Positions 1 through 64,000 of a DNA stretch of 64,000 bases are shown here, piece by piece. The translations under genes and the position numbers were made by a program. The notes under the pieces were generated by a model, which was not told the origin of the DNA, made no database searches, and was given only the letters and a program-made list of their open reading frames with translations. The stretch is from Actinomycetota bacterium (GTDB taxonomy: Bacteria; Actinomycetota; Coriobacteriia; Anaerosomatales; Anaerosomataceae), in NCBI GenBank assembly GCA_004348925.1, contig RCMX01000006.1, forward strand, positions 151,223 to 215,222. Reading direction: 5' to 3'. Within the stretch, counting starts at the first letter, position 1, and every line of letters starts with the position of its first letter.

Positions 1-677
1 ATCAGATCGAGGTGCCGGGAAAACGCCATCGGCACGACGAGTCCAACAAGCAGCAGTCCCGAAAGCAGCCACACGTAGGGCCATGAAGCACCCGCAAGGC
101 CGCCCATCATCCAGAAGACGACCGCCTGCATGGACTCGCGCGCGACGACCATGAGGAATGACGTGACGGCTGAAAGCGTGTACGAGACAGCCACTCCGGC
201 GAGCAGGAGCGACGTCGCCTCGAGACGACCCGTCTTGCTCGCAAGACGAACGACGACCGTGATCGTGAGCAGCGCGCCCGCGAACGCCCCGAGCGGCACG
301 CCGACCACGCGCCCAAGCAGCGACGAACCACCAGCGACGAGCATGATCGTCGCGCCGAGCCCGGCACCGGAGGACACGCCGAGGATGTACGGGTCGGCAA
401 GAGCGTTGCGGAAAAGCGCCTGGTAGAGCACGCCAGCGGTGGCAAGCGACGCGCCCACAAGCGCCGCAAGCAGCACCCTCGGCAGGCGCAGATCGATGAT
501 CACCGCATCGCCCACGCCGGTGGCGGTACCGGTGAGCGCGCGACCGAGCGCGCCGAAGACGTCGCCGAACGGCACACGGACCGCGCCGAACATCACGCCA
601 GCAACAACGGCGCACGCAAGCGAGAATGCCAGCCCCGCGATGACGACGCGTGACGAGCGACGCGGATCCGCTGCCAT
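1..677 (-). CDS. btuC: Cobalamin ABC transporter permease, BtuC/FecCD family (partial)
   Basis: Membrane permease of a vitamin B12 (or siderophore-type) ABC importer. The first 225 codons are visible and the gene runs off the left edge. Translation from the ATG at 677 gives a hydrophobic N-terminal helix, then the FecCD hallmarks RLPRVLL and NALADPYILGVSSGAG, followed by further membrane helices. It starts 4 bases after the binding-protein gene stops, so the two are one operon. The cobalamin riboswitch upstream of that operon is the reason for choosing cobalamin over iron chelates as substrate. The ATPase gene (btuD) would be expected beyond the left edge. Confidence 0.88.
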   Translation of the reverse strand, partial: MAADPRRSSRVVIAGLAFSLACAVVAGVMFGAVRVPFGDVFGALGRALTGTATGVGDAVIIDLRLPRVLLAALVGASLATAGVLYQALFRNALADPYILGVSSGAGLGATIMLVAGGSSLLGRVVGVPLGAFAGALLTITVVVRLASKTGRLEATSLLLAGVAVSYTLSAVTSFLMVVARESMQAVVFWMMGGLAGASWPYVWLLSGLLLVGLVVPMAFSRHLDL

Positions 678-681
678 GATT

Positions 682-1605
682 CTACTTGCCGAATGCCTGG
701 GGATGAAGCGCCTCGGCAATCTGGCGAACGCCCTGGATGATGCGAGGTCCGGGCCTGCTCACGAGGTTGTCGTCGAGCACGGCAACGCGGTCGTTCACCA
801 CTGCCGACAGCTTGTCGTAGCCGGCGCGGTCCTGGAGCGTCGCCGGGTCACTCATCGAGCCCTTGGTTGCGAGGTAGACCTCGGGGTCGTCCTTGAGCAG
901 CTGTTCGAGCGAGTAGGCGACGTACCCCTCCTGCGTGACCACGTTCTCGCCGCCAGCCTGCTCGATGAGATCGTTGATGAGCGTTCCCGCGCCAGCGGTG
1001 TAGAGCGGCTCCTGAGCGATCTCGACGAAGCAGCGTACCGGCGCAGCATCGATGGCATCCTGGATCGACGCGAGCTCGTCCTTCATCTCCTGGACGACCG
1101 TGGCCGCCTTCGCAACCTCCCCGGTCACCTTACCGACGGTGTCGATGGAGACGTAGAGCGCCTCGACTGACTGGGGATCGATAGCGACAACGACCGCGCC
1201 GGTGTTCTCGAGCTTCTCGATCACGTCGGCCTGGATGCCGGTCGTCACGAGGACGAGATCCGGCTTGGCGGCGGTGATCGCCTCCAGGTTGGGTGTCACG
1301 AAATCGCCGACCTTCTCGATAGTGCTGACCTCGGGCGGGTAGTCATCGTACGTCGTCACTCCCACGACGCGGTCCAGCGCGCCGAGCGAATACAGTATCT
1401 CGGTGTTGGCCGGCGCAAGGCTCACGATGCGCTCCGGCTTCGCCGGGATGGTGACGCTGCGACCGGCGTCATCGGTGACCGTCACCGGGAACGACGCCGA
1501 CGGCGCCTTCGCGGTCTCCTCGGCCTTCGTGCCGCACCCGCCAACGGCGAGCACTGCGATGACCAGCGCCGAGAACAGCGCGGTCCGTATCCACTTTCTT
1601 CTCAT
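682..1605 (-). CDS. btuF: Cobalamin-binding lipoprotein BtuF-like
   Basis: Extracytoplasmic substrate-binding protein of the B12 importer, 307 residues. I take the ATG at 1605 as start because GAGAGGT lies just upstream and it opens directly on a lipoprotein signal: MRRKW, a hydrophobic stretch, then VGGCG, with the Cys as lipidation site. The open frame extends 104 codons further upstream, but that part crosses the riboswitch and its terminator and is not coding. The mature protein begins with the typical type III binding-protein fold: FPVTVTDDAGR, then PERIVSLAPANTEILYSLGA, as in BtuF/FhuD-type proteins. Expression should fall when cobalamin is abundant. A siderophore ligand is a less likely alternative. 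Confidence 0.88.
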   Translation of the reverse strand: MRRKWIRTALFSALVIAVLAVGGCGTKAEETAKAPSASFPVTVTDDAGRSVTIPAKPERIVSLAPANTEILYSLGALDRVVGVTTYDDYPPEVSTIEKVGDFVTPNLEAITAAKPDLVLVTTGIQADVIEKLENTGAVVVAIDPQSVEALYVSIDTVGKVTGEVAKAATVVQEMKDELASIQDAIDAAPVRCFVEIAQEPLYTAGAGTLINDLIEQAGGENVVTQEGYVAYSLEQLLKDDPEVYLATKGSMSDPATLQDRAGYDKLSAVVNDRVAVLDDNLVSRPGPRIIQGVRQIAEALHPQAFGK

Positions 1606-1659
1606 CGTGGTACCTCTCTTTCGAAACGCACGTGTCCGTCTTCCGAACAGCGCAACCGG

Positions 1660-1693
1660 AACGAAGAAGACCCGCTCACCGTGGCGGGTCTTC
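1660..1693 (-). terminator. Hairpin of the riboswitch expression platform
   Basis: A perfect 10-bp stem (1666-1675 with 1684-1693) and an 8-base loop lies between the B12 box and the btuF start. Read on the minus strand, the GCGGGTCTTC arm is followed by TTCGTT, a weakly T-rich tail. The position fits a transcription attenuator closed when the riboswitch binds cobalamin. Formation in vivo is inferred. Confidence 0.65.
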
Positions 1694-1699
1694 GAGTCC

Positions 1700-1900
1700 T
1701 GGTCTTCCGGGCACGCGCATCGCGCATGCGACGGAGCCTTATCCTCGAAGGCAGCATCGCGGAATCCTGGGCAGGTCTCCTGACTTCGAGGAAGACGCTC
1801 CTCGTCACAGTGGCGGGTCCGTACCGGAATCTCACCGGCTTCCCTATTCTCCCGCTTGCACGGGCACCCAGGACCGCTATTCGGTTGTCCGTGCATTGTA
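1700..1900 (-). promoter_or_regulatory. Cobalamin riboswitch
   Basis: The minus strand carries the family's conserved blocks in order: GGTGCC (1863-1868), GGGAA followed by GGTGAGATTCCGG, then GACCCGCCACTGTGACGAG, and the B12 box AGTCAGGAGACCTGCC (1770-1785). This is the standard adenosylcobalamin aptamer, about 165 bases upstream of the btuF start. Outer limits are approximate, because the closing stem and the kissing loop were not folded. Confidence 0.93.
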
Positions 1901-1999
1901 CGCGCATCGGCGACCATGCGACAGACTCACCACGCGACGTGCGAAGAACGGTTAGAATCGTACGGATGCGCTAGACCGGTGGGACAACGAGGGGTGGTC

Positions 2000-3190
2000 A
2001 TGGATCTCTTCCAGAAGTGTCGCGACTACACGGAGCCGACGATCGCGAAGGAAGCTGGATACTATCCGTACTTTCAGGTAATCGAATCGGAGTCCGATTC
2101 CAAGGTCCGCATCGGCGGACGCGAGCTCGTTATGCTCGGCTCCAACAACTACCTCGGCCTTACCACGCACCCGCGCGTCCGCGAGAAGGCTGCGTGGGCG
2201 CTCGAGAAGTACGGTCCGAGCTGCACCGGCTCGCGGCTGCTCAACGGCAACTTCGCTATCCACGAGGAGCTTGAGGCGCGCCTTGCCGCGTTCGTCGGCA
2301 AGGAAGCCGCTCTCGTCTTCTCAACCGGCTTCCAGACCAACCTCGGCACGATCTCCGCCCTTGTGGGGCGCCACGACCACGTCGTCATCGACAAGGACGA
2401 CCACGCGAGCATCTACGACGGCTGCAAGCTCAGCTACGGCAAAGTCGAGCGATACGACCACAACGACATGGGCAGCCTGCGCAAGACGCTGGGCGCAATC
2501 GAGAACGGTCACGGCGGCGTGCTCGTCGTCACCGATGGCGTCTTCAGCATGGAAGGCGACATCGCTCCGTTGCCCGAGATGGTCGCGATCTGCAAGGAGT
2601 TCGGCGCCCGTCTCATGGTGGACGACGCGCACGCAAGCGGCGTGCTCGGGCCGCGCGGGGAGGGCACCTCGGCGCACTTCGGTGTGACCGACGAGGTCGA
2701 CCTGATGATGGGGACGTTCAGCAAGAGCTTCGCGTCGCTCGGCGGATTCATCGCGGGTGATGCCGACGTGATCGACTACATCCGCCACAACTCGCGGCCG
2801 TTCATCTTCTCGGCAGCGATGGCTCCTGCCAGCGTGGGGGCATGCCTCGGCGCGCTCGACGTGATGGAGACCGAGCCGCAGCACCGTGAGCAGCTCTGGA
2901 AGACCGTCCGCCGTATGCAGAGCGAGTATCGCCGCCTGGGCTTCGACACCGGCACGAGCGAGACGCCGGTCATCCCGATCATCCTGGGCGACGAGATGCT
3001 CGTCTACGCGTTCTGGCGTCGACTGCTCGAGGAGGGCGTGTTCGTCAACCCTGTGCGTCCGCCGGCCGTGCCGCCCGGACGCGCGCTCCTGCGCACATCG
3101 TACATGGCGACGCACACCGATTCGCAGATGGACTTCGTCCTCTCGGCGTTCGAGAAGATCGGCAACGAGCTGGGCGTGCTCCCCGCGTAG
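2000..3190 (+). CDS. Alpha-oxoamine synthase family PLP enzyme, serine palmitoyltransferase-like
   Basis: A 396-residue PLP-dependent acyl-CoA:amino acid C-acyltransferase of the KBL/BioF/SPT family. The start is the ATG at 2000, after GAGGGGTGGTC. Visible family features are LGSNNYLGLT near the N-terminus, the PLP-contacting VDDAHASGVLG, and the Schiff-base lysine in GTFSKSFASLGGF. The opening (YPYFQVIE), RHNSRPFIFSA and the ending EEGVFVNPVRPPAVPPG...SYMATHT resemble bacterial serine palmitoyltransferases, as in Bacteroides, more than the true Kbl encoded at 25658-26860. It would condense a long-chain acyl-CoA or acyl-ACP with an amino acid, giving sphingoid-type lipids. It is divergent from the B12 operon and stands alone. 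Substrate is inferred from memory of the family. Confidence 0.8.
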   Translation: MDLFQKCRDYTEPTIAKEAGYYPYFQVIESESDSKVRIGGRELVMLGSNNYLGLTTHPRVREKAAWALEKYGPSCTGSRLLNGNFAIHEELEARLAAFVGKEAALVFSTGFQTNLGTISALVGRHDHVVIDKDDHASIYDGCKLSYGKVERYDHNDMGSLRKTLGAIENGHGGVLVVTDGVFSMEGDIAPLPEMVAICKEFGARLMVDDAHASGVLGPRGEGTSAHFGVTDEVDLMMGTFSKSFASLGGFIAGDADVIDYIRHNSRPFIFSAAMAPASVGACLGALDVMETEPQHREQLWKTVRRMQSEYRRLGFDTGTSETPVIPIILGDEMLVYAFWRRLLEEGVFVNPVRPPAVPPGRALLRTSYMATHTDSQMDFVLSAFEKIGNELGVLPA

Positions 3191-3214
3191 CCGCTCAAGC
3201 GGGTTCGGGTTCGC

Positions 3215-3841
3215 TCAGTCGGCTTCGGTCGAAACGGCTCTGCGCGCGATGAGTGTCGTCGTCAGGAACGCAACGACGGCGATCGACGCGACCATGCCGA
3301 GGAATCCGCCGATGAACGCCCAGTTTCCCGACTGGAACACCGGGCTATCCGGGTGGAAGAGGTTCGGCAGGATCAGCACGAGTGCCCAGAGCGCCGCGGC
3401 GAGCACGGCGTCGAGCGCTGCGGTCACCTTCGGCGCATCGGCGAGCATCTGCACCGCGAAGATCGCCAGCGCGCCGGCGAGGACGCCGAACGTCATCGCA
3501 AGGCGAGGCTCGGTCCACAGGATGCCGCCCCAGATGAGCTGCATCGACAGCAAGCCCAGGATGCTGTTGATCGTCCACAGCGGCAATGAGACCCAGCGCA
3601 GCGCCTCGCCCCACCTCCCGGCTCCGCCCTTGCCGAGCAGGAACGCGATGCCGAATCCTCCGGCCAGCGTGAAGGTCGCCATGTTCACCCAGGTGGACGC
3701 GCCATGGAACATGACGAAGCGGACCATCGCTCCGAGCTTCTCGTCGGGTGGCGTCAGCAGCACGGCGGCCACGCAGGCGAGCACCGCCACGACGATGCCG
3801 ACCACGAGCGCGGTCCGGGTCTTCGGTGCTATCGGTCGCAC
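3215..3841 (-). CDS. Six-helix membrane protein, CcmC/CcsA-like
   Basis: An integral membrane protein of 208 residues. The start is a GTG at 3841, behind GAGAGGAG; the frame is open 8 codons further. Six hydrophobic segments are visible. The second loop region has RFVMFHGASTWVNM and the third to fourth WGGILWTEPRLAMTFGV, which resemble the HxPxAW and WG.WW.WDxRL patterns of haem-handling CcmC/CcsA proteins, with the tryptophan-rich motif much reduced. A role in cytochrome c assembly would fit the 15-haem cytochrome elsewhere in the window, but no other ccm or ccs genes flank it. It is convergent with the SPT-like gene. Family assignment is tentative. Confidence 0.5.
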   Translation of the reverse strand: MRPIAPKTRTALVVGIVVAVLACVAAVLLTPPDEKLGAMVRFVMFHGASTWVNMATFTLAGGFGIAFLLGKGGAGRWGEALRWVSLPLWTINSILGLLSMQLIWGGILWTEPRLAMTFGVLAGALAIFAVQMLADAPKVTAALDAVLAAALWALVLILPNLFHPDSPVFQSGNWAFIGGFLGMVASIAVVAFLTTTLIARRAVSTEAD

Positions 3842-3927
3842 GGGGTCTCCTCTCGGCTGAAGCACGCTTGCAGGTCGGCCTCAGGCGGCCGGATGTGCGA
3901 CGGCGCCATGATACCGGATAGGGGGCC

Positions 3928-6594
3928 CTACCGTCTCTCCAGCACGCGACGAACCCGCAGCAGCAGAACATCGCGCCGAACCGGCTTGCGGACGTAGTCG
4001 GCGGCGCCCAGGCGCAGGCATGTCGCCTCAGCCTCGCCGTCCTCGACGCCCGTGAGCATCATGATCGGCGTCGTGACGCCGGCCTGCATCATGCGATCGA
4101 GCATCACGAGCCCGTTCACCCCGGGCATGTTGATGTCCGCCATGATGAGGTCGAAGCTCTGCTCGGCAATGCGATCGAGCGCGGTCTGTCCGTCGGGCGC
4201 AAGCGACACCTCGTAGTCGGCGTCGGTCAGCACACGGGCTAGCAGGTCGCGGGTGGGCGGGTCATCGTCAGCGATGAGCACGCGCTGGCGATGTGGTGCC
4301 TCGGCAACGCCGATCAGCACGTCGTCGCCGGAAGCGGATGCGCCGATAAGCTCTTCGCCGTCACCCGAACCGCCCCATGGTTGCGGGAAGCTCGGGCGGG
4401 CTGCAGGCGGAGCCGCGGGGACGACCTCGGACGGAAGCTCCTCGCGCTCAGGGGCCTTCTCGGGGGCATGCTCCTCTTCCACCAGAACGCGCTCGTACAC
4501 GTCATGCACGGTGAAGTCGAGCGACCGCACCTTGTCGATCGCGCTGTCGAGCAGCAGGTATGAGCCGCGGTCGCGAAGCCGCTGCCTGATATCCGCCACC
4601 GCGACGCCGCTGCGGATCCACTCGGCCACATCGCGGTCGAAATCGAGAATCTCCTGCACGCCGATCCGGCCTTTGAACCCTTCATGGCATTCGGGACAAC
4701 CGACCGCGTGCGCGACCTGCTCGGGGATGTCATCGGTGAACGGCGCAAGCATCGCGCGTTCCTCGGCAGTGATGGGAGCTACATCCCGGCAGATGGGACA
4801 GAGCCGCTTGAGGAGCCGCTGCGCGACGATGCACAGCACCGAATCGGCCATCATGCCGCGCTCGATACCAAGCCGCTCCAGGCGGAAGATCGCCGTCGTG
4901 GCGTTCGATGTGTGCAGCGTCGTCACCGTAAGGTGACCGGTGGAGGCGAAATCGAGCGCGGTGCGCGCCGAGAACTGATCGCGGATCTCGCCGAGGTACA
5001 AGACGTCGGGATCCTGCCGAACCGAGGACTTGAGAAGGTTCTCGAAGGTGACGCCGGCCTTCTCGTTCACCTGCTGCTGGTTGGCGCGAGCGATCACGTA
5101 CTCTACCGGATCCTCTACAGACATCAGGCTGCGACGCTCGGCATCGATGCTGGTGAGCACGCTGTACAGCGTGGTGGTCTTGCCGGAGCCGGTCGGACCA
5201 ACCACGAGGATCATGCCATGCGCACGGTCCGCATAGCCGTATAGCTTGGTCGACTGCTCCTCGGTCATGCCCAACTCAACAAGCGTTCTCGGCTTGGTCG
5301 AGGTGTCCAGGACCCGGATGACCATGCTCTCGCCGTACGGACCGGACGTTGTGGCGAGGCGCATCTTGAGGCGCTTGCCGCCCACGGTGGTCTCGACCAT
5401 GCCGTCCTGGGGACGACGCCGCTCCGCGATATCCAGACCGCCGATGGCCTTGAATCGCGAGATCAGCATATGCGCCGTCTGCCGCTTCACGGTCATCATG
5501 TCGCGCATGTCACCGTCGATGCGGAAGCGAATGTGGCAGGAGCTTTCCTTGGGCTCGATGTGGATGTCGCTCGCATGCTCGCGAACCGCCGAGAGGATCA
5601 GGCTGTTCGCGATGAAGACGATCGGCCGCGATTCCATGTCGCCGGCGGTCGGCTCGCTCTCCTCCATGAAGCCGTCGGTATCCGGGCGGCTCTCTTTCGC
5701 AGGTTCGGCCTCCTGTTTGTGAGCGTCGAGCCCGCCGTAGCGAAAGAGCGCTCTGACCGCCTCAGGTGGCGCAACAGCGACACGAGCGCCGTTCCCCTGG
5801 TCCGCATGCCGCATCACAGCGTCGAGCAGGTCCCAGTTGAACGGGTTTGCAAGCACGTACACGATGGATCCACCACGATCAACGGGCACGATGAGGTTCT
5901 TGCGGCAAAAGGCGACCGGCAGCGTCCCTGCGACCACCGAGGTGGCGTCCAACACCGGGATGAACTCCAATGCGAGCTGGTCGGCGACGGCGACGGCCAT
6001 CTCCTCGGCCGTGAGCCCGATTGCGCGCGCGGAACCGTAGATGTCGTCCGGGTGCATCGCCGCAATCGCCGAGAGAGCAACTTCGTCGTGACCGGCGATC
6101 CGCGCCAGGCGACGCCGAAACGCGGCGAAGTCATCGGCGGGCTCGCGCTCTGAGACGCTGCACGCCTCCTCCTCGATATGGCACCACCCGCTAGCGATGG
6201 CGAGACGCTCCTCGACCTTGCGAACGAGTTCGTCGCGCACGATCGGCTTCACGATGTAGTCGACTGCGCCGCACTGGAAAGCTCGTGCCTTGTCGCGTTC
6301 GTCGCTGAGCGCGGTCATGAAGATGATCGGCGTGGCCTCGGCGAGCTCCGCCTCCTGCAATGATTCGCAGAAACCGTAGCCGTCGACCTCGGGCATCATC
6401 ACGTCGAGCAGGATCAGGTCTGGAGCCGCCGTACGCACCAGGTCAAGCGCGTCATAGGCATTCTCGGCCTGGATGACGGTGTACCCGCGCTCGCCAAGCA
6501 TGAGCGTGACGAGCTCCCTGATATCCGGGTCGTCGTCGACACTGAGGATCGTGATCTCATGCTCATCAACCACCTGTGCGGATTCCTCCATCAT
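3928..6594 (-). CDS. Receiver - PilB/GspE ATPase - receiver fusion
   Basis: An 888-residue protein joining a phosphorelay to a type II secretion/type IV pilus assembly ATPase. Order: receiver 14-130 (acceptor D64 in LLDVMMP, K117), MshEN-like N-domain about 150-285, GspE core about 320-700, Pro-rich linker 710-765, second receiver 770-888 (acceptor D820). The ATPase looks active: Walker A GPTGSGKT (466-473), Asp box VEDPVEY, Walker B DVLYLGEIRD, His box TTLHTSNA, and a four-Cys zinc site (C599, C602, C633, C636). The start ATGATG overlaps the TGA of the HPt gene. GspE proteins normally lack receivers, so phosphorylation probably tunes assembly. No pilin or secretin genes are present in the window. 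Confidence 0.9.
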   Translation of the reverse strand: MMEESAQVVDEHEITILSVDDDPDIRELVTLMLGERGYTVIQAENAYDALDLVRTAAPDLILLDVMMPEVDGYGFCESLQEAELAEATPIIFMTALSDERDKARAFQCGAVDYIVKPIVRDELVRKVEERLAIASGWCHIEEEACSVSEREPADDFAAFRRRLARIAGHDEVALSAIAAMHPDDIYGSARAIGLTAEEMAVAVADQLALEFIPVLDATSVVAGTLPVAFCRKNLIVPVDRGGSIVYVLANPFNWDLLDAVMRHADQGNGARVAVAPPEAVRALFRYGGLDAHKQEAEPAKESRPDTDGFMEESEPTAGDMESRPIVFIANSLILSAVREHASDIHIEPKESSCHIRFRIDGDMRDMMTVKRQTAHMLISRFKAIGGLDIAERRRPQDGMVETTVGGKRLKMRLATTSGPYGESMVIRVLDTSTKPRTLVELGMTEEQSTKLYGYADRAHGMILVVGPTGSGKTTTLYSVLTSIDAERRSLMSVEDPVEYVIARANQQQVNEKAGVTFENLLKSSVRQDPDVLYLGEIRDQFSARTALDFASTGHLTVTTLHTSNATTAIFRLERLGIERGMMADSVLCIVAQRLLKRLCPICRDVAPITAEERAMLAPFTDDIPEQVAHAVGCPECHEGFKGRIGVQEILDFDRDVAEWIRSGVAVADIRQRLRDRGSYLLLDSAIDKVRSLDFTVHDVYERVLVEEEHAPEKAPEREELPSEVVPAAPPAARPSFPQPWGGSGDGEELIGASASGDDVLIGVAEAPHRQRVLIADDDPPTRDLLARVLTDADYEVSLAPDGQTALDRIAEQSFDLIMADINMPGVNGLVMLDRMMQAGVTTPIMMLTGVEDGEAEATCLRLGAADYVRKPVRRDVLLLRVRRVLERR

Positions 6595-6926
6595 TCGTCG
6601 ACGAATACGACTTCCACGACCTCGATATACGCGCGCATTTTGCGCGCGGACACGATCACGGCGGATCCGTCCGCTGCTTTGGCGGCGTCTTCGATTTGCG
6701 ATCCGATCACCGTGATGGGATCGAATCCGTATCCGCCGCCCGAGCCTTTGATCGAATGTGCCATTGATTGGATGGTGTCGAAATCGCCCTGCGAAACGAG
6801 CGTCTCGATGGTGGCCGTGTCCGCAAGGCGACGTTCCAGGAAACGCGGGATCAGCGCCTCTAGCGTTCTGTCCACATACGCCACGGGCCTGTCTTCGCTA
6901 CGCGCCGAACCATCATCATCGCCCAT
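6591..6926 (-). CDS. HPt domain phosphotransfer protein
   Basis: A histidine phosphotransfer protein of 111 residues. The start is the ATG at 6926, eleven bases inside the upstream kinase gene, with GGAGGTGGGCGAGC in front. The motif AHSIKGSGGGYGFDPI contains the phospho-accepting His and the KGS/G pattern of HPt four-helix bundles. It sits between a hybrid kinase with two receivers and a receiver-GspE-receiver protein, with overlapping genes on both sides. It is therefore the obvious carrier of phosphate from the kinase receivers to the ATPase receivers. The frame extends 13 codons upstream, but that start has no better ribosome site. Confidence 0.88.
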   Translation of the reverse strand: MGDDDGSARSEDRPVAYVDRTLEALIPRFLERRLADTATIETLVSQGDFDTIQSMAHSIKGSGGGYGFDPITVIGSQIEDAAKAADGSAVIVSARKMRAYIEVVEVVFVDE

Positions 6927-9900
6927 GCTCGCCCACCTCCATCGAGTATCGCTCCAGCGTCTCAAGCAGCACTTGCTTCTTTATCGGCTTTGTCAGGTGG
7001 TCGTCACACCCCGCATCGAGGCTCTTCTGCACTTCCTCTTTCAGCGCGAAGGCCGTGAGCGCCACGATCGGCGTGTGCGCCCCTGAGTCCTGCTCAAGCT
7101 CGCGTATATGCCTCGTGGCTTCGTACCCGTCCATTACCGGCATCTGCATGTCCATCAGGATGAGATCGAACGGCTCCGCAGCGCTTTCAAGCGCCGCGAC
7201 CGCCTCGGCGCCGTTCTCGGCAACGGTCACGTGATGCGGCGTCTTGCTGAGGTGCGCCAGCATCAGGAACCGATTATCCTCCGAGTCTTCAACAAGCAGG
7301 ACGTTCAGCGGGACCTGGTCGGCGAGAGGCGCCTCGGGTTCGGGTGTCACGGGCTCAGGCTCGGCGGTCGCAGCGGGCGCTGCCGTTGCAGCAGCAACAA
7401 CAGCCGCACCGTGCACGGCCGCGGCCGTCGCGATCGCCTCATGCAGGTCGGCTCGCTTCACGGGCTTCATCAGGTAGTCCGTCACTCCGAGCGCACGCAG
7501 TCTCCCGGAGAGCGAGATCACGTCCGAGGACAGCATCACGATGCCGGTGTCCCTGAGCACCGGATCCTGCCGGACGAGCGAGAGCAGCTGCATGCCGTCC
7601 ATGCCCGGCATCCGGTTGTCGAGCACGACCACGTCGTACGCTCGACCTTCCTTGGCGGCTCGCGTGAGTTCATCGAGTCCGTGTGGGCCGTCCTCGGCCT
7701 CTCCGCCGAGCGAACCCCATCCGGCCAGCATCTCCCGCACGATAAGGCGGTTGGTCGCATTGTCGTCCACGACAAGGACGCGAAGCCCGTCGAGGCGTGC
7801 AAGCTCCGGACCCTCGGGGACGAGCGACGCGTCCACGCGGCTGACGGGAATCGTGAAGTGGAACGTCGCACCCTCGCCCTCGATGCTGGTCAGGCCGATG
7901 CGCCCACCCATCAGCTCCACGAGCCGCCTCGAGATGGTGAGTCCGAGACCGGTCCCGCCGAAACGACGCGTCGTTGATGAGTCGGCCTGGGTGAAGCTCT
8001 CGAATACGGCCTGCTGCTTCTCCGGCGGGATACCGATGCCCGTATCGGCGACGGAGATCGCCAGATTGAAACCGTCTGGCACCCGATCGTTTTCACCCGC
8101 GTTCTCGACCGTCACGAGAACCTGGCCGACGTCGGTGAACTTGATGGCGTTGCCCACAAGGTTGGTGAGCACCTGGCGCAGTCGGTCAGGGTCGCCCTTG
8201 ATCTTCGTGGGCGTTCCCGGGGCGATGCGCGACAGCAGTTCGATGTCCTTCTCACGAGCGCGAATGCCAAGCACGCTCACGGTCTTCTCGACCACGTCGG
8301 CGAGATCGAACGGCACGGATTCGACCTCGAGCTTCCCGGCCTCGATCTTCGAGAGATCGAGCACGTCGTTGATGAGCACGAGCAGGGACTCGCCTGCCGA
8401 CTTGAAGATGTCCACGTACCGCCGCTGCTGGTTGGAGAGCTCGGTCTCTTCGAGCAACTCCGCCATGCCGATTATGGCGTTCATCGGCGTCCGGATCTCG
8501 TGGCTCATAGACGCCAGGAACTCGCTCTTGGCGCGGTTGGCGTCTTCTGCCGCACGCATGGAGCTCTGAAGGGCCCCCTCGGCGGCTTTGATCGCCGTGA
8601 CGTCTTCCTGCGCACACACGTAGTGCGTGGTTTCGCCGTCGTAGTTCTTGATCGGGCTGATCGAGGCAGATGCCCAGTATGTCGTTCCGTCTTTGCGGAG
8701 GTTCACGAACTCGCCGTGCCATTCCTTGCCGGCCGTAATGGTGCCCCACAGCGCACCGTACGTCGCATCGGGAGTGAGGCCCGACTTCAGAATCCGCGGG
8801 TTTTGGCCCTTGAGCTCCCGCAGCGAGTAGCCCGTGAGCTGCATGAACCGCTGGTTGACGTACACGATATCGCCGTCGGCGTCCGTCATGGCTACGCCAA
8901 CGGGGCTCTGCTCAAGCGCAGTCGTCAACCGGCGAACCTCGATGTTGGTGCGCTTGCGCTCGAGAGCGTTGACGATCGCGTACGCCGCCATGCGCAGCAG
9001 ATTGACGGCCTCTGACCCCCACGCGGACGTGCGCGAAATCGAGTCGAAGCCGAGGAACCCGATCATCTCTCCGCGCCACGTCATGGGGACCGCGACGACC
9101 GACTTCACGCCTGCTTCGCGGAGCGATTCGCGCTCGTGCTCGGCGAGACGCTCGTCATGCTCGACGTCATCGATAAGCACCTCGTCTTGCCGGGCCAGCG
9201 TCTCGACGATGAAGGGATACCTGGTCACCTCCGCCGATTCGAACAACGACTTGCGCGACATCGCCGCTATCGGCACCCACTCGTGGGTGTTCGACATCAA
9301 GTCGCGTCCGTCCGAGAACTCGAAGACGTACGCACGGTCCGCGTTCACGAACGACCCCACGAGCTTGAGTGCACGATCGACGCCCTCGTCGACGCGGTCG
9401 GGCTCGATGTTGATGAACCCGGTCGAGATATCGCTCACCAGGTCGTAGAAGCGCGCCCGATAGTCGGTGGCCTCCTCTGCTTGCTTGCGTAGTGTCGTAT
9501 CGCGCGCGAACACGAGCACGGAATCCTCGCCGTGGTGCATCATCGGCACGGCGGTGACTTCGACGATCACCGTGGAGCCGTCGCCGCGCAGGTAGACGCA
9601 TTCATGCATCGCCGATTGCGCGCCACCGATCAGACCGCCCAGGCAGGCCGTGATGCCGTCGAGACCCTCAACGACAAGCTGTGTCACGTCCATTCCGATG
9701 ATGGCGTTCGCCGGATACCGCAGCCAGGAGGACATGTGGGGATTGGCTTCGACGATCGTCCTGTCGCTCAGACGCATCACGAAGATGCCCTCCGGCGCGT
9801 TGTCGAACACGGCCCGGAACTGGCGTTCGGTCGTGCTGACCCGTGCGGCCCAGGAGCGCGTCATCTGCGCGACCATGTAGGAGCCGAGGATCAGCACGCT

Positions 9901-11187
9901 CGTCACGATGCTGAGGAATACCCCGAGCATACGGCCTTCGGCCACGGCCTGATCGATCACGTGCGCGTCCCGGTCGATGCCGAGCAGCGCGACCGCTCTA
10001 CCTCCGGTTGTCTTCACAGGCGCGTATCCCGAATACCACGTGCCGTACATATCGGTCTCCGGACCTTCAATGAACTCACGAGGGTTCGCCGACGCGCTAC
10101 GAAGCTCGGGGCTCGCGTCATCGTACGTCGTTCCCGGCGGATCCTCGACACCGTCGTAGCGCAGCGGTGTTCCCTCGACGAGGATCACGACGTTCCCGCC
10201 TCTCGCCGCGGCGAGGTACATGAACGTATCGGTGGTCGCCGCGTCGAGCATTCGCGACATCTGCCGCTGCACCGCGCGGTAGTTCTCGGTGGCTACGTCG
10301 GCCTTGGTCCCCGTGAGCTGATCGACCGCCCCGACGTCGAGGGCCGCAGCAGCGAGCCGTGCCTGGGTCTGCAGGTCCGTATACTCCTGCCGACGATGGG
10401 TCACGCCGGTCTGCTCGGTTATCACCCAGCCGGCCACGAGCGCGACGATCAGCACCGTCGTCGTCACCCAGCGCAACCGCTTGAACTCCGTACGCGACTC
10501 GGGGTCGAGCACAGCGGCTGTGCGCTGCTGATAGTACGACCCGAGCTGCCAGGCGAACACGAGCGCGGTGACGGCGCGTACGGCCTGAACCGGGATGCCG
10601 ACGATGGCGCGAAACGCGGCTTCATTGAGGACGCTCATCGGGAAGATGCCGACTTCGGCCTCCGAGAACATCCCCAGCACCGCATAGAGTGCGAGCGCTG
10701 CCGCGGCGAACAGGAGCGGCCTGCCGACGACGTGCTCATTGCGTCCGGCATGCACGAACAGGGCGTACGCGGCGAACACCGATGCAACGATGCCCAGCAG
10801 GTACGTGACCACGACCGCGATACCGATCTGACCGGATGCTAACCCGATCACGACGAGGATCGCGGGCGGTCCCAGAATCCACGGGCGCTGCCGCCAGGTG
10901 CCGAGACGCTCCGCACTCTCCCGCCAGAACTCGACAAGACACAGGAACGCCAGGGCAGCGATAAGGTGCGTCGCGGTTGAGACGATCGCGGGCGGCAGGT
11001 ATACGAGACCCACCGCACGGCTCCAGTCGACGAACGTCCAGAGCAACCCGAACGCCGCGAGGTAGCCCCACGGAAGGAGGTCATCCCCGCTTCGGCGGAG
11101 ATGATTCGCGTGCATCGCGGCGACGAGGAAACCGACACCGCTCAGAAACAGCAGGTAGTCCACCTGCGCCGCAAGGAAGTCGCCCAT
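6916..11187 (-). CDS. Membrane hybrid sensor histidine kinase (7-8 TM, Cache-like, PAS, GAF, PAS, HisKA, HATPase, 2 receivers)
   Basis: A 1423-residue hybrid kinase. An N-terminal block of 7-8 hydrophobic helices (1-215) is followed by TM 240-257, an extracytoplasmic Cache-like domain (about 260-415, with GTWYSGYAPV) and TM 422-440. Next come PAS (455-565), GAF (580-745), PAS (750-870), HisKA with H896 in SMSHEIRTPMNA, HATPase (NLVGNAIKFTD, then DTGIGIP and GGTGLGL), and two receivers (VVLDNRMPGMDG, then LILMDMQMPVMDG). The start has GGAGGCCAC before the ATG. It is first in the operon with the HPt and receiver-GspE genes, giving a complete multistep relay. The two sensory modules suggest both a membrane-embedded signal and an external ligand; neither can be named. 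Confidence 0.92.
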   Translation of the reverse strand: MGDFLAAQVDYLLFLSGVGFLVAAMHANHLRRSGDDLLPWGYLAAFGLLWTFVDWSRAVGLVYLPPAIVSTATHLIAALAFLCLVEFWRESAERLGTWRQRPWILGPPAILVVIGLASGQIGIAVVVTYLLGIVASVFAAYALFVHAGRNEHVVGRPLLFAAAALALYAVLGMFSEAEVGIFPMSVLNEAAFRAIVGIPVQAVRAVTALVFAWQLGSYYQQRTAAVLDPESRTEFKRLRWVTTTVLIVALVAGWVITEQTGVTHRRQEYTDLQTQARLAAAALDVGAVDQLTGTKADVATENYRAVQRQMSRMLDAATTDTFMYLAAARGGNVVILVEGTPLRYDGVEDPPGTTYDDASPELRSASANPREFIEGPETDMYGTWYSGYAPVKTTGGRAVALLGIDRDAHVIDQAVAEGRMLGVFLSIVTSVLILGSYMVAQMTRSWAARVSTTERQFRAVFDNAPEGIFVMRLSDRTIVEANPHMSSWLRYPANAIIGMDVTQLVVEGLDGITACLGGLIGGAQSAMHECVYLRGDGSTVIVEVTAVPMMHHGEDSVLVFARDTTLRKQAEEATDYRARFYDLVSDISTGFINIEPDRVDEGVDRALKLVGSFVNADRAYVFEFSDGRDLMSNTHEWVPIAAMSRKSLFESAEVTRYPFIVETLARQDEVLIDDVEHDERLAEHERESLREAGVKSVVAVPMTWRGEMIGFLGFDSISRTSAWGSEAVNLLRMAAYAIVNALERKRTNIEVRRLTTALEQSPVGVAMTDADGDIVYVNQRFMQLTGYSLRELKGQNPRILKSGLTPDATYGALWGTITAGKEWHGEFVNLRKDGTTYWASASISPIKNYDGETTHYVCAQEDVTAIKAAEGALQSSMRAAEDANRAKSEFLASMSHEIRTPMNAIIGMAELLEETELSNQQRRYVDIFKSAGESLLVLINDVLDLSKIEAGKLEVESVPFDLADVVEKTVSVLGIRAREKDIELLSRIAPGTPTKIKGDPDRLRQVLTNLVGNAIKFTDVGQVLVTVENAGENDRVPDGFNLAISVADTGIGIPPEKQQAVFESFTQADSSTTRRFGGTGLGLTISRRLVELMGGRIGLTSIEGEGATFHFTIPVSRVDASLVPEGPELARLDGLRVLVVDDNATNRLIVREMLAGWGSLGGEAEDGPHGLDELTRAAKEGRAYDVVVLDNRMPGMDGMQLLSLVRQDPVLRDTGIVMLSSDVISLSGRLRALGVTDYLMKPVKRADLHEAIATAAAVHGAAVVAAATAAPAATAEPEPVTPEPEAPLADQVPLNVLLVEDSEDNRFLMLAHLSKTPHHVTVAENGAEAVAALESAAEPFDLILMDMQMPVMDGYEATRHIRELEQDSGAHTPIVALTAFALKEEVQKSLDAGCDDHLTKPIKKQVLLETLERYSMEVGEHGR

Positions 11188-11328
11188 GTGGCCTCCGGAT
11201 TGCCCGCGATGTCGGATGCGCAGTCGCTGGACCGTCGCGTGTGATGTGCTCCTAACGCTTTCATACTAGTGCGAAGCGCCCGCATTGACGATAGATGGGG
11301 TCATCTGCGCGACGAAAGGCGCCAGGCG

Positions 11329-12192
11329 CTATCGACGGGCGCTTCGTCTCACACTGTCGACGGCAGCACGCCCGGCCTGCTCGCCCAGATCGACCAACTG
11401 CCGGACCGAGAGAAACTCGTAACCGGCGAAGCCGTGCACCTCGGGCGAGACCACCACGTCGGCTGCAGCGAGCGCGGGAGCGGCGACCTGTCGTTCGAGC
11501 ACCTCGACGGTCGCCGCCGCGACCTCGAGCCCCGAGAGTCCCCGGCGCCGCGGCCCCTCGCCTCTCAGCGCCGCTCGAAGATCCTTGAGCGGGCCGGTGC
11601 CGTTGTCGGAATCGGCTCCCGGATCCAGGCGCCCGTCTCCGCAGACATCGACGGCGACGACCACGTCTGCGCCCAGTTCTCGGGCGAGCGAGACCGGTAT
11701 CGGGTCCGTCAGGAATCCGTCGACCAAGATCCGGTCGTCGGCCCGCACCGGCATGAAGACGAGCGGGATGGACAGGCTCGACCGTACGGCGTGGACCAGG
11801 TCTCCCGACGTGTGAGCCACACGCGTGCCGAGCGCAAGATCGGTCGACACGCAGCCGAACGGCATCTGCAGCTCCTCGAACGTCGCCGGCAGATGCTCGG
11901 CAAGGAACATCTCGACCTTCTCGCCCGAGAGCAGCGCGCCGCTCCGAATGGTCACGTCCGCGAGCGAGAGCAGCGACTTGATGTCAAACCCGAGCGCTAT
12001 CTCCTCGATCTCATCGAGCGTGTGACCTGCGGCATACATCGCACCGACCACGGCTCCCATGCTGGTACCCGTCACGACGTCCGGCGCCAGCCCGTGCCCG
12101 GCGAGTGCCCTAAGCACTCCGATGTGCGCCAGGCCGCGCGCGCTGCCGCTTCCCAGCGCGAGCCCCAGCCGCTTTGCCCTGAACGGCCACAT
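11329..12192 (-). CDS. Patatin-like phospholipase, RssA/NTE family
   Basis: A 287-residue cytoplasmic serine lipid hydrolase. The start MWPFRAKR at 12192 is preferred over a frame open 27 codons upstream, because GGAAGG lies behind it and the patatin fold begins at once. LGSGSARGLAHIGVL is the oxyanion-hole loop, with one Gly replaced by Ser compared with the usual GGGxRG. TGTSMGAVVG is the nucleophile elbow, and VDGFLTDPIP holds the catalytic Asp. It lies 4 bases after the phosphatidyltransferase stop, in a lipid operon with an acyltransferase. That context suggests phospholipid turnover, though the substrate is unknown. Confidence 0.87.
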   Translation of the reverse strand: MWPFRAKRLGLALGSGSARGLAHIGVLRALAGHGLAPDVVTGTSMGAVVGAMYAAGHTLDEIEEIALGFDIKSLLSLADVTIRSGALLSGEKVEMFLAEHLPATFEELQMPFGCVSTDLALGTRVAHTSGDLVHAVRSSLSIPLVFMPVRADDRILVDGFLTDPIPVSLARELGADVVVAVDVCGDGRLDPGADSDNGTGPLKDLRAALRGEGPRRRGLSGLEVAAATVEVLERQVAAPALAAADVVVSPEVHGFAGYEFLSVRQLVDLGEQAGRAAVDSVRRSARR

Positions 12193-12196
12193 GGCG

Positions 12197-12865
12197 CTAC
12201 TTGCCTTCCTTCGCGAGCACAATCGCTTGCCTGGACGATGCAATGAGGAATGCTGTCGCGAGTCCGACGGCAAGCACGATACCGATGAGGTCGAACGGCT
12301 TCATCCCGCCGAGAACTTCGGTGCGGAAGAAGGTGGGCACGAAGAAGATGGCCGTGTTCACGAGCATGATGATGACGCGCATCTCCGTGGGGCCCATCGT
12401 CCCGTAGCTGATCTTGAAGACGCCGTCCACGCACGTACGGATGTACACGTGCACGGACACAAGCAGATAGCCGATGAGTGCGAAGGCGGCTATGTCGAGC
12501 CGCAGGAACGGCGACATACCGATGCCGATGATCGTGAGGAACTCGGCCACCGCGTCGACCGTGTGATCGATGTAGAAGCCGAACTTTGGGCGTTCGATCT
12601 TCCGGAAGCGCGCGAGCGTGCCGTCGAGGCTGTCACCGAACCAGTTCAGGACGAAGCCAAGGTTCACGAACCACAGCCACCAGATGCTCGCGTTGGAAAG
12701 CCAGTAGCCGACGAAGATCATGATCGACGCGATGACGCCGATACCGGTCAGCACGTCAGGAGTCACCCAGGCAGGCATGCGAGCGGCAAGCCACTGCAAC
12801 GCTGGACGCTCGAGCGGGCCGAGAAGCATGTCGTTCACGCGCTTGTGCTGCTTGATGTCAGCCAT
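12197..12865 (-). CDS. CDP-alcohol phosphatidyltransferase family protein
   Basis: An integral membrane enzyme of 222 residues that transfers a phosphatidyl group from a CDP-lipid to an alcohol. The full active-site signature is present: GDSLDGTLAR, nine residues, then GFYIDHTVD, matching DxxDGxxAR(x9)GxxxDxxxD. About six membrane helices follow. The start is the ATG at 12865 with GGAGGTACC upstream, and it overlaps the stop of the acyltransferase gene. The acceptor alcohol (glycerol phosphate, inositol phosphate or another) cannot be read from the sequence. The acyltransferase neighbour resembles the actinobacterial phosphatidylinositol mannoside arrangement, but no mannosyltransferase is nearby. 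Confidence 0.85.
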   Translation of the reverse strand: MADIKQHKRVNDMLLGPLERPALQWLAARMPAWVTPDVLTGIGVIASIMIFVGYWLSNASIWWLWFVNLGFVLNWFGDSLDGTLARFRKIERPKFGFYIDHTVDAVAEFLTIIGIGMSPFLRLDIAAFALIGYLLVSVHVYIRTCVDGVFKISYGTMGPTEMRVIIMLVNTAIFFVPTFFRTEVLGGMKPFDLIGIVLAVGLATAFLIASSRQAIVLAKEGK

Positions 12866-13787
12866 CGTTCGGGGTACCTCCGCTGTCGTGCGCCGCCCAC
12901 GGCGCCTGGATGTCGGGCCACACCGCGTGCGGCATCGCCCACTGGCGGGGCGTACGGGTGATGAGTTCCTCGGCGACGGCAAGGGCCGTCTCGGCATTGC
13001 GCAGCACGTCATCAGGATTCTTGACCGAACCCGTCATCGTCATCGGATCGGATGCCTGGAGTTCGTAGAGTCCGTCTTCGCGCCGCAGCGCCGAGATGAC
13101 GATGACGGGTGCCTGTGCCCGCATCGCAAGCCGGACGTGCAGCACCGGAACGTTGGCAGGCGCGCCGAAGAAGCGCGGGCGCAGTTCGGCCTCGGGAAGC
13201 GGACGGTCGATACCGGTGAGCACGGTGCCGCCGTCGGAGAGACGACGGGCCGCACGTTTGAGCGACTCGATCGTGACCGGTGTCATCTCGAGGCCGTTGC
13301 GCTTGCGCATCTCGTTCTGCCACTGGTAGCCGCCATTGGGTTCCGCGACGGAGAGGACCTGAGCGCGCCAGCCGGAGATACCGAGCGCCTGTCCCACGAG
13401 ATCGAAATTCCCCAGGTGGACACCGACAACGACGTGCGGGCCCCTGGACGTCTCGGCCAAGAACCGCTCGAACGTCTCGTTCACGACGACGCGGCTCAGA
13501 AGCGCCTGCGGATCCTTCGGCAGGTGATAGATGTCGTAGAGAAAGCGCCCGCTCATCTCGAGCGTGGAGCGCACCGCTTCGTCAAGTGCAGCACCCTCAA
13601 GCGTCCGCCCCGAGGCCATCCACTGGTTCGTTCGGATCGCCCGCACCATCGGAGCATCCGACTCCGCCGCCAGACGCCTGGCTCCCGCGCGCGCGATGCG
13701 ATAGCCGAGGGCGGGCGGCGTCGCACGACTCACGGCAAGCGCGAGGCCGATGCCGAGCCTGCTGTTGGAGAACGACTGGAAATCCAC
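12858..13787 (-). CDS. LpxL/HtrB-family lysophospholipid acyltransferase
   Basis: A 309-residue membrane-associated acyltransferase. The GTG start at 13787 is chosen because GGAGGGAGG precedes it and the protein then begins with a normal family N-terminus; the frame is open 72 codons further into the divergent promoter. VHLGNFDLVG supplies the HxxxxD catalytic pair, and GVHLGN is typical of the family. GTVLTGIDRP and APVIVISALRR resemble later conserved blocks. In actinobacteria such proteins (PatA-like) acylate glycolipids such as phosphatidylinositol mannosides. Here it heads a three-gene lipid operon. Confidence 0.83.
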   Translation of the reverse strand: MDFQSFSNSRLGIGLALAVSRATPPALGYRIARAGARRLAAESDAPMVRAIRTNQWMASGRTLEGAALDEAVRSTLEMSGRFLYDIYHLPKDPQALLSRVVVNETFERFLAETSRGPHVVVGVHLGNFDLVGQALGISGWRAQVLSVAEPNGGYQWQNEMRKRNGLEMTPVTIESLKRAARRLSDGGTVLTGIDRPLPEAELRPRFFGAPANVPVLHVRLAMRAQAPVIVISALRREDGLYELQASDPMTMTGSVKNPDDVLRNAETALAVAEELITRTPRQWAMPHAVWPDIQAPWAAHDSGGTPNDG

Positions 13788-13914
13788 GCCCGTACGGCCT
13801 CCCTCCGGGTCGCAGCGACCGCTCAAGTGTAGCAGTCCTCCCGTGCGGGTCGCAGGTGCTTCTGCTACGCTCGTTTCGACGGCGAGCGACCAATCGGAGG
13901 CGAACGCGAGCACC

Positions 13915-15111
13915 ATGACCGATACAGAGGGCGGCTCACGAACTGCAGGTCCAGGATCGGCCCCCGATATCGTCGAGATCCCGCTGGGTGACCCCCGACT
14001 CAAGGAGTTTGTCCGCTTTCCGCTCCGGCTCTACAAAGGCGATCCGCACTGGACGCCACAGCTCGACGCCGACCTGCTCGGCAACAAGCTTCTCGGAATG
14101 CAGGGGCTGCTCACGCCGGAGCACCCGTATCATCGCACCGCCAGGGCCACGCACTTCATGGCGTACCGTGACGGTGAGCCTGTCGGCCGCATCTCGGCAG
14201 TCGTGAACGAGCGCATCAACGAATACTGGGGCGGGAAGTTCGGCTTCTTCGGCTTCTTCGAGGTCATCGAAGAGTACGCCGTGGCCGAGAAGCTCCTGGA
14301 TGCGGCGCGTGACTGGTGCAAGGAGCACGGTGCGGAGGTGCTGCGCGGGCCGGGTGAGTACTCCAACATGACGCACGAACGTCAGGCGTGCCTGATCGAG
14401 GGCTTCGACCAGGACGTCTATGTGGAGCACACCTACAACCCGCCATATTATGCAGAGTTCATCGAGCGCTACGGGTTCGTGAAGGCGAAAGACTACGTGG
14501 CGTACCTGATCGACCTCACCGCGCCCGCGAATGAGCGACTCACGCGGGTCTCGAGACTCGTGCGCAAGCGGGGAGCGCTTGAGACACGATGCGTGGTCAT
14601 GAAAGACCTGCAGGCCGAAGTCGAGCTCATCGTGGACATCTATAACAAGGCGTGGGCCGAGAACTGGGGCTTCCTCCCGATCACCGACTGGGAAGCCGAT
14701 GCGCTCGTCGAGGCGCTCAAGATGATCATCGACCCGGAGCTCATACGCTTCGCCTACCACGACGGCGAACCCATCGCGGTACTCGGCTGCTTCCCGGATC
14801 CTAACGTGGCCCTTCGCCCGCGATGGAAGTGGTACGGCGACTCGGATTACGTGCGCATCGCGCGCCTCCTGACGACGAAGAAGCCGATCCCGCGGGTACG
14901 ACTGATGTTCTTCGGCGTACTGCCGGGTTACCGCGGGCTGGGCACCGACGCCCTGCTCTTCGACGAGGTGCTCTCCTACTCGCAGAAGCGAGGCTACAAA
15001 CAGTGCGATGCCTCTCTGCTGCTGGAGAACAACGATCTCGTCATCCGCGCATCGGAGTTCATGGGCGGTCACGAGTACAAGAAGTGGCGAATCTGGGACC
15101 TGCCGCTCTAG
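13915..15111 (+). CDS. GNAT-like acyltransferase domain protein
   Basis: A 398-residue protein with two GNAT-like halves. The ATG at 13915 is the first after a GGAGG and lies 127 bases from the divergent acyltransferase start. The N-terminal half has PLRLYKGDPHWTPQL and GEPVGRISAVVNERIN; the C-terminal half has FFGVLPGYRGLGTDALL, close to the acetyl-CoA-binding R/Q-x-x-G-x-G/A loop, then a family-like ending HEYKKWRIWDLPL. Homologues are common in many bacteria as uncharacterised proteins. The substrate is unknown. It is followed 82 bases later by the second receiver-GspE gene. Confidence 0.75.
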   Translation: MTDTEGGSRTAGPGSAPDIVEIPLGDPRLKEFVRFPLRLYKGDPHWTPQLDADLLGNKLLGMQGLLTPEHPYHRTARATHFMAYRDGEPVGRISAVVNERINEYWGGKFGFFGFFEVIEEYAVAEKLLDAARDWCKEHGAEVLRGPGEYSNMTHERQACLIEGFDQDVYVEHTYNPPYYAEFIERYGFVKAKDYVAYLIDLTAPANERLTRVSRLVRKRGALETRCVVMKDLQAEVELIVDIYNKAWAENWGFLPITDWEADALVEALKMIIDPELIRFAYHDGEPIAVLGCFPDPNVALRPRWKWYGDSDYVRIARLLTTKKPIPRVRLMFFGVLPGYRGLGTDALLFDEVLSYSQKRGYKQCDASLLLENNDLVIRASEFMGGHEYKKWRIWDLPL

Positions 15112-15193
15112 ATCCGGTCGGCTCATCGCTCGCTGCGAAGCATTGCCGCATGGGTATTCTCATCAGTGTCCTTCCATCTGGCACGGAGGCAAC

Positions 15194-17692
15194 ATGGAGA
15201 CAACCGGCGCTGTGATCCTGAGTGTTGACGACGATCGGGACATCCTCGAGATCGTTCGGCTCACGCTCGTTACAGCCGGCTTCGAGGTTCTCACCGCCGA
15301 GAACGGCCCTGACGCGATCCGTCTCGCTCTCAAGAACCACCCCGCGCTCGTGCTGCTCGACGCGATGATGCCGGGGATGGACGGGTATGCGGTCGCAGAG
15401 GAGATGCAATCCCTCTCGGACCTCCAGCAGATACCCATCGTCTTCCTCACCGCGCTTTCCGGCGAGCGGGATCGCCAGCGAGCGTTCGGCGCGGGTGCGG
15501 TCGACTACATGACGAAGCCGTTCACCGGTGACAGCCTGGTCGAGATCGTGCGGAAGCATGTAGCTACCGGTCGACGGTTCGCAAGCATCGGGGCGCGGCG
15601 GACCGGATGGGCGGAGCGTGTCAGCGCCGAGGATTTCGAGCGGTTCAAAGCGTCGCTCGTCGAGTCGCTTGGAGAGAGCAGCGCCGCGGCGGTCGGACGC
15701 ATCGTGCCGGCCACCGTGTACTCGCTGGCGGACGCCACCCGGAAGCCCGAGTCCCTCATCGCGGAGCTCATCGCCCGCTACTTCGGCATCGGTCATCTCG
15801 CGCGCATCTCGCCCCGCGAGATCCGGCTCGGCGTCCTGCCGACGCCGTTCTGCAAGACCAACCTCGTCGTGCCCATCAACAACCAGGCGATCGGTGACGC
15901 GTACGTGGTGGCGAACCCGTTCAACTGGGAGCTCATCGAAACGCTCGAGCGCGCCTCCGGCAGCGATGAGTACACGCTGTTGGTCGCAGCGCCGTCGACC
16001 ATCCGCGCCGTCTTCGAGGAAGAAACGTCCGAGCGGGGCCTGAAGCTCGCTGTAAGCCCTGGTCTCGTCGGCGTCACCGGCAACGCGAAGCGCCCCGGAA
16101 CGCGAGAGCTCGCGGTACGCCCGCCTGCTTACGTCATCGACCATGCAATCGCGGCCGCCGTGGCCGACGGCGCTTCTGACGTGGAGTTCGAACCCTCTGT
16201 CGACGGCGTCTCGATCGGCTACCGCGTCGGCGGCACCATCCGACCGGGCTTCTCGGTATCACACGAGTCGGCGATCATGCTGCTCTCGCGCGCGAAGACG
16301 CTCGCGGGCCTCGACATCAACGAGCGTCGCCGCGCACAGCGTGGATCGATCGACGCGACGGTGGGCGACGTCCCCTACGTGGTCAGGGTCGTCACGCGCG
16401 CAGCACCGCATGGCGAAGCGATGTCGCTCCACCTCGTGCGGGCCGACATCGCACCGGCCTCACCAACGAGCCTCGGCATGACCGACGTCCAGGCCGAGGG
16501 GTTGAGCACCTGCCTGTCGAAGCGAAACGGCCTGGTGCTAGTGGCTTCTCCGGCTCTGGGCGGCAAGACGACGACCGCGTATACGCTGCTCACGATGCTT
16601 GGACCGGCCGGCAGGAACGTCATGTCCGCGGAGAGCCCGGTCGAGTACCACGTCCCCTTCGTGAGCCAGCAGAGCATCGACGAGCGCGTCGGCGCCACAT
16701 ACCCGGCCGTGATCGCGTCGACGATCGCCCAGAGACCCGACGCGCTGTTCGTCGGCGAGCTCCGCGCGCCCGAGACGCTGCAGGCCGTGTTGCGATTCGC
16801 AGCCGAGGACGGCCTCGTCATCTCGACCATCAACGCGCCGTCGGCGACGGCGGCCCTGCCCGCACTCGAGGCGCTGGGGGCGACACGGGCATGGATGGCG
16901 CAGAACCTCGTCGCCATCGTCGCCGAACGACTCGTGCCGCTGCCGTGTCCCGAATGCTCGACGACACAGGCGCTCTCTGCCGAGCAAAGCACCATGCTCA
17001 GGCCGTTCGGCGTCCCTGCCTCGGCGGAGATCGTCGTCCCGGCAGGTTGCGATGCATGCGGTGGTACCGGGACTGCAGGACGAACCGGCGTCTTCGAGAT
17101 CGTGTGCGCCTCCGACGCGGTCCGGGCTGCGATCGCATCGGGCGCAAGCGCTGCCGAGCTGCGCACGCTCCTCTCGCAGGGGGACAACCCGCTGCTCGGC
17201 AACCGCGCACTCGAGCTGCTCCTCTCGGGGAAGATCGGCGTGGAAGCCGCGTTCGCGGCGGGTATGGCGGACGATCGTGACCTGCTCGCGAAGCTGAAGC
17301 CGGGCGCGGCCGCTCCGCTGCGCACGGGTGCGAGCCTGCTGCTCGTCGACGACGCCGAGGACAACCGCGCGCTGCTTGAGACGACCCTCTCGGCAAGCGG
17401 CTTCGCGATGTCGACGGCGAACAACGGCCTCGAGGCGATCCGCCTGATGGAACGGGGCGCCTTCGACCTGGTACTCTCGGATCTCCGCATGCCGCTCATG
17501 GACGGATTCGGCCTGCTCGACGAAACCGCGCGCAAGCACAACGTGCCGCTCATGATCTACTCGGCCAGCACGGACCCGGCCGATGAGGTCCGTGCGCTCG
17601 ATGCGGGGGCGATTGACTTCCTGCGCATCCCCGTGCGCCGGGAGGTGCTCGTCGCGCGCGTGAAGCACGCACTCGCGATCGCTAGCCGATAG
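15194..17692 (+). CDS. Receiver - degenerate GspE-like ATPase - receiver protein
   Basis: A paralogue (832 residues) of the protein at 3928-6594 with the same layout: receiver 5-120 (acceptor D56), MshEN-like domain about 145-280, GspE-like core about 310-690, second receiver 712-832 (acceptor D763). The start follows GGAGGCAAC. The ATPase core is eroded at three sites: Walker A reads SPALGGKT (452-459; first Gly is Ser), the Asp box reads AESPVEY instead of VEDPVEY, and the His box reads STINAPSA, with Asn replacing His. The Walker B Glu (VGELR) and the zinc cysteines (CPEC, CDAC) remain. It may be a non-hydrolysing partner that forms mixed hexamers with the active protein. The last 11 bases overlap tkt on the other strand. 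Confidence 0.87.
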
Positions 17693-19676
17693 CGTCCCGA
17701 ATCGCGGCCACGATATGCTCCGCGGTGATGCCGAGCTCGCGCAGCACGGTGTCGCCGGGCGCCGAGGCGCCGAAGCGGTCGATGCCGACAGCGGTCGTGC
17801 CCTCTCCGAGGTACGTCCGCCAGCCGAGCGTGATACCCGCCTCGGCCGAGACGACCGGCACGCCGGGCACCATGACAGCGGCGCGGTACTCCTCGGCCTG
17901 CCCGGCGAAGAGCTCCGTCGACGGCATGCTGACGACCCGCACGTCGACGCCTGCGGCGGCGAGCGCCTCGCGAGCCTCGAGCGCGAGATGCACTTCGGAG
18001 CCGGATGCGACCGCGATCGCGTCGGGGGTGCCGTCGGCGCCCGCAAGCACATAGCCGCCGCGCATGACACCTTCCTTGAGCTGCGGATACGCGACCGGTG
18101 AGAGCACAGGGAGCTTCTGCCGCGAGAGCGCGAGCAGCACAGGGTGACGGCGCGAGGTCATCGCGAACCGCCAGGCCGCAACGGTCTCGTTCGCGTCGGC
18201 CGGGCGCATCACGATCGCCCCGGGAATCGCCCGAAGCGCCGCGAGATGCTCGACGGGCTGGTGCGTGGGGCCGTCCTCGCCGAGACCGACGCTGTCGTGG
18301 GTGAAGACGTGGATGACGTGCAGCTTTCCGAGCGCCGCCAGGCGGATGGGAGGCCGCATGTAGTCGCTGAAGACCAGGAACGTCGAACCGTACGGGACGA
18401 AGCCGCCGTGATACGCCATCCCGTTGACCACGGCGCCCATCGCATGCTCGCGAACGCCGAAGCGCAGGTTGCGGCCGTCGTAGCGTCCCACCTGGAAGTC
18501 GCCCGCGCCGTCTACGAGCGTCTTGGTGCTTGGCGCGAGGTCCGCCGAGCCGCCCATGAGCTCCGGCACGCGCGCTGCGATCGCATTCAGCACGATGCCG
18601 CCCGTCTCGCGGGTCGCCGCGGCCCCGGACTCGAACACCGGCAGCTCCGCGTCCCAGCCATCAGGTAGCTGGCCCGCCATCCGCCGCTCGAACTCCGCCG
18701 CCTCGGCCCGAAACGCGTCGCGATACGCATCGAACGCCTGGTTCCATGCGGCGTGACGCGCCTGTCCACGCGGAACCGCCTCCCGGAAGTGGACCAGCGC
18801 CTCCGCCGGCACGTGAAACGCGGGTTCGGTCGGCCATCCAAGCGCGTCTTTGGTGAGCCGCACTTCATCCACGCCGAGCGGCTCGCCATGCGCGCCCGCG
18901 GTGTCTTGCTTGTGCGGGCTTCCGAAGCCGATGTGCGTCCGCACGGCAATGAACGACGGCCGGGACTTCTCGGCCCGCGCCGCCTCGATCGCGGCTGCGA
19001 TCGCCGCGATATCGTTGCCGTCGTCGACCCGCTGTACATGCCAGCCGTATGCCGAGAAACGCCCGCAGACATCCTCGGTGAATGCGAGGTCGGTGCCGCC
19101 CTCGATCGAGATGTGGTTGTCGTCGTAGAGGACGACAAGCTTTCCGAGTGCAAGGTGTCCGGCAAGCGACGCGGCCTCGGCGCTCACGCCCTCCATGAGA
19201 TCGCCGTCGCCGCACATCGCGTACGTGTAGTGGTCGACGATCGCATGTCCGGGCCGATTGAAGCGGGCCGCGAGCGACGCCTCGGCGATCGCCATCCCAA
19301 CGGCGTTCGCGATCCCCTGGCCAAGCGGTCCGGTCGTCGCCTCGACGCCGGGGGTGTGGCCGTACTCGGGATGTCCCGGCGTACGGCTCCCCCACTGGCG
19401 AAACGCCTTGAGGTCATCGAGCGACAGGTCGTATCCGGTCAGGTGCAGCAAGGCGTACAGCAGCGCGCAGCCATGCCCGCCAGAGAGCACGAAGCGATCC
19501 CTGTCGGCCCACGTCGGGTCGGTCGGGTCGAAGTGCAGGAATCGGGTCCAGAGGGTGTAGGCGGTGGCAGCGGCTCCCATCGGCATGCCCGGGTGCCCCG
19601 AGTTGGCCTGCTGGACCATGTCCACCGAGAGGAACCGAAGCGTGTCGATCGCCAGGTCATCGATTCGAGCGCCCAT
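17682..19676 (-). CDS. tkt: Transketolase
   Basis: Full-length, 664-residue thiamine-diphosphate enzyme of the non-oxidative pentose phosphate pathway. Visible landmarks: N-terminal [27 protein letters not shown], the ThDP-binding [20 protein letters not shown] with [19 protein letters not shown], and the Pyr-domain FGVREHAMG with the catalytic Glu. AGGGGTAG precedes the ATG at 19676. It starts 2 bases after the membrane-protein gene, so it may be co-transcribed with the ABC exporter genes, an unexpected context for central metabolism. Its 3' end is convergent with, and overlaps, the degenerate GspE gene. Confidence 0.96.
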
Positions 19677-19678
19677 GA

Positions 19679-20317
19679 CTACCCCTGCTTCCCGGTCGGC
19701 GTATCAAGTCGTGCGGCTCCGTCAAGTATGTGCCCCGTCACCGCCGCGGCCACCGATGGCGGCACGTAGCGGACGATGAGGTTGTATGCCGCGCTGTTCT
19801 GCTCGGGCAACTGATGCCCGAATCGTCGTCCGATGAGCTTGAGCTGCGGGGCGATATGATCGACATCGCGCGCACTCAGCTTGGCGCGGCCGAGCACCTC
19901 GAGCGCCTCGGCAAGCGAGTCCGCGAGCGGCAGAAGGCCCTGCGCTCGTCCCGCAGAGCTCTCATCGAGCGAGCCCGGGCGCCAACCGGGCTTCCGGTAG
20001 TCCCAGACGCGCATGCCGGTGGCCAACCCCGTGATCATGAGCGCGATCCACACGAATCGGTAAAGCTCGCGATGAAGCCCTGCGGGCCACGTGAACATGC
20101 CGCTCAGCGACGATGCTGCGTCCCCGCCCATATTCGCGATCGAGCCCATACTCATGAGCTGCGGTGGCAGGAACAGGAACGTCAGCCCTAGCCCCACCAG
20201 AACGATCGCGCCCGTCTTGCTCTTGAAGAAAGAGTCGCTCGGCGCGATGAATGCATAGCCGATGGCGTACGCTGTCGCGCCGGACGCAAGCGCTGCGGCG
20301 ATGAGCAAGCCAAGCAT
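19679..20317 (-). CDS. Hypothetical membrane protein
   Basis: A 212-residue protein I do not recognise. It has about three hydrophobic helices: the N-terminal [20 protein letters not shown], a second at [15 protein letters not shown], and a third at [16 protein letters not shown] soluble C-terminal half of about 100 residues follows. GGAGGGCCGCC precedes its ATG. It lies 24 bases after the ABC permease gene and 2 bases before tkt, so it probably belongs to the exporter operon. Confidence 0.72.
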
Positions 20318-20341
20318 GGCGGCCCTCCGGCCCGGTGTCGA

Positions 20342-21148
20342 TTACGCGGCTACGTCGCGTCTCATGAACTGCCAGATGGCGATCGCCGGGAACACGACCG
20401 CGGCTATCCCGAACACCCACCACGTCGATGCCGGCGCCGTCACCTGATCGATGATCGTGGCCGGTTTCCAGTAGTGGAAGAGCGACAACTTGCCGAGGAA
20501 CTCAGTGTTCTTGTTCACATTGGAGATGAAGTCGGCGAGCCACATCGCGCCGAGCAGACCGCCGCAAACCGCCGAGACCCGACCGCTGCCATGCGAGAAC
20601 GCGGACAGCGCGTAGGCGAAGCCGCCGATCGCGAGGGTGACGAGCATGCCGACAGCGAAGAGCAGGAGCATCGCATCCGTTGGCACTTCCACGTCGTAGA
20701 GTGCACCGGCCACGCTGATGGGAATGACCGTGGCCAGGTTGATGACTATCGCGTAGACGACGAGGGCGACGTAGCGCGAGAACGCGACCGTGAAGCGCGA
20801 GACCGGCTGCGTGAGGGTGACCTCCATCGTGCCCGCCTCGATATCGCCGGCGATCGACTTGCCGGCCAGGATGATCACGGCGAACCCGACGATGAGCACC
20901 CAGAAGATGTTCAGGTACTCGACGCCGAGGAACCCGCCGAGCGAGCTGAAGCTCATCCCCGACGCCCCGAACGCGGCCATCATCTCCTGGCTGAACATCT
21001 TCTCGATCTGCGCCATGAGCTCCTGATTGCCGGCGAACTGCGGGAAGTACCACACGATGAACCAGCTGTAGGTCGCCAGGCCGATCGCATACCACATAAG
21101 CGAGGTGCGACGCTGCCTGAGTGTTGCCATCACGATCGACCAGCTCAT
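20342..21148 (-). CDS. ABC-2 type transporter permease
   Basis: A 268-residue permease with six hydrophobic segments of the ABC-2 type. GDIEAGTMEVTLTQPVSR is the conserved cytoplasmic motif of these exporters. It starts by overlapping the ATPase gene (ATGA) with GAAGGAGGTGCGTC in front. The cargo is unknown; ABC-2 exporters of this size often move drugs, lipids or peptides. The single permease gene suggests a homodimer, or a second half encoded elsewhere. Confidence 0.87.
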   Translation of the reverse strand: MSWSIVMATLRQRRTSLMWYAIGLATYSWFIVWYFPQFAGNQELMAQIEKMFSQEMMAAFGASGMSFSSLGGFLGVEYLNIFWVLIVGFAVIILAGKSIAGDIEAGTMEVTLTQPVSRFTVAFSRYVALVVYAIVINLATVIPISVAGALYDVEVPTDAMLLLFAVGMLVTLAIGGFAYALSAFSHGSGRVSAVCGGLLGAMWLADFISNVNKNTEFLGKLSLFHYWKPATIIDQVTAPASTWWVFGIAAVVFPAIAIWQFMRRDVAA

Positions 21149-22083
21149 GACGCACCTCCTTCTTCCACCACAGATGCAGCAGGCGCCTCGCCGTTGCTGG
21201 CGTAGTACTGGAAGAAGATCTCCTCGAGCGACGCGTGCGTGACCTGCAGGTCGTGGATCGGGCGATCGAGCAACGCGTGGACCGCGCCGTCCAGGTCCGA
21301 GACCACCTTCGCGGCGATCGTCCGGCTATCGATCTGCACGACGCTGTCGATGCCCGGAATCGCCGAGTAAGCGTCCGCCCGCACCGGCTCGTCGTACGTG
21401 ACCCTCACGGTGCGGATAGCCTTCGCAATGATGTCGGCGGTGGACTCCTCGGCTACGAGCCGACCTTCGCGGATGACGCCCACGCGGTCGCAGACGCGCT
21501 CGACCTCGGAGAGTATGTGACTCGAGAGGAAGACCGTGGTGCCGTCGCGCTCGATGCGCTCGGCGATGATGTCGAAGATGACCTGCTGGATGATGGGGTC
21601 AAGCCCCGATGTCGGCTCGTCGAGAACGAGCAGCTCCGGGTCGTGCATGAGCGCGACGATGAGCGCAAGCTTCTGTCGATTGCCCTTCGAGAGCTCCTTC
21701 ACCCGTCGTGTGGGGTCGAAGCTAAGGCGCTCGATGAGCTCGCCTTCGCTCTTGGGAGGGGTGCCCCGAAGGCTGCTGACGTAGTCGATCATCCACTGGC
21801 CGGTCTCGGTGGGATAGAGCGCGACGTCGCCGGGCACGTAGCCGATGCGCCCGCGATCGCTCGCGTCGTTGAGCTTCACCTCATGGTCGAACAAGAACGC
21901 CTTCCCGCTTGTGGCCGGAAGCAGACCGAGCAGACAGCGGATCGTCGTCGTCTTTCCGGCGCCGTTCGGGCCGAGAAACCCGAAGACCTGCCCCGGTCGC
22001 ACCTCGAAGCTGAGGTCCTCGACACCGCGGCTCTTCCCGTAGCGCCTGGTCAGCTGCTCGCAGCGAACCACTGTCTCTGTCAT
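21145..22083 (-). CDS. ABC transporter ATP-binding protein
   Basis: A 312-residue ATPase of the DrrA/CcmA type. Walker A is GPNGAGKTT, the signature is LSKGNRQKLAL, Walker B is LLVLDEPTSGLDP, and the switch is SSHILSEVERV. A C-terminal extension of about 90 residues after the core is usual for ABC-2 exporters. GGGGAGGACCC precedes the ATG. Together with the overlapping permease gene it forms an exporter. It follows the tocopherol-cyclase-family gene by 36 bases. Confidence 0.93.
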   Translation of the reverse strand: MTETVVRCEQLTRRYGKSRGVEDLSFEVRPGQVFGFLGPNGAGKTTTIRCLLGLLPATSGKAFLFDHEVKLNDASDRGRIGYVPGDVALYPTETGQWMIDYVSSLRGTPPKSEGELIERLSFDPTRRVKELSKGNRQKLALIVALMHDPELLVLDEPTSGLDPIIQQVIFDIIAERIERDGTTVFLSSHILSEVERVCDRVGVIREGRLVAEESTADIIAKAIRTVRVTYDEPVRADAYSAIPGIDSVVQIDSRTIAAKVVSDLDGAVHALLDRPIHDLQVTHASLEEIFFQYYASNGEAPAASVVEEGGAS

Positions 22084-22119
22084 GGGTCCTCCCCGGTCAC
22101 CCGTATGTCCTACCCATTG

Positions 22120-23139
22120 TCACGCAACCGTGGTGCGGTTACCACACGGAACGCGGCCGAGCTCGTCGTCGTGGTTCATGATCTCGATGCCCGCCTGCCG
22201 CCCTACGCCTCTGTAGCGCACCGACGCACGGCCACCTCGCACCGAGCGAAGCGTCACATCGAGCGTCCCGCCAAGCGACTCGGCATCGTGACCTTCCATC
22301 GCGCCGAGAACCGGCGCCTTGAGGATGAGCGTGTCGCAGCCGGTCAGGTGCACCTCGATCTCCTCCCGGCGGTCACCCAGGATGATGTGCGCCTCGTTCT
22401 GCCCCGTCTCGATGCATCGCACCTTCGCGCCGGTGTACGTGGCAAACCGATGCAGCTCCCCGTTGTGCAACAGCCCCGCGATGCTGCCGACGAAGGCTCC
22501 GGTCATCCACGGTATCTTCGCGACAGACAGCATCAGCGAGGTGCCCGGCGCTTCGAACGTGTTCGACTGCGCCCAGATCCACGAGCTCGGGAAGCTGCGG
22601 CCCCAATCCTTCTCGGTGTAACCACGGCCGCCGTCGAAGGAGATCGTCTCGCCGTCGATTTCCAGCCATCCTTCGATGTCGTGGTCCATCGAGAGCACGC
22701 CGTGATACGTCTCCATGCCGGGCACAAAGCGGAACGGCCCCATGATCCCCGGCGACAGCAGCCGCACCGGCCAGGGCATCCAGCCGCCGAAGCGCACGTC
22801 GCCGCGGATCGAGCGCTCCCCGTCGACGATGTCGAGGCTGATGCCGTCCCGGCTGAAGACGCTTGGTCCGACGCGGACGTCGAACGGCGGTCTATGGTTC
22901 GCGCGGAACTCCGCGGCGGGAAGCGCGAAGTAGTGTGCGGTTCCACCCGACGGCACCAGCTGCACGAACGCGTGTCGGGCGCTGCCGTCCGGCGAGAACG
23001 AGACCCCCGGGATGAGTGCGAGCGACCTCCGTCCCGGTGCGTCCACCAGCTTGTAGTACCACCCCTCGAAGTAGCGCTTCGACACGTGTCCGCCCTGGTA
23101 CGCGGCGGGATTCCAGATACGGCTCGGAGCGTAGGGCAT
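22120..23139 (-). CDS. Tocopherol cyclase family protein
   Basis: A 339-residue protein of the family that includes plant VTE1. The family landmarks are KRYFEGWYYKLVD near the N-terminus and GRGYTEKDWGRSFPSSWIWAQ in the middle; the rest is beta-rich. In plants the enzyme cyclises a prenylated quinol to tocopherol. Bacterial members occur in organisms that make no tocopherol, and their substrate is not established. It may lead the operon that continues into the exporter genes, which raises the possibility of a quinone- or lipid-type cargo. I see no signal peptide. Confidence 0.82.
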   Translation of the reverse strand: MPYAPSRIWNPAAYQGGHVSKRYFEGWYYKLVDAPGRRSLALIPGVSFSPDGSARHAFVQLVPSGGTAHYFALPAAEFRANHRPPFDVRVGPSVFSRDGISLDIVDGERSIRGDVRFGGWMPWPVRLLSPGIMGPFRFVPGMETYHGVLSMDHDIEGWLEIDGETISFDGGRGYTEKDWGRSFPSSWIWAQSNTFEAPGTSLMLSVAKIPWMTGAFVGSIAGLLHNGELHRFATYTGAKVRCIETGQNEAHIILGDRREEIEVHLTGCDTLILKAPVLGAMEGHDAESLGGTLDVTLRSVRGGRASVRYRGVGRQAGIEIMNHDDELGRVPCGNRTTVA

Positions 23140-23241
23140 GGGGTGTCCTGTCTCGGCGATGTGCTCTGCGCGGCTTGCTGGTTTGTACCCCCCGGAGACG
23201 GCGCCAAGCCCTGCCGCAAGCGTGAAACGCCCGATCCGGGG

Positions 23242-23328
23242 TATACTACAGGTGCGATGTCGGCCTCGATGTCGATCTTCACCCGCTGTCTCACGGACTT
23301 GACCGCACCGCTCGGTCGCCTCCTCTGA
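23242..23328 (+). promoter_or_regulatory. TATACT promoter element and 23-codon leader ORF
   Basis: A good -10 hexamer TATACT (23242-23247) is followed about 10 bases later by an ATG (23257) opening a 23-codon frame, MSASMSIFTRCLTDLTAPLG and three more residues, that stops at 23328, 21 bases before the DUF1611 start. If transcription begins 6-8 bases after the -10 box, this small ORF is leaderless or nearly so. No clear -35 box is visible. Whether it is translated is unknown; it could be a leader peptide or chance. Confidence 0.35.
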
Positions 23329-23349
23329 GCCCCAACCTCGAGGAGTGCC

Positions 23350-24474
23350 ATGTCTGTCTGCATCCCAATCAAACCAGCTGTTGCGCGTCGTTCAAGCACC
23401 GCCGTCGTCTACTGCGAAGCTAACTTCGGCAAGATCGACGGCAAGACCGCCAACGGTCTCGTTCGCTCGTCCGAGAAGTACGAGATCGTCTCGGTCATCG
23501 ACAGCACCCAGTCGGGCCGCGACACCGGCGACATCCTCGTCGGCACACCGAACGGGATTCCGGTGTGCACCGACCTCGCTGACGCCGTACGGCTTGCCGG
23601 GCGCGTTCCCGACTACTTCATCTTCGGCATCGCGCCGACGAGCGGGCTGCTCTCACCGGTCGAGCGCCACGTGGTCCTGAGCGCCATCGAACGAGGCATG
23701 CACATCGTCAGCGGCCTGCACGAGTTCCTGAATGACGACCCCACCTTCGCCGCTGCGAGCCTGGCACACGACATCACCATCTACGATGTGCGTCGCCCGC
23801 GAGACAAGAAGCATCTGCGGACGTTCACCGGCGACATCGCCAAGGTGACCTGCCCGCGCATCGCGATGCTGGGGACCGACTGCGCCATCGGCAAGCGAAC
23901 AACAGCGACGATCCTTGCGAGCGCGCTCAACGAGCGCGGCATCAAGACGGTGCTCGTCGGAACGGGACAGACCGCGCTCATCCAGGGCGCGCGCTACGGT
24001 GTTGCGCTCGATGCGACGCCATCGCAGTTCTGTGCCGGCGAGATGGAGGCCGCCGTCATCGACGCATTCGAGGGCGATCACCCCGACGTCATCCTCATCG
24101 AGGGACAGGGCGCACTCGGGCATCCGGCGTATCTCACCTCGGGGTTCATCCTGCGCGGTAGCCAGCCTGACGCCGTCATCCTGCAGCACGCACCAGGACG
24201 ACGTGCACGCGTGGACTTCCCGTCCATGCCGATGCCGAGCCCCGCCAGCGAGATCAATCTCATCGAGACCTTCTCGGATACGAAGGTCATCGGACTCACC
24301 ATCAATCACGAGGGCATGTCCGAAGTCGAGGTAGAGGCGGCGATCGTGCTGTACGAGGCCGAGCTCGGCATCCCGGCAACCGACGCGCTGATGTTCTCGG
24401 CCGAGCGACTCGTCGAGATGGTACTCCTTGCGTTCCCGGAGCTGGAGCACGACGCGGTCGCCGCAACCCGGTAG
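23350..24474 (+). CDS. DUF1611 family protein, DgcN-like
   Basis: A 374-residue protein with an N-terminal Rossmann-like half ([23 protein letters not shown]) and a C-terminal P-loop half with Walker [12 protein letters not shown], then [16 protein letters not shown]1611 includes DgcN, described as a D-glutamate N-acetyltransferase that works with the epimerase DgcA; dgcA is not visible next to this gene. GAGGAGTGCC precedes the ATG. A threonine catabolic pair follows about 155 bases downstream on the same strand. The substrate here is uncertain. Confidence 0.75.
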
Positions 24475-24629
24475 CAGCCCGACGGGTTGCGCGGAACGCC
24501 TTCCCTCGGCAGGTTCGACGGCGTCTCGTCCATCGCCGCGAGATGCCGCTGCGGTGTGGCCTGACCTGGGGTATCGTTGTGCAGAGAGCACGTACCCCGG
24601 CAGATTGGCGCGCTGTGATGGAACGCACG

Positions 24630-25657
24630 ATGAAAGCGATTGCGAAAACGTCGGCCGCGCCCGGCGTGTCGCTCGTCGAGGTTCCGATTCCCGCAATCGG
24701 ACCGGGCGAGCTGCTCATCAAGATCGAGAAGGTCGCCATCTGCGGCACCGACGTCCACATCTACGAGTGGAACGCCTGGGCGCAGAAAACCATCGACCCG
24801 CCACAGGTGCTCGGGCATGAATTCGTCGGACACATCGCCGAGGTGGGCGATGGTGTCACCGGCTTCGAACTCGGACAGCGCGTCTCGGGCGAGGGTCACA
24901 TCGTCTGCGGCGTCTGCCGGAGCTGCCGTGCCGGGCGACGGCACCTGTGCACCAACACCGTGGGCGTCGGCGTGAACCGCGACGGCTGTTTTGCCGAGTA
25001 CCTCGCCATTCCCGCGGCGAATGCGTGGCATGTCGCCGACGGCATCCCGTCGCGAATCGCGGCGATCTTCGACCCGTTCGGCAACGCGACGCACGCGACC
25101 CTCTCCTTCGACCTCGTAGGCGAGGATGTGCTTATCACGGGCGCCGGCCCAATCGGCGTCATGGCGGTCGCCATCGCCAAGCATGTCGGCGCGCGCAACG
25201 TGGTCATCACCGACGTGAACGACTACCGGCTCGACCTCGCGAAACGCATGGGCGCCACGCGCGCGGTGAACGTGCAACGCGACTCGATCACCGACGTGAT
25301 GCGCGACCTCGGGATGATCGGCTTCGATGTGGGTCTCGAGATGAGCGGCAACGGCACGGCCTTCGAGTCGATGCTGGAGTCCATGCACAACGGCGGTCGC
25401 ATCGCGCTTCTCGGCATCGCCCCCGGGCCGGTCGCAATCGACTGGGATGAGGTCGTCTTCCGCGGACTCACCATCAAGGGCATCTACGGGCGCGAGATCT
25501 GGGAGACCTGGTACAAGATGCAAACGATGCTGGAGAGCGGGCTCGATATCACACCGGTCATCACGCACGAGCTGCCGTTTCTCGAGTACGAAGCCGGCTT
25601 CGAAGCGATGGTCAGCGGTCGGAGCGGCAAGGTCATCCTCGACCTGGGAGGTCTGTG

Positions 25658-25658
<1 letters not shown>
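24630..25658 (+). CDS. tdh: L-threonine 3-dehydrogenase
   Basis: A zinc- and NAD-dependent enzyme oxidising L-threonine to 2-amino-3-ketobutyrate; 342 residues from this start against 341 in E. coli. I chose the second ATG (MKAIAK) because it aligns with the usual N-terminus; 24618 (MERTMK) is an alternative, and neither has a strong ribosome site. Landmarks: catalytic zinc ligands in ICGTDVHIY and GHEFVGH, the structural-zinc cysteines at [15 protein letters not shown], and the NAD-binding GAGPIGVMA. The stop overlaps the ATG of kbl, so both pathway enzymes are translated from one message. Confidence 0.95.
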
Positions 25659-26860
<1,202 letters not shown>

Positions 26861-26910
26861 CGTGACCCGCGAGAAGATGTGGCGCAAGGGAGTGCGAACA
26901 CCCCGCCCCG

Positions 26911-26950
26911 AAAACGAAACAGGCCCCGAGCGCTTTAGGCTCAGGACCTG
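26911..26950 (-). terminator. Rho-independent terminator after tRNA-Met
   Basis: On the minus strand a stem of about 11 bp with two G-U pairs (arms at 26939-26949 and 26921-26931, 7-base loop) is followed by TTTCGTTTT. It lies 10 bases downstream of the tRNA and marks the end of its transcript. Confidence 0.8.
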
Positions 26951-26959
26951 CGAGTATGT

Positions 26960-27036
<77 letters not shown>

Positions 27037-27223
27037 ATACAACCGCCTCAATGGCGGAACGACAGGATAGCACCCTGGCATGGGGCACGCAACCTGGGAT
27101 CGAGTCCGCATCCCCGAATTCGGCGTGCGCGACATCACGTTTTCCAAGAAAGGGGGTACTGAATGTCGTGCGGGACGCCGATACTCGTTATGGAGGGCTT
27201 AACACGTCGTAAGGCGGGTTTGC

Positions 27224-27898
27224 ATGCGCGTGCGCTATGAGTGGTTCGTCGTCGTGACCGTGGCCGCAGCAGTAACGGTCGGCGGCTTCATGCTGCTGAG
27301 CCAGAACAACAAGACCGCGGCGCCCACAGCCACAACGCCAGACGCTACGCCCACCCCCGCGTCCTCATCCGGTACCGGGTTCGCCGGCGTGGCCGAGGCA
27401 CCGAAGGTCGTCGACATCCCCACCCCGCCTTCGGGGATAGCGCAGAAGGTCGCAGCATCCGGTTCCGGTGGGCTCTCCGCCGAGGAGCTCGCTGCATGGA
27501 ATGCGTACCTTGCCGAGACCGAGAAGATCGTACGCGAGCATGGCGACGACCTTCGAACCCGAGTCGATGGGGCCGTAGTCGCCATCAAGTCAGGGGATCG
27601 GGCGGCACTTGGCGGGATGTTTGCACGTGATGAGAGTGTACCGGCCGATTTCGCCGACAAGTGTATTCGCGCGTACCCACGCATACACACATATGAAGTA
27701 CAATCGTCTGTAGGGGTGTTCTCGGTAGCCAATGCCACCGTATACTTCGGATACGCCGTCGTTCAGTGGGAGGACGGCGGAATCGTGTCTACACACACAA
27801 TAGCGATACCGATGCGGTTCGTGGACGATACATGGTATCTCACCAGCATCGGCTCGAGCACCAAGGGTATAGCGTCAGTCCAGTCAGTGAAGTTGTAG
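27224..27898 (+). CDS. Hypothetical membrane-anchored extracytoplasmic protein
   Basis: A 224-residue protein I do not recognise. It has an N-terminal hydrophobic helix (FVVVTVAAAVTVGGFMLL) that could be an anchor or uncleaved signal, a Thr/Pro/Ala-rich linker (about 30-55), then a soluble domain with a short helical part and a C-terminal beta-rich part. AAGGCGG lies ahead of the ATG. The multihaem cytochrome gene begins 49 bases after its stop on the same strand, so the two are probably co-expressed. A role in cytochrome maturation or anchoring is possible but not shown. Confidence 0.7.
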   Translation: MRVRYEWFVVVTVAAAVTVGGFMLLSQNNKTAAPTATTPDATPTPASSSGTGFAGVAEAPKVVDIPTPPSGIAQKVAASGSGGLSAEELAAWNAYLAETEKIVREHGDDLRTRVDGAVVAIKSGDRAALGGMFARDESVPADFADKCIRAYPRIHTYEVQSSVGVFSVANATVYFGYAVVQWEDGGIVSTHTIAIPMRFVDDTWYLTSIGSSTKGIASVQSVKL

Positions 27899-27947
27899 CG
27901 AGGCGGGATGTGCAGCGATGGGGTTCTTGCTTCCGGAGGTGGATGCG

Positions 27948-30900
27948 ATGAGCGCGAGCCGTAAACTCGTGCGGATTGCCGGAGTGCTTGCACTCGCGAT
28001 CATAATGCTCGGGATTGCCTCGGCAGCGTATGCAGCCGTCCCGACGACACCGGTGCTTCGCGACGCCTGGGTGAGCGATGTGGGCAAGGTCTCACTCCGG
28101 TGGGATGCATCTACCGACGCTTCCGGTCACCCCGTCAAGTACGACATCTACCGCGACGTGATTCCGATCACCTCGGCGACGATCGCGTCGCGCTCTCTCT
28201 CGCCCGTCGTGAGCAACTACACTGGCGTCACCATCCAGGTGAACGCCGCCTCCGCCGAAGCCACACAATCATACGTCTGGTACTACGCCGTCGCTGCGAA
28301 CGATAGCCAGGCAACGCCGCAGAGATCAGGACCCTCCATCAGCGTGTCGCCGAACGTCCACGGCTACCGGATGGACCCCAATATCGTGAGCTGCAACCGC
28401 TGCCACTCCACTCACGGTGCCTATCAGGTGCCGTACCAGAGCAAGGAGCTCTGCTACACCTGCCACGGCAACACCAACGCGGCAAGCGCGCAGGGCGCGA
28501 AGAGCAGCAAGAACACACAGGCGTCGTTCTATGACTACACCGGCCAAACCGCCGGCTCCAAGCACCGCAACCAGTACATGATCGACAACAACAAGAACTG
28601 CGCTGCGTGCCACTCGCCGCACCGCTCGTCCTACTTCTACGACACCTCCGGGACCTACCAGGCCTCGAGCTCCTATCGCATGATGCTGCGCATCACCTAC
28701 GGCAAAGCGCTCTACGCCTACGTGAGCAACAACGCCGCGCCGGCAGCCAACAACGAGGCATGTCTCGGCTGCCACGGCGCCACGATGGTCTTCGAAGGCA
28801 AGACGATCGCGGGCTCAACGAGCATCGCGCTCGCTGGCGGACCGAATGCGTTCGCGAACACCGCAGGCGATCACAACACCGCGGGGTACGCGACATCGGC
28901 GCATGGCAACGCGACCATCTTCAGCAACGACTACCCGGCGACCAGCCCCGGCGTCCAGTGCGAGGTCTGCCACGACAACCACGGCTCCGCCACCACGCGC
29001 CTGATCGACTATCGCCGCAGCCGCACCAGCGATGCGAACGCAAACAAGCAGGCGGGACTGTGCTTCAAGTGCCACAGCGCCTCATCCGCCGAATCGAAGG
29101 TAGCCGCTGGCTACTCCAAGCCGTTCTCCTGGAATGGCCGAGACGTGCAGGCCGAGTTCAGCCGGGCCTCGCACCACCCCTACGCGACCACGACCGGCAG
29201 CATGGTGCCGACGGTACACAACACCTTCGCCCAGACGACGCAGGCCGAGTTCAACAGCGATACGCTGTCGAACACCCAAACCACGGCCACGTCCGATGGC
29301 GAGATCACGCTGGCCCAGTACACGACCACCATCACACCGCCGATGCAGGTCTTGGTGTACGGCAACCAGGGCGGTGCAAGGACCCTGAGCAGCTACGATC
29401 CCGCGACGGCCGCCTGGAGCACCGCTCCGCTTGACAACACGCTCTGGAACCCGGGCTCCGGATCCTCCGCGTTCTTCCTGGACAACAAAGTGTACGTGAC
29501 ACGCGCTGGCGGAACGCTCACCCAGGCGATCTACGACCCTGCGACGGATAGCTGGGCGGCGTCACAGAGCCTGCCGGCCAACATCGGTCTCGGCGGTGAC
29601 TCGACGATCAACACGACGACGGCCGACACGTGCGTGTATTACTCCTCAGCAGGCGGGACTAGTTCCACCATCATGTGGTGGAACTACACTGGCACCAGCA
29701 CAGGACAGTTCAACTTCCAAACGACCGGAAGCAACAGGGTGCTCGGGACGGGCTCCGCAATCGCATATGCGCCCGGCGCGGACAGGCTCTTCGTTATCTA
29801 CCAGAACGGCACGGCGGGAGACGGCGGCCTCTACTTCCGAGCGGATCCCGCCCGGTCGACGGTTGACGCCGACTTCACCGCTGGCCCGCTTGTGGTGAGC
29901 GACACCAGCACCCGCTACAACCGCATGGCATACTTCAAGGTCGGAAACACTGAGTACCTGCTGATTCTGGGTCGGGACACAGGCGACAGCCGCGATACGA
30001 TCGTCGTCAGCAACCTGGCCGGGACACCCACCAAGACCGACGTGAACGTGGACCCCTTCGGCGGCAGCAGCACCAATGACGGCGTCAGTCTCCAGTGGGA
30101 TGGCGGCAGCTACATCTACGCGATCCGCGGCAACAGTTCCACTGACTTCCGTCGTGCGCTCATCCCCTCGAACCCGGTGACCGGCACGTGGACCTGGGAG
30201 ACGCTCCCCGCTTCCTTCACGCAGGCAGCGGGTTCATCGATCGCTGCCGGCCTCGTACAGCCTGCGGACGTCACCGGCCAGGCGTACCGGCTCTCCGGTA
30301 CGGCAACCACGCCCGATATCCTCCCCTACGCCTCGGCGTACAAGTGGGGAACCGTGAGCTGGACGGAGTCCGAACCCGCCGGAACCGGCCTGACCGTGAC
30401 CGTTGAGGGCTGGAACGGGAGCGCGTGGACCACGCTCGCCAACGCCGTTGGAACGAGCTCGATCGATCTTAGTGCCCACACCGTGGCCGCCTATCCGAAG
30501 ATCCGTCTGCGGGCGAACCTGTCGACAAGCGACAATCAACTCACACCGGTGCTCTCGGAATGGGCAGCCACGAGCATCTACGACGTCTTCACGACGGGTC
30601 AGGGATCGCTCACCTGCGCGAACTGCCACAACGTTCACTACAACCAGGCCCAGAAAGCCAGCGGTGCCTGGGACATGGCCCGGGCAAGCGACCCGGACAA
30701 CACGAAGCTCGTCGTGTCGAGCACCGCGTACGGATCGACTGCGGCCGACTTCTGCATGCGTTGCCACGACGGCGCCTCGAGCCCGGCGACGGTGACTGCA
30801 AACACGCTCGTGCCGTACAGCGCAGCTTTCGGCACGGTGAGCGCGCCATACTTCCCCGGCTGGGACAAGAACGCCAGCGGCTACCGCTTCGCCGACTCCG

Positions 30901-32153
30901 GTCACATGACCGCCAGCACCGCCAACGGTAAGGCGCTCTGTGAGACCTGCCACGACCCGCACGCCTCGGATAACGCACGTCTGACGGCGTGGACCCGTCC
31001 GGCTGGCGTGACATGGGCCGGTGGGCTCAGCATCGCGGGCTCGCGCGTGAACACAGGTACGGTCGCTCGCGAAGAGAACCTCTGCTACAAGTGCCACGGC
31101 AACGGCACGGCTGCCAATCCACGCGCAAACGGAGCGAAGGACGTCTACACGAAGGCGAACCTCGCCGGAAGCAACAACAAGCATGTCATGGCCACGTACG
31201 CAGGTCGGCACGCCGACACCGAGACCGCGGCACTCCTCGGCGGAACGAACCGCCACAGCGAGTGCACCGACTGCCACGATGCGCACGTCGCCAAGAAGGT
31301 CGGTGCTACGGCACTCGCCGCACACAATGGCACCTCGAGCAAGGCTGGCCCCGCGGTCTATGGCGCCTGGGGGACTCAGGTTTCTTTCGCCACATCGAAC
31401 TTCGGCGCCCCGACGGGCTTCACACCGGTGCGGCTTGCAGGCGCGGCAACCGACCACGAGGCGTACCTGTGCTTCAAGTGCCACAGCAGCAACACGTCGG
31501 TGCCAAGCGGCCAGACCAACATCGCGCAGGAGTTCAACCCGAGCAACTTCTCGTACCACAACGTTCTCGGACAGGGTGTCGGCGTGCAGAGCACATTCAC
31601 GTTCGTCGACTCAGGTGGAACGACGCGGACGCAGACCTGGACTCCCCCCGCGGCCTCAACGTTCCTCAAGGCTGGCTGGAACGAAAACAGCATGATGACC
31701 TGCACTGACTGCCACTCGAACTCGCAGAACTCCGCAACGCAGGCGGCCGGTCCGCACGGATCAAGTGTTCAGTGGATGCTCGATCCGGGGTACACGAACT
31801 GGACGAACACGACCTCGCTCACCAACTACAGCACCGTCATCTGCGGCAAATGCCACACCGGACTTGCCACCAGCAACGTGGTGCATTCTGAGCACGACTC
31901 GCGCGGCGCCGAGGGTGGCTACTGCCGGTACTGCCACATCAAGACACCGCATGGCTGGAAGCGGCCTCGCATGATCGGGTACACAACGGACGCGCCGGCA
32001 TACGCGACTATTCCCAACGGCGTTTCGAAGCTGCGCGCAAACAAGAACTACACCTCCAACAACTGGTCGAAGGACGCAAGCGGTGACTGCTCGGCCGGGT
32101 GCGATACCGGTGCGCACCCTTCAACGCTCACCGGTGCAACCTACTGGCCGTAG
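27948..32153 (+). CDS. Secreted 15-haem cytochrome c with inserted Kelch-like region
   Basis: A 1401-residue exported multihaem cytochrome. The start is the ATG at 27948, with GGAGGTG 6 bases ahead; an ATG 30 bases upstream has no ribosome site. A signal peptide ends near SAAYAA. I count 15 CxxCH motifs: six near the N-terminus (CNRCH, CYTCH, CAACH, CLGCH, CEVCH, CFKCH) and nine in the C-terminal third, ending with CGKCH and CRYCH. Several are followed two residues later by another His (CHSPH, CHDPH), as in doubled-CxxCH proteins. Before them is a fibronectin-like domain (about 30-135). Between the haem clusters lies a haem-free, about 470-residue region with Kelch-like YDPATAAWS and YDPATDSWA. 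A last CSAGC lacks the His. Extracellular electron transfer is the likely role. Confidence 0.9.
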   Translation: MSASRKLVRIAGVLALAIIMLGIASAAYAAVPTTPVLRDAWVSDVGKVSLRWDASTDASGHPVKYDIYRDVIPITSATIASRSLSPVVSNYTGVTIQVNAASAEATQSYVWYYAVAANDSQATPQRSGPSISVSPNVHGYRMDPNIVSCNRCHSTHGAYQVPYQSKELCYTCHGNTNAASAQGAKSSKNTQASFYDYTGQTAGSKHRNQYMIDNNKNCAACHSPHRSSYFYDTSGTYQASSSYRMMLRITYGKALYAYVSNNAAPAANNEACLGCHGATMVFEGKTIAGSTSIALAGGPNAFANTAGDHNTAGYATSAHGNATIFSNDYPATSPGVQCEVCHDNHGSATTRLIDYRRSRTSDANANKQAGLCFKCHSASSAESKVAAGYSKPFSWNGRDVQAEFSRASHHPYATTTGSMVPTVHNTFAQTTQAEFNSDTLSNTQTTATSDGEITLAQYTTTITPPMQVLVYGNQGGARTLSSYDPATAAWSTAPLDNTLWNPGSGSSAFFLDNKVYVTRAGGTLTQAIYDPATDSWAASQSLPANIGLGGDSTINTTTADTCVYYSSAGGTSSTIMWWNYTGTSTGQFNFQTTGSNRVLGTGSAIAYAPGADRLFVIYQNGTAGDGGLYFRADPARSTVDADFTAGPLVVSDTSTRYNRMAYFKVGNTEYLLILGRDTGDSRDTIVVSNLAGTPTKTDVNVDPFGGSSTNDGVSLQWDGGSYIYAIRGNSSTDFRRALIPSNPVTGTWTWETLPASFTQAAGSSIAAGLVQPADVTGQAYRLSGTATTPDILPYASAYKWGTVSWTESEPAGTGLTVTVEGWNGSAWTTLANAVGTSSIDLSAHTVAAYPKIRLRANLSTSDNQLTPVLSEWAATSIYDVFTTGQGSLTCANCHNVHYNQAQKASGAWDMARASDPDNTKLVVSSTAYGSTAADFCMRCHDGASSPATVTANTLVPYSAAFGTVSAPYFPGWDKNASGYRFADSGHMTASTANGKALCETCHDPHASDNARLTAWTRPAGVTWAGGLSIAGSRVNTGTVAREENLCYKCHGNGTAANPRANGAKDVYTKANLAGSNNKHVMATYAGRHADTETAALLGGTNRHSECTDCHDAHVAKKVGATALAAHNGTSSKAGPAVYGAWGTQVSFATSNFGAPTGFTPVRLAGAATDHEAYLCFKCHSSNTSVPSGQTNIAQEFNPSNFSYHNVLGQGVGVQSTFTFVDSGGTTRTQTWTPPAASTFLKAGWNENSMMTCTDCHSNSQNSATQAAGPHGSSVQWMLDPGYTNWTNTTSLTNYSTVICGKCHTGLATSNVVHSEHDSRGAEGGYCRYCHIKTPHGWKRPRMIGYTTDAPAYATIPNGVSKLRANKNYTSNNWSKDASGDCSAGCDTGAHPSTLTGATYWP

Positions 32154-32176
32154 GGCAGGGCGAGGAAGCGGGGGAA

Positions 32177-32209
32177 CTGAAGGGTCGCGCGAATCGCGCG
32201 GCCCTTCAG
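32177..32209 (+). terminator. Strong stem-loop after the cytochrome gene
   Basis: A 15-bp stem with one G-T pair and a 3-base AAT loop, 23 bases after the cytochrome stop. It lacks a T tail on the plus strand, so it may stabilise the 3' end of the message instead of, or as well as, terminating it. Confidence 0.55.
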
Positions 32210-32289
32210 ACCGAACGGGAACTCGGCACGTAAGATGCTAGTATGAGGACCTAAGCATTAACCGACCTTAGCCGGTTGGATTTGGGACG

Positions 32290-33468
32290 GTGCACGTGCA
32301 CGTAACCGCGTACAGGAAGACTGCGGCGCGAGTCATCGCCGCCACCATCATCGCGAGCATGCTGCTTGCGACGCCTGTCTACGCTGCCCCCTCGACTGCA
32401 TCCACGGCCACCGCCGACATCCCCGTCGCTACCAGCGCGCAGACTGCCGAGTTCCGCGCTGAACTCGCCCGCCGTCAGGCGCGTCTCGACGAGTTCAAGG
32501 CCGAGCTCGATGAGCTCGACCGCGAACTCGCGATCGCCGCCGAAGCGTACAACGCCTCCGTCGAGGAGCTGAACGCCACCAAGGCGCGGCTCTCGGTCAC
32601 GCAAATCGACCTCGATAACGCGCAGGCCGCGTACAGCTATCAGAACGACCTGCTCAATCAGCGCGCCGCAGACATCTACCGCAATGGGCAGCTCAACGTG
32701 CTCGACACCCTGCTGAGCGCCAAATCCGTGAGCGACCTTATCGGCAGGATCCGCTTCCTGAACGCGCTGGGCGAAAGCGACGCCGACATCACCGCAACGC
32801 TTCGCGCACAGCGCGACCAGATCAAGCAGACCGCCGACGACCTCAAGACCGCCGAGCAGAAGGCCGAGGAGCTTGAGTTCACGCTCAAGGCCCGGCAGAT
32901 CGAGGTGCTGCTGCGCGTGCAGGAGCGCCAGGAGATGCTCGCTCAGGCCGAGGCAGACCTGATCGAGCTGCTCGACAGCGAAGCGGCACGCCGCCAGATG
33001 GACGAAGCGGCGCTCATGCGCGAGATCCTCTCGGGGGCCAACAAGGCCGGCATCCAGGTCGTGCCGGGCACGCCTGTGGAGACCGCGCTCGCCTACCACG
33101 GCATCCCCTACCTCTGGGGCGGCGCGACGCCGTCGGCGTTCGACTGCTCCGGGCTCGTGTTGTACGTCTACAAGCAACACGGCGTGAACCTGCCGCACTA
33201 CTCCCGCGCGCAGTTCGCGATGGGCACAGCAGTGTCCGCAACCGATCTTCAGCCCGGCGATGCTGTCTTCTTCGGATCGCCCGTCTACCACGTTGGTCTC
33301 TACGTGGGTGCTGGCTACTTCATCCACGCACCCCGCACCGGCGACTTTGTGAAGCTCTCCAAGCTCGCAGATCGCTCGGACTACGCCGGCGCACGCCGCT
33401 ACGACTGGTCATACCGCACAGCTCCGGTCATCGGCGCCAGAACGAATCCTCTGGCCGCAGTGCGGTAG
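32290..33468 (+). CDS. Secreted NlpC/P60 peptidoglycan endopeptidase with coiled coil
   Basis: A 392-residue cell-wall hydrolase. A signal peptide (to about TPVYA) is followed by a long coiled coil (about 45-245, heptad-rich with many Glu, Ala and Leu) like PcsB/RipA-type hydrolases, then a C-terminal NlpC/P60 domain. That domain has the catalytic Cys in FDCSGLVLY, His in YHVGLYVG, and the third polar residue His in YFIHAP. The start is a GTG at 32290 with only a weak GGGACG. The coiled coil probably holds the enzyme inactive until a divisome partner such as FtsEX acts, as known for relatives. It precedes tldD by 43 bases. Confidence 0.9.
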   Translation: MHVHVTAYRKTAARVIAATIIASMLLATPVYAAPSTASTATADIPVATSAQTAEFRAELARRQARLDEFKAELDELDRELAIAAEAYNASVEELNATKARLSVTQIDLDNAQAAYSYQNDLLNQRAADIYRNGQLNVLDTLLSAKSVSDLIGRIRFLNALGESDADITATLRAQRDQIKQTADDLKTAEQKAEELEFTLKARQIEVLLRVQERQEMLAQAEADLIELLDSEAARRQMDEAALMREILSGANKAGIQVVPGTPVETALAYHGIPYLWGGATPSAFDCSGLVLYVYKQHGVNLPHYSRAQFAMGTAVSATDLQPGDAVFFGSPVYHVGLYVGAGYFIHAPRTGDFVKLSKLADRSDYAGARRYDWSYRTAPVIGARTNPLAAVR

Positions 33469-33511
33469 ACTGGTTCTCACACCAGATCACCCCCGCGTCA
33501 GAAGGATCGCC

Positions 33512-34954
33512 ATGAGAGACCTCGTCACCACCGCGCTGGATGCTGCCGCGTCCGCCGGTTCCACCTATGCCGACGCCCGTGTCGTGCTTACCTCCGAGGA
33601 GCGCATCTCGGTACGCACCGGTCGCGTCGAAGGCATCGAGTCCTCAGACTCGCTCGGCATCGGGATCCGCGTGATCGCCGACGGCGCTTGGGGGTTCGCG
33701 TCCACCTCTGCGCTCACGCCCGACGCCATCCGCGCGGCCGCGCGCCAGGCGGTCGCCATTGCGCGGGCCTCGGCCATCACAGCCGCAGCACCGGTGCGTC
33801 TCTCGGCAGTCGGCGTCTTCGACGACGTGTGGCGCGGACCGTGCGAGATCGATCCGTTCACGGTGCCCCTCGAAGAGAAGCTCGCGCTGCTGCTCTCGGC
33901 CGATGAGGGCCTGCGCACCCAGGAGGCGGTCACGGTCTCGAGCGCGTCGCTCGGCTTCATCAAGGTCGAGAAGGTCTTCGGTTCCTCGGAAGGCAGCATG
34001 ATCGAGCAGTCGTACGTGGAGAGCAGCGCCGGCCTCACCGCCTACGCGCTCGGCGATGGCGAGGTGCTCCCCCGCTCCTACCCCAACAGCCACGGCGGAC
34101 AGGCGATCCAGGGCGGCTGGGAAGCGATACTCGCCCTCGACCTCATCGGCAACGCCCCGCGTGTGGCCGAGGAGGCAGCCGCGCTCATCTCGGCGATGCC
34201 ATGCCCGGCAACCACCACGACCGTGATCATCGACGGCAGCCAACTCGCGCTGCAGGTGCACGAGAGCGTGGGGCACCCGACCGAGCTCGACCGCGTGCTT
34301 GGCGACGAGGCCGCCTTCGCGGGAACGTCGTTCGTGCAGCTGAGCGACCTCGACTCGCTGCGCTACGGCAGCACGCATGTCTCGGTGGTGTCCGACGCGA
34401 CGGTACCCGGGTCGCTCGGCAGTTTCGGGTACGACGACGAGGGCGTGCCGGCGCAGCGAGACTACATCGTGCGCGAGGGCCTCTTCACAGGCTTTCAGAG
34501 CTCGCGTGAGGCCGCTGCGGCCATCGGGCGGACCAGCAACGGCTGCATGCGTGCCGACGGCTGGAATCGCATCCCGCTGGTGCGCATGACGACGCTCTCG
34601 CTTGAGCCCGGAACCTGGAGCCGGGACGACCTCATCGCCGACACCGAGGACGGCATCTACTTCGAGACCAACAACTCCTGGTCGATCGACGACCGGCGTC
34701 TCAACTTCCAGTTCGCGTGCGAGATCGGCTGGGAGATCAAGGGCGGGAAGCTTGGCCGCATGATCAAGAACCCCAACTACACCGGCATCACGCCGAAGTT
34801 CTGGGGCAGCTGCGACGCGGTCTGCTCGGCAGAGCACTGGCAGGTCTGGGGACTTCCCAACTGCGGCAAGGGCGAGCCGATGCAGGTCGCGCACGTGGCG
34901 CACGGCGCCGCACCCGCACGATTCCGCGACGTCCAGGTGGGGGTGGGACGATGA
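33512..34954 (+). CDS. tldD: TldD-type metalloprotease subunit
   Basis: A 480-residue zinc protease of the TldD/PmbA family. HESVGHPTELDR holds the HExxxH zinc motif found only in the catalytic TldD subunit. AGAAGGATCGCC precedes its ATG. Its stop overlaps the next gene (ATGA), which encodes the partner subunit. The pair degrades unfolded peptides and processes peptide precursors in other bacteria; no ribosomally made peptide gene is evident nearby. Confidence 0.94.
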   Translation: MRDLVTTALDAAASAGSTYADARVVLTSEERISVRTGRVEGIESSDSLGIGIRVIADGAWGFASTSALTPDAIRAAARQAVAIARASAITAAAPVRLSAVGVFDDVWRGPCEIDPFTVPLEEKLALLLSADEGLRTQEAVTVSSASLGFIKVEKVFGSSEGSMIEQSYVESSAGLTAYALGDGEVLPRSYPNSHGGQAIQGGWEAILALDLIGNAPRVAEEAAALISAMPCPATTTTVIIDGSQLALQVHESVGHPTELDRVLGDEAAFAGTSFVQLSDLDSLRYGSTHVSVVSDATVPGSLGSFGYDDEGVPAQRDYIVREGLFTGFQSSREAAAAIGRTSNGCMRADGWNRIPLVRMTTLSLEPGTWSRDDLIADTEDGIYFETNNSWSIDDRRLNFQFACEIGWEIKGGKLGRMIKNPNYTGITPKFWGSCDAVCSAEHWQVWGLPNCGKGEPMQVAHVAHGAAPARFRDVQVGVGR

Positions 34955-36294
34955 GGCTGTCCGAAGACCAGGTTCGCGCACTGGCGGCGCGCGCAGTAGC
35001 GCTCACGCACGCCGACGAGGCCGAGGCCGTCGTGATGGCGAACGACGCCGCACTCACACGCTTCGCGAACAACCGCATCCACCAGAACGTGGCCGAGGAG
35101 AACACCACCGTCTCGGTGCGCGCCGTTCTCGGCACGCGCACTGGCGTTGCGAGCACCAACCGCCTGGATGACGACGCGCTCGCCGCGTGCTGCGAGGCAG
35201 CGGTCGCAGCCGCGCGCGTGGCGCCCGAGGACCCCGCGTTCCCGGGACTGCCCGCACCCGCGCCCATCGAGCGCATCGAGCGTGTGTGCGCGAGCACGCA
35301 GGCGTTCGATGCCGAGGCACGCGCGCACGCAGCGGCCTCGATCATCGAGCAGTCGAAGGTGCGGGGTCTCTCGGCAGCAGGGACCGTCGCCCGCGTGGAC
35401 TACGCGGTCGGCATCGCGAACTCTCGCGGCATCGACGCCGCGATGGCCGTCACCGACGTGAAGGCGACCGTGCTCTCCACCGGCACCGACGGCGGCAGCG
35501 GCTGGGCGTCGTGGCTGGGGTGCGATGCGTCGCGCTTCGCGCCCGAGGCGCTCGGCGACGAGGCCGCTACGCTCGCGCAGCGCTCGGAAGTGCCCGGCTC
35601 GCTCGATCCGGGCGCGTACGCGGTCGTGCTTGCGCCCGAGGCCGTCTCGGACGTGCTCGACTTCCTTGGCTATCTCGGCTTCGGCGCGCAAGCCGTCGAC
35701 GAGAAGTCGTCGTTCATCGCCGGACACGAAGGCGAGCGGCTCCTCTCGGAGCTCATCACGCTGACCGACAACGCGCTTTCTGCCGAGACGGTCGGCCTCA
35801 CGTTCGACTTCGAGGGCTGCCCCAAGCGACGCACGCCGCTCGTGGAGGCCGGCGTCGTGCGCGGGCCCGTCACCGACTCGTACTGGGCAGCCAAGCTCGG
35901 TGTGCCGAACTCGGGACATGCGCTCCCCGCGCCCAACCCGTACGGCCCGCTACCGATGAACCTCGAGCTCGCCGCCGGCGAGACGCGAGTGGACGAGATG
36001 ATCGCAAGCGTGGAGCGCGGCCTCTACATCACGCGCTTCCACTACGTGAACGTCGAGGACCCGGTGCGCGCGGTCCTCACCGGCATGACGCGGGACGGCA
36101 CCTTCCTCATCGAGGGCGGCCGCCTCACACAGCCGGTGAAGAACGTGCGCTTCACACAGAGCGCCGTCGACGCGCTTGCGAACGTGGAGGCCGTCGGCGA
36201 CCGACGTGTGCTTGTCGGCCCCGAAGAGGGCGGCGCGAACCTCACGCCGACCCTCCTTATCGGAAGCTGGCAGGTCACCGGTCAGACGCGGTAG
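34951..36294 (+). CDS. pmbA: TldE/PmbA subunit
   Basis: The 447-residue partner of TldD. The ATG at 34951 overlaps the tldD stop; the frame continues upstream inside tldD, but that part is a shadow. It lacks the HExxxH motif, as PmbA/TldE proteins do. The N-terminal NNRIHQNVAEENTTVSVRA and C-terminal NVEDPVRAVLTGMTRDG are typical of the family. It probably forms the heterodimeric protease with TldD. Confidence 0.92.
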   Translation: MRLSEDQVRALAARAVALTHADEAEAVVMANDAALTRFANNRIHQNVAEENTTVSVRAVLGTRTGVASTNRLDDDALAACCEAAVAAARVAPEDPAFPGLPAPAPIERIERVCASTQAFDAEARAHAAASIIEQSKVRGLSAAGTVARVDYAVGIANSRGIDAAMAVTDVKATVLSTGTDGGSGWASWLGCDASRFAPEALGDEAATLAQRSEVPGSLDPGAYAVVLAPEAVSDVLDFLGYLGFGAQAVDEKSSFIAGHEGERLLSELITLTDNALSAETVGLTFDFEGCPKRRTPLVEAGVVRGPVTDSYWAAKLGVPNSGHALPAPNPYGPLPMNLELAAGETRVDEMIASVERGLYITRFHYVNVEDPVRAVLTGMTRDGTFLIEGGRLTQPVKNVRFTQSAVDALANVEAVGDRRVLVGPEEGGANLTPTLLIGSWQVTGQTR

Positions 36295-36316
36295 GGCGCT
36301 TTCGCTCTACCGCTTT
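36287..36316. terminator. Bidirectional terminator between convergent genes
   Basis: A 9-bp stem with one G-T pair (36289-36297 with 36304-36312) and a 6-base loop spans the 12-base gap between pmbA and the M6 protease gene, overlapping both ends. Short pyrimidine runs flank it. It is likely to serve both convergent transcripts. Confidence 0.5.
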
Positions 36317-38700
36317 CTCGGCCACAGCAGCACGAGCAGACCGATCATCACAAGCAGCCCGGCACCGCCGAGCTCCCACAGGATCGGGTCGACTGCCGCC
36401 AGGCCGGTCGGCCCGCCGCCACCGGGAGCGAGCGGAAGAAGCGCTGGCTCAAGCGGGTCGCCTTCGAGTTTCGTGGACTGCTCGGCGCCTGGTGCAATCG
36501 ACGCCTTCTCGGGCTCGCCTTGCGCAACGCTGCCTTCGGTATCGCTGTATGCTGCCGCACGGACATCGAAATCGAGTGTGAGATCCACGCTCTTCGCCGC
36601 CTCGGGGAGCGCGTCGGCGAAAGCCTGCGTATCCTGCGAACTCACGACGAACCTGGCCGTCGACGCCATCTCGGGCGGCAGGAGGATCCACTCGTCATCC
36701 ATCGCCATGTCGCCGGAGGTGATCGCGCCAGCCACCGGCACCTCGTACTCGCCGGTCTCGTAGTTCATGCCGATGTGCGTGCCGTCCGGCAGGTACGCGT
36801 GCAGGTCGAGATCCGGTTGCGGCATCGGCCTGCCGGTCGTCTCCTTGCTCGCCGGGCCCGAAGGGATGATGAACGGCGTGTTCGTGAGCGAGGGCTGCAG
36901 AATCGCACCGGCGCTTGTCCCACTCGCGTTGGAGACCTTCTTCACATCCTTGAGCGGCGTGAATACGACCTCGTTCTCGCTGGCTGCGGAGGAGAACTTC
37001 CCGTCCTTCAGTTCAACCCTGAAGCGCTTCGACGGGTCTTCCCATGAAGGATGCGAGTTGTCGAGCCGGGCCAGGTAGTTGGCGCTTCTCGGCCAGCCGG
37101 GACGCGACTCGTTCTCTTTTCCGATTCGCTCCTTCACGCGATACACGATGACGCCGTCGCCTTGCCATCCGGAGATGTCCATCCAATCGGGCGCGATTGC
37201 CGAGAGCTTCCCAAGCGGCCGCTTCGCGTATTCCTGGTCGAGTGCGCGACCGTCCATGATGACACGGACCTTGCGACCGTCTGCCTCCTTGTACTCGATG
37301 CACGGTATCTCTATGGCGTCCGAGGTGCCCGTGCTAAGCGTCGGCACGGTGAGCGTCTGCTTCTTGGCGTCCACACCGATGGTGCGGAATTCGGCCCAGT
37401 CGAGCCACCACTGCGAGAAGCCGCTCAGCGTCGATCCGCCCTCGGATTTCGACATGAGGAAGTAGTTGCCCACCGTCTCCTGCGTGATGTTCGAGTACTC
37501 ATCTACGCCGTAGTAGTCCTTGCCGTTGGGGTACAGGTCGGGCAGCGAGTATGTCTCAACGCCGAGATCGCTTTCGCGGCGATCGTTACCCAGGCCATGT
37601 GCGATCTCGTGCAACAACGTTCCGACAGACCACCGTGGCATGTGGATGAAGCTCCCACGACGCTCACCAAGGCCCTTGCCTGCTATGGCCGGGACGCCCT
37701 TCTCGGACATGCTCTGCCACGGATACGACCAGCCGAGGTACCCCGACCAGAAGTTGCGCCAGTTCGGCGCCTGTTTGTCCGACGCAGGAGGGACGAACAC
37801 GATGACGCTCACGGGCCCGTCGGCCGCCTTGGCCGCTGCATCCGCCACACCGGATGCGCCGAGCACCTCCTGGAAGTACTCCCATGTCTCGCCGAACTTG
37901 TCCTCGTACGCCTTGACGGGGTAGCCCTTGCCGTCGTTCGTGAGCCACTCGATGGAGCCCACCAGCGCTTTGCCGTGGCTCATGACCTTCCAGTAGTCGG
38001 CGGATGCCTCGACGAGATCCTTGAGCTTCTGCTCATCTCCAGATTCGAATTCATAGCCTTTGGGTGTCGCCATAACGCACACCAGGTGAAGCGTGTCGTC
38101 GGGGATGACACCACCGCTGTTGCGCACTTCCGGCGCGGTGCCATCGGGCACGTCGATCCTGATCGACGTCATCTCGCTCTGTAGGGTGCCGTCACCGATG
38201 ACGGTGCTTGCGAACACGACATTCTCCCCGGGCGCGAAGTCTGCAGCGTCAAGCGCCAGTGCCCACTCTCGCGTCTCGGGAGAAACGGAAGCAACACGGG
38301 TGGCAGAGGTGACCTCGTAGGTCGCAGGCGTGTAGTCGCCCTCGTCGGCAACGCGCGCGGGGACGACGTACAGGCGAACGTACGCGGCATCGTTCGGGTT
38401 CGCCTCGGCCACGTCTTTGGCGAGCGCGGACCACCCCTTCACGTCGACCGGCAGCCCCGGCTGCTCACCGTTGGCGGGTGTCACGATCCACGGCTGCGGG
38501 ACCCCCACCGCACCGGTCACTCCGATCTGCTCCAGGAACGTCTCGTAGTCGATCTTCGTCTCATTGACCGGCTTCTGGACCTCGGGCGTGTCGCCGCCGG
38601 TACACGCTATCGAGAAGCTTGCGAATAGCGAGATGGTGAGCAGTGCCGCAACGAGCGTGCGGGCGCGGCGGCTACGAAGACGCTCAGCCACGGGACTCAC
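36307..38700 (-). CDS. Exported M6-like metalloprotease with C-terminal membrane anchor
   Basis: A 797-residue exported protein. The N-terminus (ISLFASFSIACTGG) looks like a lipoprotein signal with Cys33. The catalytic segment LLHEIAHGLGNDRRESD matches HExxHxxGxxD of M6 (immune inhibitor A-like) metalloproteases, with a further Met-containing stretch (NYFLMSK) after it. The C-terminus ends in a helix (GLLVMIGLLVLLW) and PRKR, so the protease would be held at the cell surface. The GTG start lies 17 bases inside the LppM-like gene, so it is translationally coupled to the zinc-ribbon operon. Its target is unknown; the neighbouring surface proteins are candidates. Confidence 0.82.
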   Translation of the reverse strand: MSPVAERLRSRRARTLVAALLTISLFASFSIACTGGDTPEVQKPVNETKIDYETFLEQIGVTGAVGVPQPWIVTPANGEQPGLPVDVKGWSALAKDVAEANPNDAAYVRLYVVPARVADEGDYTPATYEVTSATRVASVSPETREWALALDAADFAPGENVVFASTVIGDGTLQSEMTSIRIDVPDGTAPEVRNSGGVIPDDTLHLVCVMATPKGYEFESGDEQKLKDLVEASADYWKVMSHGKALVGSIEWLTNDGKGYPVKAYEDKFGETWEYFQEVLGASGVADAAAKAADGPVSVIVFVPPASDKQAPNWRNFWSGYLGWSYPWQSMSEKGVPAIAGKGLGERRGSFIHMPRWSVGTLLHEIAHGLGNDRRESDLGVETYSLPDLYPNGKDYYGVDEYSNITQETVGNYFLMSKSEGGSTLSGFSQWWLDWAEFRTIGVDAKKQTLTVPTLSTGTSDAIEIPCIEYKEADGRKVRVIMDGRALDQEYAKRPLGKLSAIAPDWMDISGWQGDGVIVYRVKERIGKENESRPGWPRSANYLARLDNSHPSWEDPSKRFRVELKDGKFSSAASENEVVFTPLKDVKKVSNASGTSAGAILQPSLTNTPFIIPSGPASKETTGRPMPQPDLDLHAYLPDGTHIGMNYETGEYEVPVAGAITSGDMAMDDEWILLPPEMASTARFVVSSQDTQAFADALPEAAKSVDLTLDFDVRAAAYSDTEGSVAQGEPEKASIAPGAEQSTKLEGDPLEPALLPLAPGGGGPTGLAAVDPILWELGGAGLLVMIGLLVLLWPRKR

Positions 38701-40150
38701 CGCCTTTCGTCCGCCAGGGGTATGCGACCAGGCCGTACATCAGCAGTCCCGCCGCGACCGCGAAGAGCCAGCGCACCACGATGACCCACGCCTGTTGCGC
38801 CGCCACCAACCGGCTGTCGGCGTCGGAGGTGCCGGTGAGCGACTCGGCGAACAGGAACCGCCGTCCGCCCATCGTCATGTCCCATGCGCCGCCGCTGTCG
38901 GCGTTCGTGCCGAGCACCGTCCCGGGGAGCTTCAACTCATAGCGCAGCGTCGAGGCGTCGATCTCCTCTTTGAGTTTGTCGTACGCGGTGGTGTCGGCAC
39001 CCTCCTCGGGCGCGTCAGGATAGACCGTCGACGTGTCGAGCGACGCGAGGAAGAAGACGTGTCGGCCGTCGGGCAGGTCCACAGCGCCCAGCCGAGACCA
39101 GCTCGTGCCCACTGCCCCACTTGTCGCGCCGAAGTCCTCGAGGGTCGCGAACGTGCGGTCGAGCTTCAGCTGGTTGGTGGTGCGTTCAACGTTCAAGCCA
39201 AGCCGCTCTTGCGAAGCGATCCATGACTCGATGAACGGCTCGGCGTTCGGCAGCCCCATCATCTCGGTCATCGACTCTTCGCCGGTGACGACGCGCGTGT
39301 TCACGGTGCCGGAACCGTCCCGGTTCACCTCGGTGCGGATCACGATTTCGCATCCGCCGAGGAGCGTCGTGGCGATCAATCCCGCCGCAACGACCGCGGC
39401 AGCGAGCGAGCGCCGGTTCCGCGTCCGCCGCACGCGCACGAAGACGGCCGCCAGCGCGAACGCCCCGGCCGCGATGAGCGTGAGCATCGCCAGATCGCGG
39501 TTGCGGCCCTTGTCGCCGGGAACGCCCGGCGAGACCGCCAGCGCGAGCAGCTCGTCACCGGTGGGCGCGAGCACGCCCGCCACGCTCACGGCGCGGCCCT
39601 TCGCGAACACCTGGCCGCCACCGGGATACCCGACGACGATACGGGTGCCGTCCGCCTCGAACGCAGCCACGGCAAGCCCGCCTTCGCTGCCGGTCGAGAC
39701 CGGTTCGCCCGCTAGCAGCACGATGCGCTGCTGGTACGTGTCGGGCTCGGCCTTCAGCGCCGCGGGTGTCGCCCAGACAGGGCGCTTCGTGAAGACGACC
39801 GGGTCTGCGGGCCCCTCGGAAAGCCATGCCGAGGCGGTCGCGCGGTCTGCTGCTCGCGTCATCCCGGGCAGATGCGTCGCGTACTGCGGCAACAGCCCGA
39901 TGCCGGCGCAAACCACGAGGGCGAGCAGCCATGCGAGGGCGATTCGCGCGCCGCGCGCCCACGCACCTGGCTTGCGGGGCGCCTTGGGTGCGACTGGGAG
40001 CTGCTCGGCAACGGGAACTGGGACGGTTGCAGGCTGCTCGGGCGGCGCCACCTTGCTGCCGCACGCTGCGCAGAAGAGCGCCCCGTCTTCAAGCGGCGTC
40101 CCGCACTGTTCGCAGAACCGGGCGGCCGGCAGACCCTTGCGAGCACTCAC
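38684..40150 (-). CDS. Zinc-ribbon protein with LppM-like (DUF3153) domain
   Basis: A 488-residue membrane protein. The N-terminal zinc ribbon has C13, C16, C27 and C30 (FCEQCG...FCAACG). Hydrophobic helices lie near 68-90, 222-245 and 250-268. The last runs into LLGGCEIVIRTEVNRDGSG, which looks like the signal and opening of an LppM-type lipoprotein, here internal. A C-terminal helix (about 455-478) ends it. LppM is a mycobacterial envelope protein of unclear molecular role. The GTG start overlaps the amidase stop (GTGA). The fusion of ribbon, extra membrane region and LppM-like domain is unusual. Confidence 0.75.
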   Translation of the reverse strand: MSARKGLPAARFCEQCGTPLEDGALFCAACGSKVAPPEQPATVPVPVAEQLPVAPKAPRKPGAWARGARIALAWLLALVVCAGIGLLPQYATHLPGMTRAADRATASAWLSEGPADPVVFTKRPVWATPAALKAEPDTYQQRIVLLAGEPVSTGSEGGLAVAAFEADGTRIVVGYPGGGQVFAKGRAVSVAGVLAPTGDELLALAVSPGVPGDKGRNRDLAMLTLIAAGAFALAAVFVRVRRTRNRRSLAAAVVAAGLIATTLLGGCEIVIRTEVNRDGSGTVNTRVVTGEESMTEMMGLPNAEPFIESWIASQERLGLNVERTTNQLKLDRTFATLEDFGATSGAVGTSWSRLGAVDLPDGRHVFFLASLDTSTVYPDAPEEGADTTAYDKLKEEIDASTLRYELKLPGTVLGTNADSGGAWDMTMGGRRFLFAESLTGTSDADSRLVAAQQAWVIVVRWLFAVAAGLLMYGLVAYPWRTKGGESRG

Positions 40151-40956
40151 GGCAGGTCACTCTCCCTGAGCGAATCGGCCAGCGCCTCTGCGATGGCCTG
40201 TCGGTTGGCATCTTCGAGCAGAAAGGCGCGATCGGCCTTGTTGTCACCGATCTCCAGCAGCAGTCGCGTACCGGCCTTGTTGCGCTCAGGCTCAAGGCTG
40301 TAGAGGCGTTCCTCGCGGATCCCGCGGTCCGGCAGTCCCGTCGCCGAGAGAAGCGCGGCCTTCAGTCGCTCGGCCAGCGCGCGACTGCGCCCATCACTCG
40401 GCATGCACATGCCGAGGATGCCGCTTGGCGCTCCCCCGTCGTTGTGCACGGAGATGAAGACGGTGGCCCTGGCAGCATTCGCCTTCGCGATCTCGGAATC
40501 GAACGCAGCGGCGTTCTTCGGCTGCGGACGGTAGCCGTTCGAGCCGAAGAGCCCCATGCCGGTCTCCCACGCCTTCACGTGCGTGAACTCGGGCAGCAGC
40601 GCGATCGTGCGGTCCACGATGTCACCGCAGATCACGTACTCCTCCCAGTCGACGCCGGTATCGGCCTGGTGTGACGGCTGCCAGGCGATCACCGAGCTGC
40701 GCCGAGTGGGACGCGGGGCGACACCCTCGGCCGCCGTCGGGGCTATGCCCGCGAGCGCACCGCACGCGGCGGCGACGCGTCGACCCTCGACGACGAGTGC
40801 ACGGGTGAGCGCGCGTGCAGGCACGCGCGTGAGGCCGTAGGCGGCGGTACCGGCGAGAGCGAGCGTGACCAGCACGCCGACCGCCATTCGAGCGCGACGG
40901 AGGCGCTGGCGACGCAGCGCCGACGCCGCCTTGCCGCGGGTGGCCGCTTCGCTCAC
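40147..40956 (-). CDS. N-acetylmuramoyl-L-alanine amidase (Amidase_3 family)
   Basis: A 269-residue zinc amidase that cuts the peptide stem from glycan. The GTG at 40956 starts one base after the upstream stop. An N-terminal helix (VGVLVTLALAGTAAYGL) exports or anchors it. The catalytic domain shows the Glu in AWETG, the zinc His in VFISVHNDGG, and the terminal Glu in LLLEIGDNKADR. The usual first zinc His of the family (GHGG) is not seen; the corresponding region reads AWQPSHQADTG, with a single His. This is the only recognisable cell-wall enzyme in the zinc-ribbon operon and the best clue to its function. Confidence 0.85.
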   Translation of the reverse strand: MSEAATRGKAASALRRQRLRRARMAVGVLVTLALAGTAAYGLTRVPARALTRALVVEGRRVAAACGALAGIAPTAAEGVAPRPTRRSSVIAWQPSHQADTGVDWEEYVICGDIVDRTIALLPEFTHVKAWETGMGLFGSNGYRPQPKNAAAFDSEIAKANAARATVFISVHNDGGAPSGILGMCMPSDGRSRALAERLKAALLSATGLPDRGIREERLYSLEPERNKAGTRLLLEIGDNKADRAFLLEDANRQAIAEALADSLRESDLP

Positions 40957-40957
40957 C

Positions 40958-41776
40958 CTACTGCCGAACGGGCTCTGCGTTGGGATACTGAGCTTCGAAC
41001 TGCTCTCGCGAGTCCGTGCTAGCTGGCGACAGGATAGGCCGCCATGCGGACTCGGAAGGATCGTCGACTGCGGCCTCGGCGGCCCCAAGCATCGCATTCA
41101 TGCGCTTCTCAAGCAGTCCATAGAGGCCGAGCAGCGTCTCTTTCTGCGGCCGATATGCCGCCGAGACGCTCGCGTCATCGAGTGTCTGCTTCTGGCCCGA
41201 CACAGTGTCGAGCAGCGCCTGGCACTTCTCGACGAGCGTCTTGCGCACCCCGAGGTCTGCCGAGCCGATGCTCGCGTTGAACACTTCATAGGCGAATCCG
41301 GTCCCGCCGTAGGTGCCGTCGGTGTTTGCACGACCGACCTGGTCTGCGAGATCGCTGAGTTTGCCGTAGTGCTCGGCGATCACGTCGTACGACGCGTCGT
41401 CGCCAAGGGCGGCGGTGTCATCGGTAGCGTCGGTCCCCTCGTCGGTACCGCCGGCCTTCGTGTCGCCCAACGCCTTCTTGTCACTTGAGGCCGTACCTTC
41501 GTCGGTACGTGACGCCGCCACACCCGCCGTGTCGAACACGCCCGTGAAGTACAGTCCCGCAGTGACTGCGGCGCCAACGACGAGCACGCCGACGATCGCC
41601 AGCGCGACGATGAGGCCGGTGTTGGAGCGCTTCGTCGCCGCGATCGGTCCGCCGCCGACGATCGGCGGCATCGGCGCGGTCACGCCGGCACCCTCGGGCA
41701 CCTTCAGCTGGAGCCCGCAGCCGTTGCAGAAGACAGCGTCATCATTCAGTTGCCGGCCACACGAACGACAGAACAT
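40958..41776 (-). CDS. Zinc-ribbon single-pass membrane protein
   Basis: A 272-residue protein I cannot assign beyond its ribbon. C3, C6, C17 and C20 (MFCRSCG...FCNGCG) form an N-terminal cytoplasmic zinc ribbon. One transmembrane helix follows at about 53-77, then an acidic Thr/Asp-rich linker and a helical outer domain (about 125-270). GAGGAGGACGCGG precedes the ATG. Topology (ribbon inside, helical domain outside) is shared with the two paralogues encoded at 41976-43475. Confidence 0.75.
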   Translation of the reverse strand: MFCRSCGRQLNDDAVFCNGCGLQLKVPEGAGVTAPMPPIVGGGPIAATKRSNTGLIVALAIVGVLVVGAAVTAGLYFTGVFDTAGVAASRTDEGTASSDKKALGDTKAGGTDEGTDATDDTAALGDDASYDVIAEHYGKLSDLADQVGRANTDGTYGGTGFAYEVFNASIGSADLGVRKTLVEKCQALLDTVSGQKQTLDDASVSAAYRPQKETLLGLYGLLEKRMNAMLGAAEAAVDDPSESAWRPILSPASTDSREQFEAQYPNAEPVRQ

Positions 41777-41795
41777 CCGCGTCCTCCTCGTCCTG

Positions 41796-41951
41796 TTAGT
41801 AGAGGTCTCCGTCGATCAGCTGCTCGGCGTCGAAGCCGTCGAGGCCCATATCCTCGAGCGCCTTGCTCACGTCGCGATATGCGCGCAAGGCATCTTCTGC
41901 GCCCGCGTAGAATCGGTCGCCGAGCTGCTTGCCACAATCGCGGCAGAACAT
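41796..41951 (-). CDS. 51-residue half zinc-ribbon protein
   Basis: A small gene between two larger zinc-ribbon genes. The ATG at 41951 follows GAAGGTGGG. The product opens MFCRDCGKQLGDRFY, with one CxxC pair, and ends with a short acidic helix containing KALEDMGLDG. The head matches the MFCRSCG start of the next gene and the tail matches KSLEDMGLYE near the C-terminus of the preceding one; the second CxxC, the membrane helix and the outer domain are absent. It may be a deletion remnant, or a functional cytoplasmic protein that completes a zinc site by dimerising. Confidence 0.65.
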   Translation of the reverse strand: MFCRDCGKQLGDRFYAGAEDALRAYRDVSKALEDMGLDGFDAEQLIDGDLY

Positions 41952-41975
41952 ACGCTGCACCCACCTTCTCGTGAC

Positions 41976-42701
41976 CTAGAACATGTTCGACAGTTCGTCG
42001 CTGAGCGACTCGTACAACCCCATATCCTCCAGAGACTTCTGCATGTCAGCCGTCGACTTCTCGAGTTTGGTGGAGAAGTCGTCGGTCCGGTCGCTGAACT
42101 TCTCCGAGAGCGTGCTGCTCGTGTCGTCCGCGGTGATCTCGCCCAGCATCTCCTTCAGCACGACCAGTCCTTCGAGCATGCGGTCGTAGCTCGCTACGAG
42201 CCGGTCGTGAGACCGCTTGTACTCCTTCGGCGGCCGCAGGCCGGCGAGGTCGTCCCGCGCGGCTTGGACGCCGTCGATACCCTCCGCGACGGCGTCCTGA
42301 AGCATCGCGAGGTTCTCGTCGCCGATCGGCTCGTCGTATGACGTGTCGACGTCGTTGAAGGCTTCACCCATGGTGGTCACGGACTCCGCAGTCGCAATGA
42401 CGTCCTCGGTGACCTTGTCCTCGTATGCTGCGATATCCATCGGCTGCATGAAGAGCAGCCATCCCACACCAACAGCGCCGAGCACGACGAGGAGCATCGC
42501 TGCAGCGACGATGAAGATGGCGGGGCGGGGCCCCGTGCGTGCGGGCGGAACGGTCCCCGGCGCAACGCCAGGCATCGGCGCGGGTGCAACCACGGGCCCG
42601 GGTGCAGACACAACAGGCGCTGCGACCCACGCGTTCCCGCACTTCTCGCAGAATTGCGCCTCATCCGTGTTGGGCGCACCACACTGAGCGCAGTACTTCA
42701 T
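41976..42701 (-). CDS. Zinc-ribbon single-pass membrane protein
   Basis: A 241-residue protein, function unknown. I start at MKYCAQCG (42701), which has GGGGGAGGTCGGCG upstream, not six codons earlier. The ribbon cysteines are C4, C7, C18 and C21. A Pro/Ala linker leads to a membrane helix near 66-90 and a helical outer domain. That domain contains GLRPPKEYK, also present in the paralogue at 42765-43475, which marks a recent family expansion. The C-terminus carries SLEDMGLYESLSDEL. Confidence 0.75.
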   Translation of the reverse strand: MKYCAQCGAPNTDEAQFCEKCGNAWVAAPVVSAPGPVVAPAPMPGVAPGTVPPARTGPRPAIFIVAAAMLLVVLGAVGVGWLLFMQPMDIAAYEDKVTEDVIATAESVTTMGEAFNDVDTSYDEPIGDENLAMLQDAVAEGIDGVQAARDDLAGLRPPKEYKRSHDRLVASYDRMLEGLVVLKEMLGEITADDTSSTLSEKFSDRTDDFSTKLEKSTADMQKSLEDMGLYESLSDELSNMF

Positions 42702-42728
42702 CGCCGACCTCCCCCTCAACTATAGAAT

Positions 42729-42753
42729 GGGGCCCGGCTCTGCACCGGGCCCC
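42729..42753 (-). terminator. Stem-loop between two zinc-ribbon genes
   Basis: A perfect 9-bp stem GGGGCCCGG/CCGGGCCCC with a 7-base loop, 12 bases after the stop of the gene at 42765-43475. On the minus strand it is followed by ATTCTAT. It may be a partial terminator that lowers expression of the distal operon, or an RNA-stability element. Confidence 0.6.
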
Positions 42754-42764
42754 ACGCATGCTCG

Positions 42765-43475
42765 CTACTCGCCGTATCCCCAGCTCAAGCCGAGGTCTTC
42801 AGACGCGCGGCTCATCGCACGGTTCGCCCGACTCGCGTCCCGGGAGGTCTTCTCGTAGAAGTCGGAGATACCGTTCGAGAAGCGCTCGTAGGTGCGGCCA
42901 TCGGCGGACTTGATCAGCGCCTCGACGGCATCCCAGTAGTCCGAGCCGTAGTACGACGCCCATTCGTTCAGACGGCCATCGGCTGCCTTGTACTCCTTGG
43001 GAGGACGGAGGCCCTTGATCTTGCCTGCGGCCTCCCTGGCCATCTTCCTGGAGTCGTCGAAGACGCTCTGGAGGTCGTCGATATCGCCAGCATCGACCTT
43101 GTCCGTTGAATCGCCGTCGTAGCTGTAGTAGTCCGAGAGCGCCTGGTCCATCTCGCCCGTGGCATCACTGATCTGCACGCTGTACTCGTCGGCCTTGTCC
43201 TCATAGTCCGGCACGCTCATCGGCTTCAGGAAGATGAGATACGCCACGAGCAGGAAGACGACCACGACAGCCGCGATGATGATCTTCGCCACATCCAGGC
43301 CGGCAGGCAACTTCACCGGCGGGCTCACCGGCGGTGTTCCGGGAACGGGCTGAGCGACAGGCGGCGTGGTGACTGGAGGCGCGACGGGCGTCTCGGCAGC
43401 AATCCCGGCACCGCACTTCTCGCAGAACTTCGCGCCCTCGGCATTTGAAGCCCCACATGATGGACAGAAGCTCAT
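42765..43475 (-). CDS. Zinc-ribbon single-pass membrane protein
   Basis: A 236-residue paralogue of the protein at 41976-42701. Ribbon cysteines C4, C7, C18 and C21 (SFCPSCG...FCEKCG) are followed by a Pro/Val linker, a membrane helix (about 64-87, IIIAAVVVVFLLVAYLIFL) and a helical outer domain with KGLRPPKEYKAADGRL. The ATG overlaps the upstream stop by 4 bases. Function unknown. The shared RPPKEYK block is the most conserved outer feature and could be an interaction site. Confidence 0.76.
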   Translation of the reverse strand: MSFCPSCGASNAEGAKFCEKCGAGIAAETPVAPPVTTPPVAQPVPGTPPVSPPVKLPAGLDVAKIIIAAVVVVFLLVAYLIFLKPMSVPDYEDKADEYSVQISDATGEMDQALSDYYSYDGDSTDKVDAGDIDDLQSVFDDSRKMAREAAGKIKGLRPPKEYKAADGRLNEWASYYGSDYWDAVEALIKSADGRTYERFSNGISDFYEKTSRDASRANRAMSRASEDLGLSWGYGE

Positions 43476-43984
43476 TCCTGCTCTCCTTTCGGGTTCTCGA
43501 CCTCAGGAGCCGAGACGGAATCTTCAGCCGGTGTCGTGACCGGCGTGCCACACCGCGTGCAGAACTTGCCGTCCGCAGGCATCTGGGCGCCGCACGATTC
43601 GCACGTCGCCTTCACCTCGGGCTTGGGGAGTGCCGTGCCGCACTTCACGCAGAACGCCGCGCCCGATGCGTTCGGGGCCGAGCAGGCGGGACACGCGACG
43701 CGACCGGCGTCCTGGGATGATTCGAGCTCGCCGAGCCGCGCCTGTGTCTGCGCGATCTCAAGCTCGACGGCACGAATCTTCTCGCCAAGCTCCGTGAACG
43801 CTGCCGGATCATCGACGCCGCGACGGAACTGGTCGTATGCGACTGCACCGAGAGCCGTGAGGAGTTCGTTGCGGTTCTTGCCGAGCGTTGAGATCTTGGT
43901 CTTGAGCTTCCCGACCTCAAGCATGCGCTCGGTCTCGCTGACACCCTTGTTGAATGTCTCGTTCAGCTTGTCGACGATCCCCAT
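43472..43984 (-). CDS. Soluble coiled-coil protein with double zinc ribbon
   Basis: A 170-residue protein without a membrane helix. The first 95 residues are helical and coiled-coil-like (MGIVDKLNETFNKGVSETER, later EKIRAVELEIAQTQARLGEL). Two zinc ribbons follow: CPACS...FCVKCG (about 97-115) and CESCG...FCTRCG (about 127-142). The ATG overlaps the stop of the upstream lipoprotein gene, and its own stop overlaps the next start. As the only soluble two-ribbon member it could bridge the cytoplasmic ribbons of the membrane proteins. Confidence 0.75.
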   Translation of the reverse strand: MGIVDKLNETFNKGVSETERMLEVGKLKTKISTLGKNRNELLTALGAVAYDQFRRGVDDPAAFTELGEKIRAVELEIAQTQARLGELESSQDAGRVACPACSAPNASGAAFCVKCGTALPKPEVKATCESCGAQMPADGKFCTRCGTPVTTPAEDSVSAPEVENPKGEQE

Positions 43985-45069
43985 CAGGATTCTCCGTTCT
44001 CTACCTGCGCGCCACACGCGCGGCAGAACCTGGCACCGGCCGTCAGCGCGGTGCCGCAGGCAGCGCATGATGCGGTCTGCGCGACCGTGACGGCGGCGGA
44101 CGGCGTGGACACCGCAACGGGTGCCGCAGCGACCGGGGTCGCCTTCTTCTTGCCGAGCGCCTTCTTCACCTTTCGAACGATCAGCCATACCACGAGGACC
44201 ACGATCAGCAGCAGAACCGCTGCCGCGATTCCCGTGAACAGCCAGTCGACGACGAACGATGTGGCCGTGAACGTCTCGACCGATTCGATGTCGGCACCTT
44301 TGAGCTTCCACGGGCTCGCGCCCGCCTCGGCATCCTTGAAGGTGATGCCCGGCATGTTTACCGCAACATCAAGCTTCGAGCTCGAGATGCCATCCTCATA
44401 CGCGGTCTGGATCCACTCGGGGGCGTCGCCGGTTCCCTCGCAGTCGTAGCATTCGATGGTCCCGCTGCCGCCGCACGAGCTGCAGGAGACCTCACCGTCG
44501 CCGTCGCAGTAGTAGCACTCGCTCCAGCCGAACCAGCCATCGTACCCGCCGGTTCCGTTGCATGAGCTGCAGGTCTGGGTCCCGCCCGTGCAGTCAGGAC
44601 AATCCGAGTAACCCTGCCCGTCGCACGTCGGACACTCGGTCGGTGAGAGATCAAGCACGGGCATGGCGATTTCGACCTGATGACGCTCGACCAATATCAT
44701 GTCCGTCACCGTGTGACGAACCGTCACCTCGGTCTTCATCCCGGGGTCGTATCCCGCATCGCGGACGAAGGATTCGTCAAGCACCCCGAAGAGCACGCCT
44801 GCCGGTTTGGAGTACGAGGACGCATCGGGAAATGCTCGCTGCGCGGTGAATCCCGAGGAACTCTGCTTGACCTTCCAGCCGGCGGTCTCAAGTTCGGAGA
44901 CCTGCGCATCATCAAGTGCGACACCGCGCAGATCGACCGACTGCTGGAATGCGTTACCGGACTCGAACGTGTAGTCGGTCTTCGCCGTGACGCCCTCGCC
45001 GCAGCCGACCAGACCGAGCACCGCGAGAAGTACGATCGCGAACGCCAACAACCTGCGGTGTGCAGACAT
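43984..45069 (-). CDS. Lipoprotein with DnaJ-like cysteine-rich domain, TM helix and C-terminal zinc ribbon
   Basis: A 361-residue protein. A lipoprotein signal (VLGLVGCG, Cys23) leads to an outer domain (30-140). A cysteine-rich block at 146-214 follows, with six CxxC units, most followed by G-x-G (CPTCDGQG, CSSCNGTG, CSSCGGSG, CYDCEGTG), as in the zinc domain of DnaJ. A membrane helix lies near 270-295, then a basic stretch (KVKKALGKKK) and a cytoplasmic zinc ribbon (CAACG...CRACG). By topology the DnaJ-like module lies outside the membrane, where chaperone DnaJ never acts. It is the first gene of the run, with AAGAGGGGG before the ATG. Function unknown. Confidence 0.78.
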   Translation of the reverse strand: MSAHRRLLAFAIVLLAVLGLVGCGEGVTAKTDYTFESGNAFQQSVDLRGVALDDAQVSELETAGWKVKQSSSGFTAQRAFPDASSYSKPAGVLFGVLDESFVRDAGYDPGMKTEVTVRHTVTDMILVERHQVEIAMPVLDLSPTECPTCDGQGYSDCPDCTGGTQTCSSCNGTGGYDGWFGWSECYYCDGDGEVSCSSCGGSGTIECYDCEGTGDAPEWIQTAYEDGISSSKLDVAVNMPGITFKDAEAGASPWKLKGADIESVETFTATSFVVDWLFTGIAAAVLLLIVVLVVWLIVRKVKKALGKKKATPVAAAPVAVSTPSAAVTVAQTASCAACGTALTAGARFCRACGAQVENGES

Positions 45070-45372
45070 ACAGCCCCCTCTTCGCGTGAATCCGTACGCT
45101 ACCGTAGCCCGCCGACACTGCGGTCAAGGCCATTATTAGCACAACTTGAGAACGTACGTGGTGCCGCTCACGGCGCGTGTCGCCGCACCCGCCGTAGACA
45201 ACCGCAAGGCCCCGACGTCGTTCACACGCCGGAGCCCTGCGAAAGCTCCCCGCTCACGGCCGAGGGGCATCGCCCGGTGACGGGTCGCGTGCCGGGAACG
45301 ACCGGGTGGTCGATCCTGACAATTCCATTATCGGGCAGGTCAGCGCCGGACTTGAGCGTCCGAATGGCACAT
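45070..45372. other. Intergenic region with several stem-loops, no gene seen
   Basis: This 303-base gap separates the 3' end of the V-ATPase operon from the start of the zinc-ribbon operon, both on the minus strand. It should hold the end of one transcript and the promoter of the next. TTGACC (about 45125-45130, minus strand) with TACGGT 15 bases on is a poor candidate promoter. Self-complementary segments are dense: GGAGC/GCTCC around 45231-45247, CGACC-GGGT-GGTCG at 45299-45312 and others. No coding frame or known RNA family was recognised. Confidence 0.4.
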
Positions 45373-46014
45373 CTACCGCTCGCCAGCGGCCTCCTGGGCG
45401 GCGATGATGTCCTTCACCTTCATGAGCCGCGTGAGGTTGCCGCGCTCCGCTTCGTCGAGCTTCATCTGGATGTCCTTGATCGTCTCGGCGATCGAGGGCA
45501 TCAGCACGTACTCGAGAGCGTTCACGCGGCGACGCGTGCGCTCGATCTCAGCGGCCAGCAGCTCGATCGCCTTTTCGCGCTCCGCGAGCTCGATCATCAT
45601 CGGCACGACTTCGGCCAGAGCATCGAGCGCCCCGTCGAGCACGGCCGGCATCGTCGCAAGCGAGTACCCGCCGGGCTCGGAGAGCGTGCCGAGAACGAAC
45701 TCCGGCACGCGCACGCTCATGACCCTGCGCTCGCTTGCCTCAAGCATCTCCGCGGGTGCGCCCGAAAGCAGCGCCTGCGTGAGGTTCGCCTTGCCTGCCT
45801 CGGCACGGGCGACAGCGAGAAGGCCGTACGCGCCGATGAGGCGACCTTCAACCTCGGCGCGCAGCTTCCGGTTCGCCGAGATACGCGCGATGAACTCCTT
45901 GAGAAGCTCGTCGAACTTGTCCTTGAGCAGCTTGTGGCCGCGCTTCGCGACGTCTCCGCGTCGCTTGAGCTTGAGCAATTCCATCCGGTTGGGGTTGACC
46001 CGCATCTTCGTCAT
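45373..46014 (-). CDS. atpD: V/A-type ATP synthase subunit D
   Basis: The central-stalk subunit of the V/A-ATPase, 213 residues. The start is MTKMRVNPNRMELLKLKRR at 46014; the frame is open 21 codons upstream. The N-terminal VNPNRMELLKLKRR block and the long coiled coil with RTRRRVNALEYVLMP near the C-terminus are the family signature. It is last in the operon. Confidence 0.94.
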   Translation of the reverse strand: MTKMRVNPNRMELLKLKRRGDVAKRGHKLLKDKFDELLKEFIARISANRKLRAEVEGRLIGAYGLLAVARAEAGKANLTQALLSGAPAEMLEASERRVMSVRVPEFVLGTLSEPGGYSLATMPAVLDGALDALAEVVPMMIELAEREKAIELLAAEIERTRRRVNALEYVLMPSIAETIKDIQMKLDEAERGNLTRLMKVKDIIAAQEAAGER

Positions 46015-46021
46015 GGCGTCA

Positions 46022-46225
46022 TCACCGCACCATCGCCCAGATGACCAGTCCCAGCGCAACCACAAGCAGAATCGCATTGATGATGCGAATGACCCGCGCT
46101 GCAGCGACGCCCCGGGCGCCCGCCTTGGCGTAGATGCGCATGCTGTAGAGGTTGAACGCGACCAGCGCGCAGAAGAACAGCCCGAGGACGATCGCCATGC
46201 CTATGCGCAGCCCGGGACCGAACAC
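46022..46225 (-). CDS. Small two-helix membrane protein in the V-ATPase operon
   Basis: A 67-residue protein with two predicted membrane helices (IGMAIVLGLFFCALVAFNL and IINAILLVVALGLVIW) and a short basic loop between them. The GTG start directly abuts the stop of subunit B, with GGAGG provided by B's last codons; subunit D begins 7 bases after its stop. It is not one of the standard subunits. Its position, locked between B and D, suggests an accessory or assembly factor. Confidence 0.75.
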   Translation of the reverse strand: MFGPGLRIGMAIVLGLFFCALVAFNLYSMRIYAKAGARGVAAARVIRIINAILLVVALGLVIWAMVR

Positions 46226-47637
46226 CTACGCCTCCTTCTCTGCGGGCAGGTACTTCGCCACGTACTCGTCTTTGATCCGCTTCAGCTCGGTGCGCGGCAG
46301 CAGTGCGACGAGCTCCCAGCCAAGCGCGAGCGTCTCGGCAACCGAGCGCTCTTCGTGCTTGCCCTGCCGGATGAAGCGGTCCTCGAACGCGTCGGCGAAG
46401 GCGACGAACGCCTTGTCCGTGTCCGAGAGGGCCGCCTCGCCGAGAATGACCGCAAGCTCCTTCGCCTGGAGTCCCCGGGCGTACGCGCCGAAGAGCTGGT
46501 TGGAGAGGTCCGCGTGGTCCTCGCGCGTCTTGCCGGGGCCGATGCCCTTCTGCTTGAGGCGAGAGAGCGACGGGAGCACGGCGACCGGCGGGTAGATGCC
46601 ACGGCGGTGCAGGTTACGGTCGAGAATGATCTGACCCTCGGTGATATACCCGGTGAGGTCGGGGATCGGGTGCGTCTTGTCGTCATCAGGCATCGAGAGG
46701 ATCGGCACCTGCGTGATGGAGCCCGCGCGGCCCTTCACGCGACCCGCACGTTCGTAGATGGTGGCGAGGTCGGTGTAGAGGTAGCCCGGGTAGCCGCGGC
46801 GTCCGGGCACTTCCTTGCGTGCGGCCGAGACCTCGCGCAGCGCCTCGCAGTAGTACGTCATGTCCGTGAGGATGACGAGCACGTGCATGTCGCACTCGTA
46901 CGCGAGGTACTCGGCGGCAGTGAGCGCCATGCGCGGGGTCGCGATGCGCTCGACCGCCGGGTCGTCGGCAAGGTTGAGGAAGAGCACCGCGCGCTCGATG
47001 GCCGACGTGGTGCGGAACTCCTGCGTGAAGAAGTCGGCGTCTTCAAACGTGATGCCCATCGCCGCGAACACGACGGCGAACTCGCCCTCAAGCTTCTCGC
47101 CGACCGCGTCCGCCTGCGCGCTCCGTGCGAGAACGGCCGCCTGGCGCGCGATCTGCGCGGCAAGCTCGTTGTGCGGCAGACCGCTGCCCGAGAAGATCGG
47201 CAGCTTCTGACCGCGCACGAGCGGGTTGAGGCCGTCGATCGCCGAGACGCCCGTCTGGATGAAGTCATCGGGGAAGTCGCGTGCCGTCGGGTTGATCGGC
47301 GAGCCGTAGATCGAGAGGCGCTTCTCCGGGATGATCTCGGGTCCGCCGTCATTCGGGCGGCCGAGGCCGTCGAAGACGCGCCCGAGCATGTCGCGCGACA
47401 CGCCAAGCTCAAGCGACCGACCCAGGAACTTCGCCTTCGTGCCGGACGGGTTCGAGCCGCGCGTGCCCTCGAACGCCTGAACGAGCGCTACGTCGCCGTT
47501 GACCTCGAGCACGTTGCCGAGGCTCTTGGTGCCGTCGGGGTACTCGAGCTCAACGAGCTCGCCATACGTCACGTCCACGACGCTCTCGATGAGCAGCAGC
47601 GGCCCGACGATATCGCGGGTGGTCATGTACTCGCGCA

Positions 47638-47638
<1 letters not shown>
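46226..47638 (-). CDS. atpB: V/A-type ATP synthase subunit B
   Basis: The regulatory, non-catalytic nucleotide-binding subunit, 470 residues. The ATG overlaps the stop of subunit A (TAATG). The degenerate P-loop region reads [19 protein letters not shown], as expected for B subunits. [19 protein letters not shown] and [21 protein letters not shown] are conserved blocks. It alternates with subunit A in the A3B3 head. Confidence 0.96.
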
Positions 47639-49437
<1,799 letters not shown>

Positions 49438-49764
49438 CTATTCGTCCTCTTCCCGGATCAACATGCTGGTACCGAGTGCGCGCTCGATGGCGCGATTGAT
49501 CTTCGCTCCGCCAACGCCGCCCGAGCTCCCCGCTCCGGGGATGATCGTGAGCGCTGGTACCGGCCGGTCAAGCACCTCGCCAACGAGGTCTTCGACCGCC
49601 GAGTACACCTGCTCGGTCACGAACACGACGCCGTACTCACCGCCGGCGAGCTCGCTCCAGAGCTCGCGAGCATCCTCGGCGCGCTCCACCGGGAACACCG
49701 CAAAGCCGAGCGGACGGAACCCCGCCACGCTCGTGCTGTCCCCTACTATCGCGATTCGGGCCAT
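49438..49764 (-). CDS. atpF: V/A-type ATP synthase subunit F
   Basis: The stalk subunit, 108 residues. Two in-frame ATGs compete; I prefer the second (MARIAIVGD, 49764) because AGGGG is 6 bases ahead of it and overlaps the first. IAIVGDSTSVAGFRPLG and IIPGAGSSGGVG are typical of F subunits. Confidence 0.92.
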   Translation of the reverse strand: MARIAIVGDSTSVAGFRPLGFAVFPVERAEDARELWSELAGGEYGVVFVTEQVYSAVEDLVGEVLDRPVPALTIIPGAGSSGGVGGAKINRAIERALGTSMLIREEDE

Positions 49765-49773
49765 CTGCATCCC

Positions 49774-50772
49774 CTACACGTACAGCTCGCGCAGCCGGCT
49801 GCGCAGCGCGTCGCGGTCAAGTCCGGCGAGGCGCCCGATGAGCAGCGTCCGCACGGCGGTCACCTCGGCCTCTCGCGCCATCACGTAGGCGATGACCGGC
49901 TCGGGCCCGAATTGCACGGCGCGGGCCCGGCGCAGGAACTGCGAGATCATGTTGTCGAGCACGACGTCGAGCGCCGAGGGATCGGCGAGCGCATCCGCGT
50001 CAACGCCTCGAAGCGTCGGCATCGACGCCAGTGCATCCACGAACTCAGCGAACGGCAGCGCGTAGATCTTCTCCACGTCGCGGATGCGAAGCGTACCTCC
50101 TTTGAGCAGCCCCTCGGCCAGATCGGACGCCGGACGGCTCCTGCGGCGGGCACGGATCGCCGCACGGGCGTTGGCCACATCGACCATGAGGCGCGCAAGA
50201 TCCCTCAGGGCGCGGCTCTTCGACGAGCGGGCTGTCTCCACAAGATCGGCGAAGGCCGCTTGCTCCACGGTCGCGTCGATCGCCTCGACGCCGGCGATAC
50301 GGCCATCTTCGTCAACGAGCGCTGCAGCGACCTTCGCCAGGTACGCGGGAAGCCGCTCCGCGGGGCCCTCGAACGCAGCGACCGGCACGATGCCCAGTCC
50401 CACGATCATGCCCTCAAGCGGAGCACCCAGCGCGCGTGCCTTGAGAACCGCTCGCAGGTTCGCGTAGTCGTAGCGCACCCGGAAGAATCGAACGACCGGC
50501 TCGGGCAGGTTCGCCTCGGCGAGGAAGCGGTAGAAGTCGTCGAGCGCTGTCTCCAGACCGGCTTCGACTTCGTCGGCGTTCTCGGCGTTCTCGAGATACC
50601 GCCCGTAGACGGTGTCCGAGAGGATCCGCTTCTGCTCGGCGAAGGACGGCGCGTCCACGAGGCGCTCGTAGGTGCCGCCGCCGAAGATGCGCGTCTCGAG
50701 CACGCGGACCTTCCCGACCGCGAACCCGTAGTAGACGGCGTCGTAGACCGTTTTGAAGAGCGGGACCCTCAC
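49774..50772 (-). CDS. atpC: V/A-type ATP synthase subunit C
   Basis: The 332-residue socket subunit that links the central stalk to the K ring (AC39/NtpC family). The GTG start overlaps the subunit E stop (GTGA). RVLETRIFGGGTYERLVDAP near the N-terminus and PEPVIAYVMAREAEVTAVRT near the end fit the family; the body is all helical. Confidence 0.92.
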   Translation of the reverse strand: MRVPLFKTVYDAVYYGFAVGKVRVLETRIFGGGTYERLVDAPSFAEQKRILSDTVYGRYLENAENADEVEAGLETALDDFYRFLAEANLPEPVVRFFRVRYDYANLRAVLKARALGAPLEGMIVGLGIVPVAAFEGPAERLPAYLAKVAAALVDEDGRIAGVEAIDATVEQAAFADLVETARSSKSRALRDLARLMVDVANARAAIRARRRSRPASDLAEGLLKGGTLRIRDVEKIYALPFAEFVDALASMPTLRGVDADALADPSALDVVLDNMISQFLRRARAVQFGPEPVIAYVMAREAEVTAVRTLLIGRLAGLDRDALRSRLRELYV

Positions 50773-51377
50773 GAGCCGTCCTTCCCTTCAGCGAAAAGCG
50801 CCGAGGCAAGCTTCATGACGAGCGATTCGCGCTGCGCCGAGATAAGCCCGGCGATCGAGAGGTCGTTGTGCGAGCGGTCGCCGATGAGCACCACGCCATG
50901 CGCGACGTCGGCCGCCTCGGATTCGAAGCGCAGGGCCAGCTCGACGCCTCTCGCTCGCGCAATCGACTTCACGGCGGCTTCGAGATCCGCGAGCCGCGTC
51001 CGGTCCGCGGCCGCGACCCGGACCGCCTCATCCCCCGCTGCGGCGTCTACCACGGCGGAGGCGATGAACGACGTAAAGACGTCGTCCGGCAGGCCGATGA
51101 TCCGCTCCTCGAGCATGCCCAGTGCGCGGTCGACGAGTTCGCCACGAGCCATGACCTCCGCGTCACGCGCACGCAATCGCGCGCCGGCGAGGAGTGTCTC
51201 GGCATCCCGCTCGGCGTTGCGTGCGCTGTCGCGTTCAAGACGCGCCGCCGACTCGGTCGCCTGGGCGCTCGCGGTCGCCACCATGCGCTCGGCCTCGGCA
51301 TGCGCGCTCGCGATGATCGCGTCTGCCTCCTGCCGGGCGTCACTGGCGATGCGTTCGATGATGTCTGACAGAGCCAC
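50769..51377 (-). CDS. atpE: V/A-type ATP synthase subunit E
   Basis: A peripheral-stalk subunit of 202 residues. The GTG start has GGGAG ahead. A long N-terminal helix (ERIASDARQEADAIIASAHA) is followed by the globular C-terminal domain with GVVLIGDRSHNDLSI. It pairs with the small G/H subunit encoded at the head of the operon. Confidence 0.9.
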   Translation of the reverse strand: MALSDIIERIASDARQEADAIIASAHAEAERMVATASAQATESAARLERDSARNAERDAETLLAGARLRARDAEVMARGELVDRALGMLEERIIGLPDDVFTSFIASAVVDAAAGDEAVRVAAADRTRLADLEAAVKSIARARGVELALRFESEAADVAHGVVLIGDRSHNDLSIAGLISAQRESLVMKLASALFAEGKDGS

Positions 51378-51389
51378 GGGGACTCCCGG

Positions 51390-51893
51390 CTACATCTTCG
51401 TCAGTGCGGTTTGCAGCACCGTGAGCATGAGGATCGTCACGATGAGCGCGAGCACGGCGTACGTCTCGACGAGCGCCGGGAAGATGAGCGCCTTGCCGGA
51501 GTCTTCGCTGCGACGGGCGACGATACCTGCGGCAGCCGCGGCCGTGAGCCCCTGATAGATCGCGCTCACGAGGCACAGGAACGACACCGGCATGCACGCC
51601 AGGAAGATCTTGAACCCGATGGCAGCCGGGATGTCGATCTCGCCGCTCAGTAGATTGAAGAAGATGAGGACGAGGACGGCGGCGATGAACCCGTAGATGC
51701 CCTGCGTGCCAGGCATGGCCGCGAGCGGCAGCAGCTTGCCGAACTTCTCGCCATCCTCGGAGACGATGCCCGCGATCGCAGAGCTCGCCGCCGTGATGCC
51801 GATGGCCGAGCCGATGCCGCCGAGGATCGCGGCGATGCCGCCCCCCAGAAGCGCCCAGTCGGCTCCTGCCATACCCCAGAAGAGGTCTTTCAC
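51390..51893 (-). CDS. ntpK: V-type ATPase proteolipid subunit K, NtpK-like
   Basis: The rotor-ring subunit, 167 residues with four membrane helices in two hairpins. The GTG at 51893 overlaps the subunit I stop (GTGA) and follows GGAAGGAGG; longer frames upstream are shadows. The first hairpin has MPGTQGIYGF and the second SAIYQG and the ion-binding glutamate in LVETYAVLAL. These give the Thr, Gln, Gln and Glu that bind Na+ in Enterococcus hirae NtpK. Only the second hairpin keeps the carboxylate, as in that protein. Confidence 0.92.
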   Translation of the reverse strand: MKDLFWGMAGADWALLGGGIAAILGGIGSAIGITAASSAIAGIVSEDGEKFGKLLPLAAMPGTQGIYGFIAAVLVLIFFNLLSGEIDIPAAIGFKIFLACMPVSFLCLVSAIYQGLTAAAAAGIVARRSEDSGKALIFPALVETYAVLALIVTILMLTVLQTALTKM

Positions 51894-54070
51894 GATTCCG
51901 TGCCTCCTTCCTGCTGCACACCCTGTGCGTGCAGCACCAAAGCCTTGGTCCGGTAGCCGAACGGTGAGTAGTTCCGGCCGCCGCCTTCGTAGAACTTGCT
52001 GAAGAACTCCACGAACTGCAGACGCGCCGGATGAACGAATGCGCCAAGCAGGTTGATCACGACATTGAAGACGTGACCGACGACGAATATGAGACTCGCG
52101 AACACGATGACGAGCACGCCACCCACGAGCGAAAAGCCACCTTTGGCGAAAAGTCCCGCAGATCCGCTCCACACGAGACCGGCGAGCAGGTTGAAGACGC
52201 TGCCCACCAGCATGCCCGACAACCCGAGCGCCGCGAGTCGGCTGTACGACAAGATGTCGCTCAGGAAGCCGGTCATGCCGTACACAGCGTACGCCCCGCC
52301 GAGGAGCGCCACGACCGCACGCCGCACGCCCTTGGAGGCGAACAGCCCGATCGCCGACCCGCCAAGCAACACCCAGCCCACGATCGCAGGGCCGTGAAAC
52401 GCGACTGAGAGCAGCCAGCCGCACAGGAGCGCTATCCACGCACCACCCGCCGCGCGTTCCCATCCCGGCAGCTCCTCGCCCGAGAGCGCCGCCTCGAGCG
52501 CGTGGCCCTTCATGAGCATCACGACGCCGAGCCCCAGCACGATCGCCGGAAGAGACGCCGTCGGTACGGTGGCGGCGACGGCGATTGCCACCGCGAGCAT
52601 GATGGTGGAGATCTGGTCGTTCACCGCCGAGGAAGCATCGCCGCGCTTGGCGGCGTCGTACGCCGCGACCAGCACGCCGAAGAACACCTGCACGACGCCG
52701 AGCGCGACCATGATGAGGAGGAAGGTCGTGAGATCCTCCATCGGATTGATGAGGGCGAGCGCCCGCAAGGACGCAGGAAGCTGCGCCTGGTCGATCGCGA
52801 AGTATGAGCCCGTGAGCACTCCGATCACGATCGAGCTCACCCCGCCCATGATGAGCAGGTCCATGAACCGCTTCACGCCCGGGGCGACATCGAGGCGGTT
52901 CTTGATGAGGTACGCGCCGGTGATAAGCATCAACCCGTAGCCGACGTCCCCGATGCAGATGCCGAAGAACAGCAAGAAGAACGGGGCGATGAGCGGCGTC
53001 GGGTCCATCTCGACGTACTGCGGACGGCCGTAGAGGTCCGTGAGCGTCTCTAGAGGCCTGAGCCAGCCGGGGTTCTCAAGCTCAACCGGTGGCTTATCGT
53101 CAGGACCGGCATCCCGAAACGTGAAGTCGACAAGCCCGTCGAACGAGCTGAACGCGCCCTCCAGAGCAGGGCGTTTCTTCTCGGGCACCCATCCCTCGAT
53201 CAGGACCGTGCGTTCCGTCGCGCCAAACCGGTCGCGCACCGTCACTACATCCCGTGCCGATCCGAGTGACTCGGCCAGCGACACCGAGCGGAGGTACTGC
53301 TCGGCAGAAAGCGTATTCGCTCGCTCCAGCAGACGCTCCCGCTCCTCGTCGATGTGCTCGATCTCTGCGCGCGCAAGCGCGATCTCTTCGGCGGGATAGT
53401 CGGACAGATCCGGGAACGCGACCTCGGAGAAGCTGGTGAGGTTGAGTGTGGCCCGGACTTCATCCAGCTGGTCGCGGTGAGCCATCACGACCCACGCGGA
53501 ACGAGAGCCAACGGCACCGAGCTCCTCGACGGTGACCTCGGTGACGGCGTCGCGCAGACGCTGCCGGATCACGGGGCCTTCGTTCGCAGGGACCGTGCCC
53601 GTGAAGAGCACGACGTTCCTGGTGCCCTTCCATCCGCTGATCTGCAGATGCAAGTCGCGCCACGGCTCGAGGTCGTCGATGAGCTTTGAAAGCCGCACCC
53701 GCTGACGCGCCATCGAAGCGAGACGGTCGCTCAGATCGACACACTCGTCGTAGAGGCTGCGGAATCCGGCGTCCGGCTGGAGCGCCACGAACTCCGATTC
53801 GCTCAGGTGGATCTTCTCGCTGATGAACGCCGAGAACGGTGCCTCGGATGTGTGGTACTTGCCGAGGAATGCCACGACGAATTGAGCGTCGGCGATGTAC
53901 TCGTCGAGCTGCTCAACGCGACGGCGTTCCGGTTCCGAGACCGGCGCGGGAAGATCGTGTTCGTCGGCAACGATTTCCAGGACGCCGGCGGCACGCAGGG
54001 CTTCCACCGCGCTCTCCACCGCGGAGCCGTGCACGAACGCCGTGACTCTGAGCATCCGGGCGACAGCCAC
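51890..54070 (-). CDS. ntpI: V/A-type ATP synthase subunit I
   Basis: The 726-residue stator subunit. The N-terminal half (1 to about 345) is cytoplasmic and helical; the C-terminal half has about seven or eight membrane helices, with FFGICIGDVGYGLML opening the membrane domain and SYSRLAALGLSGMLVGSVFN carrying the essential Arg. The GTG start lies 3 bases after the stop of the G/H gene. Confidence 0.95.
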   Translation of the reverse strand: MAVARMLRVTAFVHGSAVESAVEALRAAGVLEIVADEHDLPAPVSEPERRRVEQLDEYIADAQFVVAFLGKYHTSEAPFSAFISEKIHLSESEFVALQPDAGFRSLYDECVDLSDRLASMARQRVRLSKLIDDLEPWRDLHLQISGWKGTRNVVLFTGTVPANEGPVIRQRLRDAVTEVTVEELGAVGSRSAWVVMAHRDQLDEVRATLNLTSFSEVAFPDLSDYPAEEIALARAEIEHIDEERERLLERANTLSAEQYLRSVSLAESLGSARDVVTVRDRFGATERTVLIEGWVPEKKRPALEGAFSSFDGLVDFTFRDAGPDDKPPVELENPGWLRPLETLTDLYGRPQYVEMDPTPLIAPFFLLFFGICIGDVGYGLMLITGAYLIKNRLDVAPGVKRFMDLLIMGGVSSIVIGVLTGSYFAIDQAQLPASLRALALINPMEDLTTFLLIMVALGVVQVFFGVLVAAYDAAKRGDASSAVNDQISTIMLAVAIAVAATVPTASLPAIVLGLGVVMLMKGHALEAALSGEELPGWERAAGGAWIALLCGWLLSVAFHGPAIVGWVLLGGSAIGLFASKGVRRAVVALLGGAYAVYGMTGFLSDILSYSRLAALGLSGMLVGSVFNLLAGLVWSGSAGLFAKGGFSLVGGVLVIVFASLIFVVGHVFNVVINLLGAFVHPARLQFVEFFSKFYEGGGRNYSPFGYRTKALVLHAQGVQQEGGTES

Positions 54071-54072
54071 GA

Positions 54073-54378
54073 TCAGTCCACCAGCTCCGCCATCACGGAT
54101 GCGACGGCGCCTTCCAGGCGGGACTCGACGCGCTCCCGGTCGGCGTTGTGCCTGTCCCCGGCATCTGCGGCGATCCGAGCTGCCTCCTCCTGTGCGCCGA
54201 GAAGCGTCGCACCCGCCGCAGCCGCTGCGCGCGCCCGAGCTTCGGTCTCGATGGCCGAGCGACGTTCGGCGGCTTCGACCCGCGCCTCGGCAACGATGCG
54301 CTGCGCTTCCTCCCGTGCAGCAAGGACGGTCTCGCGCGCGTCATCTTCGGCGCGCAGTATGCTTTCGAGCTTCTCCAC
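54073..54378 (-). CDS. V/A-type ATP synthase G/H-like peripheral stalk subunit
   Basis: A 101-residue, almost wholly helical Ala/Glu/Arg-rich protein at the head of the operon. I take the GTG at 54378 (VEKLESILRAEDDARETVLA), with GAGGGTGGGGG upstream; the longer frame overlaps the divergent gene. Composition and place match the small stalk subunit that pairs with E. Confidence 0.82.
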   Translation of the reverse strand: MEKLESILRAEDDARETVLAAREEAQRIVAEARVEAAERRSAIETEARARAAAAAGATLLGAQEEAARIAADAGDRHNADRERVESRLEGAVASVMAELVD

Positions 54379-54577
54379 GTACCCCCACCCTCTACGCGCA
54401 TGCCTCCGGTGCTCGTGCGATTCTATCACCAGAGACGCCCGTGAACACGCTCGACTACACCTTCTGCCATGCCCGGGCTTCAGGTCAGCTACACCATGAC
54501 GAGCGCTCGAGACGGCGCGAATGTTGCTCCTGTTGTACCCTTGTTCGCGTAAGCGAGCTGAGCACACCCGAGGAGTC

Positions 54578-55804
54578 ATGGATCCTTCACCCTCCGCCAC
54601 CAGCAGAGCTGCTGCCAGACAGGCACAGCGCGCCGCAGCCCGCAGACGGCGACGCACCGTCGTCACGACCGCTGCGGCCATCGCTGGCGCGGCCGTGATC
54701 GCGGCGGTCGGCTTCTTCGTCGCGCTGCCTGCGTTCTCGGCTCCGCCGCTCATGAGGTCCGCCGCACATACCCCCCTGTCACCCCTGGTCGAAGACCCCG
54801 CCACCTTCACGGCACCCGCGCTCCTGGCGGTTGCCGAGGCCGGCCGGCCGGCGACGCTGACCGTCTCGGCTGTGGGTGACATGATCTTCGACCGGCAGAT
54901 CAAGACGCTCGTGGTCTCTGCCGGTGGCGCAGCGCCGCTTGCGGCCGTCGCATCGCACCTCAAGGTGGCCGACGTGACCATCGGCAACCTGGAGAGTCCG
55001 CTCAGCACCGGCGGCGTGAAGAACGCAACCAAGGACGTGACGTTCCGAGGCGATCCTCGTGGTGCCGAGGGGCTCGTCGCATCAGGCTTCGACTTCCTCT
55101 CGATCGCGAACAACCACGTGCTCGACTACGGACCCGACGCGCTCTCCGACACAGTGGCCGCGCTCGATGCTCGAGGCATCGCCCACGCTGGCGCGGGAGC
55201 GAACCGCGCGGCGGCGTGGAAGCCGGCGGTCATCGAGCGCGACGGCGCCTCGGTCGCCTACCTCGCGTTCTCGCACATCCTTCCTGCAGGGTTCGTCGCC
55301 ACCGATTCCAGGCCCGGGCTTGCGGCCGGGCGCAACAATATGGATGCGGTCGCGACGGCGATCCGCTCGGCAAAGGCCGAGCACGACTACGTGATCGTCT
55401 CGTTCCACTGGGGCGTGGAGTACCAGGATGATGCGAACGGCGAGCAGGTCCGCGATGCGCACGCGGCAGTCGACGCTGGCGCCGACATGGTGCTTGCGCA
55501 CCACCCGCACGTCATCCAGGCTGTCGAGTACTACAAGAACCGCCTCATCGCATACTCGCTCGGCGACTTCGTCTTCGATCACTACTCCCGCAAGACCGGT
55601 GAGGCATTCATACTGGATGCGGCGCTCGGCCCCGATGGAGTGACCGACGTGAAGGTGACGCCGGTGTACCTCGACGGACACGGGAAGCCAGAGTTCGTCA
55701 CGGGCAGCGAGGCGACCGTGATACTCGACCGGCTCAAGGCCATCTCGGCCAAGCGAAGCACGCTCGTCTCCATCGACGGAAACACCGCGACGGTGACGCC
55801 GTGA
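54578..55804 (+). CDS. CapA-family metallophosphatase-like exported protein
   Basis: A 408-residue protein of the CapA/PgsA family (poly-gamma-glutamate synthesis). The ATG at 54578 has GAGGAGTC ahead and is preferred over a start 19 codons upstream. An Arg-rich N-terminus and one membrane helix (TTAAAIAGAAVIAAVGFFVA) anchor it. The metallophosphatase-like motifs are AVGDMIFDRQI, GNLESPL, IANNHVLDYG, SFHWGVEY, LAHHPHVIQ and SLGDFVFD. No capB or capC homologue is present, so polyglutamate export is doubtful. Its stop overlaps the next GTG start. Confidence 0.87.
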   Translation: MDPSPSATSRAAARQAQRAAARRRRRTVVTTAAAIAGAAVIAAVGFFVALPAFSAPPLMRSAAHTPLSPLVEDPATFTAPALLAVAEAGRPATLTVSAVGDMIFDRQIKTLVVSAGGAAPLAAVASHLKVADVTIGNLESPLSTGGVKNATKDVTFRGDPRGAEGLVASGFDFLSIANNHVLDYGPDALSDTVAALDARGIAHAGAGANRAAAWKPAVIERDGASVAYLAFSHILPAGFVATDSRPGLAAGRNNMDAVATAIRSAKAEHDYVIVSFHWGVEYQDDANGEQVRDAHAAVDAGADMVLAHHPHVIQAVEYYKNRLIAYSLGDFVFDHYSRKTGEAFILDAALGPDGVTDVKVTPVYLDGHGKPEFVTGSEATVILDRLKAISAKRSTLVSIDGNTATVTP

Positions 55805-56730
55805 CACCCGGCGAACGACGGGTGCGCAACCGGGCCCCGATGCGGCGAATCTCAACCCCTTCCCGGCTCGGTCCCGTGCGCGATACCGGACTCACGGTCG
55901 GTGGCAGTCGGCGTCGAAGCCCGCGTAAGCGCAACAATCGACCCGTGTACGCCATCATCGCGGCGCTTGCGATCGGCATCGTGCTGCTCGCCTCGGCGGC
56001 AGGAACACGCGCTGCGCGGATGAAGGAGCCGAACCCCGGGGACCTCGTCGCGCCGGCAGCCAACGAGACGAGCGCTCCCATCGACCCGCTGCGAGACCCC
56101 ACGCCGATATTCGCGACGTACCGGAGCCTCAATCTGAGGCTCCCGGTCGACCCCGGCGACGTGACCGCGCTCGCGTTTCACCAGGCCTCCGGCAGGCAAA
56201 CGCTCGCGATGGATTCGCTCGCGCCCGATGCCGACATGGCGCAGGCCGCCAAACTGAAGGCCGTCCCGGCGAGCCAGGCGCCCAGCGGATCCGCGGAGTC
56301 GACGGCTTCGATCCAGACCGTGTGGCAAGGGTCGGTGCTCCGGCTGTGGCGCAGCAACCGCACGGGCGCGCCCGATACCGCCGCCGACGTCGGAGCGGAT
56401 CCGGGAAGCATCGTGTACGCGCCGGTCACCGGAACGGTACTGCAGGTTCGCGCGTACAAGCTGTACAGCAAGTACCCGGACTACGAGATCCACATCAAGC
56501 CGGACGGCTGGCCAGAGGTCGACGTCGTGCTCATCCATGTGGATGATGTGTCGGTCGTCGCTGGAGATCGCGTCACGGGCGGCGCATCACGTATCGCCTG
56601 CGTCCGAAAGATGTCTGACAAGATCGACATCCAGCTCGGTGGCTACACCAGAAACGGCGGCGATCACGTGCACGTACAGCTCAATCGCGTCGCTGTTCCG
56701 GGCAAGCTCGAGCAGCTCACGGGCTCCTAG
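55801..56730 (+). CDS. Exported M23/LytM-like peptidase-fold protein
   Basis: A 309-residue protein with a basic N-terminus, a membrane helix (about 49-70) and a C-terminal domain that resembles M23 peptidases: GSIVYAPVTGTVLQV, then VDVVLIHVDDV, and GGDHVHVQLN at the end. HVHVQ fits the HxH zinc motif, but the usual first His/Asp pair (HxxxD) is not evident, so the enzyme may be inactive. It starts by GTGA overlap with the CapA-like gene. Its TAG and the TAG of the next, opposite gene share one CTAG. Confidence 0.65.
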   Translation: MTPGERRVRNRAPMRRISTPSRLGPVRDTGLTVGGSRRRSPRKRNNRPVYAIIAALAIGIVLLASAAGTRAARMKEPNPGDLVAPAANETSAPIDPLRDPTPIFATYRSLNLRLPVDPGDVTALAFHQASGRQTLAMDSLAPDADMAQAAKLKAVPASQAPSGSAESTASIQTVWQGSVLRLWRSNRTGAPDTAADVGADPGSIVYAPVTGTVLQVRAYKLYSKYPDYEIHIKPDGWPEVDVVLIHVDDVSVVAGDRVTGGASRIACVRKMSDKIDIQLGGYTRNGGDHVHVQLNRVAVPGKLEQLTGS

Positions 56731-56942
56731 ACCTCTTCGTGCGGCTCCGCACGTCGCTCGAAGCCGCGGAACCGCCGATCGAACTCGTAGCGCTCCAGGC
56801 GCACTTTTCGGTCACAGCCGAGGCATGTGAGCCCGATATCCATCCCGAGCTTGTTCACTTCCCACTCGTTCGCGCCACACGGATGCGGCTTCTTGAGCCG
56901 CACCACGTCGCCGATGCGCACGGGGACGATCGGTACCGTCAC
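56727..56942 (-). CDS. DUF951 family small protein
   Basis: A 71-residue protein. The GTG at 56942 has GGAGGATGCT upstream; the frame is open 57 codons further but the family is about 60-70 residues. GDVVRLKKPHPCGANEWEV and CLGCDRKVRLERYEFDRRF are the family's hallmark, with three cysteines that may bind zinc. DUF951 proteins are widespread in Gram-positive bacteria, often near ParB or redox genes, and have no known function. Confidence 0.85.
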   Translation of the reverse strand: MTVPIVPVRIGDVVRLKKPHPCGANEWEVNKLGMDIGLTCLGCDRKVRLERYEFDRRFRGFERRAEPHEEV

Positions 56943-57279
56943 AGCATCCTCCGAATCGATTGCGTCCACACGTGGTGGCGCCAACGTGCACAGTATATCC
57001 CCGGAAGACATTCTGACCGCCTGCTGGAGATGCCCCCCCCGCATCGCTCGGGATTCTGCGTAGCCAGCATTTCGGTGCTGCCCAAGCACGGATGAGCGGC
57101 CATTCATCTCCAAAGCGTGCCTTTCGTCACACTATTGCGCCGTACGGCACATGAGGGTTCATTCATCTTCCTCCGTGCCCGATACATTCCACTGAGGCCA
57201 GAGAGCGCCTCGACACAGACCAGGATGAATTGCCCTCGGCCCCACGCCAGGGGCCAAGGACTAAGAAGAGGAGACAGCA
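56943..57279. other. Intergenic region upstream of a small secreted protein
   Basis: This 337-base divergent gap holds no recognisable gene. It contains a run of eight C at about 57034-57041, two similar short segments (CCATTCATCT near 57104 and TTCATTCATCTT near 57159), and a GGCCCC/GGGGCC stem-loop at about 57238-57255 just ahead of the AAGAGGAG ribosome site of the next gene. I see no LytTR-type element here. Confidence 0.4.
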
Positions 57280-57678
57280 ATGAAGAGAACGATCCTGATT
57301 GCGATCACGGTCATGGCGCTCGTGTTCGGCCTCGTGGCATACGCAGTTGCCCTCGACGCATCGACCACGGTCAACGCGAACGTCAACACGATTCTTGAGC
57401 TTTCGGCTCCGGGTTCGGTCAGCCTCGGCTCCCTGAACCCCAACGTTAGCGCCAGCAACTCCGTTCTCGTCACTGGCAAGTCGAACAAGGCTGCTACGCT
57501 GAGCGCGGCCGTCACCACTGGAGGCTTCAGCGCCCTTGACTGCAACCTTGAGACCCCCCAGTCCGGCCTGCGCGGCGGAAACATCAGCGTGACCGACACT
57601 GTCACCGGTATGGTCGACTACAACGTCGACGGTGGCTCATCAATCTCCGGCTCGATCACCTACACGCTGGCTCAGTAA
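57280..57678 (+). CDS. Small secreted protein
   Basis: A 132-residue exported protein that I do not recognise. The signal peptide (MKRTILIAITVMALVFGLVA, cut near AVALDAS) is followed by a beta-rich, Ser/Thr/Asn-rich mature part (VNANVNTILELSAPGSVSLG...) with one Cys. AAGAGGAGACAGC precedes the ATG. Its style, like that of the 97-residue protein at 58031, suggests a structural surface component. A strong terminator follows. Confidence 0.8.
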   Translation: MKRTILIAITVMALVFGLVAYAVALDASTTVNANVNTILELSAPGSVSLGSLNPNVSASNSVLVTGKSNKAATLSAAVTTGGFSALDCNLETPQSGLRGGNISVTDTVTGMVDYNVDGGSSISGSITYTLAQ

Positions 57679-57695
57679 CACCGAACCAGCTGCAC

Positions 57696-57730
57696 CAAAG
57701 AAGCCCGGGCACAACGCCCGGGCTTCTTTG
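57696..57730. terminator. Rho-independent terminator
   Basis: A perfect 15-bp stem (57696-57710 with 57716-57730, loop ACAAC), GC-rich in the middle with AAAGAA/TTCTTT ends, 18 bases after the stop of the gene at 57280-57678. Symmetric, so it could act in both directions. Confidence 0.92.
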
Positions 57731-57936
57731 CGTTCGCAGATACATACAGAGTGAGTCAATCGCGAAGCCCGGCGAGGCAAGGCTACACGCCTGCGGGAAT
57801 CCCCAGGCCTGGCACCTGTGACACCACTGACACCAGCTCCCACATCGCACCAGGCCCACAACCGTTCGCCCGTTCGTCGCCGATGAATGGTGAACTAGCA
57901 GCACCTCGGCCACCCATTGCGCCTCTCTAGCGCACC

Positions 57937-57984
57937 GCCGTTCATCGGAAATCGACCGTTCTTACCTAATCATATGCCGTTTGT
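57937..57984 (+). promoter_or_regulatory. LytTR-type direct-repeat operator
   Basis: Three 9-base elements: GCCGTTCAT (57937), ACCGTTCTT (57955) and GCCGTTTGT (57976). The last two start exactly 21 bases apart, two helical turns, which is the known spacing for LytTR regulators that recognise [TA][AC][CA]GTTN[AG][TG]. Two further elements lie at 57861 and 57869. The site ends 16 bases before a -10-like TAGACG. The LytTR regulator encoded at 59338-60078 is the likely binder (inference). Confidence 0.55.
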
Positions 57985-58030
57985 CTGCCGAAAAGAGAAA
58001 TAGACGGCACTATGGCGGGGGTGAACGGCG

Positions 58031-58324
58031 ATGAAGCGGATACTAGCACTCACAGTGACCGGGATGCTTCTGGCAGCCATGATCGCAGGGCCCGCTGTAG
58101 CGCAGTCGGGCGTCACCGCTACCACCCAGGTACACGCCACCGTCGCCCGTCAGGCGACGTACAGCGTCGTCAGCGACGGCGTCGTGCTCGTGAAGGCCAA
58201 CACCCCGTGGCGGCTTATCGCCGCAACAGCGGATGGCCAGGTCATCGTGATGGGTTCGAAGACATCAGGAACCGAGGTTGTCATCCCCGTCGACACGGAA
58301 GTAATCAGCCTCGTCATGGACTAG
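58031..58324 (+). CDS. Small secreted protein
   Basis: A 97-residue exported protein of unknown function. The signal peptide runs to PAVAQSG, and the rest is beta-rich (VTATTQVHATVARQATYSVV). GCGGGGGTGAACGGCG precedes the ATG. Its last 60 bases overlap, on the other strand, the end of the gene at 58265-59338, with no room for a terminator. The LytTR-type repeats upstream suggest it is controlled by the nearby regulator. Confidence 0.72.
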   Translation: MKRILALTVTGMLLAAMIAGPAVAQSGVTATTQVHATVARQATYSVVSDGVVLVKANTPWRLIAATADGQVIVMGSKTSGTEVVIPVDTEVISLVMD

Positions 58325-59338
58325 TGCCCGACGGGCCTCCTCTTCTTGCCGTCTCTTCTCGATCCTTCGCTCCGCGCTGTGCACGCTCTGCTTGTAGCTC
58401 GCCCAGATCAGCGCCAGGCCGACGACAACGACCACGGCGATCGCCAGCCACAGCGGTACGATCCACACGGTCTTGTCGAGCTTCAGCGTCTCGGGGATGT
58501 TGACGTCCGACCCCTCACGCGGGTAGTAGACCTGAAGGCGCATCGTGTACTTCCCGATGAGCTGCTTCGGCGTATGTAGGACATCCGAGAACTCGATACT
58601 GGTCCCGGCGTAGACGACACTCTCCGTCGCCACGTTGCTGGAAGCCACCTCGGCGAGGTTCGAATCAAGCAGCATGAGTTTCGCGGTAAAGGGCTTGTCT
58701 ATATTGCCCTCGTTCAAGAGCACGAAGGTATACGGGAGCGCCTGGCCAAGGATGAAACCCTTGGTCGCGAACGGGCGCACGTCGATCTTCTCGACGATGT
58801 CGCCTTCGACGCGCACGGAGATGCGAGCGCCGACGCGGCCGCTCACCTGAGATGCGGCCTCGCCCTGTTGGCTCTTGGCGTCACTGCGCATCTCGAAGAA
58901 GAGCAACACCTGGTGGTCTCCCGGAGGCGTTCCCTCGGGAACCAGCATTTCGAAGGAGACGGGTACCTGCTCACCCGGGACGAGCTCGATGTACGGCGTG
59001 TTGCCGAAGGTCTGCGTCTTCTTGCCTATCTTGATCTGGAGCCACGATGCAGGGTTGTACTGGAGCCCCTGGTCGTCACGGTTGGGAACCTCGTAGCTGA
59101 TCGCGCCGGATTCGCTCACCTTCTGGTTCGCTGCGTAGATGAGCACCGAGAGGTCCTCATCGCCGTTGTTCATGACGACAACTTCGCCGGTTCCGCCCTT
59201 CCCGGCGGCGACCGAGAAGTCGAACGTCCCTGTGGACAGCCCGATCGTGCGTGTCGCACTCGCCGGCGAGGGAACGACAACTCCCACAAGCAGCAGCAGA
59301 GCAAACAGCAGCGAGATCTTGCGAACGCTACGATGCAT
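58265..59338 (-). CDS. Exported DUF916/WxL-binding-like anchored protein
   Basis: A 357-residue protein: signal peptide (to about PSPASA), two immunoglobulin-like beta domains (about 30-300) including MNNGDEDLSVLIYAANQ and PPGDHQVLLFFEMR, a membrane helix (about 299-320, WIVPLWLAIAVVVVVGLALI) and a basic, charged cytoplasmic tail. The layout resembles DUF916 proteins of Gram-positive surface complexes. The start overlaps the LytTR regulator stop, so both are one operon. The C-terminal 20 codons lie antisense to the 97-residue gene. Confidence 0.75.
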   Translation of the reverse strand: MHRSVRKISLLFALLLLVGVVVPSPASATRTIGLSTGTFDFSVAAGKGGTGEVVVMNNGDEDLSVLIYAANQKVSESGAISYEVPNRDDQGLQYNPASWLQIKIGKKTQTFGNTPYIELVPGEQVPVSFEMLVPEGTPPGDHQVLLFFEMRSDAKSQQGEAASQVSGRVGARISVRVEGDIVEKIDVRPFATKGFILGQALPYTFVLLNEGNIDKPFTAKLMLLDSNLAEVASSNVATESVVYAGTSIEFSDVLHTPKQLIGKYTMRLQVYYPREGSDVNIPETLKLDKTVWIVPLWLAIAVVVVVGLALIWASYKQSVHSAERRIEKRRQEEEARRALVHDEADYFRVDGDDNLGS

Positions 59339-60078
59339 CAGATGCCCACCGATCCCCTGAACTCGCGCACCTGCCGGCGTGCGACGGGGATCTGCGTCTC
59401 ATCCCTGTCCGTCACGACGACGACATAGGCACCGTCGACGCGAAGAATCTCCTTCACCTTGTTCAGGTTGATCATGTACGACCGGTGAACGCGCTCGAAG
59501 CTCTCCTTGTTGAGCTTGCCTTCAAGCTCGGTGAGCGTGAGGTCCACCAGATACTGGTTCTCGTACGTGTGCACGTAGGTGGACTTGTTCTTGGCCGAGA
59601 TGTACACGATGTCATCGATATTGAGCAGCACCGTGCGACCGCCCTTGCGGACGGCGAGCTTGCGGAAGTCGGTCTCACTGCCGACACCGGGAGCTTGCGG
59701 CCTCGGACGGTTGCGAACGAGACTGCGCACGCGCGCTGAGAGCTCCATGAGATTGAACGGCTTGGTGACGTACTGCTGGACGCCCTGCTTGAACGCGAGG
59801 ATCTTCGCAAGATCCTGGGTCTTGGCAGTGAGCATGATCACGGGAATGTCGGCGGTCAGCGGATTGTTCCTGATCTCCATGAGCGCCATCCAGCCATCGA
59901 CTCTCGGCATCATGATGTCGAGCAGCACGACGTCGACCGGCTCGGCCTGAAGCACTTCAAGCGCTTCCGCGCCGTCCCCTGCCGAGAGAACGTTCATCCC
60001 ATCGGCCTCAAGGCCCATCTTGATCATCTCGACGATGGACACATCGTCATCGACGCACAGGACGTTTATGGTTTCCAT
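59338..60078 (-). CDS. LytTR family response regulator
   Basis: A 246-residue regulator: receiver (1-125; acceptor Asp in VVLLDIMMPRVDG, Lys in VTKPF), then a LytTR DNA-binding domain (about 140-243; DIVYISAKNKSTYVHT, FERVHRSYMINL). No histidine kinase gene is adjacent, so the partner is elsewhere or may be the hybrid kinase at 6916-11187 (not shown). An inverted pair of LytTR-type elements overlaps its own promoter. It probably controls the surrounding surface-protein genes. Confidence 0.93.
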   Translation of the reverse strand: METINVLCVDDDVSIVEMIKMGLEADGMNVLSAGDGAEALEVLQAEPVDVVLLDIMMPRVDGWMALMEIRNNPLTADIPVIMLTAKTQDLAKILAFKQGVQQYVTKPFNLMELSARVRSLVRNRPRPQAPGVGSETDFRKLAVRKGGRTVLLNIDDIVYISAKNKSTYVHTYENQYLVDLTLTELEGKLNKESFERVHRSYMINLNKVKEILRVDGAYVVVVTDRDETQIPVARRQVREFRGSVGI

Positions 60079-60492
60079 CGACGCCTCCCAGCGGTGTCCT
60101 TCTCAGTGTGAGCTGCAATGAGGGACATATCAAAACCATAGTATACCTGACGAACGGCAAGAATACCGTTCGTGAGCGCTAGACGCCGCTTGGGGCTCAA
60201 GACTCGCCGAAGGACTGCCCGCGACGCCGGGCCGCGTGGTCATGTGACTCTTGGCTCAGGGCGTCCGCGCCCCAACTCGCGCTGCCGTCTGTCACTCTGG
60301 ATGCCGCTCGGTCTTCCACCCGTCGGTCTGACATCCTGATTGACCGCCGCTCGGCGTACGCTAGCGCCCTGTAGGCGACAGCTGTATGTACGCGCGCGCG
60401 CGGATTGCCGATACTGTTAGCGCGCACCTGTGTGCGCATCTTTTGTCTCATCGCAGTGCACCCGGCATGCTCGATCGCCGGCGGAGGTCCAT
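60079..60492. other. Intergenic region between regulator and surface-protein genes
   Basis: The 414-base divergent gap holds the regulator promoter and operator (60140-60173), an alternating (CG)6 run at 60391-60402, and a GCGCAC-CTGT-GTGCGC stem-loop at 60422-60437 about 56 bases before the surface-protein start. No gene is recognisable in the rest. A GTG at 60430 opens the frame of the surface protein but has no ribosome site. Confidence 0.45.
60140..60173 (-). promoter_or_regulatory. Promoter with inverted LytTR-type sites
   Basis: On the minus strand TATACT (60145-60140) is a good -10 box about 60 bases ahead of the regulator gene. Where a -35 box should be, there is instead an 8-bp inverted repeat, ACGAACGG (60150-60157) and CCGTTCGT (60166-60173). 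The plus-strand element ACCGTTCGT fits the LytTR consensus at every position, and its mate GCCGTTCGT at all but the first. This is consistent with autoregulation. Confidence 0.55.
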
Positions 60493-63150
60493 TTGCACGG
60501 TCTGTATGCAGCACGACGGCCCGTCTCGGCATTCGCATATGACGCCGGGCGACTTCGATTGCTCGCACTGCTGCTCTCCCTGTGCCTCGTCTTCTCGGGT
60601 GTGACCCCGGTGACGTCGGCGACAGCGATCACGTCGACGACGATCATCGTGGACGGCGATCTCTCGGATTGGGCGGGCATCAGGTCAGATGCGCAAAACG
60701 CTGTCTCCGACACGCAACTCACAGACCCCGATCCCGACTATCCCGGCCAGCCCGACCGTGACGTCTACCTTGTGAACGCAACATGGGACAGCCGCTTCCT
60801 CTACCTAGCCTTCCGTCGAACCGCCGGTGGGACGAAGGCGATCACATTCGGCGCATACATCGACCGTGGCGGCGACGGCCTCCTGCAGAACAGCGACGTC
60901 GTGTGCTCGTGGACCGTGAACCAATCTGCGTCCGGCCGCTACGCTGACGCCCATGCCAGCAGCCCCACCGCGCGTATCCTTCGCTACAACCAGGCGATCG
61001 TCGGCAAAGGTGGGCCGTATCTGCATCCCGCCGGCGACCCGATGGGCCATGACGGCGAGACGCCCGATGGTTGGGCCGATGTGCAGAGCGGCCAGATTCT
61101 TCCCGTCGACGCCATGGACGGCTGGATGGCCTCGAACGGGATCGAGTTCGAGGGGCGGGTTGCCTGGAGCGACCTGGGCTTGTCCGCCGGCAGTCCCATC
61201 GCAATCCATTTCGTGAACGGAAACGGCGAGTCCTTCGGCGTCAAGTGGGTGCCGAGCGACACCCGGAAATGGATTGGCAACCCCCCGCAGTCTGTTGAAG
61301 AGAATCGTGGACAGGTCGAAGACAATGTCGACGGCCTGTGGTGGCTGCGCCTGCAGAGCGTCGTAGTGACCCTCAACAATACCGGGGGCGGACAGGCCGG
61401 GGAGACGCTCACCTACGACCACGTCGTCCGCAACAACGGCAACAGCACGGCCACCTTCGACCTCAGCGCCATCTCGAGCCGTGGCTGGATCACCGACGTG
61501 ACCACCGTCGCGGGAACGCCGTTGTCGTCCGTAACGCTCGCACCGGGTGAGTCCACCACGGTCAGGGTGCGTGTGGCCATACCCGTCGGCACTGCGGATG
61601 GGACGCGCGATGCGACCACGTTGCGCGCCGCTTCACAGTCCGACCCGACCGTAACGGCGGCAGCAACCGACGCGACGGTCTGCGGTCGGATCACGGTAAC
61701 ACCTGATCAGTCCGCGACGATGGCCCCCGGCCAGACCGTCACGTACACCTTCGATGTGACGAACAACATGGCCACGAGCCAAGTCCTCGACCTGACGGCG
61801 ACCTCGACATTGGGCTGGCCCACGCAAGTCACAGACACGAACGGTGCGGACATCAGCTCCGCCGCATTGGGATCCGGGGAGTCCATGCAACTGCGCGTCA
61901 AGATCCTCGTGCCAGCGGGCGCGACCATCGGCGCGCAAGACCTCACGCGGCTCTCCGCCACCCTCCGTGATGACGGCAGCATCAGGGCATCCGCTACCGC
62001 CGCCACAACGGCACAGACCGGACTCACGCTGAGCCCCGATCGCGCCGCCAGCGCAGGGGCGAATTCCACCATCGACTACGCCCACACGGTCTCGAACAGC
62101 TGGCCCACGACACGGACGATCACGCTCGATGCGGCTTCTTCACAGGGGTGGACCGTTCGCTACTTCGCCGCCGACGGTGTGACCCGACTCAACAGCGTGA
62201 CCCTCGGTCCCAACGGCGCTGCAACAACGGTTATCGCTCGCCTCTACGTGCCCGCAGGCGTGAGCACCGGTGTGGTGGACACGACGACGCTCAGTGCGTC
62301 GACAGGGTCGACGACCGCCACAGCGACCGATCGAACGACCATCAGGCGACTCGCCGTGTACGACTCGGCGGGCTACACGAGCCAGGTCGCCACCTATTCG
62401 CTGACGGACACGGTGTACGGTCGCGCGACAGGACTCTCGCCTGGGAGTGAAGCCTACTTCGTCTGGAAGGACGCGACCGGCTCCATCGTCCGAACAAGCC
62501 CGAACCGCACCGTCGACACGGCCGGCATGGCGTTCGACGCCTATCCCACGAAGTACGCAGACGTCACAGGTGGCTGGATCCTCGAGCTGCGCGCCAAGAA
62601 CGGCACGCTGCTTGAAACGATGCCGTTCACCGTCAAATGGAAGGCAAGCATCACCGGACTGTCCGCCACCGACGCACCCGGCGTTGGCGACACGGTCGCG
62701 ATAACGTCATCGGTGAGCAACAGCGTAGACCGCCCCATCGTCGACTCGACTCTGACGTACACGATGTGGTGGGACACCGACGGCAGCGGCGCGTTCGACG
62801 CTGGAGATACCTGGATCGACGCCTCCGGCCTCCCCCATGCCTGGGACGGCGTGGCCACCGTCTCCAGCCATGTGACGACCGGTGTGAACGTCGCGGCGAA
62901 CGGCACGTGGTCCGAGCAGACCCCCTGGACCGTGAGCAACAGCCAGTTCCCCAATCAGGGCACCTACCGGGTCACCGAGGTCTGGACGGACTCGAACGGC
63001 CTCCGCATCGACACAAAGACCACGCAGTTCTACTCGATTCCGGTCCTTGGGTGGCCGCTTTTCGGAATCGCATCATTGCTTGGTGCCGGCTGGCTGTGGG
63101 TCCGACGCAACGAGCTTGGTGCGTCGTCGCACGGGAGGTCCGCATGCTAG
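60493..63150 (+). CDS. Large exported surface protein with exosortase-type C-terminus
   Basis: An 885-residue exported protein. I start at TTG 60493 because GGAGGTCCAT lies ahead and it gives a short signal peptide (LRLLALLLSLCLVFSG). A DOMON-like domain (VDGDLSDWAG, about 45-290) is followed by at least three repeated beta-sandwich units of about 105-110 residues, each with a G-E/N-T/S-x-T-Y-x-x-V/D-V-x-N pattern (GETLTYDHVVRNNG, GQTVTYTFDVTNN, NSTIDYAHTVSNS), then further beta domains. The C-terminus, IPVLGWPLFGIASLLGAGWL and WVRRN, is a short motif, a membrane helix and basic residues, like exosortase sorting signals. The exosortase gene overlaps its end. Confidence 0.85.
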   Translation: MHGLYAARRPVSAFAYDAGRLRLLALLLSLCLVFSGVTPVTSATAITSTTIIVDGDLSDWAGIRSDAQNAVSDTQLTDPDPDYPGQPDRDVYLVNATWDSRFLYLAFRRTAGGTKAITFGAYIDRGGDGLLQNSDVVCSWTVNQSASGRYADAHASSPTARILRYNQAIVGKGGPYLHPAGDPMGHDGETPDGWADVQSGQILPVDAMDGWMASNGIEFEGRVAWSDLGLSAGSPIAIHFVNGNGESFGVKWVPSDTRKWIGNPPQSVEENRGQVEDNVDGLWWLRLQSVVVTLNNTGGGQAGETLTYDHVVRNNGNSTATFDLSAISSRGWITDVTTVAGTPLSSVTLAPGESTTVRVRVAIPVGTADGTRDATTLRAASQSDPTVTAAATDATVCGRITVTPDQSATMAPGQTVTYTFDVTNNMATSQVLDLTATSTLGWPTQVTDTNGADISSAALGSGESMQLRVKILVPAGATIGAQDLTRLSATLRDDGSIRASATAATTAQTGLTLSPDRAASAGANSTIDYAHTVSNSWPTTRTITLDAASSQGWTVRYFAADGVTRLNSVTLGPNGAATTVIARLYVPAGVSTGVVDTTTLSASTGSTTATATDRTTIRRLAVYDSAGYTSQVATYSLTDTVYGRATGLSPGSEAYFVWKDATGSIVRTSPNRTVDTAGMAFDAYPTKYADVTGGWILELRAKNGTLLETMPFTVKWKASITGLSATDAPGVGDTVAITSSVSNSVDRPIVDSTLTYTMWWDTDGSGAFDAGDTWIDASGLPHAWDGVATVSSHVTTGVNVAANGTWSEQTPWTVSNSQFPNQGTYRVTEVWTDSNGLRIDTKTTQFYSIPVLGWPLFGIASLLGAGWLWVRRNELGASSHGRSAC

Positions 63151-63746
63151 CGTCGCCTCCAGCGCTCGCCGTCGCCGCGCTCGTGTGGGCCCTGCTGACG
63201 TTCTCGCTCTGGCGTTCGCGTCGTTGGCTCGCGTTCTACATCACTGGCGCGTTCGGTTTCGTGCTCATCGTACTCTCGGTTCTGCGAACGATGGGAGTCG
63301 ACGCGACCGTCGAGGCACTGCAAGCTCGGCAGGTCACCACGCTTGCCGGGCTGCTCGGCATCCGACTGAGCGTGCTCGGCGGCTCCGGTCTCGCGATTCC
63401 CAACAACGCAGGATGGGCAGTCTTCGACATCGGCATCGAGTGTTCTGCGCTGCTCGAGATACTGGCATTCAGCGGCCTCGTCGGCTTCTACCCCGCGTTC
63501 AGCGCGTCCCGCAAGTCCGCCACGTTGGCTGCCGGCGCGGCTGCGACCTGGATCATCAACATCCTCCGGATCCTACTGATCGTCTGGATCATCAACGTCT
63601 TCGGCACAGGATGGGTCTACTCGGCGCATGCGGTCTTCGGCCGCGTATTCTTCTTCGCCGCCACCATCGCCATCTACTGGTACCTCGTGACCCGACCTAC
63701 CGTTCGGATCGTCTCCGCGGGACTGGGCGGAGGCGCCGATGAATAG
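63144..63746 (+). CDS. xrtG: Exosortase, XrtG type
   Basis: A 200-residue membrane transpeptidase of the exosortase/archaeosortase group. The ATG at 63144, with GGGAGGTCCGC ahead, overlaps the surface-protein stop. About six to eight helices surround the conserved catalytic residues: Cys in GIECSALLE, Arg in IINILRILL, and His in YSAHAVFGRVFFF. The last motif and the glycosyltransferase that follows are typical of the Gram-positive XrtG subgroup. It should cut and anchor a protein with a matching C-terminal signal, and the protein encoded just upstream is the natural candidate. Confidence 0.88.
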   Translation: MLASPPALAVAALVWALLTFSLWRSRRWLAFYITGAFGFVLIVLSVLRTMGVDATVEALQARQVTTLAGLLGIRLSVLGGSGLAIPNNAGWAVFDIGIECSALLEILAFSGLVGFYPAFSASRKSATLAAGAAATWIINILRILLIVWIINVFGTGWVYSAHAVFGRVFFFAATIAIYWYLVTRPTVRIVSAGLGGGADE

Positions 63747-64000
63747 CATCGTGATCTTCATGCTGGTGTGGGGCGTGTGGCTGATCACACCGGTTCTTGT
63801 CGATGGACTCGACACCCTCGGAAGGCTGTGGGTCGTCCGGACACGGCGTGCCGAACGCAGAGCCGAGCGAATCGAGGACGAGCTTCTGCCAACCGTGTCA
63901 ATCATCGTCCCGGCGCATAACGAGTCTGCAGTCATCGACCGATGCCTCACCTCGGTCAAGGGTCAGGACTACCCGCATGACAGACTCGAGATCATCGTCG
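63739..64000 (+). CDS. Family 2 glycosyltransferase, XrtG-associated (partial)
   Basis: The first 87 codons of a membrane glycosyltransferase, cut by the right edge. An N-terminal helix (MNSIVIFMLVWGVWLITPVL) precedes the GT2 opening PTVSIIVPAHNESAVIDRCL and VKGQDYP. The ATG overlaps the last 8 bases of xrtG with GGGCGGAGG ahead. A GT2 enzyme regularly accompanies XrtG, which supports both calls. It may build the lipid-linked glycan to which XrtG attaches proteins (inference). Confidence 0.87.
   Translation, partial: MNSIVIFMLVWGVWLITPVLVDGLDTLGRLWVVRTRRAERRAERIEDELLPTVSIIVPAHNESAVIDRCLTSVKGQDYPHDRLEIIV

Follow-up and report, generated by a model that had tools for sequence, protein, structure and literature searches.

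A run of nine genes (A to I) in the window, the whole 64,000-nucleotide stretch of Actinomycetota DNA analysed here, concentrates zinc ribbons beyond chance, and it is an elaborate, lineage-specific case of a neighbourhood found across the class Coriobacteriia, namely, a gene for a soluble double-ribbon protein (B) beside genes for proteins that join a ribbon to a transmembrane (TM) segment. The products may constitute an accessory cell-envelope complex in which B docks the ribbons of its membrane partners, a reading to which we assign a probability of about 0.4.

The window comes from the 2.25-Mb, 99% complete genome of an uncultured, sediment-type bacterium, whose closest named relatives are HGW-Actinobacteria-1 and other uncultured Actinomycetota/Coriobacteriia genomes. 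The run occupies positions 36307-45069 of the minus strand, with A at the 45069 end (Table 1). All nine ORFs that an initial annotation had listed are present. Adjacent genes overlap by a few bases or are spaced by 19-63 bp, the exception being the amidase gene, whose start is uncertain; stop and start overlap at A/B, B/C, G/H and H/I, and the largest gap is between C and D (63 bp). Complete CxxC...CxxC ribbons are present in six products, as had been claimed: A (C-terminal), B (two), C, D, F, and H. Pfam PF13240 (Zn_Ribbon_1) or DZR scores above the gathering threshold in B, C, D, F and H in a protein scan, while for A Zn_Ribbon_1 reaches 23.2 bits against a cutoff of 25 in that scan and 28.2 bits in the genome scan. 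In a genome-wide profile search, seven of the nine above-cutoff Zn_Ribbon_1 matches fall inside the ~9 kb of the run, which bears out the clustering that the annotation had remarked on.

Table 1. Features of the run in window coordinates
Feature	Position	Strand	Description	Basis
A	43984..45069	-	Predicted lipoprotein	ORF, TM and lipobox scan; weak DnaJ_CXXCXGXG and Zn_Ribbon_1
B	43472..43984	-	Proposed hub: cytosolic, double zinc ribbon, no TM	DZR 8.8e-11
C	42765..43475	-	RPPKEYK family: N-terminal ribbon, one TM, helix-rich ectodomain	
C-D hairpin	42727..42755	-	12-bp hairpin in C-D gap, candidate attenuator or processing site	Folds in three genomes
D	41976..42701	-	Paralogue of C: ribbon, TM, ectodomain	
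E	41796..41951	-	Relic of third paralogue, 51 aa, half ribbon, no TM	Orthologues and DNA alignment
F	40958..41776	-	N-terminal ribbon, one TM, ectodomain	
G	40147..40953	-	Membrane-anchored Amidase_3 N-acetylmuramoyl-L-alanine amidase	PF01520
H	38684..40150	-	Ribbon and four-TM protein with OB domain	Profile scans, topology, structure model
I	36307..38700	-	Predicted lipoprotein with M6-like metalloprotease	TIGR03296; mosaic divergence

The predicted topology, called from sequence and simple hydropathy with a lipobox scan, places the ribbons inside the cell and combines them with membrane helices, in agreement with the layout first proposed. In C, D and F, the ribbon begins at residue 3 or 4, the TM segment lies near residue 60 and an outer domain follows; C and D, picked out earlier as clear paralogues by their shared RPPKEYK, have the same build. 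A is predicted to consist of a lipobox (LVGC), outer DnaJ-type CxxCxGxG repeats, one TM segment, seven basic residues and a cytoplasmic ribbon, and both the ribbon and the CxxCxGxG residues are kept in its relatives. A is not a DnaJ: the J domain is absent and the weak match is confined to the cysteine-rich domain.

H runs from an N-terminal ribbon through TM1, an extracytoplasmic OB domain, TM2, a basic loop, TM3 with a lipobox-like LGGC and a C-terminal outer domain to TM4. Residues 120-216 form a confident OB fold in the predicted model (model mean pLDDT 60), with a best Z of 9.6 in a fold search (rmsd 2.5, 83 aligned). The matches to RPA and tRNA-synthetase are generic to OB folds and uninformative on function. 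H had also been described as LppM-like, a label that sequence searches do not support: a relationship to LppM (Rv2171) finds no match in Pfam, NCBIfam or PDB sequence searches, and for the isolated C-terminal domain the LppM family is absent from a Pfam scan up to E 10 and a PDB sequence search is empty. That domain is modelled at pLDDT ~65, and the fold-search list is taken up by matches to the OB domain.

In Gram-positive bacteria, ribbon+TM proteins rank with the most common membrane proteins that still lack an explanation, and the class Coriobacteriia counts common gut genera, Eggerthella and Collinsella for example, among its members. B is itself widespread. Its N-terminal half, ~90 residues of what is probably coiled-coil-like helix, precedes the two ribbons, and homologues, many of them full length, occur in 108 of 348 class genomes and also in more distant families of the phylum. 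Twenty B regions were picked by B score and not by neighbourhood, and almost all come from other families. Within 3 kb of B, 25 ribbon+TM ORFs share its strand, against 0.31 expected from each genome's own ribbon number, and one lies on the opposite strand. At least one same-strand neighbour of this kind is found in 11 of the 20 regions and none in nine, partly due to contig ends. The outer domains near B elsewhere are VWA with YARHG, DUF5050, DUF6273, and RHS-like repeats. The same-strand excess across the class thus places the window's run within a wider kind of neighbourhood.

In the complex proposed here, A, C, D, F and H would each hold a cytoplasmic ribbon on a TM anchor and a distinct domain outside. 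B, as a soluble protein that joins a coiled coil to two ribbons, would dock the ribbons of these partners and gather the membrane proteins into one patch, much as YdjI is held by YdjG/YdjH or as GpsB binds the mini-domains of wall enzymes. The helix-rich, OB and glycan-binding-type outer domains may serve to recognise material of the wall or envelope, the amidase would trim peptidoglycan, and the lipoprotein protease would clear or process surface protein. The cytoplasmic dock would stay constant, with enzyme and recognition modules exchangeable on it. A membrane-anchored envelope complex is plausible. An extension to all Coriobacteriia, with B as the common dock and the ribbon as a cytoplasmic address tag for exchangeable surface modules in one envelope machine, is a speculation that we hold to be unlikely; its modules would be a wall amidase, proteases of different kinds and glycan binders. 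If the soluble double-ribbon protein is a shared dock, a large orphan group would gain a testable role in organising the envelope.

The association of these genes is not confined to the window. A rarity of the genes as neighbours would speak against a cluster; in synteny comparisons the cluster held. In two genomes of the same genus (G018 and G020, the G020 contig stopping inside I), the order is A-B-C-(D-E)n-F-G-H-I, between the genes for V-ATPase subunit D and TldE/TldD. A-H-I are together in two distant families and H-I with the amidase in a third (one order), and in other families the A-H-I linkage is found at different genomic sites. One distant family (f14) has C1-B-C2-A-H-I in G055 and G061 and A-H-I on a short contig of G056. 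In G033 (family f5), V-ATPase D-C1-C-B-F... lies on one contig and the amidase, ribbon-F, I and H on another; its F slot bears a NADase-type glycan-binding domain. H occurs in seven of 398 class genomes and on six contigs of the genome collection and nowhere else, and every instance is adjoined by at least one other gene of the run.

The site itself is variable. V-ATPase D and TldE are convergent neighbours throughout the order, and the gap between their matched coding regions is 9085 bp in the window's genome, 40 bp and empty in a congener (G019), and about 30-470 bp in roughly half of the genomes. Smaller sets occupy it elsewhere: F and G only in G017 (1949 bp), B, C and two C/D relatives in G012 (3084 bp), two C/D types in G034 (1940 bp), and two ribbon genes in G005 (3460 bp). 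Unrelated cargo of up to 11.5 kb in other genera rules out a dedicated ribbon site. Ribbon sets are one of the frequent occupants of a permissive vatD/tldE junction.

Gene E documents decay inside the run. It had been counted as a seventh gene with half a ribbon, and the ORF is present, but it is an internally deleted relic rather than a functional seventh member. Its sequence (MFCRDCGKQLGD-RFYAGAED...LIDGDLY) consists of the N- and C-terminal ends of a paralogue, fused, and the same two ends belong to a 230-aa gene at the same place in G018. Full-length orthologues exist in G018 and G020, the latter having both the E type and the D type in duplicate. A DNA alignment steps from window 41917 (G018 locus 10102) to 41912 (locus 10620), which corresponds to a net in-frame loss of ~513 nt. 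The half ribbon thus reflects decay within a tandem paralogue array and not a special design.

The tandem duplication of D/E pairs in G020, the decay of E, and a junction that is empty in one congener and filled with unrelated cargo in other genera are also what would be expected if the ribbons were passive. They would then be zinc-stabilised N-terminal caps for folding or topology, and the run would have grown by duplication and by the gathering of envelope genes at a permissive site, with no complex. Ribbon+TM proteins are indeed widespread in the class, the 20 genomes with B having between 4 and 38 Zn_Ribbon_1 matches each, and a role of the motif in stability is preferred by the authors of the Lactococcus study considered next (PMC4628341). 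Such an origin leaves unexplained why a soluble double-ribbon gene lies beside same-strand ribbon+TM genes across the class, and why A, H and I are linked at differing sites in other families. We regard it as somewhat doubtful.

The initial annotation knew of no described system of this composition. As far as the literature was searched, the exact gene set is new, but operons for zinc-ribbon membrane proteins, llmg_0524-0526 and ydjFGHI among them, have been studied and linked to wall or envelope phenotypes (PMC4628341; PMC8581546). In Lactococcus lactis, the adjacent genes llmg_0524-0525-0526 encode membrane proteins with CX2CX10CX2C zinc motifs, and deletion of the Llmg_0524 motif slows growth and alters lysozyme resistance, which points to the cell wall (PMC4628341). 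The likeness to the present run lies in the neighbouring genes for zinc-ribbon membrane proteins and in the wall phenotype. However, the Lactococcus set is limited to two ribbon proteins and a small hydrophobic one, and in the available portion of that report there is no mention of an amidase, a protease, a lipoprotein or a soluble partner with a double ribbon (PMC4628341). GpsB, a soluble protein, docks wall enzymes via their short cytoplasmic mini-domains; it resembles the proposed hub B by analogy, and zinc ribbons are not reported for it (PMC6335420).

In Bacillus subtilis pspA-ydjGHI, YdjG has two ribbons and a TM segment (PMC8581546; PMC11237479), YdjI, a soluble zinc-finger protein, and PspA depend on YdjG and YdjH for their place at the membrane, and loss of YdjG/H disturbs the sites of wall synthesis under stress (PMC8581546). 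The pairing of a membrane ribbon protein with a soluble zinc-finger protein is common to both systems, and B, in its proposed role, can be likened to YdjI. The Bacillus system differs in being based on PspA and an SPFH protein, neither of which is among the nine genes here, and in having no amidase or protease. It also serves as a precedent for transmembrane sensing, in which the outer domains would detect wall or membrane stress, the ribbons would signal to B and the protease would be regulated, as in modules of the PSP or TcaA type: recruitment of the YdjI/PspA stress complex requires YdjG (PMC8581546). The single-TM layout with parts inside and outside and the OB and F5/8-type glycan-binding outer domains are in keeping with such a function. 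Yet none of the nine genes of the run encodes a sigma or anti-sigma factor, a kinase, PspA or an SPFH protein. Scores against the TcaA model are weak, 11.7-15.8 bits against 550, with matches that cover the ribbon and TM region only. Sensing is an unlikely explanation.

G encodes the amidase of the proposed complex. The longest ORF of G spans 40147-41097, and its upstream 140 bp overlap F; translation probably starts at the GTG at 40953, immediately past the F stop. One TM segment is followed by Amidase_3 (PF01520, 1.3e-11, 45.3 bits against a cutoff of 27), so that the wall amidase named in the initial annotation stands. The candidate catalytic or zinc motifs PSHQ, WxEY, SVHxDGG and LLEIGDN are common to relatives, and the Pfam match begins past the first ligand region. 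The amidase is present in seven of 69 genomes of the order. What ties the amidase and the protease to the complex is gene order, since both are without a ribbon. Neither would be an obligatory partner of B, because an amidase is missing from the f14 versions and G017 retains F and the amidase alone.

The protease I has a lipobox (SIAC), an HEIAHGLG motif and a C-terminal hydrophobic anchor (LLWPRKR). Like M6 metalloproteases (TIGR03296), it has HExxHxxG, a downstream LPDLY and an LMS turn; unlike them, it carries an insertion between HEIAHGLG and LPDLY and the C-terminal anchor. TIGR03296 scores 19.3 bits (8e-4) here and 40.5 bits (2.9e-10) in the G018 orthologue, which backs the M6-like call of the annotation, but both scores are far below the curated cutoff of 110.8, so M6-like is as far as the assignment goes.

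I also differs sharply between close relatives. Between the window and G018, TldE/TldD are 96-98% identical, B, C and H 91-92%, the amidase about 80%, F 78%, D 77%, and I 42%, a pattern consistent with a conserved frame (B, C, H) and changing outer parts (D, F, I). Within I, the last 47 residues are 87% and residues 61-750 35% identical, and the genes on its flanks are 77-99% identical. The groupings also disagree: A, B, C, D, F and H of the window pair with G018 to the exclusion of G020, with the amidase at almost equal distances, whereas residues 36-115 of I are 84% identical between G018 and G020 and only 53-54% between the window and either. These comparisons fit an internal module exchanged between conserved ends, very fast divergence being less likely. 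In three f14 relatives, I keeps the N-terminal lipoprotein part and a WPRR anchor, has lost HExxH and carries C, H and D/N motifs in a middle of another kind (SGLCFGFA...GHAVTPF...VWDNNHP). A papain-like cysteine protease was considered for that middle and set aside as a guess from motifs; an AlphaFold model is uninformative (pLDDT 34), and Pfam and PDB profiles are empty.

An exchangeable protease slot would, if real, show a surface enzyme being swapped on a fixed membrane frame. The divergent middle of I between congeners, the other middle between the same ends in f14, and the patchy presence at the junction would also suit a surface apparatus under phage, competitor or substrate pressure, with protease and ectodomain modules swapped for specificity. 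Against this, mobility and defence genes are not seen in the run, and dN/dS between the window and G018 is 0.06-0.15 in the other run genes with valid estimates (amidase left out). We consider this explanation very unlikely.

The gap between C and D holds a stable hairpin of 10-12 bp in three genomes, and no more than these three sequences support it. It is uncalled by a terminator scan and its T run is weak. Because of the hairpin, a plain single operon free of internal control becomes less probable, and the run is perhaps not transcribed evenly as one unit. As a conserved element the hairpin hints at unequal expression, which counts against one complex. One of its pairs is compensatory: G020 has GGGACCCGG/CCGGGTCCC where the other two genomes have GGGGCCCGG/CCGGGCCCC, a change on both sides that keeps the pairing.

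The convergent arrangement of the V-ATPase D and TldE genes (the vatD/tldE junction), between which the operon sits, is kept throughout the order, as judged by comparison of its genomes. The gap between the two genes varies from 30-40 bp at the smallest to 11.5 kb at the largest, and the cargo of the junction changes from genus to genus. In another family (L141 of genome G043 and L142 of G042), about 9-10 kb of cargo lies between vatD and tldE, with ORFs of 1410/1422 aa that have 6-8 predicted TM segments, and further ORFs of 949/932 aa. In five genomes from two genera (loci L149, L150, L151, L152, and L157), the junction holds one single-TM protein of 341-365 aa.

The CxxCxGxG repeats of the predicted lipoprotein A are multiplied to many copies in the distant family f14. 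An extracytoplasmic position is unusual for a cysteine-rich zinc finger. The C1 proteins of f14 have an extra beta-rich C-terminal domain beyond the helical ectodomain, with a weak match to PPC. In f20, a distant family within the same class, locus L090 (G091) has a run of six adjacent ribbon genes, a homologue of B, the double-ribbon protein, among them.

Coordinates of the junction and of features in the operon and in f14
Feature	Location	Strand	Remark
vatD/tldE junction	window 36294-45376		convergent genes, V-ATPase D/TldE
Hairpin between paralogues C and D	window 42727-42755	minus	conserved, with compensatory change
DnaJ-type CxxCxGxG repeats of A	window 44360-44640		predicted outside the membrane
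f14 counterpart of A repeat region	L045:10615-11976		
f14 C1 proteins	L045:13499-14584; L046:13468-14541
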